Positions 1 to 45,628 of a stretch of 45,628 nt of DNA are shown here, piece after piece (position 1 is the first letter of the stretch; each line of letters opens with the position of its first letter). The position numbers and the translations under genes were made by a program. Under the pieces are notes generated by a model, which was not told where the DNA came from, did no database searches, and worked only from the letters and a program-made list of their open reading frames with translations. Location of the stretch: assembly GCA_947447625.1 (NCBI GenBank), contig CANFKS010000020.1, positions 1-45,628 of the forward strand, given 5' to 3'. The stretch comes from Rhodospirillales bacterium (GTDB taxonomy: Bacteria; Pseudomonadota; Alphaproteobacteria; Acetobacterales; Acetobacteraceae).

Positions 1-2
1 AG

Positions 3-500
3 TACAACCAGGCCAGCACCCGCCCCGCCGTCGCATCCCGGTTCGGCCTCAGCGACTCCGTCGATCACGAGGAGATCAAGCGCTTGCGGGACATGTTCCC
101 CGGCAAGCTGCTGGTCAAAGGCATCATGCACCCCGATGATGCCCGCGCCATGCTCGCCCTCGGCGCCGACGGCATCGTCGTCTCCAATCACGGCGGCCGC
201 AACCTTGATGCCGCGATGGCAACCTTCGACGCCCTGCCCGGCATCGTCCAAGCCGTTGGCGGCAAAACCACCATCATCGTCGATTCCGGCATCCGCCGCG
301 GCCTCGACATCATCAAGGCCCGCGCGCTGGGCGCCGACGCCGTGCAAACCGGCCGCGCCACCCTCTTCGGCGCCTCCGTCGGCGGCGAAGCCGGCGTCTC
401 CCGCGTGCTCGAACTCCTGCGCCACGAACTCACAACCGGCATGGCCAATTGCGGTGTCCGCACCATCGAGGAGATCACCCGCGATCTCCTCGCGCCGTAG
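3..500 (+). CDS. FMN-dependent alpha-hydroxy-acid dehydrogenase (L-lactate dehydrogenase type), 3' part
   Basis: C-terminal 165 residues of a TIM-barrel flavoprotein that oxidises L-2-hydroxy acids (lactate, mandelate or glycolate) to 2-oxo acids; the start lies outside the window. Seen directly: the active-site motif SNHGGRNLD, whose His codon is at 189-191 (the base that abstracts the alpha proton), and DSGIRRG near 285-305, the loop that binds the FMN phosphate, followed by GADAVQTGRA. The frame is open from the first complete codon at position 3. The TAG stop at 498-500 is formed by the left end of a dispersed repeat. Substrate cannot be assigned from this fragment. A respiratory L-lactate dehydrogenase (LldD) is the commonest role for the family. 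Confidence 0.9.
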   Translation, partial: YNQASTRPAVASRFGLSDSVDHEEIKRLRDMFPGKLLVKGIMHPDDARAMLALGADGIVVSNHGGRNLDAAMATFDALPGIVQAVGGKTTIIVDSGIRRGLDIIKARALGADAVQTGRATLFGASVGGEAGVSRVLELLRHELTTGMANCGVRTIEEITRDLLAP

Positions 501-617
501 AGCCTGATGATTTTTGGCGGAATCGCCAAAAGTCTGAATCAGGCGATAAAACAAAGAGCGAGATCGGGGTGCCTTCGCCTATCAGAAGGCATCCCGATCT
601 CGTGCCCGAAGGCTCTA
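498..617 (-). repeat. Dispersed TAGAGC-ended hairpin element, copy A (inverted relative to the other copies)
   Basis: A 120-bp copy of the family also found at 26674, 38143 and 41808, here in reverse orientation. Ends are TAGAGC and GCTCTA. Two hairpins are visible: TTTTGGCG/CGCCAAAA at the left and a longer stem around ATCGGGGTGCC and its partner GGCATCCCGAT at the right. The left TAG is the stop of the dehydrogenase and the right CTA is the stop (TAG on minus) of the convergent amidase. It probably acts as a bidirectional terminator. Mobility as a MITE is inferred from the TA-flanked terminal inverted repeats. Confidence 0.85.
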
Positions 618-2312
618 ACGGCAGGAGGACAGGCCCGGCGGCATCCGCCGGGCCAGGGTCGCCTGCTCGAACCCATACGCAATTCGCAACAAAACCGCCT
701 CGCTCCACGCCCGCCCCGTAAACGTCGCACCCAGCGGCACCTCGGGCCCCTCGGTGCCGCCGATGAACCCGGCCGGCACCTGCACCGAAGGATATCCCGC
801 CTTGGCCGCGATCGAGGCCCCCGCTGTCCCCGGGAACAGCACCGCATCGAGGCGGTTCTCGTCCATATACGCATCGAGCCCCCGCGCCCGTGCCGCCCGC
901 ACATCATTCTCCCGCGCCGCCAGATACGCGATCTCCCGTAACGTCCCGCTCGTTGCATCCGCGGCCAGAAAGATATCCTGCCCAAACCGCAGCGCCCGAT
1001 CGGCATGCGCCGCGTTGAACGCCACGATATCGCGCATCGAGCGCATCGCGCTCCCCTGGGCCCAGTCCTGCAGATACAAATCGAGATCGTGCTTCAGTTC
1101 GTAGACAAACACGATCGACACCCGCGCCGTCCGGTTCAAATCCGCACTTTCCGGGTTCCGGTTGAGGATGAGCATGTCGGTGCCGGGTCCGCCGATCCAT
1201 CCCTCGGTCGGCAGGTTCTCCCGCACGATCACCGCGCCCGCATCCTGCAACGCCGCAATCGTGCGATCCATCACCGCCCGCGCCTGGTCCGACAGCCCGC
1301 GCCAATACACATCATTCGCCGGATCGGCCGGATTGCTCGGCACGCCGATACGCGCCCCGCGCAGCCCGTCTTTGTCCAGCGCGGCCATGAAATCGACCCC
1401 CTGCGGCGCCGCCGCCGTCGCCGGGTCGGCCGGATCGGGTCCGGCGAGCACGCCGAGGATCAACGCCGCATCGCGCACCGTCCGCGTCATCGGCCCGGCC
1501 GTATCCTGGCTCGCCGCAATCGGGATGATGCCGGCCCGGCTGATCAGTCCGACGGTTGGTTTGACGGTGACAATCCCATTCTGCCCGGCCGGCGACAGGA
1601 GCGAGCCCGAGGTCTCCGTGCCGATCGAGGCCGCGGCAAAGCCGGCCGCGACGGCGACCGCGGAGCCCGCACTTGAACCGCCCGGTGCTACGATGGGCAC
1701 CCCCATGGCATCGAGTGCCGGAGCATGGGCATTGCGCACCTGCCCCCCGAGCGAGGAGTAGCCGGACGGCATGCCGACGGCGAGGATGTTGGCGAATTCG
1801 GTGAGGTTCGCCTTGCCGAGGATCACGGCGCCGGCCTGGCGCAGCTTGGCTGCCACGGTCGCGTCGCGCTGGGCGAAGGCATCGGCAAGAGCGAGCGCGC
1901 CGGCGGTGGTGTGCTGGCGATCGCCGGTGGCGATATTGTCCTTCAGCAGGATCGGGATGCCATGCAGCGGCGGCAATTTGCCGCCCGTCTTGCGTGCCGC
2001 GTCCTGCGCACCGGCGATGGACAGCGCGTCAGGGTTGATTTCACGCACCGCGTTGAGCGCGGGGCCCGCGCGGTCGAGCGCTTCAATGCGCGCGAGATAG
2101 GCGCGCGTCAGATCGGCAACCCCGATGCGCCCGGCGGCAAGGTGGTCCTGCAGGTCGGTGACGCTGGCGTTGTCGATGCAGACTGCGGGCGGCGGGGTTT
2201 GTGGCATGGCGGCGGGCTCCGGAAAGGCGGGGGGAGGGGAGGGTGGCAGCGGGAGAGGGGCTACGGACAGTATGGCCGCGAGCAGGAGCCCCGCCGCAAT
2301 CCGGTCAGGCAT
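615..2312 (-). CDS. Amidase signature family hydrolase, predicted exported
   Basis: A 565-residue amidase that hydrolyses a carboxamide to acid plus ammonia or amine. The Ser-cisSer-Lys triad is visible: K124 in GIPILLKDNI, the GGSSAGSA loop at 211-218, and the presumed nucleophile S237 in GTETSGSLLSPA. A hydrophobic stretch at residues 6-20 followed by a Pro-rich segment looks like an export signal, so the enzyme probably works in the periplasm or at the membrane. The start chosen is the ATG at 2310-2312, which overlaps the stop of the upstream ammonia-lyase by 8 nt; this implies translational coupling. The gene ends in the TAG of repeat copy A. Without the repeat this frame would read TAC and run on, so the C-terminus may have been altered by the insertion. 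Third-codon-position base preference changes from C to G within the gene (around 1500-1750). Substrate unknown. Confidence 0.9.
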   Translation of the reverse strand: MPDRIAAGLLLAAILSVAPLPLPPSPPPAFPEPAAMPQTPPPAVCIDNASVTDLQDHLAAGRIGVADLTRAYLARIEALDRAGPALNAVREINPDALSIAGAQDAARKTGGKLPPLHGIPILLKDNIATGDRQHTTAGALALADAFAQRDATVAAKLRQAGAVILGKANLTEFANILAVGMPSGYSSLGGQVRNAHAPALDAMGVPIVAPGGSSAGSAVAVAAGFAAASIGTETSGSLLSPAGQNGIVTVKPTVGLISRAGIIPIAASQDTAGPMTRTVRDAALILGVLAGPDPADPATAAAPQGVDFMAALDKDGLRGARIGVPSNPADPANDVYWRGLSDQARAVMDRTIAALQDAGAVIVRENLPTEGWIGGPGTDMLILNRNPESADLNRTARVSIVFVYELKHDLDLYLQDWAQGSAMRSMRDIVAFNAAHADRALRFGQDIFLAADATSGTLREIAYLAARENDVRAARARGLDAYMDENRLDAVLFPGTAGASIAAKAGYPSVQVPAGFIGGTEGPEVPLGATFTGRAWSEAVLLRIAYGFEQATLARRMPPGLSSCR

Positions 2313-3465
2313 CGCCGACGAGGGCGTCGTACAGGGCAGGATCGGTGGCGCCCTCGGTGCTGAACAGCAGCACGCGGCTGTCTGCATCAAGTCCGAGCGC
2401 CTGACGCGCCGCCGGATCGGCGGCGGCGAGGAGCAGGGCTGCGAGGCCTGCCACACCGGATTCGCCGGCGACCATGCCGTGTTTTTTGAGCAGTATCATG
2501 CAATCGACCGCTGCCTCGTCGGGCACCGCCATGAAGCCGGCGGCGGCGCGGCCGAGTTCCTGCCAGGCGAGCAGGCTCGGTTCGCCGCAGGCGAGGCCCG
2601 CCATGATCGTGTCGAGATCGCCGGCGATGGCGATGGGTTCGCCGGCTTCGGCGCTGGCGAGCAGGCAGGCGGCGCGGTCGGGTTCGGCGACGATCAGGAT
2701 CGGCGCGGGGCGGAAGGCATGGCGCAGTTGCACGGAGACCGAAGCGGCCACACCGCCGACCCCGCCTTGGATGAAGACATGGGTGGGGGGTGCGCCGTGC
2801 CACTGGGAAATCGCTTCATCGGCCATCAGACGATACCCCTGCATGACGTCGACCGGCACCGTGGTGTAGCCCTCCCAAGAGGTGTCGGAGACGACGAACC
2901 AGCCGTGTTCGGCAGCGGCGCGGGCTGCAGCGCGCACGGCATCGTCGTAGGTGCCGGGGACGCGGCGGACTTCGGCGCCGTACTGGGCGATGGCATCGAC
3001 GCGGCCCTGGCTCACGGTTTCGTGAACGTAGATGACGCAGCGCGCGCCGAAGCGTTGTGCACCCCAGGCGACGGAGCGGCCATGGTTGCCGTCGGTGGCG
3101 CAGGTGACGGTGATCAGGGCGGTGGCCTCGGCGTAGGTCCCGCCGACGAGGTCGGCGGAGGTCGCGTTGGGGGCGATGCTGCGCCGCGCGAGTTCGGCGG
3201 CCAGCACCTGGCAGACCGCGTAGGCGCCGCCGAGGGCCTTGAAGCTGCCGAGGCCGAAGCGGCTGGCTTCGTCCTTGATGCGCAGCGTGCCGATGCCGGC
3301 GCTGGCCGCGATGGCGGGAAAGGCGCGCAGCGGGGTTTGGGCGTAGCCGGGCCAGGAGGTGATTTCGGCGCGGGCGCGGCGGTATCCGCCATCGGGCAGC
3401 ACAACGGTGCCGGGGGTGCCGGCGCGGGGGTTGATGAAAAGGCGGAAGGGGCGTGTTTTGATCAT
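2305..3465 (-). CDS. dpaL: Diaminopropionate ammonia-lyase (fold-type II PLP enzyme)
   Basis: 386 residues. Members cleave 2,3-diaminopropionate to pyruvate and two ammonia. Seen: the PLP lysine K76 in GSFKALGGAYAV; a TDGNHGRSVAWGAQRFGA segment typical of fold-type II lyases; VDVMQGYRLMADEA and a Gly-rich phosphate-binding GGVGGVAASV. These match the YgeX/DpaL branch better than threonine dehydratase. Start taken at the ATG 3463-3465 (MIKTRPFRLF), where homology begins; an in-frame ATG 75 nt upstream only adds a low-complexity Arg/Pro leader. First gene of a two-gene operon with the overlapping amidase. The pairing suggests that an amide or peptide of a diamino acid is hydrolysed outside the cytoplasm and the product deaminated inside (inference). 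Confidence 0.85.
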   Translation of the reverse strand: MIKTRPFRLFINPRAGTPGTVVLPDGGYRRARAEITSWPGYAQTPLRAFPAIAASAGIGTLRIKDEASRFGLGSFKALGGAYAVCQVLAAELARRSIAPNATSADLVGGTYAEATALITVTCATDGNHGRSVAWGAQRFGARCVIYVHETVSQGRVDAIAQYGAEVRRVPGTYDDAVRAAARAAAEHGWFVVSDTSWEGYTTVPVDVMQGYRLMADEAISQWHGAPPTHVFIQGGVGGVAASVSVQLRHAFRPAPILIVAEPDRAACLLASAEAGEPIAIAGDLDTIMAGLACGEPSLLAWQELGRAAAGFMAVPDEAAVDCMILLKKHGMVAGESGVAGLAALLLAAADPAARQALGLDADSRVLLFSTEGATDPALYDALVGDA

Positions 3466-3553
3466 GCTGCATCGTCCAACGTGCGGCGCGTGACCGCAAG
3501 GCGGGAATGCGGGGGCGGGGCTGCGGAGGCGTCTGCACAAGGGTCCGATATTG

Positions 3554-3567
3554 TTTCTTTAAAGAAA
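3554..3567. repeat. Perfect 14-bp AT palindrome
   Basis: TTTCTTTAAAGAAA is a perfect palindrome in the divergent region between the ammonia-lyase gene and the small membrane protein gene, immediately left of an FNR-type box. It could be an operator half or simply AT-rich promoter DNA; the function is not shown by the sequence. Confidence 0.4.
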
Positions 3568-3570
3568 TAC

Positions 3571-3584
3571 TTGACTTAGATCAA
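3571..3584 (+). promoter_or_regulatory. FNR/FixK-type binding site
   Basis: TTGACTTAGATCAA matches the FNR/FixK half-site pattern TTGA-N6-TCAA exactly. With the site centred near 3577.5, a class II arrangement (centre at -41.5) would put transcription start near 3619, and an AT-rich hexamer (TTTATT, 3608-3613) lies at the corresponding -10 position. The first gene downstream is the small membrane protein at 3647. Suggests oxygen- or NO-responsive control; the regulator itself is not in the window. Confidence 0.6.
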
Positions 3585-3646
3585 TGAGGCGATGCGGGCA
3601 GGCGGGATTTATTTGCCGGGCTTTCAAACCGGGAAGGATAGTCGAG

Positions 3647-3805
3647 ATGCACACGGGAGAAATCCTCTTTCTGACTGTTGTTATCATCACGTTCGCAGCC
3701 TTCAGCCTGACGTTGCTGTTGTCGGTGATGACGTATGAACGGCATAAATCGGCGCGTGCCGCGGCAATGCGGGCCAGTACGACGGCGCAGCGCACGCAGG
3801 CTTGA
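3647..3805 (+). CDS. Small single-pass membrane protein, function unknown
   Basis: 52 residues: a short N-terminus (MHTGE), one strongly hydrophobic segment of about 22 residues (residues 6-28), then a basic Ala/Arg-rich tail (YERHKSARAAAMRAS). Start set by a good Shine-Dalgarno (GGAAGGA, about 10 nt upstream of the ATG at 3647). An upstream in-frame ATG at 3584 lies inside the presumed promoter and has no such site. The gene is monocistronic, downstream of an FNR/FixK-type box, which makes a low-oxygen membrane accessory peptide (for instance a small oxidase-associated subunit) a reasonable but unproven idea. The topology, basic side inside, predicts a cytoplasmic C-terminus. I do not recognise the family. 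Confidence 0.7.
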   Translation: MHTGEILFLTVVIITFAAFSLTLLLSVMTYERHKSARAAAMRASTTAQRTQA

Positions 3806-3901
3806 GAGTCGGCATGCGGCGGATTGCCGGCTTGACCCCTTTTACAAGCGGGCGTGGCGTGGTTATGGCTTGTCGCCACAGATAGTGGGCGGAGCGGGCG
3901 G

Positions 3902-4891
3902 ATGAAGATCACCATTCTTGGCGGCGGCGGGTTTCTGGGGCGCAGGGTGGCGCAGAAGCTGGCCGAAAGCGGGGAGTTGGGCGGGCGGCGGATCGAGAGC
4001 ATGGTGCTGTTCGACCTGATGCCGCCGGCGGGGCTTGAGGCGCCGTTTGCGGTCACGTCGATCGGCGGGGATATCGCGGACTTGCCAGAGGCGGCGATGC
4101 CGCCGGGCACGGATGTGGTCTTCCATCTCGCGGCCGTGGTGAGTGCGGCGGCGGAGGCGGATTATGATTTGGGGCGGCGGGTCAATCTGCGCGGCACCGA
4201 TGCGGTGATCGATGCGTGCCGGCGGCTGGTGGCGGGCGGGGGGGCGCCGCCGCGGGTGGTGTTTACCAGTTCGGTCGCGAGTTTCTCGGGCGGGCAGAGC
4301 GTGTTCCTGGAGGATGATACGCGCCAGGTGCCGGCCAACTCCTATGGCACGCAGAAGGCGGCGGCGGAGATGCTGCTGGCGGATGCGACCCGGCGCGGGT
4401 TCCTGGATGCGGTGTGTCTGCGGTTGCCGACGATCATCGTGCGGCCGGGGCGGCCGAACAAGGCGGCGAGTTCGTTCTTTTCGGCAATCGTGCGCGAGCC
4501 GCTGCTCGGGCTGGAGACACTGCTGCCGGTGCCGGATGATTTCGCCGTGTGGGTGGCGAGCCCGCGGCGGGCTACGGAGTGGTTGATCCATGCGGCAGCC
4601 ATGGATACGGCGCCGCTCGGGCTCGACCGGAGCCTCAATCCGCCCGGCATGAGCGTGAAAGTGGGGGATATCCTCGCGGCACTGGACGCGGTTCGGCAGG
4701 GGGCGACGGCGCTGGTCAAGCGGGTGCCGGATCCGGTGATTGCGGGGATCGTGGGCGGCTGGCCGGCAGGGTTCAACGTGGTGCGCGCGCCGGCGCTGGG
4801 TTTCAGCCGGCATGAGCCGTTGATCGATGTAATCCGCGCCTTTGTCGCCGATGACCTGGAGGCAACGCGGCAGGATCGCGCGCTGGGCTGA
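3902..4891 (+). CDS. denD: NAD-dependent epimerase/dehydratase family, D-erythronate dehydrogenase-like
   Basis: 329-residue extended short-chain dehydrogenase. Rossmann motif GGGGFLG at 7-13, VVFHLAAVVS, catalytic Y148 and K152 in YGTQK. The later stretch RLPTIIVRPGRPNKAASSFFS is characteristic of the DenD branch, whose members oxidise D-erythronate (C4 sugar acid) at C2 in acid-sugar catabolism. Start ATG at 3902 follows a GGAG-type site in GGGCGGAGCGGGCGG; a longer frame from 3854 adds a non-homologous leader. No erythronate kinase or isomerase is adjacent, so the assignment rests on sequence motifs only. A related hydroxy-acid dehydrogenase role is possible. Plus-strand codons are strongly G-ending. 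Confidence 0.8.
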   Translation: MKITILGGGGFLGRRVAQKLAESGELGGRRIESMVLFDLMPPAGLEAPFAVTSIGGDIADLPEAAMPPGTDVVFHLAAVVSAAAEADYDLGRRVNLRGTDAVIDACRRLVAGGGAPPRVVFTSSVASFSGGQSVFLEDDTRQVPANSYGTQKAAAEMLLADATRRGFLDAVCLRLPTIIVRPGRPNKAASSFFSAIVREPLLGLETLLPVPDDFAVWVASPRRATEWLIHAAAMDTAPLGLDRSLNPPGMSVKVGDILAALDAVRQGATALVKRVPDPVIAGIVGGWPAGFNVVRAPALGFSRHEPLIDVIRAFVADDLEATRQDRALG

Positions 4892-4902
4892 GGCCGGGCG
4901 GG

Positions 4903-5535
4903 CTACTCCAGGTCGAGGAAGTTTGCGGTGACGGAGGCGCGGGCGACCAGGGCCTGGATCTGCGGATCGCGGTGCGCGTCGGTGCGGGTCAGGCGGTCCA
5001 TGGGCACGAAATATTCGTGCGCATGGGGCACCTGATTTTCGGCGAAGCCTCGGTAATGTTCGGTTTTGAGGGCGTACATCACGCGCACGTCGCGCACGGG
5101 CAGGACGAGAGGGGCATCGGGGAGGGCGCGCAGCACGCCGGTGGCGAGCCAGCGCGGGGTTTGGTCGGTGGGCGTGATGGGGGCGGCAAGCCAGGGCAGG
5201 GGGCAGACCGCCATCAGGGAATGGGTGCTGGGCGCGAAGCGGGAGCGCTTGTCGAGCAGGTTGGTCATGGAAGCGCAGGCTTCGATGGCGAAGATATCCA
5301 CAAAGGGTTCGGCCGGGGTGCCGCCGAAGTTGAGCCAGAGTCCGTCAGGCAGAGTGCGCAGGCGGGAGCTGCCGGGGAACTTGAGGTAAGGGTGGTAAGA
5401 AGCTGATTCTTCAGTTGGACGGCCGCGCAACCAGCGCCAGGTGCCATTGCGCTGTTGGCGGATGCCCGGCGGGCGCTGGGGCCACTGCCGAAGGCGAAGA
5501 CGCACCAGGTCATCCAGGGATCGAACGCCGGTCAT
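4903..5535 (-). CDS. Unrecognised protein of about 210 residues with low-GC upstream region
   Basis: I do not recognise this protein. It is a soluble-looking sequence with no signal or TM segment. Notable parts: an N-terminal Arg/Trp-rich region (LRQWPQRPPGIRQ, WRWLRGRP), a central GLWLNFGG, then EPFVDIFAIEACASM and LLDKRSRFAPSTHSL. The D-x(3)-E spacing in VDIFAIEA recalls PD-(D/E)xK nucleases, but the lysine is absent, so this is only a hint. Start chosen at ATG 5533-5535 (MTGVRSLDDL) because GAGGG lies 10 nt upstream; an in-frame ATG at 5577 has no ribosome-binding site. Convergent with denD, 11 nt apart. Its upstream region is an AT-rich island unlike the rest of the window, which is consistent with horizontal acquisition. 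Confidence 0.6.
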   Translation of the reverse strand: MTGVRSLDDLVRLRLRQWPQRPPGIRQQRNGTWRWLRGRPTEESASYHPYLKFPGSSRLRTLPDGLWLNFGGTPAEPFVDIFAIEACASMTNLLDKRSRFAPSTHSLMAVCPLPWLAAPITPTDQTPRWLATGVLRALPDAPLVLPVRDVRVMYALKTEHYRGFAENQVPHAHEYFVPMDRLTRTDAHRDPQIQALVARASVTANFLDLE

Positions 5536-5639
5536 GATCAAATTTCCCTCGTCGGAATAGGCACAGCTTTCCGCCATGAATATCGGTGTTTTTCGGGTCG
5601 ACTGATCCTGGATGGATCAATGGGTCACGCGGAAATTCG

Positions 5640-5900
5640 CCGTTCCGGTGCGATGAGTCAAGATTTCTTTGAAAAATGGGGAAGTTTTTTCTGATCATCA
5701 ACTCAGAGTTAATCTATCGAAAAATTTGACCATATTTTAGAGACTGAATCGTTATTTTTGGAAAAATGCGGGCGTTTTCGGTCGATGCGAAAACCGGTTA
5801 TCCCGGAGGTGTGGACAAAGTTATTCACAGATTGGAAACGCAAAAACAGCGTTCAGTCACAGTTTTTCCGGTCGCGTTAACTCATTATTGCGCCTGGCAC
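5640..5900. other. AT-rich intergenic island
   Basis: This gap of about 420 bp (5536-5955) has no gene I can support. Line-by-line counts give about 28-53% G+C (lowest near 5701-5760), against roughly two-thirds in flanking genes. It holds short A/T runs, imperfect hairpins (for example TTTTTGGAAAAA near 5755-5766) and an inverted pair of DnaA-box-like sequences at 5810-5829. It lies directly upstream of the unrecognised minus-strand gene and so includes its promoter. Alternatives are a replication-related site, a silenced foreign promoter, or a small RNA gene. Confidence 0.5.
5810..5829. promoter_or_regulatory. Inverted pair of DnaA-box-like 9-mers
   Basis: TGTGGACAA (5810-5818, reverse complement TTGTCCACA) faces TTATTCACA (5821-5829). 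The second fits the DnaA consensus TTATNCACA; the first deviates at one position. A third partial match (TTATCCCGG) lies at 5798. They sit at the edge of the AT-rich island. They could be DnaA sites of a regulated promoter or of an origin. No parAB, hemE, gidA or dnaA is nearby to support a chromosomal origin. Confidence 0.35.
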
Positions 5901-5901
5901 C

Positions 5902-5936
5902 GCCCCGGCCGGTCCCCAAATGGGGTTGGCCGGGGC
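5902..5936 (-). terminator. Strong GC hairpin after the acyl-CoA ligase gene
   Basis: GCCCCGGCC (5902-5910) pairs with GGCCGGGGC (5928-5936), and an inner CCCC/GGGG extends the stem across an AAAT loop. It begins 20 nt beyond the stop of the minus-strand ligase. There is no clear U-run, so termination would rely on hairpin strength or Rho. Confidence 0.5.
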
Positions 5937-5955
5937 GCACCTGTGGGCGGTGCGG

Positions 5956-7596
5956 TCAGCCCGGCGGCATCAGATGGTCGCGGAAGCGGTCGCGCAGGGC
6001 CATTTTCTGGATTTTGCCGGTGGCGGTGTGGGGGAGTTCGTCGACCACGATGATGGCGTCGGGCTGCCACCATTTGGCGATCTTGCCGTCGAAGAAGGCG
6101 CGCAGCGAAACGAGGTCGATGGTGATGCCTGGGCGGGGGACGACGATGAGGAGGGGGCGTTCGTCCCATTTGGGGTGACGCGCCGCGATGACGGCCGCTT
6201 CGGCAACGTCGGGGTGGCCGACGGCAATGTTTTCGAGCTGGACGGTGCTGATCCATTCGCCGCCGGATTTGACGACATCCTTGGAGCGGTCGGTGATCTC
6301 CATGTAGCCCTCGGCGTCGATGGTGGCGACGTCGCCGGTGGCGAACCAGCCTTCGGCATCGAGCGCGCTGCCCGGCGTGTCTCCGAGGTAGGCCGCGCAG
6401 ACATTGGGGCCTTTGACCTGGAGATGTCCGGAGGTGGTGCCGTCCCAGGGGAGTTCGGTGCTGTCGTCGTTCACGATGCGCATGTCCACGCCATACATGG
6501 CGCGGCCCTGTTTTTCGCGCAGGCGGAAGGCGGGCTCCGGCGGAAGGTCGGCGTTGGAGGATTTCGGCCTGTTATAGGTGCCGATCGGGCTCATCTCGGT
6601 CATGCCCCAGGCGTGATCGACGCGGATGCCGTATTCGTCACCGAAGGCGCGCATCAGCATGGGCGGGCAGGCGGAGCCGCCGATGATGAGGCGTTCGACG
6701 CTCTCCAGGCGCTTGCCGCTGGCGCGCAGGTGCTGCAGCAGGCCGAGCCAGACGGTGGGCACGCCGGCGGAGCAGGTGACGCGTTCGGTGTTCATCATGT
6801 CGGCGAGGCTGGCGCCGTCGAGGTGGCGGCCGGGCATGATGAGGCTGGCGCCGGCCATGGGGGCCGAATACGGCGTGCCCCAGGCGTTGACGTGGAACAT
6901 CGGCACAACCGGAAGGAAGCGGTCGGCGGCGCCGAGGCCGAAGACGTCCTTAAGGTTGGAGGCGAATGTGTGCAGCAGCGTCGAGCGGTGGGAGTAGAGC
7001 ACGCCCTTGGGGCGGCCGGTGGTGCCGGAGGTGTAGCAGAGCGAGGCGGCGCTGCGCTCGTCGAGGGCGGGCCAGGCGAAGTCGTCGCCGGCTGAGGCGA
7101 TGAGGTCCTCGTAGCAGAGCAGGTCCATGCCCGGGGGCAGAGCGATGTCGGGCATATGGGCGGGCTCGGTCATGAAGACGACGGCGCGCAGGCGGGCGCG
7201 CAAGGCGGGGGCGATGGCCGCGACGATGGGGGCGAAGCTGGTGTCGGCGAAGAGGATGGTGTCGTCGGCGTGTTGGGCGATGTAGGTGATGTCGTCGGTC
7301 GAGAGGCGCGGGTTGATGGTATGGCAGATCGCGCCCATGCCGGAGACGGCGTAGTAGAGTTCGACATGGCGGTGGCCGTTCCAGGCCAGGGTGGCGACAC
7401 GCGCGCCAAGGCCGGTGCCGAGTTGGCGCAGCGCGCTGGCGAGGCGGCGGGCGCGGGGCTCGATCTCGGCGTAGGTGGTGCGGTGGATCGCGCCTTCGAC
7501 GGTTTTGGAGACGATTTCGGCGGCGGCATGGTGGCGGGCGGCGTGGCGGATGATGGTGCTGATGAGCAAAGGTTGGTCTTGCATCAGGCCGAGCAT
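5956..7596 (-). CDS. Medium/long-chain fatty-acid-CoA ligase (AMP-forming)
   Basis: 546 residues of the ANL superfamily; activates a carboxylic acid with ATP to the acyl-AMP and then to the CoA thioester. Motifs: P-loop [11 protein letters not shown] at about 188-198, [39 protein letters not shown] at the hinge, and the C-terminal TATGKIQK carrying the adenylation lysine. Overall closest in style to the AlkK type. The start ATG at 7596 has a TGAGGA site. The gene stands alone on the minus strand, insulated by hairpins on both sides. Substrate chain length cannot be read from the sequence. The crotonase, CoA-transferase and acyl-CoA carboxylase elsewhere in the window could act on its products. 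Confidence 0.9.
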
Positions 7597-7632
7597 GGGG
7601 TGGGTCCTCAGGTGAGATGAAGCAAGGCAAGG

Positions 7633-7751
7633 GCTTCTTTTTTAAAAAAAGAAGCAAAAAACTTTCATTCGTTTGGTTGGGGGGCGTGTCGGCATGCTCC
7701 CCGATGGACAGGGGATAAAAGTTTTTTGGTTCTTTTTTTCAAAAAAGAACC
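7633..7751. terminator. Paired A/T-stem hairpins in inverted arrangement
   Basis: Two hairpins face each other. GCTTCTTTTTT pairs with AAAAAAGAAGC (7633-7655) and is followed by AAAAAACTTT. About 60 bp later AAAGTTTTTT precedes GGTTCTTTTTT, which pairs with AAAAAAGAACC (7728-7751). The whole unit is thus an imperfect inverted repeat with U-runs in both directions, filling the gap between dehydratase and ligase genes. It should terminate transcription of the dehydratase and block read-through either way. Similar A/T-stem pairs are, to my memory, common in Acetobacteraceae genomes (not checked). Confidence 0.7.
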
Positions 7752-7757
7752 GCTTCC

Positions 7758-9497
7758 CTACCCGCCGGCCCGGCAGAACGCGAAGTCACACCCCTCATCG
7801 GCCTGGGTAACCTGCTCAAGAAAAAGCCGCAGATAACCGCGCTCGCTGCCGGGATGAGCGGGGGGCGCGACATAGGCGGCACGGCGGATTTCGAGTTCGC
7901 TGTCCGACACCAGCAGGTCGATGCGGCGGGCTGCGGCGTCGAGGCGGATGCGGTCGCCGGTTTTCACGAGGCCGAGGGGCCCGCCGGTGGCGGCTTCGGG
8001 GGTGATGTGGAGCACGATCGTGCCGAAGGCGGTGCCGGACATGCGGGCATCGGAGATGCGGACCATGTCTTTGACGCCGGCGCGGGCGAGTTTGCGCGGG
8101 ATGGGGATGTAGCCGGCTTCGGGCATGCCGGGGGCGCCCTTGGGGCCGGCGTTGCGGAGCACGAGGACGTCATCGGCGGTGACGTCGAGGTCGGGGTCGT
8201 CGAGGCGGTTGGTCATGTCTTCGAGGCCGTCGAACACAACGGCGCGGCCTTCGTGCTGCATGAGGCGTTCGGTGGCGGCGGAGCGTTTGAGCAGGGCGCC
8301 GCCGGGGGCGAGGTTGCCGCGCAGCACGGCGAGGCCGCCGCCGGTGGCGATGGGGGCGTCGATGGTGCGGATGACGGTTTGGCCGGGGACGATTTCGGCG
8401 CCGGCGATGGTGTGGGCCAGGGGGTGGCCGGTGACGGTGGGGGCGGTGGTGTCGAGCAGGGGGGCGAGTTCGCGGAGCAGGCGGGGCACGCCGCCGGCCC
8501 AGTGGAAATGCTCCATGTAGTGATCGCCGGAGGGTTTGAGGTCGACCAGGACGGGGACGTCGAGGCCGAGGCGGTCGAAGGCTTCGAGGTCGATCTTGAT
8601 GCCGAGGCGCCCGGCGATGGCGGTGAAATGGATGAGCGCATTGGTGGAGCCGCCGATCGCCTGCAGCACGACGAGGGCGTTGCGGAAGGCGGTTTCGGTG
8701 AGGATATGGGAGGGTTTGGTGCCGTCGCGGGCGAGGCGGACGGCGGCGGCGCCGGAGGCTTCGGCGAGGCGGATGCGGTCGGCATGGGTGGCGGGGACGG
8801 AGCCGCCGCCGGGGAGGCACATGCCGATGGCTTCGACCATGGTGGACACGGTCGAGGCCGTGCCCATGACCATGCAGGTGCCTTTGGTGGGGGCGAGGCG
8901 GTCGGTGAGGGCGTCGATTTCGGCTTCGTCGATTTCGCCGGCGCGGTATTTGGCCCACATGCGGCGGCAGTCGGTGCAGGCGCCGAGGACTTCGCCCTTG
9001 TGGTGACCGACCAGCATGGGGCCGGTGGGGACGACGATGGCGGGGATGTCGGCCGAGGCGGCGCCCATGAGCTGGGCGGGGAGGGTTTTGTCGCAGCCGC
9101 CGATGAGGACGACGGCGTCCATCGGCTGGGCGCGGATCATTTCCTCGGTGTCGAGCGCCATGAGATTGCGCAGGAACATCGAGGTGGGGTGGGAGAAGCT
9201 TTCGTGGATGGAGATCGTAGGGAAGGCCATGGGCATGCCGCCGGCCAGCATGACGCCACGTTTGACGGCGGCGATGAGGTCCGGAACGTTGCCGTGGCAG
9301 GGGTTGAAGTCGGAGAAGGTGTCGGTGATGCCGATGATGGGGCGGTCGAGGGCTTCGTCGGTGTAGCCCATGGCCTTGATGAAGGCGCGGCGGAGGAACA
9401 GGGAGAAGCCGGCGTCGCCATAGGTGGCGAGGCCTTTGCGCAGGCCTGTTGCAGCCTTGCCTGGTGCAGCCGTGCCTGGTGCAGTCGTGTCGGTCAT
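7758..9497 (-). CDS. IlvD/Edd family dehydratase (sugar-acid or dihydroxy-acid dehydratase)
   Basis: 579-residue iron-sulfur dehydratase that removes water from a 2,3-dihydroxy acid to give a 2-keto-3-deoxy acid. The three cluster cysteines of the family are visible: C67 in NPCHGN, C135 in GGCDKT and C208 in GTCMVMGTAST. An additional GACTDCRR at 172-179 sits between them. Length and the GTCMVMGTAST form resemble the branch acting on aldonates or used as secondary dehydratases rather than the canonical isoleucine-valine enzyme. The start ATG at 9497 follows GGGAGGAC. The first 18 residues (Ala/Pro/Gly/Thr-rich, from two near-identical 15-bp repeats TGCCTGGTGCAGYCG) are probably a disordered tail. 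Near DenD and a DUF3237 protein, a sugar-acid role is plausible. Confidence 0.85.
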   Translation of the reverse strand: MTDTTAPGTAAPGKAATGLRKGLATYGDAGFSLFLRRAFIKAMGYTDEALDRPIIGITDTFSDFNPCHGNVPDLIAAVKRGVMLAGGMPMAFPTISIHESFSHPTSMFLRNLMALDTEEMIRAQPMDAVVLIGGCDKTLPAQLMGAASADIPAIVVPTGPMLVGHHKGEVLGACTDCRRMWAKYRAGEIDEAEIDALTDRLAPTKGTCMVMGTASTVSTMVEAIGMCLPGGGSVPATHADRIRLAEASGAAAVRLARDGTKPSHILTETAFRNALVVLQAIGGSTNALIHFTAIAGRLGIKIDLEAFDRLGLDVPVLVDLKPSGDHYMEHFHWAGGVPRLLRELAPLLDTTAPTVTGHPLAHTIAGAEIVPGQTVIRTIDAPIATGGGLAVLRGNLAPGGALLKRSAATERLMQHEGRAVVFDGLEDMTNRLDDPDLDVTADDVLVLRNAGPKGAPGMPEAGYIPIPRKLARAGVKDMVRISDARMSGTAFGTIVLHITPEAATGGPLGLVKTGDRIRLDAAARRIDLLVSDSELEIRRAAYVAPPAHPGSERGYLRLFLEQVTQADEGCDFAFCRAGG

Positions 9498-9549
9498 GCC
9501 GTCCTCCCGGGGTTCGGGAAGGGTCGTCCTCCCGAAGAATCGGGTGAAG

Positions 9550-10032
9550 TTACAGCACCTCGAAGAAGCGCAACAGCACCCCGGCGGGGTGGCGCCGGGC
9601 GGTGGCGAGGAAGATGGAGCGGGAGAGCCAGCGATGCGGGCCTTCGGGGGTTTCGAAGACCGGGGTGGTGCGGAAATAGACGAGGGCGGGGTCCACGGTT
9701 TCGCCGGCGGCGAGGCGGGCGAGGATTTCGGGGGGTGCGCGGCGCAGGCCGCGGTTGACGACGCCGATCAGGGTGCCGTCGGTGGCTTTGATGGTGTAGC
9801 GGGCGGTGAGGTCGATGGTGGAATCGGTGTGGATGGTCTGCCAGTCCGCGCCGCCGGGGATGATTGTGCCGGTCAGGCGGGGGCCTTCGATGATGCCGCC
9901 GGTGATGGGGATGATGCGGCGCTGGCCGCAATCGACCGGGCCGGCATCGATGGCGGGGCTGACGCCGACGCGGGCCTCGAAGGCGAAGCGGAGGGCGGGC
10001 GGGGTTGCGGGGGCTTGGGGCTCGGCTTCCAT
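9550..10032 (-). CDS. DUF3237 domain protein
   Basis: 160 residues matching the DUF3237 (UPF0311) family throughout: an early FEARV, GQRRIIPITGG, the GTIIPGGADWQT segment, ARYTIKATDGTLIGVVNRG, and a closing RHPAGVLLRFFEVL. Members are small beta-barrel proteins of unknown biochemical function, often beside catabolic genes. The ATG at 10032 is preceded by AAGAGAG. It lies 52 nt upstream of the dehydratase on the same strand, so the two are probably co-transcribed. No catalytic residues can be inferred. Confidence 0.85.
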   Translation of the reverse strand: MEAEPQAPATPPALRFAFEARVGVSPAIDAGPVDCGQRRIIPITGGIIEGPRLTGTIIPGGADWQTIHTDSTIDLTARYTIKATDGTLIGVVNRGLRRAPPEILARLAAGETVDPALVYFRTTPVFETPEGPHRWLSRSIFLATARRHPAGVLLRFFEVL

Positions 10033-10107
10033 ATCGGTGTCTCTCTTCCGGGGTTTGGGGGCGGATTGATGCGGGCCCGGGTGGAGCCCCGTCTCGGTGC
10101 GTGGGGA

Positions 10108-11010
10108 TCAGGCGGGTTTGAAGGGGGCCTGGAGATCGATTGCGGCGCGCGCGAGGAGGGCGGCGGGGGTGGCGCCGGCGGCGCGCAGGTCGCGCAGGGT
10201 GGTGGCGTGGTCGCGTTTGGCGAGGCGTTTGCCGTCGGGTCCGCGCAGGATGGGGTGGTGGGCGTAGTGCGGTTCGGGCCAGCCGAGCAGGGTTTGCAGC
10301 AGGCGGTGAATGGCGGTGGCGGGTTTGAGGTCGAGGGCGCGGGTGACGAGGGTGACGCCCTGGAAGGCGTCGTCGTGGGTGACGCACAAATGGTAGCTGG
10401 CCGGGGCGTCCTTGCGGGCGAGGACGATGTCGCCGAAGCGGGCGGGGTGGCAGGCGAGGCGGCCTTCGGTGCGTTCGTGATAGGTGAGCGGCCCCGCGAT
10501 GGCGGTGGCCTCGGCGGTGGCGCGGGCGGTGTCGAGGCGCAGGGCGTGGTTGTGTCCGGCGGCGAGGCGGGCGGCGCGCTCGGAGGCGCAGAGGTGGCGA
10601 CAGGTGCCGGGGTAGGGGGCGGCGGCGGCGCTGTTTGGGGGGGATTCGTGAGGGGCGGCCGCGGAGCGGGCGGCTTCGCGGGCGATGTCGGCACGGGTGC
10701 AGAAGCAGGGGTAGAGGAGATCGCGGGCGGCGAGGCGGTCAAGGGCGGCGCGGTAGTCGGGCAGGTGGGCGGACTGGGTGCGGATCGCGCCGTCCCAGGC
10801 CAGGCCGAGCCATGTGAGGTCTTCGCAGATGGCATCGGCATAGGCTTGGGTGCAGCGCATGGGGTCGATGTCTTCGAGACGGAGGAGGAAGCGGCCGCCC
10901 CCTTGGCCGGATGGGGTTTCTTTCGCGTGGCGCCAGGCGAAGAGGGCGGCGGCGGCGTGACCGAGATGGAGATAGCCGGTCGGGCTTGGGGCGAAGCGGG
11001 TTGTCAGCAT
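10108..11010 (-). CDS. gluQ: Glutamyl-Q tRNA(Asp) synthetase
   Basis: 300-residue truncated GluRS paralog that activates glutamate and attaches it to queuosine at the wobble position of tRNA-Asp. Seen: class I HIGH-type motif HLGH within FAPSPTGYLHLGHA near the N-terminus; the GluQ zinc site CFC...YPGTC; the RLEDID motif; and a KMSKS-like GKRLAKR. The C-terminal anticodon-binding domain of GluRS is missing, as expected for GluQ. Start taken at ATG 11008-11010 (MLTTRFAPSPTG), where homology begins. A longer open frame upstream is antisense-like leader overlapping the next gene. It lies 16 nt after the Sel1 lipoprotein gene, same strand. Confidence 0.93.
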   Translation of the reverse strand: MLTTRFAPSPTGYLHLGHAAAALFAWRHAKETPSGQGGGRFLLRLEDIDPMRCTQAYADAICEDLTWLGLAWDGAIRTQSAHLPDYRAALDRLAARDLLYPCFCTRADIAREAARSAAAPHESPPNSAAAAPYPGTCRHLCASERAARLAAGHNHALRLDTARATAEATAIAGPLTYHERTEGRLACHPARFGDIVLARKDAPASYHLCVTHDDAFQGVTLVTRALDLKPATAIHRLLQTLLGWPEPHYAHHPILRGPDGKRLAKRDHATTLRDLRAAGATPAALLARAAIDLQAPFKPA

Positions 11011-11026
11011 CGCGGCGCTGTTGCGG

Positions 11027-11854
11027 TCAGGAGGGGGGCAGGGCCAGTTCGTGGCGGGCTTGCTCGGAGCCGAGTTCGGCCGCGCGGCGCAACAGGCGGG
11101 TGCCTTCGGGGATGTTTTTGGGGACCTGCTGACCTTCCCAATAGAGTCGGCCGAGTTGCAGCATCGCGTCGGGGTCGTTGGCATCGGCGCCGCGCTTGAG
11201 CCAGATGACCGCTTCGCGCGCGTCGGAGGGGATGCCGCGGCCCTGCAGGTAGAGCATGCCGACGGAGGTGAGCGCCTGGGGGTGGTTCTGGGCGGCGGCG
11301 GCGCGGAAGAGTTTGAGGGCGCGGGCGGGGTCCTCGTGGCCGAGGATGGCCTGGAGCAGGATGTGTCCGGCGCGGTACTGGGCGGAGGCGTTGCCTTGGG
11401 CGGCGGCGCGTTCGTACCATTGCAGCGCAGTGTCGGGCGCGCGGGTGACGCCGACGCCGCCGGTTTCGTAGATCAGGCCGACGCGGGCCTGGGCGTCGGC
11501 ATTGCCGGCGCGGGCGGCGGGTTCGAGCCAGTGCAGGGCCTCGGCGTAGTCGCGATTGACGCCGCGCCCGGCGAGATACAGGGCGCCGAGACTGACCCGC
11601 GCGGGGATGCTGCCGGCGTTGGCGGCGGCGATGTAGAATTGTTCGGCCGCCTCGAAATTGTCGGCGGCCTCGGCTTCCTGGCCGCGGGCGAAGGACACAT
11701 CGGGGGCGAGTTCGGGCCGTTGCACTGTGGGGGCGGTGTCGGCGAGGCCGAGGGCGGTGGCTTCGTTGCGCAGGCCGCCGCAGCCGGCGAGAGCCAGCGG
11801 CAGGACGAGGAGCGCTGCGTAAAGTGCGGTTCGTGGTGTCACTCGGGGCCTCAT
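11027..11854 (-). CDS. Sel1-repeat lipoprotein
   Basis: 275 residues. A lipoprotein signal peptide (hydrophobic run ending LALAGC, with the lipobox Cys near residue 23) is followed by about six Sel1-type TPR-like repeats (for example ARVSLGALYLAGRGVNRDYA and TSVGMLYLQGRGIPSDAREA). Such proteins are envelope scaffolds for protein-protein contacts. Start: ATG at 11852-11854 gives a normal signal peptide, but no good ribosome-binding site is seen. A GTG four codons later has TGAGG just upstream and may be the true start. Divergent from alaS, with about 160 bp between them. Partner unknown. Confidence 0.85.
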   Translation of the reverse strand: MRPRVTPRTALYAALLVLPLALAGCGGLRNEATALGLADTAPTVQRPELAPDVSFARGQEAEAADNFEAAEQFYIAAANAGSIPARVSLGALYLAGRGVNRDYAEALHWLEPAARAGNADAQARVGLIYETGGVGVTRAPDTALQWYERAAAQGNASAQYRAGHILLQAILGHEDPARALKLFRAAAAQNHPQALTSVGMLYLQGRGIPSDAREAVIWLKRGADANDPDAMLQLGRLYWEGQQVPKNIPEGTRLLRRAAELGSEQARHELALPPS

Positions 11855-12018
11855 TGATCTGCCGGAGGAGCCTGTATGCCCGATCCGGCGTGTAATGCGA
11901 AGCATGAAGGAGGGGGCGGCGGCATGGGTGACGCGTGACATGGGCGGCCCGGTGCGCTAATCGTCGCGCCCTTTTTGCCTTTGTCCCTTTATCGCCTTGA
12001 TCGGGAACCCGCCGCGCC

Positions 12019-14655
12019 ATGGCCAGCAGCAACGACATCCGTGCCACCTTCCTGAATTATTTTGCGCGCAACGGCCATGAGGTGGTCGAGAGCAGCCCGC
12101 TGGTGCCGCGCAACGACCCCACGCTGATGTTCGCGAACTCGGGGATGGTGCAGTTCAAGAACGTGTTCACCGGGCAGGAGAAGCGGCCCTATGTGCGGGC
12201 GACGACGGCGCAGAAATGCGTGCGCGCCGGGGGCAAGCACAACGACCTCGACAATGTCGGCTACACCGCGCGGCATCATACGTTTTTTGAAATGCTGGGG
12301 AATTTCTCGTTCGGCGATTATTTCAAGGAACAGGCGATCAGTCATGCGTGGACGCTGGTGACGAAGGATTTTGGACTGCCGGCGGATCGGCTGTGCGTGA
12401 CGGTCTACAGCGAGGACGACGAAGCGGCGGTGCTGTGGAAGAAGATCGGGGGGCTGCCGGAGAGCCGTATCATCCGGATTCCGACGTCGGACAATTTCTG
12501 GCGGATGGGCGATACCGGGCCGTGCGGGCCGTGTTCGGAGATTTTCTTTGATCATGGCGACACGATTCCGGGCGGGCCGCCGGGCTCGCCGGACGAGGAC
12601 GGCGACCGGTTCATCGAGATCTGGAACCTGGTGTTCATGCAGTTCGAGGAGGGGCCGCCGGGCACGCGCGTGGCGCTGCCGCGGCCTTCGATCGATACCG
12701 GGATGGGGCTCGAGCGGTTTGCCGCGATTTTGCAGGGCCAGCATGACAATTACGATACCGACACGCTGCGCGCGCTGATCCTGGCCTCGTCCGAGGCGAC
12801 GGGGCAGGACCCGGACGGGGCGTTCCGGACCAGCCACCGGGTGGTGGCGGATCATTTGCGGGCGACCTCGTTTCTGATGGCCGATGGGGTGCTGCCGTCC
12901 AACGAGGGGCGGGGTTATGTGCTGCGCCGGATTATGCGGCGCGCGATGCGCCATGCGCACATGATGGGCGCGCGCGAGCCGGTGATGCACCGCCTGGTGC
13001 CGGCGCTGGTGCGTCAGATGGGAGCGGCGTATCCGGAGTTGGTGCGGGCGGAGGGGCTGATCAGCGAGACGCTGCGGCTGGAGGAGAACCGGTTCAAGGC
13101 GATGCTGGAGCGGGGCCTGCATCTGCTGGCCGACGAGACCGGCAAGCTGGGCGAGGGGCAGGCTTTGGCCGGGGATGTGGCGTTCCGGCTGTATGACACG
13201 TACGGGTTCCCGCTCGATCTGACGCAGGATGCGCTGCGCGAGCAGGGCCGGGCGGTGGATACCGAGGGGTTCAATGCCGCCATGGCCGAGCAGCGCAAGC
13301 GGGCGCGGGCGGCATGGGCCGGGTCGGGCGAGGCGGCGACGGAGACGGTGTGGTTCGAAATTCGCGAGAAGATCGGGGCCAGCGAGTTTCTGGGCTATTC
13401 GACCGAGGCCGCGGAAGGCGAGATCACCGCGATGGTGCTGGGCGGGCAGCCGGCGGAGACGGCGGGCGAGGGGGCGGAGGTGGCGGTGACGCTGAACCAG
13501 ACGCCGTTCTATGCCGAATCGGGCGGGCAGGTCGGCGATCACGGGGTGATCGAGGGGGCGGATTTCACCATCGCGGTGAGCGATACGCAGAAGAAGCTGG
13601 GCGATGTGTTTGTCCATGTCGGGCGCGTGGTGTCCGGCACGGCAGCGCTCGGCAAGCCGGTGCGCGCGGTGGTGGAGCATGGGCGGCGCAGTGCGATCCG
13701 CGCGCATCATTCGGCGACGCATCTGCTGCATGAGGCGCTGCGGCGGCGGCTTGGCACGCATGTGCAGCAGAAGGGCAGCCTCAATGCGCCGGACCGGCTG
13801 CGCTTCGATGTGTCGCAGCCGACCCCGATCGGGCGGGAGGATCTGGCCTGGGTCGAGGCCGAGGTGAATGCGCGGATCCGGGAGAATTCCGAGGTCACGA
13901 CCCGGCTGATGACGCCGGAGGCGGCGGTGGCCGAAGGGGCGATGGCGCTGTTTGGCGAGAAATATGGCGAGGAGGTCCGTGTCGTTGCCATGGGCAGGGG
14001 CGACGAGGGGCGGACGGCATATTCGATCGAATTGTGTGGCGGCACGCATGTGCGGCGGACCGGGGATATCGGGTTGCTCAGGATCACGGCGGAGGGCGCA
14101 GTTTCGGCCGGGGTGCGGCGGATCGAGGCGGTGACGGGCGAGGCGGCGCTGGCGTTGATCGGGGAGACCGAGCGGCGGTTGAACGAGGCGGCGGTGCTGC
14201 TGAAGGTCAATGCCGGGGAGGTTGCCGAGCGGGTCGGTGTGCTGATGGAGGAGCGGCGCAAACTGGAGCGCCAGGTTGCGGAGTTGCAGATGAAGCTCGC
14301 GACCGGCGGGGCGGCGGCCGAGAGCGAGACGGTGGCCGGCATCCTGTTCGCGCCGCGCAATCTGGGCGATGTTGCGCCGCGCGACCTCAAGGGCATTGCG
14401 GAGACCATCGTCAAGCAGATGGGCAGCGGTGTGGCCGCCCTGGTGTCGACCGCCGAGGGCAAGGGGAGCATCGTCGTTGCGGTGACGCCTGATCTGATCG
14501 GGCGTATTTCGGCGGTGGACCTGGTGCGTGCCGCCAGTGTTGCGTTGGGCGGCAAAGGCGGGGGCGGGCGGCCCGATATGGCGCAGGCCGGCGGGCCGGA
14601 CGCGGCGGCCGCGGATGCGGCATTGGACGCTGTCCGGGCGGCGCTGGCGAGGTGA
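12019..14655 (+). CDS. alaS: Alanyl-tRNA synthetase
   Basis: 878 residues, full length for the bacterial enzyme. Catalytic class II domain at the N-terminus ([47 protein letters not shown]), then the editing domain with [12 protein letters not shown] and CGGTHV (zinc/editing HxxxH and CxxxH), and a C-terminal region ending in a Gly-rich [16 protein letters not shown] typical of AlaRS. Attaches alanine to tRNA-Ala and clears mischarged Ser and Gly. The ATG at 12019 is the only start consistent with the conserved N-terminus. No T-box or other leader structure was seen upstream. Stands before an M20 peptidase gene 46 nt downstream. Confidence 0.98.
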
Positions 14656-14701
14656 GTGGCGCCCGGGGCGCCTTGGTCGGAGGGGAACAGCGGGCGCCAT
14701 C

Positions 14702-15973
14702 ATGACCGGCGGGCTTGATCGGGCGTTTCGGCATATCGAGGCCGATATCGAGAGCGGGATCGAGGCGCTGGGGCAGATGATCGCGCAGGATACCGCGTTT
14801 CCGCCGGGGGCGGGGTATGCGGGGTTTGCCGGGTTGATGGAGGGGATGTTCGCTGGCCTGGCGCCGGAGATGCGCCGCGTGGTGGTGCCGCAAGGGTTGT
14901 GGCACGTGCCGGGCGGTGGGGCCTGTGGCGAGAGGGTCAATCTGATCGCCCGGCGGCGGACGGGGCGGCCGGTGTTGGGGTTGTATTTTCATACCGATAC
15001 GGTGCCTCCGGCGGCGGGATGGGAGCGCGATCCGTTCACGATGCTGCGCGATGGAGAGCGGCTGATCGGGCTGGGGGCGGCGGATATGAAGGGAGATATC
15101 GCAGCGGTGTTGCTGGCGTTGCGGGCGGCGGAGGCGTGTGGGGTGGCGCTTGCTTACGATCCGATGCTGCTGTTTTGCACGGATGAGGAGGGGGGATTGT
15201 ATCCGGGGATCCGGTATCTGGCGGAGCAGGGGCTGCTGGAGGGGCATGTGCTCAATTTCAACGGGACGGCGGCGGCGCGGATTTGGGCGGGGTGTTTCGG
15301 GCTGTTCAATCTTCTGGTGCGCATCGAGGGGCGCAGCGGGCATGCCGGGGATGCGGCAGGGGCGGTGAATGCGATCGAGGCGGCGTTGCCGGTGATGGCG
15401 GCGCTGGTGGCGTTGCAGCCGCGGGTCGCGGCGCGGGTTTCGGCCTTGCCGCCGGCGCCGGGGGGGGCGCCGCTGGCGCCGCGTCTGGGCATCGTGCGGG
15501 CAATGGGGGGCACGAGCGGGGGGCAGGTTCCGGATCGGTTCGCGTTCGTGGTCAATCGGCGCTATGCGCCCGAGGAGGCGTTCGAGGCGGCATTGGCCGA
15601 GATCGAGGAAGCCATTCGCGGGGCGGCGGTGGGGGTGGCTGTGCGGATGGATGTGGTGGGGCATCTGGCGCCGACTTCGGATCCGTATGGGCCGCATTGG
15701 CCGCGCTGGCAGGCGGCGCTGTCGCGGGGGTTTGGCTATGATGCGGAGGCATTTCGGGCCTGGGGGGCGTCGAGTTGTTCGGATTTCGGCTGGGTGCAGC
15801 GGGCGACGGGGCAGGCCGAGGTGTTGCTGACCGGGCTCGGGCGGCCCGGCAACAATGTGCATGCGCCTGATGAATTCACCACGCGGGGCGATCTGATCGC
15901 GCTGGCGCAGAGCGTGCTGGCGTATCTTGCTGCCGCGTTTTCGCCCGATCTCATCCCGGAGACGATGCCATGA
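14702..15973 (+). CDS. M20 family metallopeptidase/deacylase (ArgE/DapE-like), intact active site
   Basis: 423 residues. Two-zinc amidohydrolase of the ArgE/DapE/carboxypeptidase G2 type. Metal and catalytic residues are all present: HTDTVPP, GLGAADMKGD (bridging Asp), TDEEGG (catalytic Glu and metal Glu) and NNVHAPDE (C-terminal His). The dimerisation-domain GRSGHAGD is also there. Start ATG at 14702 with an upstream GGAGGGG; the longer frame overlaps alaS out of phase and is a shadow. The TGA stop overlaps the ATG of the next M20 gene (ATGA), so the two are translationally coupled. Likely hydrolyses an N-acyl amino acid or dipeptide; substrate unknown. Confidence 0.9.
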   Translation: MTGGLDRAFRHIEADIESGIEALGQMIAQDTAFPPGAGYAGFAGLMEGMFAGLAPEMRRVVVPQGLWHVPGGGACGERVNLIARRRTGRPVLGLYFHTDTVPPAAGWERDPFTMLRDGERLIGLGAADMKGDIAAVLLALRAAEACGVALAYDPMLLFCTDEEGGLYPGIRYLAEQGLLEGHVLNFNGTAAARIWAGCFGLFNLLVRIEGRSGHAGDAAGAVNAIEAALPVMAALVALQPRVAARVSALPPAPGGAPLAPRLGIVRAMGGTSGGQVPDRFAFVVNRRYAPEEAFEAALAEIEEAIRGAAVGVAVRMDVVGHLAPTSDPYGPHWPRWQAALSRGFGYDAEAFRAWGASSCSDFGWVQRATGQAEVLLTGLGRPGNNVHAPDEFTTRGDLIALAQSVLAYLAAAFSPDLIPETMP

Positions 15974-17190
15974 CCATCCATGCCGCGCTGCTTGCTGCCA
16001 TCGACGAGCAGGACTGCCTCGACACGCTGGTCGCGATGGCGCGGCACAAGAGCTACAGCCAGACCGAGGGCGAGAGGGGGCTGGTTACCGAGATGGCCCG
16101 TCGGATGGCCGCGCTTGGCATGCAGAGCGAACTCACCCCGGTGCCGGGCGAGCGGCTCAATGCGGTCGGGCGCTGGCGGGGCGTGGGGGGCGGCAAGTCG
16201 TTGTTGTTCAACGGGCATGTCGATACCAACCCGGTGACAGAGGGCTGGACGGTCGATCCGTGGGGCGGGAAGATCGATGCCGATTTCATCTACGGTATCG
16301 GCGTATCGAACATGAAGGCGGGGGATGCGGCGTATCTCTGCGCGGTCAAGACGCTGATCCGGGCCGGTGTGCGGCTGAAGGGCGATGTGATCCTGACCTT
16401 CGTGGTGGGCGAATTGCAAGGCGGCGTCGGCACCAAGGCGTTGATGGATCAGGGGCTGCGGGCCGATTATTTCGTCAACAGCGAGCCGACCGATCTCGCG
16501 GCGATGACGATGCATGCGGCGGCGTTTACGTTCATCATCGAGTTGACCGGCGATACGCGCCATTTGTCCAAGCGCGAGGAGGCGGTCGATGCCATCGTGG
16601 CGGCGGTGGATCTGATTCCGCGGCTCAATGCGATGGTTTTCTCCGGCGCGCTGTCGGCGGAGCATCGCAAGATCAATCGCTGCCATGTCGGCGTGGTGCA
16701 TGGCGCGCTGGGGCGTGAGTTGCATGAGTGGCGGGCGCCGCAGGTGGCGGATTTCGTCCGCATCAAGGGCTCCGGGCGGTATGCGCCGGGGCAGACCCAG
16801 GAGGGGGCGCTGGCGGATATGCGGCACGAACTCGACGGACTCGAAGCGCGGTTCCCGGGGCTGAAGGCGACGCTCGAGGCGGAGAGCACGACGGGGCATC
16901 GCCCGATGCCGGCCTTCGAGGTGGCGCGGGACAGCCGCATCGTGGGGGCGATCAACCGGGCGTATTTTGCGGTGCGTGGCGCGGATCAACCGACCGGGGC
17001 AATCACGCCGCCGGGGTTTTATGGCACCGATGCCGGGCATCTGCACCATGACGGGCAGATGGAGGGCATCGTGTGCGGGCCGGGCGGGCGCTACAACACG
17101 ATGCCGGACGAGCGGGTCGAAATTCCGGATTTCCTCGATATGGTCCGGATTTATCTCTTGACGATCCTCGATATCTGCGAGGTGGCGTAG
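15970..17190 (+). CDS. M20-like protein lacking several metal ligands
   Basis: 406 residues with an M20 fold, but a degenerate active site. H83 and D85 (NGHVDTNP) are kept. The bridging Asp of the DMKG motif is N114 (GIGVSNMKAG), the second Glu of DEExGG is L149 (GELQGG, with E148 kept), and the C-terminal His of HxPDE is T377 (NTMPDE). The dimerisation-domain motif TGDTRHLSKREEA is preserved and the protein is otherwise full length, so this is not a decaying pseudogene. It could be a non-hydrolytic partner of the intact M20 encoded just upstream (ATGA overlap) or use a different mechanism. Family assignment is seen; loss of activity is inferred. Confidence 0.88.
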   Translation: MTIHAALLAAIDEQDCLDTLVAMARHKSYSQTEGERGLVTEMARRMAALGMQSELTPVPGERLNAVGRWRGVGGGKSLLFNGHVDTNPVTEGWTVDPWGGKIDADFIYGIGVSNMKAGDAAYLCAVKTLIRAGVRLKGDVILTFVVGELQGGVGTKALMDQGLRADYFVNSEPTDLAAMTMHAAAFTFIIELTGDTRHLSKREEAVDAIVAAVDLIPRLNAMVFSGALSAEHRKINRCHVGVVHGALGRELHEWRAPQVADFVRIKGSGRYAPGQTQEGALADMRHELDGLEARFPGLKATLEAESTTGHRPMPAFEVARDSRIVGAINRAYFAVRGADQPTGAITPPGFYGTDAGHLHHDGQMEGIVCGPGGRYNTMPDERVEIPDFLDMVRIYLLTILDICEVA

Positions 17191-17249
17191 CGGGTTGGTT
17201 GATGGCTGCCCGGAAGGCGGATCCAGGTTCGAGAGTGCCTCCCCGGGGG

Positions 17250-17294
17250 AAGGGTGAGAGCGAGGGGGGGCATCTCGCTTTGCTCACGCACCCT
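17250..17294. terminator. Imperfect hairpin between convergent genes
   Basis: AAGGGTG and CACCCTT form the outer stem, and GCGAG/CTCGC the inner stem, with bulges between. It lies in the 129-bp gap between the converging M20-like and binding-protein genes, so a bidirectional terminator role is likely. There are no clear U-runs. Confidence 0.4.
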
Positions 17295-17319
17295 TCAGAT
17301 GCCGGGGACAGGCTTCGTC

Positions 17320-18888
17320 TTAGGCTGGCCGGACGTTCCAGGGATAGGGGGACGGGCCGGTGAGCACGCCGGTCAGGCTCTTGCGGAAGGCGGTCTGCAG
17401 GAAGAACTGGCCGACCGGGGCGCAGGAGACCTCTTCCATCGCCAGGCGGTTCATGGCGCGGGCGATGCGGGTTTGCTGGGCCGGATCGGACGCGGCAAGC
17501 CACTCCTCGGCCATCGTCTCGGCGGCCGGGTTGTTCCACCAGCCGAACCAGCCTTTTTCGCCGGGGCCGCGGACCAGGTAGTTTACCGCCGGGCTCGAAT
17601 AGGCTTCGGCCGAGCCGGTGGTGTGGAAAATGCTCCAGCCGCCTTTTTCGACCGGCTCGCGGCTGGCGCGGCGCTGCACGACAGTGCCCCAGTCGGTTTC
17701 GCGGAAATCGACGTTCACGCCGAGTTTTTTGAGCAGTTCGTTGGTGATCTGGCCGAGGGGGCCGATGTCGGGGAAGTCGGTCGGGTTGATCAGAACGATT
17801 TTTTCGCCCGCATAGCCGGAGGCATCGAGCAGTTTTTTGGCGGATGTCAGGCTACCCGGCATCATCGCCTCGCCCATGTCCTCGTAGTACGGGGTACCCT
17901 TGGGGAACAGGCTGCGGCAATGGGTCCACAGCGCCGTGTCGTCGCCGCGGGCGGCGCGCATGTAATCCTCCTGGCTGACGCCGGCGAGGATGGCGCGGCG
18001 CAGCTTCACGTTGTCGAACGGTTTGTGCGCCATGTTCATGCGCATGAAGCCGAGGCGGCCGGCGGGGTCCGCGACCTGGACGGTGATGTTGCGGTTGGCT
18101 TTCAAGGTCGGCACGAGGTCAACCATCGGGCGTTCCCACCAGTCGACCTCGCCATTGCCGAGGGCAGCGGCAGCCGTGGCGTTGTCGGGGATGACGACCC
18201 ATTCGATGCGTTTGAAATGGGCGATCTTGCCGCCGGAGAGGGTGTCGGCCGGCTCGGCGCGCGGGACGTAGCGGTCGAATTTTTCATACACCACCGTGCT
18301 GCCCGAATTGTATTCTGCGGCGATGAAGCGGAAGGGGCCGGAGCCGATCATTTCCTTGACGGCTGTATTGGGATCGGTTTTGGCGAGGCGTTCGGGCATG
18401 ATGAAAGCCGGGCCCTCCGACTTGCCGAGCGCATCGAGCAGCATGGGGAAGGGGCGGGTGAGGCGGATTTCGATGGTGCGGTCATCAGCCGCGGCGCAGC
18501 GTTCCATCACGCGGTCGAGCAATTGGCCGAACGTGTCGCGCTTGGACCAGCGGATGATGGAGGCGGCGCAGTCGCGCGCCAGCACCGGGGTGCCGTCATG
18601 GAACCACAGCCCCTCGCGCAGGCGGATGCGCCACACGCGCCCGTCAGGGGAGATCTCGTGGCCGGCGGCCATCTGCGGGCGCGGGGTCATGGTGGCGTCG
18701 CAGCCATAGAGCGTGTCGAAGATATAGTTGCCGTGTTCGTTGGTGACGGTTGCGGTGGTCCAGACCGGGTCAAGCACGGTGAGGTTGGCTTGCGGGACGA
18801 AGCGCAGGGTGGATTTGCGGGTGTCCTGGGCGATGGCCGGTGCTGCCAGCAGGCTGGCGCTGCCGGCGATGAAGCTGCGGCGTTTCAT
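17320..18888 (-). CDS. ABC transporter substrate-binding protein, family 5 (oligopeptide/dipeptide type)
   Basis: 522 residues. Signal peptide MKRRSFIAGSASLLAAPAIA with probable cleavage before Q21 and a twin-arginine-like RR start. SBP_bac_5 features: LDPVWTTATVTNEHG, WRIRLREGLWFHDGTPV, GSGPFRF, LRRAILAGVSQEDYM. The family delivers peptides, or sometimes opines or other small solutes, to Dpp/Opp permeases from the periplasm. No permease or ATPase gene adjoins it, so it is an orphan binding protein. The neighbouring M20 pair (convergent) is a natural partner for processing what it imports (inference). Divergent from the crotonase gene, separated by 184 bp. Confidence 0.9.
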   Translation of the reverse strand: MKRRSFIAGSASLLAAPAIAQDTRKSTLRFVPQANLTVLDPVWTTATVTNEHGNYIFDTLYGCDATMTPRPQMAAGHEISPDGRVWRIRLREGLWFHDGTPVLARDCAASIIRWSKRDTFGQLLDRVMERCAAADDRTIEIRLTRPFPMLLDALGKSEGPAFIMPERLAKTDPNTAVKEMIGSGPFRFIAAEYNSGSTVVYEKFDRYVPRAEPADTLSGGKIAHFKRIEWVVIPDNATAAAALGNGEVDWWERPMVDLVPTLKANRNITVQVADPAGRLGFMRMNMAHKPFDNVKLRRAILAGVSQEDYMRAARGDDTALWTHCRSLFPKGTPYYEDMGEAMMPGSLTSAKKLLDASGYAGEKIVLINPTDFPDIGPLGQITNELLKKLGVNVDFRETDWGTVVQRRASREPVEKGGWSIFHTTGSAEAYSSPAVNYLVRGPGEKGWFGWWNNPAAETMAEEWLAASDPAQQTRIARAMNRLAMEEVSCAPVGQFFLQTAFRKSLTGVLTGPSPYPWNVRPA

Positions 18889-19072
18889 GGTGCCTCCCGA
18901 TACTACGCACCTGTCTTCGCATCGGCTCGCGCCGCCCGCAAGGCTTGGTGTCGTCCGGCCGGGGCAGCGCGCATGAGATCATGGCCTGGTGGGTGGCGCA
19001 GGGCACGGCGCTGCCGCAGTATTGCAGCCCTCGACAACCGGCGCCGCATGGCGCTCAAAAGGAGGCACATCC

Positions 19073-19840
19073 GTGGCCCTGATCCGTACTGAGGTTTCCG
19101 ACCATATCGCTGTTGTGACGATGGATGCACCGCCGGTGAATGCGGTTTCGACCGAATTCATGGAGGAGATGATTGCGGCGATCGACCGGCTCAATGATCT
19201 GCCGGATGTGCGGGTGGCGATCGTCACCGGGGCGGGGCGGTGTTTCTCGGCCGGGGCGGACATCAAGGGGCGCCTGTCGCGCAAGGACGAGGCAGGGGCG
19301 TACTGGGCGCATGCGCGCCGCGCGCGCGAGATGAGCTGGACGCTGATCGAGAACAAGAAGCCGATCATCGCGGCGATCAATGGGCCGGCGCTGGGCGCGG
19401 GGCTTGGGATCGCGGTGTCGTGCGACATCCTGATGGCATCAGAGACGGCCTCGCTCGGGCTGCCCGAGGTGGATGTCGGGCTCATGGGCGGCGGGCGTCA
19501 CACGATGCGGGTGTTCGGCCATTCGCTGACGCGGCGCATGATGCTGACGGGGTATCGGGTGTCGGGGCCGGAGCTGTATCGGCTCGGCATCGTGGAGTGC
19601 TGCGTGCCTGCGGAGAAGTTGATGGAGGAGGCGATGAAGATGGCGACCACCATCGCCTCGAAGAGCCCGATTGCGACGCGGATGGCCAAGCAGGCCGCGC
19701 AGACGATCGAGTTCATGACGTTGCGCGACGGCTATCGGTTTGAGCAGAACCTGACGCATGAGTTGAGCCGGACCGAGGATGCGCGCGAGGCGATGACGGC
19801 GTTCGTGGAAAAGCGCAAACCCGAATTCAAGGGGCGTTGA
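19073..19840 (+). CDS. Enoyl-CoA hydratase/isomerase family (crotonase)
   Basis: 255 residues. Crotonase fold: GRCFSAGADIKG (oxyanion-hole loop), INGPALGAGLGIAVSCDILMAS (second oxyanion Gly), and LPEVDVGLMGGG, where crotonases usually carry a catalytic Glu. Hydrates or isomerises an acyl-CoA; substrate not readable. Start is the GTG at 19073 because AGGAGG lies 7 nt upstream; an ATG at 18989 is in poor context. Monocistronic, followed by a strong hairpin region. Confidence 0.88.
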   Translation: MALIRTEVSDHIAVVTMDAPPVNAVSTEFMEEMIAAIDRLNDLPDVRVAIVTGAGRCFSAGADIKGRLSRKDEAGAYWAHARRAREMSWTLIENKKPIIAAINGPALGAGLGIAVSCDILMASETASLGLPEVDVGLMGGGRHTMRVFGHSLTRRMMLTGYRVSGPELYRLGIVECCVPAEKLMEEAMKMATTIASKSPIATRMAKQAAQTIEFMTLRDGYRFEQNLTHELSRTEDAREAMTAFVEKRKPEFKGR

Positions 19841-19849
19841 AGCGGCTGA

Positions 19850-19877
19850 TGATTCTTGGCGATTCCGCCAAAAATCA
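19850..19877. repeat. Hairpin related to the right arm of the TAGAGC element
   Basis: TGATTCTTGGCG-ATTC-CGCCAAAAATCA forms an 11-of-12 bp stem. The same core (TTGGCG/CGCCAA preceded by CTGATGATT) is the right arm of the dispersed element, but the rest of that element is absent, so this looks like a diverged or half copy. It lies 9 nt after the crotonase stop. Confidence 0.55.
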
Positions 19878-19928
19878 ATTGGCTCTCCAGCAGAACCCGA
19901 CCCGAAGGAATCGGGCAATCCGCTGCGG

Positions 19929-19959
19929 CAGGATCCAGGGACGGCATCCCTGGATCCTG
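19929..19959. terminator. Perfect 13-bp stem hairpin between convergent genes
   Basis: CAGGATCCAGGGA pairs perfectly with TCCCTGGATCCTG around a CGGCA loop. It sits between the converging crotonase and DMT-transporter genes and likely terminates both. A smaller hairpin just upstream (CCCGA...TCGGG) adds to it. Confidence 0.65.
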
Positions 19960-19973
19960 CGTGTTGCACAGCA

Positions 19974-20810
19974 TCAGGCGAGGCGGAGAAGCGGAACGGC
20001 GATGCAGGCGAGCACGACGGCGGCGAGGCGGATGCGGGTGAAGCGCTCGTGCAGGAACAGCACGGCGATGATGATGGCGAAGACCGCACTCGTGTCGCGC
20101 AAGGCGGCGCCGGCGGCGACCGGGGCGCGGGTCCAGACCCAGAGGATCAGCACGTAGGAGGCCATCGAGGCGATGGCGTTGGGGATGGCGAGGGACCACG
20201 CCCCTGCGAAACTGCGCCAGGGCGTGCCGAGAATTTTTTGTCGGATGGTCATGGTGATGGCGTTGGCGATGGAGGCGGTGCAGCCATAGGACAGCGCCGA
20301 ATGGGAGGCGCGGACGCCGCGCGCATCGCACAGGACATAGGCGGCGGAGGCGATGCCGGCGAGCAGTGTCCAGCCGATGGTGCTGGGCGGAAACCCGTGG
20401 TCGCGCCGTGCGCCGAGGGCGAGCAGGACGAGGGCGAAGACGATCAGTCCAACCCCGAGCAGGGCGGCCGGGGCCAAGGCGTCGCCGGCCAGGGCGCCGG
20501 CGAGGGGGACCACGCAGAGCACGGACACCGCGCGCTGCACAGGGTAGACAGTGCCGAACCCGCCCAGGGCGTAGGCCCGCAGCAGGGCGGTGACGACGAC
20601 AATATTGATGCCGGTGGAGCCCATAATCCAAGGCCATGCTTCAGGCGGCGGCAGGCCGATCCAGGCGAGCACCGGAATAACCATGACGGCGCCGGCAACC
20701 ATCTGGCCGGCCATCGCGGCATCGGGGCGGGGGCTCGCTTTGACGGCGGCGTTCCAGCCGGCGTGCAGCACTGCGCTGGCAAGGGCGGCGAGGACGAGGA
20801 TGGGTTCCAT
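19974..20810 (-). CDS. EamA/DMT superfamily transporter
   Basis: 278 residues, almost entirely hydrophobic, with about ten predicted TM segments in two similar halves, as in EamA drug/metabolite exporters. Begins MEPILVLAALASAVLHAGWNA (the HAxWN motif typical of the first helix) and carries ALGGFGTVYPVQRAVSVL in the first repeat. Start ATG at 20808-20810. A long open frame running further upstream is antisense to the next gene and lacks homology. Probable exporter of amino acids or metabolites; substrate unknown. Divergent from the ABC operon. Confidence 0.85.
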   Translation of the reverse strand: MEPILVLAALASAVLHAGWNAAVKASPRPDAAMAGQMVAGAVMVIPVLAWIGLPPPEAWPWIMGSTGINIVVVTALLRAYALGGFGTVYPVQRAVSVLCVVPLAGALAGDALAPAALLGVGLIVFALVLLALGARRDHGFPPSTIGWTLLAGIASAAYVLCDARGVRASHSALSYGCTASIANAITMTIRQKILGTPWRSFAGAWSLAIPNAIASMASYVLILWVWTRAPVAAGAALRDTSAVFAIIIAVLFLHERFTRIRLAAVVLACIAVPLLRLA

Positions 20811-21116
20811 GGGGGCCTGTGCGGATCGAGAGGGTTCAGAGTGGGTGGCCCGCAGGCATGACGGCAGAGCGGGATGGGGTTTGCCCCCGTTTGTGCGCGG
20901 CGATGGGCTGGCCGGGCACGAGGGCGTTCTGGCCGCATGTGGCGCAGAGATGCAAGATGCGGGGAAGGCGCGCCCGCCTACCAGCCACGCTACAGGGCGT
21001 TGCCAGCGAGGTCCATGGCGGCGGGGCCATGGCGGCGGGTCCGGATCGGCGTTGACTTGTCTTGCGCCATACCGGACGGTGAGGGGCAATCGATCTACTC
21101 GTGGCAGGAGCGCCCC
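20811..21116. other. Divergent intergenic region upstream of the ABC operon
   Basis: 306 bp with no supported gene. It contains a 13-bp direct repeat CCATGGCGGCGGG at 21014-21026 and 21028-21040, followed by TTGACT at 21053-21058, a candidate -35 for the ABC operon; no convincing -10 at 17 bp was found. The tandem repeat could be an operator for the operon's regulator, which is not encoded nearby. Confidence 0.35.
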
Positions 21117-22391
21117 ATGTCGAATTCGTCTCGCGGCTCGAAACTGGTTCGCGGCGTCATCGGGGCCATGCTGGGGCTCGGCCTGCTCGCGGGGGGTGCC
21201 ACGCGAGCGGCGGCGGTGGAGATCGAGTATTGGCAATATACGTTCAAGCAGCGTGTCGAGGCGATGGACGCGCTGATCAAGGATTTCCAGAAGGCCAATC
21301 CGGATATAACGGTCAAGCACGTCACTGTTCCGTATGACAATTACCGCACGCGCATCGCGGCGGCGGTTCCGGCGGGCGAGGGGCCCGATGTGACGCAGCT
21401 GTTCTATGGCTGGCTCGGCGACTACATCGATGCAAAGCTGTTGCAGCCCCTGCCGGCGGATCTGTTCGATACCGCGGCGATCGACCGGGGGTTTTTCCCC
21501 TTCGTGCAGGGCATGAAGGTCAAGGGCCAGTATTATGCGCTGCCGACGGCGGTGCGGTCGCTGGCGCTGTTCTGGAACCGCAAGCTGTTCAGGGATGCCG
21601 GGCTCGATGCGGACAAGCCGCCCGCGACGCTGGCGGACCTCGTCGATGTCGCGCGCAAGACGACGAAGCGCGATGCGGCCGGCAATCTGCTGACGGCAGG
21701 CATTGCGCTCGATACGGCGGGGCAGGATGTGCAGTGGATCCGCCAGGTGCTGGTCAATCAATTCGGGGGCATGCCCTATTCGGCCGATGGCAGGAAGGTG
21801 ACCTACAACAGCGCTGCCGGGGTTGCGGCGGTGCAGTGGTATATCGACCTGATCGGCAAGGAGAAGGTGAGCGAACTCGGCTTCCTGACCGATGGGGTGA
21901 CGGCGTTCCGATCGGGCCGCGCGGCGATGACGATCGATGGGTCGTTTCGGCTTGGCGCCTTCGATGGGCAGAAGGGGCTGGATTACGGGGTGACGGAATT
22001 GCCGGGCCGGGAGGGGGTGCGCTCCAATTTCGCGTCCTATTGGGTGAACGGGATCACGGCCAAGGCGAAGGGCGAAAAGCTTGCTGCGGCCTCGAAGTTT
22101 CTCGCCTTCATCACGACGCCGGCGGCGATGCAGATGTGGATGGAGACGGTGGGCGAATTGCCGGCGCGGGTCGATCTCGCGCAGACCGATGCGGTCAGGA
22201 ACCATCCGAAATACGGCCCCTTCGTGCGCGGCCTGTCCTATGCGGTGGCGACGGATTTCGTTGACGAGAGCATCCAGCGCAAGGTGATGATGGATCTGAT
22301 CGATACCGTGTTGCTGAAAAAGACGCCGGTGGCCGATGCCGTGGCGGCGGCTTCGGTCGAGGAGCAGAAGGTGCTGGACGGCCGCAAATAG
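21117..22391 (+). CDS. ABC transporter substrate-binding protein, family 1 (carbohydrate type)
   Basis: 424 residues. Signal peptide with hydrophobic core GVIGAMLGLGLLAGGA and cleavage near ATRAAA-VEIEYW. The mature part begins with the family 1 pattern EYWQYTFKQRVEAMDALIKDF, then VPYDNYRTRIAAAVPAGEGPDV and LFWNRKLFRDAGLD. Periplasmic receptor feeding the two permeases downstream. The ATG at 21117 has AGGAG 7 nt upstream. First gene of a five-gene operon (binding protein, two permeases, ASL-like lyase, ATPase). Although this subfamily usually binds sugars or glycerol phosphates, the lyase in the operon suggests an N-substituted amino acid or similar ligand (inference). Confidence 0.92.
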   Translation: MSNSSRGSKLVRGVIGAMLGLGLLAGGATRAAAVEIEYWQYTFKQRVEAMDALIKDFQKANPDITVKHVTVPYDNYRTRIAAAVPAGEGPDVTQLFYGWLGDYIDAKLLQPLPADLFDTAAIDRGFFPFVQGMKVKGQYYALPTAVRSLALFWNRKLFRDAGLDADKPPATLADLVDVARKTTKRDAAGNLLTAGIALDTAGQDVQWIRQVLVNQFGGMPYSADGRKVTYNSAAGVAAVQWYIDLIGKEKVSELGFLTDGVTAFRSGRAAMTIDGSFRLGAFDGQKGLDYGVTELPGREGVRSNFASYWVNGITAKAKGEKLAAASKFLAFITTPAAMQMWMETVGELPARVDLAQTDAVRNHPKYGPFVRGLSYAVATDFVDESIQRKVMMDLIDTVLLKKTPVADAVAAASVEEQKVLDGRK

Positions 22392-22392
22392 C

Positions 22393-23301
22393 GTGGGTTT
22401 CGCGTCACTGACCCGGGCCCGGCGGCAGGCATTATGGGCCTGGGCGTTTCTTGCGGTGCCGCTGATGTTTTTCGCTGTGGTGCGGTTCTGGCCGGCGGTG
22501 GATGCGATGATGCTGTCGGTGTCGCGGTGGAATCTGGTTGGGCCGCGGCAGTTCGTGGGCTTGGCGAACTACGAGCGCATGGCGGGCGATCCGGTGTTCT
22601 GGCAGGTGCTGGGCAATACGTTCGAATATCTGCTGCTCGGCTTGCCCGTGAGCCTGGTGCTGGCGTTTGTGATCGCGTTCTATCTCGATCGTGTCGAGTA
22701 TGGGCAGGGGCTGTTGCGGGCGCTGTATTTCCTGCCGCATCTGACGACGGCGACGGCGATGGCCTGGGTGTGGCGCTGGTTCTACCAGCCGCCGCCGGTG
22801 GGGTTGTTCAACGCCTGGCTGGGGGCTTTGGGGTTCGGGGCGCAGCCGTTTCTGCGTTCGACGACGCAGGCGCTGCCGGCGGTGCTGGTGGCGGCGATAT
22901 GGGCGGCGCTGGGTTTCCAGGTGGTGATTTTCATGGCGGGGCTGAAGGCGATTCCGCGCAGCTATTACGAGGCGGCGGCAATCGACGGGGCCGGCTTCTG
23001 GCAGATCCTGCGCGAAATCACGCTGCCGCTGCTTGCGCCGAGCGTGGTGTTCCTGTTGATCACGACCTCGATCGGGCTGCTGCGGATTTTCGATCTCGTC
23101 TACAACATCACCGCCGGCGGCGAGGGGGGACCGTTGAATGCGACCAAGCCGCTGGTGCTGTCGATCTATCAGTCCGCCTTCGCGCGGATGGACATGGGCT
23201 ATGCCTCGGCACAGACGGTGGTGTTGTTCGTGATCCTGCTCGCGCTGTCGCTGCTGCAGATGCGGCTGTTGCGGGGACGGGATGAAGGGGGACGGGGATG
23301 A
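22393..23301 (+). CDS. ABC transporter permease (MalF/UgpA type)
   Basis: 302 residues, about six TM segments. The EAA cytoplasmic loop that docks to the ATPase is EAAAIDGAGFWQILREITLP. Start is the GTG at 22393, one nucleotide after the binding protein's stop; an upstream in-frame ATG would overlap that gene with non-homologous sequence. The stop overlaps the next start (ATGA). Forms the membrane channel with the second permease. Confidence 0.93.
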   Translation: MGFASLTRARRQALWAWAFLAVPLMFFAVVRFWPAVDAMMLSVSRWNLVGPRQFVGLANYERMAGDPVFWQVLGNTFEYLLLGLPVSLVLAFVIAFYLDRVEYGQGLLRALYFLPHLTTATAMAWVWRWFYQPPPVGLFNAWLGALGFGAQPFLRSTTQALPAVLVAAIWAALGFQVVIFMAGLKAIPRSYYEAAAIDGAGFWQILREITLPLLAPSVVFLLITTSIGLLRIFDLVYNITAGGEGGPLNATKPLVLSIYQSAFARMDMGYASAQTVVLFVILLALSLLQMRLLRGRDEGGRG

Positions 23302-24116
23302 AGGGGGGGCGGCCGGGTCGGATCTTGGCGTTCACGCTGCTGTTGCTCGGCGGGGTGGTGATGGTCACGCCGCTGCTGTTCATGCTGGCGACGTCGCTCA
23401 AGACGGGGGACGAGGTCTATGCGCTGACATTTCTGCCGCGCGCGCCGACGCTTGAGAACTATGTCGACATTCTCACCCGCAGCCCGTTCGGGCGGTGGTT
23501 CGCGGTGTCGTTCACGGTGTCGACGGTGAGCACGCTGTCGGTGCTGTTTTTCGACAGTCTGGTTGGCTACACGCTGGCGAAATTCCGCTTTCGCGGGCGG
23601 GGCGTGGTGTTTGTGCTGATCCTCTCGACGTTGATGATCCCGACGGAAATGCTGGTCATACCGTGGTATGTGATGGCCAAGTCGATGGGCTGGCTCGACA
23701 CGCTGTGGGGCATCATGTTTCCGGGGCTGATGAGTGGGTTCGGGGTGTTTTTGATGCGGCAGTTCTTTTTGGGGGTGCCGGACGCGTTGCTGGATGCAGC
23801 GCGGATCGACGGGTTGGGCGAGTTCCGGATTTTCTGGGAGGTGGCGCTGCCGCTGGTGGCGCCGGCGTTGTCGGCGCTGGCGATTTTTGCGTTTCTCGGC
23901 AATTGGACAGCGTTTCTGTGGCCGCTGATCGTCACCACGAGCCCGGGGCTTTACACTGTGCCGGTGGGGCTCGCGTCATTGTCCGGCGAGTTCCAGACGG
24001 ATTGGGAGATGATCATGACCGGGGCAAGCATCGCGACGATCCCGACGCTGCTGGTGTTCATCGTGCTGCAGCGCAATATCATTCGCGGGATCATGCTGAC
24101 GGGGCTCAAGGGATGA
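23298..24116 (+). CDS. ABC transporter permease (MalG/UgpE type)
   Basis: 272 residues, six TM segments. First helix LAFTLLLLGGVVMVTPLLFMLATSL is cut here to its features: Leu-rich core and the MLATSLK exit. EAA-loop LLDAARIDGLGEFRIFWEVA. The ATG at 23298 overlaps the previous stop and its own TGA overlaps the ATG of the lyase gene, so translation of permease and lyase is coupled. The second half of the heterodimeric channel. Confidence 0.93.
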   Translation: MKGGRPGRILAFTLLLLGGVVMVTPLLFMLATSLKTGDEVYALTFLPRAPTLENYVDILTRSPFGRWFAVSFTVSTVSTLSVLFFDSLVGYTLAKFRFRGRGVVFVLILSTLMIPTEMLVIPWYVMAKSMGWLDTLWGIMFPGLMSGFGVFLMRQFFLGVPDALLDAARIDGLGEFRIFWEVALPLVAPALSALAIFAFLGNWTAFLWPLIVTTSPGLYTVPVGLASLSGEFQTDWEMIMTGASIATIPTLLVFIVLQRNIIRGIMLTGLKG

Positions 24117-25597
24117 CGCGGGCGTGTTCGAAGTTTCCGGCCGCCGAATACAAGGAGACGGTGCTGGCGCCGTTGTTCGAGGGCTTCAAGCGGCATCACA
24201 TGGCGCATTTGCTGGCGATCCATCATGCCCATGGTGTGATGCTGGCGGAATGCGGGCTGCTGAAGCGGGACGAGTTGCACGCGATATTCGGCGCGCTCGG
24301 GGAGGCGATGGCGGGGTTCGATCCGGCGGGGCTGGTCTATACCGGCGAACATGAGGATTTCTTCTTCTGGCTCGAAGCCGAACTGCGCCGGCGCCTCGGG
24401 GCGGATCTGGCGGGCCGGTTGCATACCGGGCGCAGCCGCAACGACATCGATCACACGATCTTCAAGATGGCGCTGCGTGATCGGCTGTTGCATCTGCTGG
24501 GGCGGCTTGAGGGGCTGGTCGGGGTGTTGCTGGACCGGGCCGAGCGTGGGGCTGGGACGCTGGTGGTGGCCTATACGCACGGCCAGCCGGCGCAGCCGTC
24601 CACCCTGGGGCATTATCTTGGCGCCCTGATCGAGATGCTGCTGCGCGATGCCGGGCGGCTGGTCCATGCGCTGGAGACGGTCGATCGATCGAGCCTGGGG
24701 GCCGCGGCGATCACCACGTCAGGCTTCGGGCTCGATCGCGAGCGGGTGGCGGAATTGCTTGGGTTTGCGGCGGTGCAGGAGAATGCCTATGGCTGCATCG
24801 CGGCGGTGGATTATGTGGCGGAGCCCTATGCGGCGCTGAAGCTGTTGTGTCTGGGGCTCGGCCGCTTCGTGCAGGATCTCGATCGCTGGACCGGTTTCGA
24901 GGTCGGGCATTTGCGGGTGCCGGACGGGTTCGTACAGATCAGTTCGATCATGCCGCAGAAGCGCAATCCGGTGCCGATCGAGCATATGCGGCTGATGTGC
25001 TCGCTGGCGGCGGGGCGGGCGGAGACGGTGCTGCTGACGCTGCACAACACGCCGTTCACCGACATGAACGACGCCGAGGGCGAGGTTCAGGCGGCGGGCT
25101 ACGAGGCGTTCGAGACGCTGGACCGGGCGTTGGTGCTGATGAGCGGGTTCATGGCGGCGATCGAGGTCGACGAGGCTGCGGTGCGCCGGCATATCGACCA
25201 GAGTTGCATCACCATCACCGAGGTGGCGGACAGTCTGGTCCGCGAGGAGGGCGTGTCGTTCCGCCAGGCCCATGAGGTGGCGAGCGCGCTGGCGCGGCGG
25301 ATGATCGCGCGGGGCGAGACGCTGGCGCGGGTGCCGATGGCGGCGTTCGAGGCGGAGTTTGTTGCAGCGATCGGGCGGGCGCCGGGGATGCGCGAGGCGC
25401 GGTTCCGGGAGATCGGCACGCCGGAGTATTTCGTTGCCGTGCGCACGATGCTGGGCGGCCCGGCCGCTTGTGCGCTGGCGGCGAGTTTCGGGCGCTATCG
25501 GGCGGAGTTGGGGCGGGTGGCGGCGGTGCGGCAGGGCTATGAGGCGCGGGTGGCGGGGGCTGCGGCGGCGCGGGCCCGGCTGGTCGCGGCGGCCTGA
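24113..25597 (+). CDS. Argininosuccinate lyase-like enzyme inside an ABC import operon
   Basis: 494 residues of the fumarase/aspartase/ASL superfamily, which eliminate fumarate (or a similar acid) from an N- or C-substituted succinate. Seen: GEHEDFFFWLEAEL, HTGRSRND at 104-111 (next residue Ile instead of the usual Gln), THGQPAQP, and the catalytic-serine loop SSIMPQKRNP at 277-286. The core architecture is ASL. It is overlapped by the permease stop and followed 2 nt later by the ATPase start, so it belongs to the transporter operon rather than to arginine synthesis. That context, and the substitution after the HTGRSRND motif, suggest a catabolic C-N lyase for an imported N-substituted amino acid, comparable in logic to EDDS lyase, a known ASL relative. 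Specific substrate unknown. Confidence 0.85.
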   Translation: MTRACSKFPAAEYKETVLAPLFEGFKRHHMAHLLAIHHAHGVMLAECGLLKRDELHAIFGALGEAMAGFDPAGLVYTGEHEDFFFWLEAELRRRLGADLAGRLHTGRSRNDIDHTIFKMALRDRLLHLLGRLEGLVGVLLDRAERGAGTLVVAYTHGQPAQPSTLGHYLGALIEMLLRDAGRLVHALETVDRSSLGAAAITTSGFGLDRERVAELLGFAAVQENAYGCIAAVDYVAEPYAALKLLCLGLGRFVQDLDRWTGFEVGHLRVPDGFVQISSIMPQKRNPVPIEHMRLMCSLAAGRAETVLLTLHNTPFTDMNDAEGEVQAAGYEAFETLDRALVLMSGFMAAIEVDEAAVRRHIDQSCITITEVADSLVREEGVSFRQAHEVASALARRMIARGETLARVPMAAFEAEFVAAIGRAPGMREARFREIGTPEYFVAVRTMLGGPAACALAASFGRYRAELGRVAAVRQGYEARVAGAAAARARLVAAA

Positions 25598-25599
25598 GG

Positions 25600-26673
<1,074 letters not shown>

Positions 26674-26676
<3 letters not shown>

Positions 26677-26773
26677 AGCGGGATGCCTTCTGATTGCGAA
26701 GGCATCCCGCTCTAACTCTTTGTTTGATCGCCTGATGAGTTGTGGTGATTCCACCAAAAATCATCAGGCTCTA
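26674..26773 (+). repeat. Dispersed TAGAGC-ended hairpin element, copy C
   Basis: 100 bp. Left stem perfect over 15 bp: AGAGCGGGATGCCTT with AAGGCATCCCGCTCT. The right-hand hairpin is TGGTG-ATTC-CACCA, where copy A has GGCG/CGCC at the same place, so paired bases have changed together. Ends TAGAGC and GCTCTA. The left TAG is the stop of the ABC ATPase. Likely terminator for the operon. Confidence 0.88.
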
Positions 26774-26889
26774 GGCCAGCGTTTCAAGAGGGCTGTGTTG
26801 CCCGGCAGGTTTTGATGGGGTGCCATCGGGCGGTTGCGTCTTCGGGTGGGGCGGGACAGTCTGGCTCGCAAAACCGAGGGATGTCCAAG

Positions 26890-29800
26890 ATGCCGATCAT
26901 GCGCCTGCTCATCGCCAACCGCGGCGAAATCGCCATCCGGATTGCACGCGCCGCGCAGGAGGCGGGGATCACCGCCGTGACGGTTTATTCGGCTGATGAC
27001 GCGCAGTCCTTGCATGTGCGGGCGGCGGATGCGGCGGTGGCGTTGGCTGGAAGCGGGGCGGCGGCCTATCTCGATGGCGCCGGGATCATTGCTGCGGCGC
27101 TGGCGCAAGGCTGTGACGCGGTTCATCCAGGCTATGGCTTCATCAGCGAAAATGCCGGTTTTGCGAGGGCTTGCGCCAGAGCCGGGCTGGTGTTCGTGGG
27201 GCCGCAGCCCGAGGTGCTCGACCTGTTCGGCGACAAGGCGCAGGCGCGGCGGTTCGCGGCCCTGCATGGCGTGCCGATGGTGGCGGGTACGGAGCGGGCG
27301 ACCACGCTGGACGAGGCGCGGGGCTTCATGGCCGGGCTGGGGGAAGGCGGCGCGATCATGGTCAAGGCGATTGCCGGCGGCGGCGGGCGGGGCATGCGGC
27401 CGGTGACGGATATGGCGGACCTGCCGGGCGCGTTCGAGCGCTGCGCGGCCGAGGCGCGGGCGGCGTTCGGCAATGGGGATGTCTATGTCGAGCAGTTGTT
27501 CGTCCGGCCGCGCCATATCGAAGTGCAGGTGCTGGGCGACGGCACCGGGGCGGTGAGCCATTTGTGGGAGCGCGAATGCAGCGTGCAGCGGGCGCGGCAG
27601 AAGCTGGTGGAGATCGCACCCGCGCCGTTCCTGCGTCCGGCGGTGCGGGAGCGGTTGTTGGCGGCGGCGGTGAAACTGGCTGCCGCTGCGCGGTATTGCA
27701 ATGCGGGGACGTTCGAATTCCTGGTCGACACCACCGATGACAGCGATGACGCCGCGATTGCCTTTATCGAGGCCAATGCCCGGTTGCAGGTGGAACACAC
27801 CGTGACCGAGGAGGTCACCGGGGTCGACCTGGTACGGGCGCAACTCGACATCGCCGGCGGCGCGAGCCTGGCCGCGCTGGGGCTGACCCAGGCCGATATC
27901 CCGCCGCCGCGCGGCATGGCGTTGCAGGTTCGCGTGAACCTCGAAACCATCGGCGCCGATGGCAGCGTGCGCGCGGCCGGCGGCGTGTTGACCGCCTATG
28001 ATCCGCCGTCCGGCCCCGGGGTGCGGGTGGATGGCTATGGCTATGCCGGCTACCGGACCAACCCCCGGTTCGACAGTCTGCTCGCCAAGGTGATCGTGCA
28101 TGTCCGCTCCGGCCGTCTGGCAGAGGCGGCGGCCAAGGCGGGGCGGGCGCTGGCCGAGTTCCGGCTGGCTGGGGCTGCGAGCACGATCGGCTTCCTTGGC
28201 GCGGTGTTGCGTCACGAGCGGTTCCTGGCCGGCGATCTGCACACCCGCTTCATCGATGAGCATCGCGCTGCGCTGGCGGATGCGGAGGGAGCAGGCAGCG
28301 TCGAGGCACGGCATTTCATGCCCGCGGCGGCTGCCGCGCGCATGCCGGGCAGCAAGCTCGATACCGCGGACCCGCTGGCGATTGTCGATTACGGCAAAAC
28401 CGCGACCGAGGCCGCGGAGCCCGAGGCGATCGGCGGGGTGGCCGGGCCGGAAGGCAGCGAGGCGCTGCGCGCGCCCATGCAGGGCACCATCGTCGCCGTG
28501 TCGCTGGCGCCGGGCGCGACGGTGCTGGCGGGCCAGGAGGTGATGGTGATGGAGGCGATGAAGATGCAGCATCCCATCCTTGCCGTGACATCCGGTATCT
28601 TGCGGCTGTTCACCGTGGCGGCGGGCGATACCGTGTTCGAGGGCCATGCGCTGGCCTTCATCGAGCCGCGTGCCGATCTCGCCGGCGCGGCGCAGGCGCG
28701 CGCGGTGATCGATCCCGACCATATCAGGCCCGATCTCGCCGAGGTGCTGGCGCGCCGGGCGCGCACGCTGGATTCTGCGAGGCCCAAAGCCGTGGCGCGG
28801 CGGCGGGCGGGCGGCTATCGAACGGCACGAGAGAACATCGCCGACCTGGTGGATGACGACAGCTTTGTTGAATATGGCGGTCTGGCTTTGGCTGCGCGGC
28901 GCCGCACCACGGCACTGGAGCAGTTGATCGACGAAAGCCCGGCCGATGGCATCATCATGGGCCTCGCCACCATCGGCGCGGATCGCTACGCCGAGGACAA
29001 GGCCCGCGTGATGATCGCGCATTACGACTACAGCGTGATGGCCGGCACCCAGGGCCGCAATGGGCACCGCAAGCAGGATCGGATGTATGAGATGGCGGCG
29101 GAACTGCGCATCCCGGTCATCCTGTTTGCTGAAGGGGGCGGCGGGCGCGGCAGCGACACCGACAGCATCGGCGGCTCGGAAACCGACACGTTCTATCGCT
29201 TTGCCGCGCTGTCTGGCGGCGCGCCGCTGATCGGCATCGCCAATGGACGATGCTTCGCCGGCAATGCGGTGCTGCTCGGGTGCTGCGATGTGATCATCGC
29301 CACCGAAGGCAGCAATATCGGCATGGCGGGCCCGGCGATGATCGAGGGTGGGGGCCTCGGTGTCTACCGGCCGGAGGAGATCGGGCCGATGAAGGTCCAG
29401 GTTGCCAATGGGGTGGTTGATGTGCTGGTCAAGGACGAGGCCGAAGCGGTCGATGTCGCGCGGCGCTATCTGTCCTATTTCCAGGGACCGCGGCGCGATT
29501 GGGCGGCGCCCGACCAGCGCGGCCTGCGCCATATCGTGCCGGAGAACCGGCTGCGCGGCTACGATATGCGCGAACTGCTCGCCATCCTGGCGGATGAGGG
29601 TTCGGTGTTGGAAATCCGGCGGGGCTGGGGCCATGGCATGATCACGGCGCTGGTGCGCATCGAAGGACGGCCGATGGGCGTCATCGCCAACAACCCGCTC
29701 CATCTCGGCGGCGCCATCGACAGCGATGCGGCGGACAAGGCGGCCCGCTTCATGCAGATGTGCGATGCGCATGACCTGCCAATACTGTCATTGTGCGACA

Positions 29801-30273
29801 ATCCCGGCAACATGGTGGGCCCCGAGGCGGAAAAGACCGCGCTGGTGCGGCATTGCTGCCGGGCCTATGTGATCGGCGCCAATCTCTCGGTGCCGAGTTT
29901 CATGGTGATGGTCCGCAAATCATATGGGCTCGGCAAACTCGCGATGACCGGCGGCGGGATGAAGCTGCCGGTGTTCGCGGTGGCCTGGCCGACCGGAGAA
30001 TTTGGCGGCATGGGCCTCGAAGGACAGGTCAAGCTGGGCCGGCGCAAGGAACTCGCCGCCATCGCCGACCCCGAGGAGCGGCGGGCGACCTATGAGAAAT
30101 GGGTGGCGGAGTTGTACGAAATCGGCAAGGCGCTCAACACCGGATCGCATTATCAGGTGGATGACGTGATCGACCCGGCGGAGACACGGCGCTGGCTGAT
30201 CGCCGGCCTGCGTTCGGTGCCGCCGGCGCCGGTGCGGCATGGCAAGAAGCGGCCTTGCGTGGACGGCTGGTGA
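26890..30273 (+). CDS. Single-chain biotin-dependent acyl-CoA carboxylase (BC-BCCP-CT fusion)
   Basis: 1127 residues. Three activities on one chain: biotin carboxylase (residues 1-about 450: RLLIANRGEIAIRIARAA, HPGYGFISENA, GGGGRGM, EANARLQVEHTVTEEVTG), biotin carrier (EAMKMQ with biotinyl-lysine K558), and a complete carboxyltransferase (about 640-1120: ADGIIMGLATIGADRYAED, and late GGMGLEGQVKLGRRKEL). Most acyl-CoA carboxylases split these over two or more subunits; this layout resembles the single-chain long-chain acyl-CoA carboxylases. Uses ATP and bicarbonate to carboxylate an acyl-CoA; substrate unknown. Start at ATG 26890, where GAGGG lies at good spacing; ATGs at 26881 and 26899 are alternatives. 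Convergent with the dioxygenase gene, 4 bp apart. Confidence 0.92.
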   Translation: MPIMRLLIANRGEIAIRIARAAQEAGITAVTVYSADDAQSLHVRAADAAVALAGSGAAAYLDGAGIIAAALAQGCDAVHPGYGFISENAGFARACARAGLVFVGPQPEVLDLFGDKAQARRFAALHGVPMVAGTERATTLDEARGFMAGLGEGGAIMVKAIAGGGGRGMRPVTDMADLPGAFERCAAEARAAFGNGDVYVEQLFVRPRHIEVQVLGDGTGAVSHLWERECSVQRARQKLVEIAPAPFLRPAVRERLLAAAVKLAAAARYCNAGTFEFLVDTTDDSDDAAIAFIEANARLQVEHTVTEEVTGVDLVRAQLDIAGGASLAALGLTQADIPPPRGMALQVRVNLETIGADGSVRAAGGVLTAYDPPSGPGVRVDGYGYAGYRTNPRFDSLLAKVIVHVRSGRLAEAAAKAGRALAEFRLAGAASTIGFLGAVLRHERFLAGDLHTRFIDEHRAALADAEGAGSVEARHFMPAAAAARMPGSKLDTADPLAIVDYGKTATEAAEPEAIGGVAGPEGSEALRAPMQGTIVAVSLAPGATVLAGQEVMVMEAMKMQHPILAVTSGILRLFTVAAGDTVFEGHALAFIEPRADLAGAAQARAVIDPDHIRPDLAEVLARRARTLDSARPKAVARRRAGGYRTARENIADLVDDDSFVEYGGLALAARRRTTALEQLIDESPADGIIMGLATIGADRYAEDKARVMIAHYDYSVMAGTQGRNGHRKQDRMYEMAAELRIPVILFAEGGGGRGSDTDSIGGSETDTFYRFAALSGGAPLIGIANGRCFAGNAVLLGCCDVIIATEGSNIGMAGPAMIEGGGLGVYRPEEIGPMKVQVANGVVDVLVKDEAEAVDVARRYLSYFQGPRRDWAAPDQRGLRHIVPENRLRGYDMRELLAILADEGSVLEIRRGWGHGMITALVRIEGRPMGVIANNPLHLGGAIDSDAADKAARFMQMCDAHDLPILSLCDNPGNMVGPEAEKTALVRHCCRAYVIGANLSVPSFMVMVRKSYGLGKLAMTGGGMKLPVFAVAWPTGEFGGMGLEGQVKLGRRKELAAIADPEERRATYEKWVAELYEIGKALNTGSHYQVDDVIDPAETRRWLIAGLRSVPPAPVRHGKKRPCVDGW

Positions 30274-30277
30274 AAAC

Positions 30278-31279
30278 TCAGCCCAGGCGGTTCAGCAGCA
30301 GTTGGGCCCGCTCGCGCTTGGCTGTCTCGGGGTCACGCGCGATGATGCGTTGCAGAACCGAGATGGCACGACGATCGCCGGCCTCGCCATGCGCGAAGGC
30401 CAGCGCGTCGCGCTTGTCGAACCAGGTGCGATCGAACGGGCTCAGATTGAGCGGGCGTTGCCGCCAGTAGTATTTCAGCGCGTCGGACGTCCAGCCGGCG
30501 TAGATATCGTCCCATGCCAGGGGCTGGCCATCGGCGTTGGCGTTGTCGATGTTGAAGGGTTCGGACAGCAGCTGATAGCGCACATCCATCGACATGCGCA
30601 GCTTGGTGCTGCGGTTCGGCACGCCCTTATGGACGGTCAGGCTGTGGAAAAACAGAACATCGCCCTGGCGGCAGGCGCCCGATACCCAGCGGCCGGCGAA
30701 GGGCTCGGTGATTTCGATGCCCCCCGCCCCGGCGCCGATATGGAAGTCATAGATATCCCCGCCATGGGTGCCGGGGGCAACCTGCAAGGGGCCGGCATCC
30801 ATCGGAATGTCGATCAGCGGCATCCAGGCGGTATAGGCTTCGGTGGTGCCCTGGACGTTCGGATAGTCCTGATGGGATTTGGTGGTGAATTCCTCGCGGG
30901 CGGGAAAGATGTTGCGCATGAGCACGCGGGGATGGGCCAGGATTTCGCCGCCGAGCAGGCCCTCGAGAAAGCCGATCAAGGCCGGATGATGCTTGAGGGC
31001 ATGGTAGTCCTCAAGCCGGTTGATGCGCCGGAGCACTTCGAGATAGGCCGGTTCAGGATCGACGCAGAACCCGGCCGGATCGGCCTCTGCCGCTTCGACC
31101 GGCCGGTCCTGCCGGAGCCAGCCGGCGTCGCGCACGAGTGCGCCGACTTGCCGCTGCACAGCGGCCACCGTCTCGCGCGGCAGCAGGCCGGGCATGAACA
31201 GGTAGCCGTCGCGGCGCATCCGTTCGGCAAGGGCTGCCGGGTCATCGGCGATATCGGACGAAACGACGAACGGCTGCAT
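30278..31279 (-). CDS. Phytanoyl-CoA dioxygenase family Fe(II)/2-oxoglutarate oxygenase
   Basis: 333 residues. Iron triad H136 and D138 (SHQDYP) and H217 (TVHKG), with the 2-oxoglutarate-binding Arg probably R228 (KLRMSMDVRY). PhyH-family enzymes hydroxylate an unactivated C-H using O2 and 2-oxoglutarate; many act on small metabolites, not phytanoyl-CoA. Start at ATG 31279. Second gene of a minus-strand pair after the PatB-like gene (20 nt gap), facing a plus-strand peptidase/PLP cluster. A hydroxylation step preceding the lyase-type enzymes of that cluster is an attractive inference. Confidence 0.88.
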   Translation of the reverse strand: MQPFVVSSDIADDPAALAERMRRDGYLFMPGLLPRETVAAVQRQVGALVRDAGWLRQDRPVEAAEADPAGFCVDPEPAYLEVLRRINRLEDYHALKHHPALIGFLEGLLGGEILAHPRVLMRNIFPAREEFTTKSHQDYPNVQGTTEAYTAWMPLIDIPMDAGPLQVAPGTHGGDIYDFHIGAGAGGIEITEPFAGRWVSGACRQGDVLFFHSLTVHKGVPNRSTKLRMSMDVRYQLLSEPFNIDNANADGQPLAWDDIYAGWTSDALKYYWRQRPLNLSPFDRTWFDKRDALAFAHGEAGDRRAISVLQRIIARDPETAKRERAQLLLNRLG

Positions 31280-31299
31280 GGTTCCCCTCTCCGGCGGCT

Positions 31300-32484
31300 T
31301 CAGCCGCGCTGGTTGCTCCTGACCGCATCGGCCATACGCTCCAGGATGCGGTCGACAATACGACGAGATGTCGCGAAGTTGAAGCGCACGAATTTATGGC
31401 CGTTCGGATCGAAAAACTCGCCGGCGCTGAACCCGATCTTGCCCTGTTCGAGGAAGAAATCATGCGCGCTGCCGGACAGCCCGAGGCGCGAGCAATCGAG
31501 CCAGCCGAGATAGGTCGCCTCCGGCATCAGGGTTTGGATGGCGGGAATTTCGGTGCTGATGAAATCCCGGATCCGCCGGCGGTTGCCGTCGAGATGGTCC
31601 AGCACCGCATCGAGCCAGGGCTGGCCGTGGTTCCAGGCGGCGACCGTGGCGTCGATCCCGGTGATGCCGGGCGAGCCCAGCACGCGGGCGGGGAAGCGGG
31701 CGTGGAAGCGCTCCTTCAGCGCCTGCGAGCCGAAATACAGCACGCCGCAGCGCAGGCCCGGGATGTTGAAGCCCTTGGTGGCCGAGGTGATCGTGATCGT
31801 GCGCGCCGCGATCTCGGGCGAGAGTGTGGCGATCGGGATGTGCTTGGCACCGCGATAGACGAGGTCGGCGTGGATTTCATCGGACAGGATCACGAGATCC
31901 CGCTCGATCGCGACGCGTCCGATCTCCTCGAGTTCCGCCTGTTCGAAGACCCGTCCGGTGGGGTTCTGGGGGTTGCAGAGCAGGATGATTTTGGTCGTCG
32001 GGTCGATCAGCTTGGACAGGCTGCCCGGTTCATGGCTGTAGCGCTCGCTGCCCGGTTCCAGCCGGTAGGGGATCAGCCGGCGGCCGGTGCTGTTGATCGC
32101 CTCGTGGAACGGCGGATAGGCCGGAAGTTGCAGGATCACGCCGTCACCCGGTTCGGACAAAGCGAGGATGGTGGCAAATGTGCCCTGCACCAGGTCCGAC
32201 AGCGGCAGGATCAGCGACGGGTCGGTCTCCCACGCGAAGTGCTTGAGCATGCGGGAGCGGAAGGCGGCCACCAGGGTGCCGTCGCCATGATTGCCGCCCC
32301 GATCGGGGTAGCCGTAGTCATGATCGCCAACCATGCGTTCCAAGGTGCGCTGGATCGGATGTGCGATGGAGAAATCCATCTCCGCAACCCAGGCCGGCAG
32401 GACATCGGTGCCGTACTTGCCCCATTTCACGTTCTGACGCGCGCGCAGCACATCTTCCGGCAGTTCGAAACTTGAACTCAGCAT
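31300..32484 (-). CDS. MalY/PatB-type PLP enzyme (cystathionine beta-lyase/aminotransferase)
   Basis: 394 residues, fold-type I aminotransferase superfamily. Begins with MalY/PatB landmarks (NVKWGKYG, LPAWVAEMDF), then LCNPQNPTGRVF, SDEIHADLVY (D202 contacts the PLP ring N) and the Schiff-base K237 in TSATKGFNIPGLRCG. Members cleave C-S bonds of cysteine conjugates or cystathionine, giving pyruvate, ammonia and a thiol. Start ATG 32482-32484, where homology begins; the preceding AAGAGAAGA is a weak ribosome-binding site. First gene of the minus-strand pair, divergent from the M81 peptidase gene. Confidence 0.9.
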   Translation of the reverse strand: MLSSSFELPEDVLRARQNVKWGKYGTDVLPAWVAEMDFSIAHPIQRTLERMVGDHDYGYPDRGGNHGDGTLVAAFRSRMLKHFAWETDPSLILPLSDLVQGTFATILALSEPGDGVILQLPAYPPFHEAINSTGRRLIPYRLEPGSERYSHEPGSLSKLIDPTTKIILLCNPQNPTGRVFEQAELEEIGRVAIERDLVILSDEIHADLVYRGAKHIPIATLSPEIAARTITITSATKGFNIPGLRCGVLYFGSQALKERFHARFPARVLGSPGITGIDATVAAWNHGQPWLDAVLDHLDGNRRRIRDFISTEIPAIQTLMPEATYLGWLDCSRLGLSGSAHDFFLEQGKIGFSAGEFFDPNGHKFVRFNFATSRRIVDRILERMADAVRSNQRG

Positions 32485-32582
32485 GGTGATATCTTCTCTT
32501 TTCGGCTTGAAATTTGGACGGTTTGTGCACCCGGTGCGCCGTCTCGGCAAGCCCTTGGCAGGGGCTTGATGCAGCGCGGCGG

Positions 32583-32611
32583 TTGACTTCGGCTCCCGCA
32601 GGGGCCTTCAT
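32583..32611 (+). promoter_or_regulatory. Candidate sigma-70 type promoter for the M81 cluster
   Basis: TTGACT (32583-32588) is followed after 17 bp by CTTCAT (32606-32611), a weak -10. It lies in the 186-222 bp divergent gap between the PatB-like and M81 genes, correctly oriented for the plus-strand cluster. Position rather than match quality supports it. Confidence 0.3.
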
Positions 32612-32706
32612 TTTGCCGGAGCGGCTGCGTTGCGGCGCGGCCGGCCTAAGGGACTGCAAAAGGGAACGTTATGAAATCGGCTGCATCGAGCGAAAGGGCA
32701 GGTGGC

Positions 32707-34197
32707 ATGCGCATTTTTGCGGCCAGTCTCGGTACCGAAACCAACACGTTCGCCCCGATTCCAACCGACCGCCGCGCCTTTGCCGCCGCCTATTACCCGC
32801 CCGGCACCCATCCCGATACACCCACCTTGTGCAGCGCCCCGATGATCGCCGCGCGCCGGGTAGCGGCTTGTGGGCGTCATACCCTGATCGAAGGCACCGC
32901 CACCTGGGCGGAGCCGGCGGGGCTGACGGGTCAGGCGGCCTATGAGAGCCTGCGCGACGAAATCCTCGGCCAGTTGCAGGCTGCGATGCCCGTTGATGTC
33001 GTGCTGTTCGGGCTGCACGGCGCGATGGTGGCGCATGGCTATGACGATTGCGAAGGCGACCTGATCGCCCGCGCCCGCCTTATCGCGCCCGATGCGGTGA
33101 TTGGCGCCGAGCTTGACCTGCATGCCCATTTGTCGGCCCAGATGGTCGACAACGCCGACCTGATCATCGGCTTCAAGGAATTTCCGCACACGGATTTCCT
33201 CGCCCGCGCCGAGGAATTGACGGCGCTCTGCCTGCGCACCGCCGCGGGCGCGATCAAGCCGGTTGCTGCGGTGTTCGACTGCCGCATGATCGGCGGCTAT
33301 ATGACGAGTCGCGAGCCCGGTCGGTCCTTCGTTGACCGGCTTCAGGCGATTGAACGCCAAGGGGGGGAAGGGCAGGGGGGTATCCTGTCCATCACCGTCA
33401 TTCACGGCTTCCAGGCGGCCGATGTCTACGATGTCGGCACCAAGGTTCTGGTCTACGCCGATGCCGATCCCGCTGCTGCCGCCGTGCTGGCGGAACAGCT
33501 TGGCCGCGAACTCATCGCCTGGGGCGATGCCGGCGTTCCCGTCCATCTCAAAACCGCCGAGGCCGTCGCGGAGGCCATCCGCATGCCGGGGGGCCCGATC
33601 GTGCTCGCGGATCGCTGGGACAATCCGGGCGGCGGCGTTGCGGGCGACAGCACCTTTCTGATTGCCGAACTGCTGAAACACCCCGACGTTCCTGCCGCCG
33701 TCGGCGCCCTGTGGGATCCACAGGCCGCGGCCTTCTGCATCGCCGCCGGCCCCGGTGCGGAAATGCCGCTGCGCTTCGGCGGCAAGGCGGCCGCCACCTC
33801 GGGCACGCCGATCGACGCCCTCGTGCGCGTTCGAGCCACCACCGATGACCTCGTGATCCCCTTCGAGCAAAGCACCGTCTCGCTCGGCGCTGCTGCTGCC
33901 ATCAGCATCGGCACGCTCGATGTCGTGCTCGCCACCGGCCGCGCCCAGACCTTCAACCCCGCCGTCTTCACCGAACTGGGGATCGACCTTGCCGCCAAGA
34001 AGATCGTGGTGGTGAAATCCTCCAACCACTTCCACGCGGCCTTTGCGCCCATTGCCGCCGGCATCATCTATGTCGATTGCGGCGGCCCCTATCCGCCCGA
34101 TCCGGCCCGGATCGCCTATACCAAAATCCGCCGTCCCATCGCCCCGCTCGACCCCAACCCCTGGCTCTGCGAAGGAGATCGCCATGTCTCAGGCTGA
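32707..34197 (+). CDS. M81 family metallopeptidase (MlrC-like)
   Basis: 496 residues from the ATG at 32707, where family homology begins (MRIFAASLGTETNTFAPIPT). An in-frame ATG at 32671 with AAGGGA upstream would add 12 residues and cannot be excluded. M81 (formerly DUF1485) zinc enzymes include MlrC, which cleaves linearised microcystin and tetrapeptide products. Candidate zinc ligands are visible: D137 and H139 in ELDLHAH, and H161 in FKEFPHTDF. C-terminal MlrC domain includes RWDNPGGGVAGDSTF and KSSNHFHAAF. Overlaps the next gene by 14 nt. Likely acts on a peptide or amide with unusual residues. Codons are C-ending, unlike plus-strand genes before 30 kb. Confidence 0.92.
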   Translation: MRIFAASLGTETNTFAPIPTDRRAFAAAYYPPGTHPDTPTLCSAPMIAARRVAACGRHTLIEGTATWAEPAGLTGQAAYESLRDEILGQLQAAMPVDVVLFGLHGAMVAHGYDDCEGDLIARARLIAPDAVIGAELDLHAHLSAQMVDNADLIIGFKEFPHTDFLARAEELTALCLRTAAGAIKPVAAVFDCRMIGGYMTSREPGRSFVDRLQAIERQGGEGQGGILSITVIHGFQAADVYDVGTKVLVYADADPAAAAVLAEQLGRELIAWGDAGVPVHLKTAEAVAEAIRMPGGPIVLADRWDNPGGGVAGDSTFLIAELLKHPDVPAAVGALWDPQAAAFCIAAGPGAEMPLRFGGKAAATSGTPIDALVRVRATTDDLVIPFEQSTVSLGAAAAISIGTLDVVLATGRAQTFNPAVFTELGIDLAAKKIVVVKSSNHFHAAFAPIAAGIIYVDCGGPYPPDPARIAYTKIRRPIAPLDPNPWLCEGDRHVSG

Positions 34198-35074
34198 CCC
34201 CATCATCGGCACAGGCAAGCATCGCTACTCCTTCCGCCGCGACTGGGCGCGCCTGCCGCGCTGGTGGGGTTTCGGGGAGGACAGCCCCACGCCGCGCCCA
34301 CCACAAACCGCCGTGCAGGGCGCGGTGGCGGCCAATGGGGATGTCTATGTCCTCGCCCGCGCGCTCCATCCCGTCATGGTGTTTGACGCCGGGGGCAATT
34401 TCATCACCTCCTGGGGCGAGGGCCGCTTCACCCCCTTCGTCCATGGCCTGACCATCGGGCCCGATGGTCATATCTGGATCACCGATTCCGGCAGCCACAC
34501 CATCGTCGAACATCTGCCCGACGGCACCGTGCTGCGGACCATCGGCACAGCCGATTTCCCGGCGCCGACCTTCTGGGGCAACCCGTTCAACATGCCGACC
34601 GGGGTCGCCTTCGCCGCCAACCAGGACATGTTCATCGCCGACGGCTACGGCAACCGCCGCGTGCATCGCTTCGCCCCGGACGGCACACGGCTGCATTCGT
34701 TCGGCGAACCCGGCAACGGGCCCGGCCAGTTCGCGATCGTGCACTACATCGAGATCGATACGGATGACCGTCTTCACGTTGTTGACCGCGAAAACGACCG
34801 CATCCAGATCTTCGATACCCAAGGCACCCATCTCGCGGATTGGACCGGCTTCGACCAACCCTCCGACCTCGCCTTCGGCAAACGCATGATCGTCGTCGGC
34901 GGCCGGGACGGGCTGAGCATCTGGTCGCCCGCGCGCAAACGCCTGGCCCATTTTGACCGCCACACCCCGCACGCGGATGCGCTGAACATCCACGGCGTGT
35001 GGCTCGATGCCGAGGAGAACATCTACCTCGCGATGTTCGACCGGACCGTCTCCAAACTCACGCGACTGACCTGA
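34184..35074 (+). CDS. NHL-repeat protein resembling peptidyl-alpha-hydroxyglycine alpha-amidating lyase (PAL)
   Basis: 296 residues forming an NHL beta-propeller. PAL splits peptidyl-alpha-hydroxyglycine into a peptide amide and glyoxylate. Positions equivalent to PAL zinc ligands are conserved: H87 (VHGLTIGPDG), H187 (IVHYIEID) and H270 (NIHGVWLD). Y155 in ADGYGNRRV and R206 in DRENDRIQIF match the catalytic Tyr and Arg of PAL. There is no signal peptide, so it should be cytoplasmic, unlike eukaryotic PAL. The ATG at 34184 has AAGGAG 7 nt upstream, inside the end of the M81 gene. No copper monooxygenase (PHM) is nearby; the Fe/2OG enzyme at 30278 could supply the hydroxylation (inference). 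Confidence 0.82.
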   Translation: MSQADPIIGTGKHRYSFRRDWARLPRWWGFGEDSPTPRPPQTAVQGAVAANGDVYVLARALHPVMVFDAGGNFITSWGEGRFTPFVHGLTIGPDGHIWITDSGSHTIVEHLPDGTVLRTIGTADFPAPTFWGNPFNMPTGVAFAANQDMFIADGYGNRRVHRFAPDGTRLHSFGEPGNGPGQFAIVHYIEIDTDDRLHVVDRENDRIQIFDTQGTHLADWTGFDQPSDLAFGKRMIVVGGRDGLSIWSPARKRLAHFDRHTPHADALNIHGVWLDAEENIYLAMFDRTVSKLTRLT

Positions 35075-35087
35075 AGGACCTCGCCCC

Positions 35088-36170
35088 ATGATCGGTGCCC
35101 CCGTCGCCTCGCTCGACACCCCGCGCCTGCTCGTCGATCTCGACACCATGGAACGCAATATCGGCCGCGTGATGGCCGAGGTCGCGCGCCACGGCATCGC
35201 CTGGCGGCCCCACACCAAGGGGATCAAACTGCCCGCGATCGCGCATAAATTGATCCGTGCCGGCGCCATCGGCGTCACCTGCGCCAAGCTGGGCGAGGCC
35301 GAAGTGATGGCTGCGGCCGGCATCCAGTCGATCCTGATCGCCAACCAGGTCGTCGGTGCCGAAAAGATCGAACGGCTCGCCGGCCTGCAGCGCCATGCCG
35401 AAGTGATCGCCTGCGTCGATGACCCCGCCAACATCGCCGCCCTCGCGGCAGCGGCGCTGCGCATGGATGTTGAATTGCCGCTCCTTATCGAAGTCGATAC
35501 CGGCATGGCCCGCTGCGGCGTGCAGCCGGGCGCCGCCACCGTCGCCCTGGCGAAGCTGGTGGCGGAAACGCCGGGCCTGCGTCTGCGCGGCGTCATGGGC
35601 TGGGAAGGCCATTGCGCCGGCATGCCCGCGGGCAGCCAGAAAACCGCGGCCGTGACCGCCTCCGTCGCTCTGCTGACCTCCAGCGCCGACGCCTGCCGCG
35701 CCGCCGGCCTGCCGATCGACATCGTGAGCTGCGGCGGCACCGGCACGTTCATGATCACCGCGGGGCTCCCGGGCGTCACTGAAATCCAGGCCGGCGGCGC
35801 CATTTTCCACGACCTGACCTATGCGTCCTGGGGCGTCGAGCACGAATATGCCGCCACCGTCCTGGCCACCGTCATCAGCCGCCCGACGCCAACCCGCGTG
35901 GTGATCGACTGCGGGAAGAAAACTTTTTCGTCCGACGCCACCGCCCCCGCTCCGCGCGACATACAAGGCGCCAGCCCGCTGCGCCTCTCGGCCGAGCACG
36001 GCCAGTTCGACCTCCCCGTCGCCAGCGCCTCACCCGCGGTCGGCGCGCGCATCCCGATCGTCATCGGCTATGGCGACACCACGGTACACCTGCACGAAAC
36101 CCTGGTCGGTACCCGGCGCGGGCAGGTCGAAATCGTCTGGCCGCTGCTCGGCCGCGGCCGGCTGAGCTGA
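35088..36170 (+). CDS. D-threonine aldolase/D-serine dehydratase-like PLP enzyme (alanine racemase fold)
   Basis: 360 residues, fold-type III PLP enzyme. Schiff-base lysine K44 in RPHTKGIKLP, the family hallmark. VDTGMARCG and SCGGTGTF are typical phosphate-binding regions. Family members cleave D-3-hydroxy amino acids to glycine and an aldehyde, or deaminate D-serine. In those enzymes a C-terminal PNHxC-type motif binds a divalent metal; here the matching stretch reads IGYGDTTVHLHE, with Tyr and Asp at the positions of His and Cys, so metal use or reaction may differ. The ATG at 35088 follows AAGGACC, 13 nt after the PAL-like stop. Ends 11 nt before the SelA-like gene. Confidence 0.85.
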   Translation: MIGAPVASLDTPRLLVDLDTMERNIGRVMAEVARHGIAWRPHTKGIKLPAIAHKLIRAGAIGVTCAKLGEAEVMAAAGIQSILIANQVVGAEKIERLAGLQRHAEVIACVDDPANIAALAAAALRMDVELPLLIEVDTGMARCGVQPGAATVALAKLVAETPGLRLRGVMGWEGHCAGMPAGSQKTAAVTASVALLTSSADACRAAGLPIDIVSCGGTGTFMITAGLPGVTEIQAGGAIFHDLTYASWGVEHEYAATVLATVISRPTPTRVVIDCGKKTFSSDATAPAPRDIQGASPLRLSAEHGQFDLPVASASPAVGARIPIVIGYGDTTVHLHETLVGTRRGQVEIVWPLLGRGRLS

Positions 36171-36181
36171 AGGAGCACGCC

Positions 36182-37648
36182 ATGAACAACCCTTACGAGG
36201 CCCTTGGGGTTCGCCCCTTCATAAACTGCTGCGCCGTGCGCACGGTCCATGGCGGCAGCCTCATGCTCCCCGAAGTGCGGGATGCCGTCGCCGCTGCATC
36301 GCGCATGTTCGTCAACCTCGACGAACTCATGGAAGCGGCCTCCGCGCGCATCGCCGCCCTCACCGGCGCCGAATGGGGCATCGTGACCTGCGGCAGCGCC
36401 GCGGCCGTGGCGCTCGGCACCGCAGCCTGCGTCGCGGGCAATGACCCGTTGAAAATGCTCAAGCTTCCTTTCACCGAGGGCATGGCCAACCGCGTCATCA
36501 TGCCGCGCAATCAGCGTTTTGCCTATGATCAGGCGGTTCGCATGATCGGCACCCATATCATCGAGATCGACACGCTCGATGATCTTGAAGCGGCGCTGCG
36601 GGAACCCACCGCCATGGTCTGCCTGCTCGGCACCCATGAGCACCACGCGAGCGTGCGCTTGGAGGAGATCGTTCAGCGCACCAGGCCCCTCGGCATCCCG
36701 ATTCTGGTCGATGCCGCCTCCGAGCACATCGAGAACCCCTCGCCCTGGCTCGTTCGTGGCGCGGATCTCGTGGTCTATTCCGGCGGCAAGTTCCTGCGCG
36801 GTCCGCAAACCAGCGGCCTGCTTCTCGGCCGCAAGGACCTCGTGCAGGCCGCCTGGCGGAACGCTTCGCCCCACCAGGCGATTGGCCGGCCGATGAAAGT
36901 CTCCAAGGAAGACATCGTCGGCCTCGTCGCTGCCCTCGAAGTCTGGTTCCGCACGCGCGATGCGGGTCTCGAACGAAGCCGCTGGGAGGCCGACCTCGCC
37001 ACCATCGCGGCCAAGCTCGGCAGCGTGTGCCGCGCCACGGTGATGCCGCCCGAAGGTGTCGAGCGGGTCCCCTCCCTGCGGATCACCTGGGATGCCGAAC
37101 GAACCGGGCTCGATGGCAACGCCCTGCGCGCCAAACTGCTGAAGGGCAGCCCGCGCATCATGCTTGACGACATGTCCGCCGATGCCGACAGCATTGATAT
37201 CGACCCGTTCAGCCTGCAGCCCGGAGAGGCCGCCCAGGTCGGCGACGCCATCGCCATTGCTCTCTCTGCCAACGCTGCACCATCCCCCAAACCTGCCCCC
37301 GCGCAAGTCGATCTCGCAGGTGACTGGATCCTCGATGTGACCTTCCTGCACGGCCGGCGAACCCATCTTCTCACCCTCGGCCAGTCCGGCGCCACCCTTC
37401 ACGGCACCCATAGCAGCGCCGATTTCACCGGTCCCGTCACTGGTCTTCTAACCCCGGATGGCCTCGCCTTTCATCTCGATACCATCCACGAAGCCAGCAC
37501 CATCCGCTACAACTTCGAAGGCAACGCCGCCGGCGCCACGCTCGGCGGAACCGTGACCGTCGGAACCTACAACGCCCACCATATTGGCACCGTCAACCTG
37601 ACCCAATTCGGCACCGGCCGCTGGTCGGCGCGGCGGGAGACGGTCTGA
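36182..37648 (+). CDS. SelA/DgaE-like PLP enzyme with an extra C-terminal beta-rich domain
   Basis: 488 residues. Residues 1-about 365 match the SelA-like aminotransferase-fold family that includes D-glucosaminate-6-phosphate ammonia-lyase (DgaE): NCCAVRTVHGGSLMLPEV at the N-terminus, TCGSAAAVALGTAAC, D178 in ILVDAAS, and the PLP lysine K203 in YSGGKFLRGPQTSG. It is not selenocysteine synthase: no selB or tRNA-Sec nearby. After a Pro/Ala linker (about 364-377) comes a 110-residue domain of short beta-strands (DWILDVTF, THLLTLGQSGATLHGTHSS, GTVNLTQFGTGRW), which I do not recognise. The ATG at 36182 follows AAGGAG. Probably an alpha,beta-eliminating ammonia-lyase at the end of the four-gene operon. 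Confidence 0.85.
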   Translation: MNNPYEALGVRPFINCCAVRTVHGGSLMLPEVRDAVAAASRMFVNLDELMEAASARIAALTGAEWGIVTCGSAAAVALGTAACVAGNDPLKMLKLPFTEGMANRVIMPRNQRFAYDQAVRMIGTHIIEIDTLDDLEAALREPTAMVCLLGTHEHHASVRLEEIVQRTRPLGIPILVDAASEHIENPSPWLVRGADLVVYSGGKFLRGPQTSGLLLGRKDLVQAAWRNASPHQAIGRPMKVSKEDIVGLVAALEVWFRTRDAGLERSRWEADLATIAAKLGSVCRATVMPPEGVERVPSLRITWDAERTGLDGNALRAKLLKGSPRIMLDDMSADADSIDIDPFSLQPGEAAQVGDAIAIALSANAAPSPKPAPAQVDLAGDWILDVTFLHGRRTHLLTLGQSGATLHGTHSSADFTGPVTGLLTPDGLAFHLDTIHEASTIRYNFEGNAAGATLGGTVTVGTYNAHHIGTVNLTQFGTGRWSARRETV

Positions 37649-37712
37649 GACGTCTGAAAGCCGAACAATCCCAGCCTGCCCCTGGGTTTGGTAAACCGCG
37701 GGGCAGCGGCGG

Positions 37713-38066
37713 TCAGGCTGTCTCTGGTGCTGCTGATGGAATGGTGGCGAGGGCTCGGGCGATGGTCCTGTGCCAGGAGAGGGTAACCCCGTCGGACGGG
37801 CGCCAGACGATAAAGCCGCCATCGCAGCACCCAATGCCCCAGACCGCCCATTGTTTATCCGGCGTGTAGATCAGCATGAAGTCGCCGAGTTCCGCATCGT
37901 CGTCGGTCGCCGGGCTCTCATAGGCGATACGGGTGTAGCCGCGTGCACGGGCCCCGTTCTGCCATTCCATCGCCACCATTCGATCCCGCAACGTCATGCG
38001 GTTGCTGCTGCGGGTGTGGCGGACGAAGGGAAGGATGACGGCGGTGTTCGTTTGGAACGCGGACAT
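37713..38066 (-). CDS. Small conserved-looking hypothetical protein
   Basis: 117 residues, no TM segment or signal. Features: TLRDRMVAMEWQNGARARGY, a DDDAELGDFMLIYTPDKQWAVWG acid-to-aromatic stretch, and GCCDGGFIVWRPSDGVTLSWHRT. Contains adjacent cysteines (GIGCCDGG) that could bind a metal or form a disulfide. Start ATG 38064-38066 has GGAGAG about 11 nt upstream. I do not recognise the family. A CRP/FNR-type palindrome is centred about 65 bp upstream of the start. Convergent with the SelA-like gene, 64 bp apart. Confidence 0.65.
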   Translation of the reverse strand: MSAFQTNTAVILPFVRHTRSSNRMTLRDRMVAMEWQNGARARGYTRIAYESPATDDDAELGDFMLIYTPDKQWAVWGIGCCDGGFIVWRPSDGVTLSWHRTIARALATIPSAAPETA

Positions 38067-38123
38067 CGTCGGTGCTCTCCATTGCGTGAGCCCCTGACCT
38101 AATCTGCGCCAACACCGCCGAGG

Positions 38124-38139
38124 AGTGATCCACATCACA
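38124..38139. promoter_or_regulatory. CRP/FNR-family-type palindrome
   Basis: AGTGATCCACATCACA matches the CRP half-site pattern GTGA-N6-TCAC. A class II arrangement (centre at -41.5) puts the start of transcription of the minus-strand small gene near 38090, leaving a 5' leader of about 24 nt. The nearest -10-like sequence on the minus strand is TTAGGT (38102 to 38097), a weak match. The palindrome lies 4 bp from repeat copy D. Confidence 0.5.
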
Positions 38140-38142
38140 CCT

Positions 38143-38246
38143 TAGAGCGGGATGCCTTCTGATAGGCGAAGGTATCCCGCTCTAACTCTTTGTTTGATCG
38201 CCTGATTCAGATTTTTGGTGATTCCAGCAAACATCATCAGGCTCTA
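38143..38246 (+). repeat. Dispersed TAGAGC-ended hairpin element, copy D
   Basis: 104 bp, same orientation as copies C and E. Left stem AGAGCGGGATGCCTT with AAGGTATCCCGCTCT (one G-U pair). Ends TAGAGC and GCTCTA. Here it does not provide a stop codon: it lies between the promoter of the small gene and the 3' end of purA, whose TAA is 11 nt beyond the element. Probably terminates the hisZ-purA transcript. Confidence 0.88.
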
Positions 38247-38256
38247 GCGAGGCGTG

Positions 38257-39546
38257 TTACCCGTCGAACGGATCTTTCACCATGATCGTGTCGTCGCGTT
38301 CCGGCGAGGTGGACAGCAGCGTCACCGGCGCCTCGACGAGTTCCTCGATGCGGCGGACGTATTTGATCGCCTGGGCCGGCAGTTCCGCCCAACTGCGCGC
38401 GCCTCGGGTCGAGCCTGTCCAGCCCTCCATGGTTTCGAAGACCGGCAGCGCCCGGGCCTGGGCGCGGGGCGCGGCGGGAAGGCGCTTCACCATCTGCCCG
38501 TCGATCGTATAGCCAACGCAAACCTTGAGTTCCGTCAACCCGTCGAGCACGTCAAGCTTGGTCAACGCCAGGCCATTGATCCCGCCCACCTTGACGGCCT
38601 GGCGCACCAGGGCGGCGTCGAACCAGCCGCACCGGCGCGGCCGGCCGGTTACGGTGCCGAATTCGAAACCCCGCTCGCCCAGCAGCCTGCCGGTTTCGTC
38701 CGTCAGTTCCGACGGGAAGGGACCGGAGCCGACACGGGTGCAATAGGCCTTGGCAATGCCCAGCACGAAACCGATCGCGCCCGGCCCCACGCCGGACCCG
38801 GAGGCCGCAGTGGCGGCGACGGTGTTGCTGCTGGTGACGAAAGGATAGGTCCCGTGATCGACATCGAGCATCACGGCCTGGGCGCCTTCGAACAGGATGC
38901 GCTTGCCGCTGCGGCGGGCTTCGTCGAGGCGTTCCCACACCGGTTCGGCGTAGGGCAGGATTTGCGGCGCCAGTTCGAGCAGGCGGTCGAGCAGCGCCTG
39001 CTTTTCGAACGTCTCGGCCCCCAGGCCGGCAAGCAGGGTGTTGTGGTGGAGGAGGAGTTCGTCGAGCTTGTCGGCCAGGGTCTCGGGTTCGGCCAGGTCA
39101 GCGACGCGGATGGCGCGTCGCGCCACCTTGTCCTCATAGGCCGGGCCGATGCCGCGGCCCGTGGTGCCGATTTTGCGATCGCCGCGCGCGGTTTCGCGGG
39201 CCCGGTCGATGGCGGCATGCAGCGGCAGGATGAGGATGGCATTGTCGGCGAGGCGCAGCGTCTCGGGCGTTACATTCAGGCCCTGCGCCTTGACGCGGGC
39301 AATCTCGGCCAGAAGTGCCTCGGGGTCGACCACGAGGCCGTTGCCGATGATACCCAGTTTGCCGCGCACCAGGCCCGACGGCAGCAGCGAGAGCTTGTAG
39401 GTCTGGTTGCCGACCACCAGCGTATGCCCGGCGTTATGGCCGCCTTGGAAGCGGACGACGACATCGGCCCTGCTGGCCAGCCAATCGACAATTTTTCCTT
39501 TACCCTCGTCGCCCCACTGGGCGCCGATGACGGTGACGTTGGTCAT
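38257..39546 (-). CDS. purA: Adenylosuccinate synthase
   Basis: 429 residues, normal length. GTP-dependent ligation of IMP and aspartate, the first committed step to AMP. N-terminus [20 protein letters not shown] carries the GDEGKGK P-loop; then [45 protein letters not shown] and [11 protein letters not shown]. Start ATG 39546, six nt after the hisZ stop, so the two are co-transcribed. The hisZ-purA pairing recurs in related alphaproteobacteria. Terminated near repeat copy D. Confidence 0.98.
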
Positions 39547-39552
39547 ATGGAT

Positions 39553-40704
39553 CTACTCCGGTTGGAGAGCGACGGGAGCGATCCCGTCAAGCAAATGAGT
39601 GCAGCCGGCCTGACGGGCGGCGGCATAAGGATCGGACGCGGCTTCGAGCGCGCCCACGGTAGCCCAGCCCTCGGCACGCAAAGCAGCCGCAGCGTCGGGC
39701 GAGGTGGAGAGCGGAATGAACACGCGACGCCGAACGGGCCGGCGCGGGGCCGCGCGCAACACGGCGTCGGGATAGAGGGTGAGCCCGGTGGCGGGTTCGG
39801 TCTCGCCGCAGATGTAGCGCCCGCCGCGGCCGAGTTCGAGATGCCGGTCCGGCGCATAAAAGGTCATACAAACGCCGGTATGGTAGCGCAGGCCGCGGAA
39901 TTCGACCGGGTCGATCGTGAGTTTCAGCCTGGGCGAGCGGGCCCGGATGGCTGCAACAGTGGCGGCGAGGCGATCGGCATGGGCCCGCGCGCCTTGCGTC
40001 AGTGCAGCATTGGCCAGTGCGGCGAGCGCCCCATCGGCGGCGCCGGCGGCGAGCAGCAGGTCGGTCAACGTGCCGGCCAGTGCTCCCGCCCGTTCGGTGA
40101 CGGCGGCGGCATCCTTGCGGTCGAGCGCACGGGCCAGGCGCGCGCGCGCTTCGCCCGTGATGCCGCTTTCATCGAGCAGCGTCGGTACCAGGAGCGGCAA
40201 TGTGAGGTCGATCGATATGCGCGTCAGCCCCACCGCCTCCAGGGCGGCGACGCCCACCAACACGATTTCGGCATCGGCCTCGGGGCTGTCATGTCCGATC
40301 AGTTCGATACCAGCCTGGGCAATTTGCCGATCAGGCGCGATCTGCCCGCCCTGCACGCGCAGGCATTGCCCCGCATAAGACAGGCGCAGCGGCCGGGGCG
40401 CATGGGCAAGCCGTGTGGCGGCGATCCGTGCGACCTGCGGCGTCATGTCCGCCCGCACGCCCATCATGCGCCGCGTATCGGGGTCCATCAGCCGAAACGT
40501 CTGGTCCGACATTGCCGCGCCCGACCCGCTCAGCAGCGAATCCTCGAACTCAAGGAGCGGCGGTTTGACGCGCTGATACCCGTGCGAGGCAAAACCCTCC
40601 ATCAAGGCCGCGACGGACGCGGCCTCGGTCTCCGCATCGGGCGGCAGCAGGTCAAGCAGTCCAGCCGGCAGGAGGGCCGTGTTGGGAGGCGGATCATCGG
40701 TCAT
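39553..40704 (-). CDS. hisZ: ATP phosphoribosyltransferase regulatory subunit
   Basis: 383-residue HisRS paralog without synthetase activity that activates the short-form HisG in the first step of histidine synthesis. Seen: LPAGLLDLLPPDAETE near the start, FRLMDPDTRRMMGVRADMTPQVARIAATRL (class II-like motif 2 region) and YHTGVCMTFYAPDRHLELGRGGRY. Presence implies a short HisG elsewhere. Start ATG 40702-40704, where homology begins; a weak ribosome-binding site. Divergent from purC, 137 bp apart. Confidence 0.93.
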   Translation of the reverse strand: MTDDPPPNTALLPAGLLDLLPPDAETEAASVAALMEGFASHGYQRVKPPLLEFEDSLLSGSGAAMSDQTFRLMDPDTRRMMGVRADMTPQVARIAATRLAHAPRPLRLSYAGQCLRVQGGQIAPDRQIAQAGIELIGHDSPEADAEIVLVGVAALEAVGLTRISIDLTLPLLVPTLLDESGITGEARARLARALDRKDAAAVTERAGALAGTLTDLLLAAGAADGALAALANAALTQGARAHADRLAATVAAIRARSPRLKLTIDPVEFRGLRYHTGVCMTFYAPDRHLELGRGGRYICGETEPATGLTLYPDAVLRAAPRRPVRRRVFIPLSTSPDAAAALRAEGWATVGALEAASDPYAAARQAGCTHLLDGIAPVALQPE

Positions 40705-40841
40705 TGGAAGCCGGTCTCGTAGTGGCGAGGGCCTATAGCACCCGGGGGCGTGGGGCGAAAGCCGCTTGCGATCCATGCCCCCTCCATGACACGCCGCGCC
40801 CGCCGCGCTAGAAACGGTGCGACCTCCAGAAAGCCCTTGCC

Positions 40842-41810
40842 ATGGACCTCGCCTCCCTCCGTCCCTTCGCTGGCCTCACGCTGCCCGAGGCCGCCATTCC
40901 CGAACTGCCCAACCGCTACCGAGGCAAGGTGCGCGAGAATTATGACATGCCCGACGGCAGCCGCGTGCTGATCGCGACCGATCGGCTCTCCGCGTTCGAT
41001 CGCATGATCTGCGCCGTACCCTTCAAAGGCCAGGTGCTGACCCAGACCGCGCGGCACTGGTTCGAGGCCACCGCCGACATCTGCCCCAATCACGTTCTGT
41101 CCTACCCCGACCCCAACGTGGTGCGTGCCCGCAAACTCGATATCCTGCCGGTCGAAATGGTCGTCCGCGGCTACCTCGCCGGCACCACCGGAACCTCGGT
41201 CCTGACGATGTACAAAAAAGGCCAGCGCGCCATGTACGGCGTGCGCCTGCCCGATGGGCTCCGCGACAACCAGCGCCTGCCGCACCCCATCCTGACACCC
41301 ACCAGCAAGGAATTCGACGGCGGGCATGACGCGCCGCTCACGCCGCACGACATCGTCGCCTCCGGCCTGCTCCCCCAGCCGATCTGGGACCAGGTGAGCG
41401 CCTACAGCCTCGCTTTATTCGCCCGTGGCCAGCAGATGGCCGCCGCAAGGGGCCTCATCCTGGCCGACACCAAATACGAATTCGGCCTCGACGCCGCAGG
41501 TTCCGTAATCCTGGCTGACGAAATCCACACGCCGGACAGCAGCCGCTTCTGGCGCGCCGCCACCTACGAGGCCCGCTTCGCTGCCGGCCAGCCGCCCGAA
41601 AGCTTCGACAAGGACGTCATCCGTCGTTGGATTTCCGCCCGCTGCGACCCCTACACCGACGACCTCCCCGCAATCCCGCAGGATCTCATCCTGGAGACCG
41701 CCCTGGTCTACATCCAGGCCTATGAAACCATCACCGCGCGCCGCTTCTTTCTGCCCGACGACCTGACCCCGGTGCTGGACCGGGTGCGCCGCAACCTGCT
41801 CGGTGCTTAG
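40842..41810 (+). CDS. purC: SAICAR synthase
   Basis: 322 residues, the longer form. Joins aspartate to CAIR in purine synthesis. Motifs: [52 protein letters not shown] and [14 protein letters not shown]. The start ATG at 40842 is the first after a divergent region. The TAG stop (41808-41810) is the left end of repeat copy E. Excision of the element with one TA would leave TAG, so the insertion kept the protein intact. Confidence 0.97.
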
Positions 41811-41910
41811 AGCGGGATGCCTTCTGATCGGCGAAGCATCCCGCTCTCGCGCATTGTTTGATCGGCTGGTTCAGGTTTTGTGGCGGTTCCGACAAAATCA
41901 TCAGGCTCTA
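41808..41910 (+). repeat. Dispersed TAGAGC-ended hairpin element, copy E
   Basis: 103 bp. The most diverged copy: left stem has a one-base bulge (AGAGCGGGATGCCTT against AAGCATCCCGCTCT) and the right hairpin is weaker. Its left TAG is the purC stop and its right CTA is the stop of the alcohol dehydrogenase on the minus strand. The reconstructed empty site reads GCT-TA-GCT, in which both genes would stop on the same TA (TAG on plus, TAA on minus). Confidence 0.85.
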
Positions 41911-42957
41911 GCTGTCGATCAGAACCTGCCTGCCCGTGACGATGCCCGCCTCGAGGTCGTGCATGGCTGCGTTGGCCTCGGTTTTGGGCCGCTCGATGAT
42001 GAGCGACGGCTTGAGCTTGCCGGAGCGGGCGAGTTCGAGAACGTCGCGCAGGTCATTGAGCGAGCCGGTGAGGCTGCCTTGCACGGTCTGTGCCTTGAAG
42101 ATGGTGGCGGAGACGGACAGAACGATTTCGCCGCCGCCGATGCCGACGAGGATGAGCTTGCCGCCCTTGGGCAGGACCGCCATGCCGGTATTGGCGGTGA
42201 TGTCGTTGCCGACAAAATCGATCACCGCGGCGATCGGCACCGGCAGCGCGAGAAGCTCCGCCTTGGCCGCCTCGTCGCCATCGACAGCGAGGCTTGCGCC
42301 CGCGGCGAGCGCGGCGGCCCGCTTCTCGGCGCTGGTGTCGATCACCACGATGGCCTGGTGACCGAAGGCCTTCAACATCGCGATCGCGGCATGGCCGAGG
42401 CCGCCGGCGCCGATCAGCACGACGGGCTGGTCGGAGCGGAGCGGCCCGATCTTGCGGATCGCCGAATAGGTCGTGATCCCGGAGCAGGCATAGGTGGCGG
42501 CCAAGGATGCAGGGATGCCGCTGTAGTCGAGCAAATAGCGCGGATGCGGCACCTTCACCTGACGGGCGAAGCCACCGTTGAGCACCGCGCCGAGGCTGCG
42601 CTGGCGGGTACACAGATTGTCATCGCCGGTGGCGCAGCGCTCGCACGATCCGCAGCCGATCCAGGGATAGACGACGCGGCTGTCGCCGATCGTCACGCCT
42701 TGGGCTTGCGGGCCAAACGCAACGACGCGACCGACCATTTCATGGCCTGGCGCTGCCGGCAATTTCAGGCCTCGATCGGCGACCGAGAGAAACTTCCCGC
42801 CACCCATCTTGTAGCCGCCGTGCCACATGTGCAGGTCCGAATGGCAGACCCCGCAATGCGTGACTTCGACAACGACTTCGCTGCCGGTCGCGTGCAGATC
42901 CGGCAATTCCACGCATTCGAGCGGCGCCTTATGCGCCGTGATGGCCCAAACTTTCAT
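41908..42957 (-). CDS. Zinc-dependent alcohol dehydrogenase (MDR family, AdhP-like)
   Basis: 349 residues. Catalytic zinc: C38 in CGVCHSD, H72/E73 in GHEMVG, and C158. Structural zinc loop C102, C105, C108, C116 (GCGSCERCATGDDNLC). NAD-binding GAGGLG at 183-188. Oxidises an alcohol to an aldehyde with NAD+. GGGAGGA precedes the ATG at 42957. Stop from repeat copy E. Unusual insert GYKMGGGKFLSVADRGLKLP between the zinc motifs, as in some formaldehyde- or aromatic-alcohol-linked members. Substrate unknown. Confidence 0.9.
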   Translation of the reverse strand: MKVWAITAHKAPLECVELPDLHATGSEVVVEVTHCGVCHSDLHMWHGGYKMGGGKFLSVADRGLKLPAAPGHEMVGRVVAFGPQAQGVTIGDSRVVYPWIGCGSCERCATGDDNLCTRQRSLGAVLNGGFARQVKVPHPRYLLDYSGIPASLAATYACSGITTYSAIRKIGPLRSDQPVVLIGAGGLGHAAIAMLKAFGHQAIVVIDTSAEKRAAALAAGASLAVDGDEAAKAELLALPVPIAAVIDFVGNDITANTGMAVLPKGGKLILVGIGGGEIVLSVSATIFKAQTVQGSLTGSLNDLRDVLELARSGKLKPSLIIERPKTEANAAMHDLEAGIVTGRQVLIDS

Positions 42958-43276
42958 AGTACTATCCTCCCTCTATGCGGCGATCTTGCACCAAGTGTCG
43001 GGCGGGCTGAAGGCCTGACAGCCCAGGATCGTCGTTTTTTGGCTATAAATATTTCATGCGGCCTGCGCCTCGGCGGGTGACTTGGCGGATACAGGGCGTA
43101 GCACCGAACCGATAGGGACGAGGCATGTGTGCAGTCTCATCCCGTGCGGCAGAACCAGCGCGAGATCGGCAGCCATCTGGGCGTTTGCGCAGGATTGACA
43201 TCATTTTTCGCCTATGGAACAGCTCTTCGCATGGATGAAAGATATTTTCCGGTATGCCTCCGCGGGGTCATCTCCG
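42958..43276. other. Divergent intergenic region, adh to amidohydrolase
   Basis: About 320 bp with no supported gene. Contains a short AT-rich patch (TATAAATATTT, around 43043-43053) suited to the dehydrogenase promoter, and TTGACA at about 43194-43199, a good -35 for the plus-strand pair, though no clear -10 follows at 17 bp. If transcription starts downstream of that, the ATG at 43277 is the better amidohydrolase start. Confidence 0.4.
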
Positions 43277-44194
43277 ATGTATGACGGCCCGATCTGTGAT
43301 GCCTTCCTCCATGGCCCCTGGATCGGCGGCCCCGGTAAGAGCACACGCGCTGACGTGGTGCCATGGACGGATGATCGCCGGCTGCGGCGTGTGATGGGCA
43401 CCTTCCATCATCCGGACCAACCCGGTGGGGTGGCGCCGCGGCGCAGTGTGGCCGAGGTGCTGGCAGAGATGGACGCCAGCGGTGTGCACAACGGGGTTGT
43501 GGCGGCAAAAGTTTATTACCCCACCACGATCGAGGCGCTGAACGCGTTGCATGACGAATTGGGTATGGTCGCCGGTGCGTCGCAGGGGCGGCTGCGCTGG
43601 ATTGCAACCGTTATGCCGCCGGAGCACGGGCCGGGATCCTACTGGGATTTGATGCAGGGGCCGCGGATCATCCGCGCCCTGGCCGGCCTTCCGGGGCTGG
43701 TCGGGGTCCATATCACGCCGTCGCCTTGGGGTTTGGCGCCGAATGATCGGTGGTACTACCCGCTCTATGCTGCGTGCAGCGATCTCGGGCTCGCCGTCTA
43801 CGCCTATGTCGGCATGCCTGGGCCATTATGGCCGATGGGGCCCAACGACCCGACCCATCTGGACGACGTGGCCCTGGCGTTTCCGGACCTGCCGATCATT
43901 GCCCACCATATTGGCGACCCGTGGAACGACATGGCGGTGCGTCTCGCAGCGCGGCATGCGAACTACTATATCTGCACCTCGGCCTGGTCGCCAAAAGCCT
44001 ATCCGAAGGCACTGATGGAGTTCATGGCCGGGCGCTGGCACGGCACCAAAGGGGCAGATAAGGTGCTGTTTGCCTCGGATTACCCGTTGCTTGACCTGGG
44101 GCGGGCGGTGGCAGCGGCGCGGGCGATGAAACTGGAGGACGGGGATTTGCGACGCGTGTTGTTTGACAATGCGAACCGGCTGCTGTTCCGGTGA
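43277..44194 (+). CDS. Amidohydrolase family protein (PF04909-type, decarboxylase/hydrolase)
   Basis: 305 residues from ATG 43277 (MYDGPICDAFLHGPW); a longer form from 43214 is possible but has no ribosome-binding site and overlaps the putative promoter. Features of amidohydrolase-2 TIM barrels: ATVMPPEHG, VGVHITPSPWG, IIAHHIGDPWND (metal-binding His region), and FASDYPLLD (the Asp of the SDYP motif). The N-terminal HxH is not obvious: DAFLH replaces the usual DxHxH. Such enzymes hydrolyse or decarboxylate small acids or lactones. Its stop overlaps the CoA-transferase start (GTGA), so the two act in one pathway. Confidence 0.83.
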   Translation: MYDGPICDAFLHGPWIGGPGKSTRADVVPWTDDRRLRRVMGTFHHPDQPGGVAPRRSVAEVLAEMDASGVHNGVVAAKVYYPTTIEALNALHDELGMVAGASQGRLRWIATVMPPEHGPGSYWDLMQGPRIIRALAGLPGLVGVHITPSPWGLAPNDRWYYPLYAACSDLGLAVYAYVGMPGPLWPMGPNDPTHLDDVALAFPDLPIIAHHIGDPWNDMAVRLAARHANYYICTSAWSPKAYPKALMEFMAGRWHGTKGADKVLFASDYPLLDLGRAVAAARAMKLEDGDLRRVLFDNANRLLFR

Positions 44195-45426
44195 CCGCGA
44201 TCGCCCAACCGCTGAGCGGCATTCGGGTGCTCGATATGACGACGCTCGCGATGGGGCCGCTGGCCACCCAGATCCTGGGGGATTATGGGGCGGATGTGAT
44301 CAAGGTGGAGCCGATCGCAGGTGATCCGTTCCGCGCAACGCTACCGACGGTTTCGCGCGGGATGGGGCATACGTTCCTGCAACTCAACCGCAACAAGCGA
44401 AGCCTGGCGATCGACCTGAAAGTGCCGGCTGCGCGGGCGGCGTTCGGGCAGTTGATTGCGCGCGCAGATGTGTTTGTCTCCAACGTGCGCCCGGCCGGGA
44501 TGGCGGGGCTGGGGCTGGATTATGCGGCGGTCCAGGCGGTCAATCCGGGGATTATCTATTGCGCCGCTTATGGGTTTTCCGAGCAGGGACCCTACGCAGG
44601 GCGGCCGGCGGCGGATGACACGATCCAGGCGATGTCGGGGCTGGTCAACCTCAATGGCCGTGCGACGCAGGGAACACCGCAGTTTGCGGCCTCGGTGGTG
44701 GCCGACAAGGCGGTGGGATTGACGCTGGCCAACGCGATCATGGCAGCGCTCATCCAACGGATGCGGGGGGGGCAGGGGCAGTTCCTTGAGGTCCCAATGT
44801 TCGAGAGCATGGTGGCGTTCGTGCTGCCCGAGCACTTGGCGGGGAATGGGTATGTGCCGGCACGAGGTCCGTCAGGATATGGCCGGATCGTGACTCCGAT
44901 GCGACGGCCGTTCGCCACGGCTGATGGGTATTTGTGCGTGCTGCCCTACACGCTGGCCCAGTGGCGGGCGTTTTTTCGTCTGATCGGGCGAGAGGACTTG
45001 GCCGTCGATCCCGAACTCGCGGACCCGGTGAAGCGCAATGCGCGAACGCCTGAACTCTACGGCATGATTGCGGCCGCGATGCCCGCGCGGACAACGAAGG
45101 CGTGGGCGGCGGATCTGTTGGCGGCCGATATCCTCTTCGGCGAGGTGCTGGGGCCGGAGGAACTGCTGGAGGATCCGCATCTGGAGGTGATGGGAATGTT
45201 TCCCGAGTTCGACCACCCCAGCGAAGGCCGGATCAGACTGATCGCGCCGCCGGTGCAGTCTTCCCTGCGGGCGGCGCAAGTGCGGCTGCTGCCCCCCCTG
45301 CTCGGGCAGCATAGCCGTGAGGTCTTGGAGAGCGTGGGTCTTGCGGCAGGAGATATTGCTGCGTTGATTGCCGCAGGCGCCATCATCGATGCCGGCGATG
45401 CGTCGAGCGATACGAGGCCTCGCTGA
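44191..45426 (+). CDS. Family III CoA-transferase (CaiB/BaiF)
   Basis: 411 residues. Moves CoA between carboxylic acids by a mixed-anhydride mechanism on a conserved Asp, here probably in ASVVADKAVGL. Typical N-terminus GIRVLDMTTLAMGPLATQILGDYGADVIKVE, then LNRNKRSLAIDLK and the GQGQFLEVPMFESMV region. Start is the GTG at 44191 in the GTGA overlap. The last about 13 residues (after AALIAAGAI) run beyond the usual family end, and the TGA stop coincides with the presumed left end of an IS, so the tail may have been changed by insertion. Confidence 0.93.
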   Translation: MTAIAQPLSGIRVLDMTTLAMGPLATQILGDYGADVIKVEPIAGDPFRATLPTVSRGMGHTFLQLNRNKRSLAIDLKVPAARAAFGQLIARADVFVSNVRPAGMAGLGLDYAAVQAVNPGIIYCAAYGFSEQGPYAGRPAADDTIQAMSGLVNLNGRATQGTPQFAASVVADKAVGLTLANAIMAALIQRMRGGQGQFLEVPMFESMVAFVLPEHLAGNGYVPARGPSGYGRIVTPMRRPFATADGYLCVLPYTLAQWRAFFRLIGREDLAVDPELADPVKRNARTPELYGMIAAAMPARTTKAWAADLLAADILFGEVLGPEELLEDPHLEVMGMFPEFDHPSEGRIRLIAPPVQSSLRAAQVRLLPPLLGQHSREVLESVGLAAGDIAALIAAGAIIDAGDASSDTRPR

Positions 45427-45628
45427 CCTGATCCCGAGAGGTGGCTCGGGAAATCGGGACAGAGCGATAGGTCGATTTCCTGCCTGACAGCGGCGATGTT
45501 GCCGCGGATCAGGAGCGAACATGACGAAGCGAACACGACGGACGCATAGCCCGGGCTTCAAGGCGAAGGTGGCGTTGGCGGCGATCAAAGGCGAGAAGAC
45601 GCTTGCCGAACTGGCCAAGCTGTTTGAC
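45424..45628 (+). mobile_element. Left part of an IS3-family element
   Basis: The transposase start at 45521 is preceded by about 97 bp of non-coding DNA. The sequence TGACCTGATCCC at 45424 resembles the TGA/C-rich terminal repeats of IS3 elements, and its first three bases are the stop of the CoA-transferase. The right end is outside the window, so the boundary is a guess. Confidence 0.6.
45521..45628 (+). CDS. IS3-family transposase OrfA, 5' part
   Basis: The first 36 residues only. The basic start TKRTRRTHSPGFKAKVALAA and EKTLAELAKLFD form the beginning of the helix-turn-helix that binds the inverted repeats in IS3-type OrfA proteins. Good ribosome-binding site (AGGAGCGAAC before the ATG). 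The frame is intact up to the window edge. OrfB with the DDE domain would follow by frameshift. Confidence 0.9.
   Translation, partial: MTKRTRRTHSPGFKAKVALAAIKGEKTLAELAKLFD

Follow-up and report, generated by a model that had tools for sequence, protein, structure and literature searches.

The short repeat that recurs in the window, here the whole analysed stretch of 45,628 nucleotides from a Rhodospirillales bacterium, is very probably a non-autonomous MITE of the IS630/Tc1-mariner type, ~104 bp long, that targets YTAR and restores the stop codons into which it inserts, with selection acting on insertions elsewhere. An IS630-type transposase would cut the element out and paste it at YTAR, and a TAA or TAG stop at the target would become a TAG at the element edge, at one end or at both. 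Selection would purge insertions in genes and promoters, and those in stop codons and at other 3′ positions would persist. The insertion edges, Y-TA-G and C-TA-R, again read YTAR, so that new copies could insert beside old ones and build up arrays. Target choice combined with selection against harmful insertions is the best account of the pattern, and probably no role is needed beyond self-propagation at a cheap site.

Four members of one family, with TAGAGC...GCTCTA ends and two hairpins, lie in the window (Table 1). Direct reading of the copies at 26674-26773, 38143-38246 and 41808-41910 reveals that each starts with TAGAGCGGGATG, ends with CATCAGGCTCTA and contains two hairpins, as stated in the preliminary description. 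The same ends had been given for the copy at 498, where alignment to the consensus instead places the decayed right end at ~602 and leaves the GGCTCTA at 611-617 outside the copy. The TAG at 498-500, the intact end of this copy, is the stop of an FMN-type ORF ending at 500, and ORF ends likewise agree with the earlier assignment of element TAGs as the stops of the ABC ATPase (26676), purC (41810) and the dehydrogenase (41908), the last encoded by a minus-strand ORF (41908-42957) that we take to be zinc-type alcohol dehydrogenase-like. The amidase, assigned to the same group, does not belong there: its stop at 615-617 is flanking DNA, which explains why it was the one gene expected to read through on removal of the element. 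The 41808-41910 copy gives stops to two convergent genes, with TAG 41808-41810 serving purC (+) and TAG 41910-41908 the dehydrogenase (-). The gene nearest the 38143-38246 copy on the minus strand (38257-39546) has its own TAA, 13 bp off. An Rfam search of the window gave 0 matches.

Table 1. Element copies, their hairpins and the adjoining genes in the window
Feature	Position	Strand	Basis
Inverted, partly decayed element copy; intact left end, right end lost at ~601-603	498..602	-	Alignment to consensus
100-bp element copy at a TTAG target; ABC ATPase stop at TAG 26674-26676	26674..26773	+	
A hairpin (TAGAGCGGGATGCC...GGCATCCCGCTCTA), TA on both borders	26674..26714	+	Fold; terminator-like match, tail TCTTTGTTTG
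B hairpin, ending CATCAGGCTCTA	26730..26773	+	Read from sequence; fold
104-bp element copy at a TTAG target; intergenic, no stop supplied	38143..38246	+	
103-bp element copy at a TTAG target	41808..41910	+	
ABC transporter ATPase gene, element at its end	25600..26676	+	ORF; Pfam ABC_tran
purC (SAICAR synthetase) gene, element at its end	40842..41810	+	ORF; Pfam SAICAR_synt
Alcohol dehydrogenase-like gene, zinc-type (presumed name), element at its end	41908..42957	-	ORF
Amidase-like ORF; stop 617-615 outside element	615..2456	-	ORF; consensus alignment of 498 copy

The gene-less ~104-bp repeat with two hairpins is a real family. A genome-wide search, of the kind proposed in the preliminary description but made with two exact 12-base end motifs, found 207 occurrences of one and 161 of the other in the 197 contigs of the host assembly (4,276,057 bases); their reversed forms, used as a control, occur 0 times, and the repeat is therefore not due to chance. 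Scoring of 40 of the 339 candidates revealed a minimum of 20 copies that match the 104-bp consensus throughout (100% identity); this consensus folds at -59 kcal/mol (z -10.9). The element length of ~100-106 bp is too little for a transposase gene, and a 48-bp palindrome consisting of the B part only stands alone three times in one sample. An end-motif survey of 60 genomes (the host and 59 relatives) found 207 TAGAGCGGGATG ends in the host, 3 to 6 in each of four same-genus genomes and 86 in G022, which belongs to another genus; these counts indicate that the family multiplied in the host lineage and, as a separate event, in G022. The G022 version, 105 bp long, follows the same two-hairpin plan with different stem letters (CCTTC/GAAGG, for instance, replaced by ACGTC/GACGT). 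A pattern scan of a wider contig collection with a perfect A hairpin yielded 0 matches, and a second contig scan, with purC, gave lake Rhodospirillales bins as the nearest relatives.

Several host (G000) contigs, such as C131, C102 and C193, terminate in or near tandem element arrays; the assembly is probably interrupted by such arrays, whose number is hence underestimated. An IS candidate at C18:5691-6938, suggested by facing end motifs 1.25 kb apart, turned out to be two decayed copies flanking a short-chain-dehydrogenase-like gene. In an Acetobacteraceae bin (L176, ~4984), the 3′ end of purC reads TAGAGC and leads into an imperfect hairpin (GAGCAAT...ATTGCTC) that may be distantly related to the element.

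Sampling yielded 126 element-like stretches, of which 45 have both exact ends and 42 remained once three near segment edges were set aside; the other 81 are decayed, nested or one-ended. A separate count gave 61 bounded units, or 43 with tandem neighbours removed. The earlier proposal of a TA target is sharpened to TA within YTAR, found in 39 of the 42 cleanly bounded copies and in 13/14 bounded copies of G022, compared with 10.6% of the non-coding TA sites in the same DNA as the 42 copies. The TA duplication on which the preliminary description had staked the mobility of the element is present: the sampled DNA holds 13 tandem junctions, each with a single shared TA and 0 with two. The 4-mers across both ends are identical in just 14/45 copies, which rules out a 4-bp duplication in favour of the 2-bp TA. 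All 13 junctions are head-to-tail. If inverted neighbours, which would make ~200-bp palindromes, are unstable, a head-to-tail bias would be expected.

YTAR holds TAA or TAG read from either strand, and the first base of the element is G on both strands, so that insertion into a pyrimidine-preceded TAA or TAG stop gives TAG at the element edge. Because the target is itself a stop triplet on both strands, most targets would already have been stops by sequence, before selection. An in-frame TAG is given to at least one gene by 21/42 copies, covering 25 gene ends, with four copies serving both convergent neighbours; the restored pre-insertion triplet is TAA or TAG at 24 of these 25 supplied stops and not at the remaining one. 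Called genes contain none of the 42 copies. The gene calls rest on a home-made score of codon usage, for which this DNA was the training set, and thresholds of 30, 50 and 80 bits gave the same direction of stop excess.

Overlap with stop codons is above the expectation for non-coding target sites. In the element-centred sample, 18/39 YTAR copies are at stops, compared with 8/124 free YTAR sites (8 stop, 116 intergenic). Since this sample was centred on copies, the count was repeated on the four largest contigs (C1-C3 plus 60 kb of C4), where 10/25 element stretches (11/25 under a looser rule) are at stops against 24/156 free non-coding YTAR sites (p 0.006). The preliminary description held that copies are tolerated as their ends restore a stop, and set this view against an overlap no greater than chance; the excess on these contigs speaks for it. 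A nearly element-free sample of the sister genome G003, with one element-like stretch in 396,134 bp, provides a baseline of 43/243 non-coding YTAR sites being stops, from which the 10/25 of the host also differs (p 0.012). In G022, 8/14 bounded copies are at stops. Occupancy of non-coding YTAR was 18/45 at stops vs 22/176 elsewhere in a 475-kb sample of six stretches, which include the window and C18, neither blindly chosen and the latter picked for copy richness. If decayed copies are counted leniently, with a stop allowed up to 8 bases away, 18/40 are at stops in this sample; a limit of 1 or 3 bases gives 16/40. Exact-ended copies alone gave 5/11 (p 0.02), and with the window and C18 as the sole control, the pooled stop test gave p 0.06.

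The occupancy contrast, drawn at equal target sequence from a sample with two element-rich contigs, could also arise if the transposase, over and above its YTAR preference and the effect of selection, were actively attracted to stops or to the 3′ ends of genes; as selection could give the same pattern in these counts, we regard such attraction as quite unlikely. Tentatively, and with rather less than even confidence, the stop codon may be viewed as a safe harbour, in which YTAR and the TAG-inward termini make pyrimidine-preceded TAA and TAG stops near cost-free on both strands, and for which the termini may be selected. Were this so, copies could part convergent genes with interlocked stops, each gene keeping a TAG, and the niche would be partly filled, as the same occupancy suggests.

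In the usual view, bacterial transposons owe their survival to insertion into intergenic DNA. In the present case, the target together with the element ends turns stop codons, including shared stops of convergent genes, into usable sites, which amounts to a simple rule on the sites at which elements that target TA last in genomes rich in G+C, where TA is rare in genes. It also sets a trap for automatic gene callers, the TAG of the element being the real stop. A term search of a MITE review (PMC10969869) found no mention of stop codons in the text covered, and in the passages of the literature searched (including PMC6382973), a stop-codon landing rule was not found stated.

A called gene is present on both sides of 34/42 insertions. 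Neighbours are convergent at 15/34 copies vs 5/60 free intergenic YTAR sites and divergent at 3/34 vs 21/60; this preference for convergent and avoidance of divergent positions is expected if promoter insertions are lost. The convergent excess and the strong hairpins would also suit retention of the copies as bidirectional transcription terminators, the role proposed in the preliminary description, and of two window copies scanned, one (26674) has a terminator-like A hairpin with a T-rich tail, detected on a single strand. The scan of the 41808 copy gave no match, the T-rich tail is on the A side only, which faces the gene in 8/21 cases, and a 3′ location is equally expected from selection alone. 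The proposed retention thus finds little favour and is improbable. A directional terminator role was rejected, as the stop-supplying end is A in 8 cases and B in 13 (p 0.38), with no orientation bias; it is possible that the A hairpin acts as a one-direction terminator.

Copies appear to sit at old gene ends, because orthologues that lack the element mostly end within ≤3 codons of the same point. All four same-genus purC orthologues (G001-G004) end +2 to +3 codons away, and the closest ABC ATPase orthologue (80% identity) ends +1 codon away with TGA, the element being absent in each; the other ABC ATPase rows, ~51-58% identical, are probably paralogues. For three genes on C103, the orthologues of g2 stop at the same codon (4/4), the one orthologue of g3 ends -1 codon and that of g1 (L257) -9 codons. 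At L216, the end codon is the same in 7/7 genomes at site 1, and at site 2 it is the same in 4/7 and -1 in 3/7. A blastn search (E ≤ 0.01) of 22 loci from relatives detected no copy. The empty sites anticipated in the preliminary description are thus found at the gene level, with the element absent; base-exact empty sites were not reached at ~80% identity, the relatives being ~75-80% identical and too far for base-exact alignment. In L264 (G060:C5, ~3018), the stop of L216 site 2 is a TAG that leads into another kind of hairpin element (ATCATGATGCG...), which seems to have inserted into this stop independently.

IS630-family elements that carry the left end TAGAGCGGGATG are present in G022 and G019, with 12 shared bases in L236, L244 and L249 and 13 in L237, and this common terminus substantiates the IS630-type affiliation put forward in the preliminary description. 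L237, 1054 bp long with ends TAGAGCGGGATGC / TAGAGCATGATGC, matches NCBIfam transpos_IS630 at 1e-40 and L247 at 8e-47, both being DDE_3 by Pfam. Both ends were read in six IS630 elements; the flanks, known for five, are CTAG in four and TTAA in one. Tenzen and Ohtsubo are said to have found in 1991 that IS630 prefers the TA in CTAG. A Rieske-like open frame ends in L236, as does one of 468 codons in L248. The host has seven DDE_3 (IS630-type) matches, several of them cut by contig ends (197 contigs), around which no matching end pair was found, and an intact IS630 with GAGCGGGATG/GAGCCTGATG ends was not found in the host assembly. The predicted transposase with matching ends therefore exists in the related G019 and G022, with none intact in the host assembly, where the partner may be lost or hidden in gaps. 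At position 1407 on the reversed strand of L249 (G022:C81), an IS630 left end stands exactly where the A hairpin usually starts, directly following the B half of a mini-element with its linker.

Short, high-copy, extragenic palindromes could also be of the REP type, mobilised by a tyrosine transposase (RAYT). The element is two-ended, with a TA duplication and terminal inverted repeats, features that to our knowledge REPs lack, which renders this origin highly improbable. RIME/ABC elements of rhizobia, too, are ~100 bp long with two palindromes. RUP of Streptococcus pneumoniae, a MITE of IS630-Spn1, is likewise ~107 bp and high-copy with IS630-like ends, but differs in sequence and host, and no stop-codon niche is described for it in the passages drawn on (PMC3049150). 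IS630 and ISY100 of the Tc1-mariner family also duplicate TA, according to the passages cited (PMC2170065), and are autonomous, whereas the element here carries no gene. MITEPsy1 of Pseudomonas syringae, likewise 100 bp, targets CTAG or YTAA but, as described in the part of the source used, duplicates 4 bp and is tied to an IS5-type element (PMC3189936), as opposed to the 2 bp duplicated here.

A host IS5-type element, L128 (G000:C44, 1409-2250; 842 bp, split reading frame; IS5 family by NCBIfam, 1e-40), has MITE-like ends (TAGAGCGCGTTG, TAGAGCGCGTTGACA). Its TAG is the stop of a 469-codon DEAD-box-like ORF, so the stop-codon niche is used by more than a single family. IS711 belongs to the IS5 family. 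In the passages cited, IS711 and the Bru-RS palindromes of Brucella likewise show YTAR with a duplicated TA, and IS711 prefers palindromic repeats (PMC2266754). These likenesses could assign the MITE to an IS5-family (IS427/IS711-like) element rather than to IS630, but L128 matches it at 9/12 end bases, compared with 12-13 bases for IS630-type elements; an IS5-family partner, set aside on this weaker match, is unlikely. In G019 (C1, L131), a 42-bp palindrome with TAGACCGTGATCACC ends adjoins an IS5-type element just before the IS end, and represents another TA-ended repeat family.
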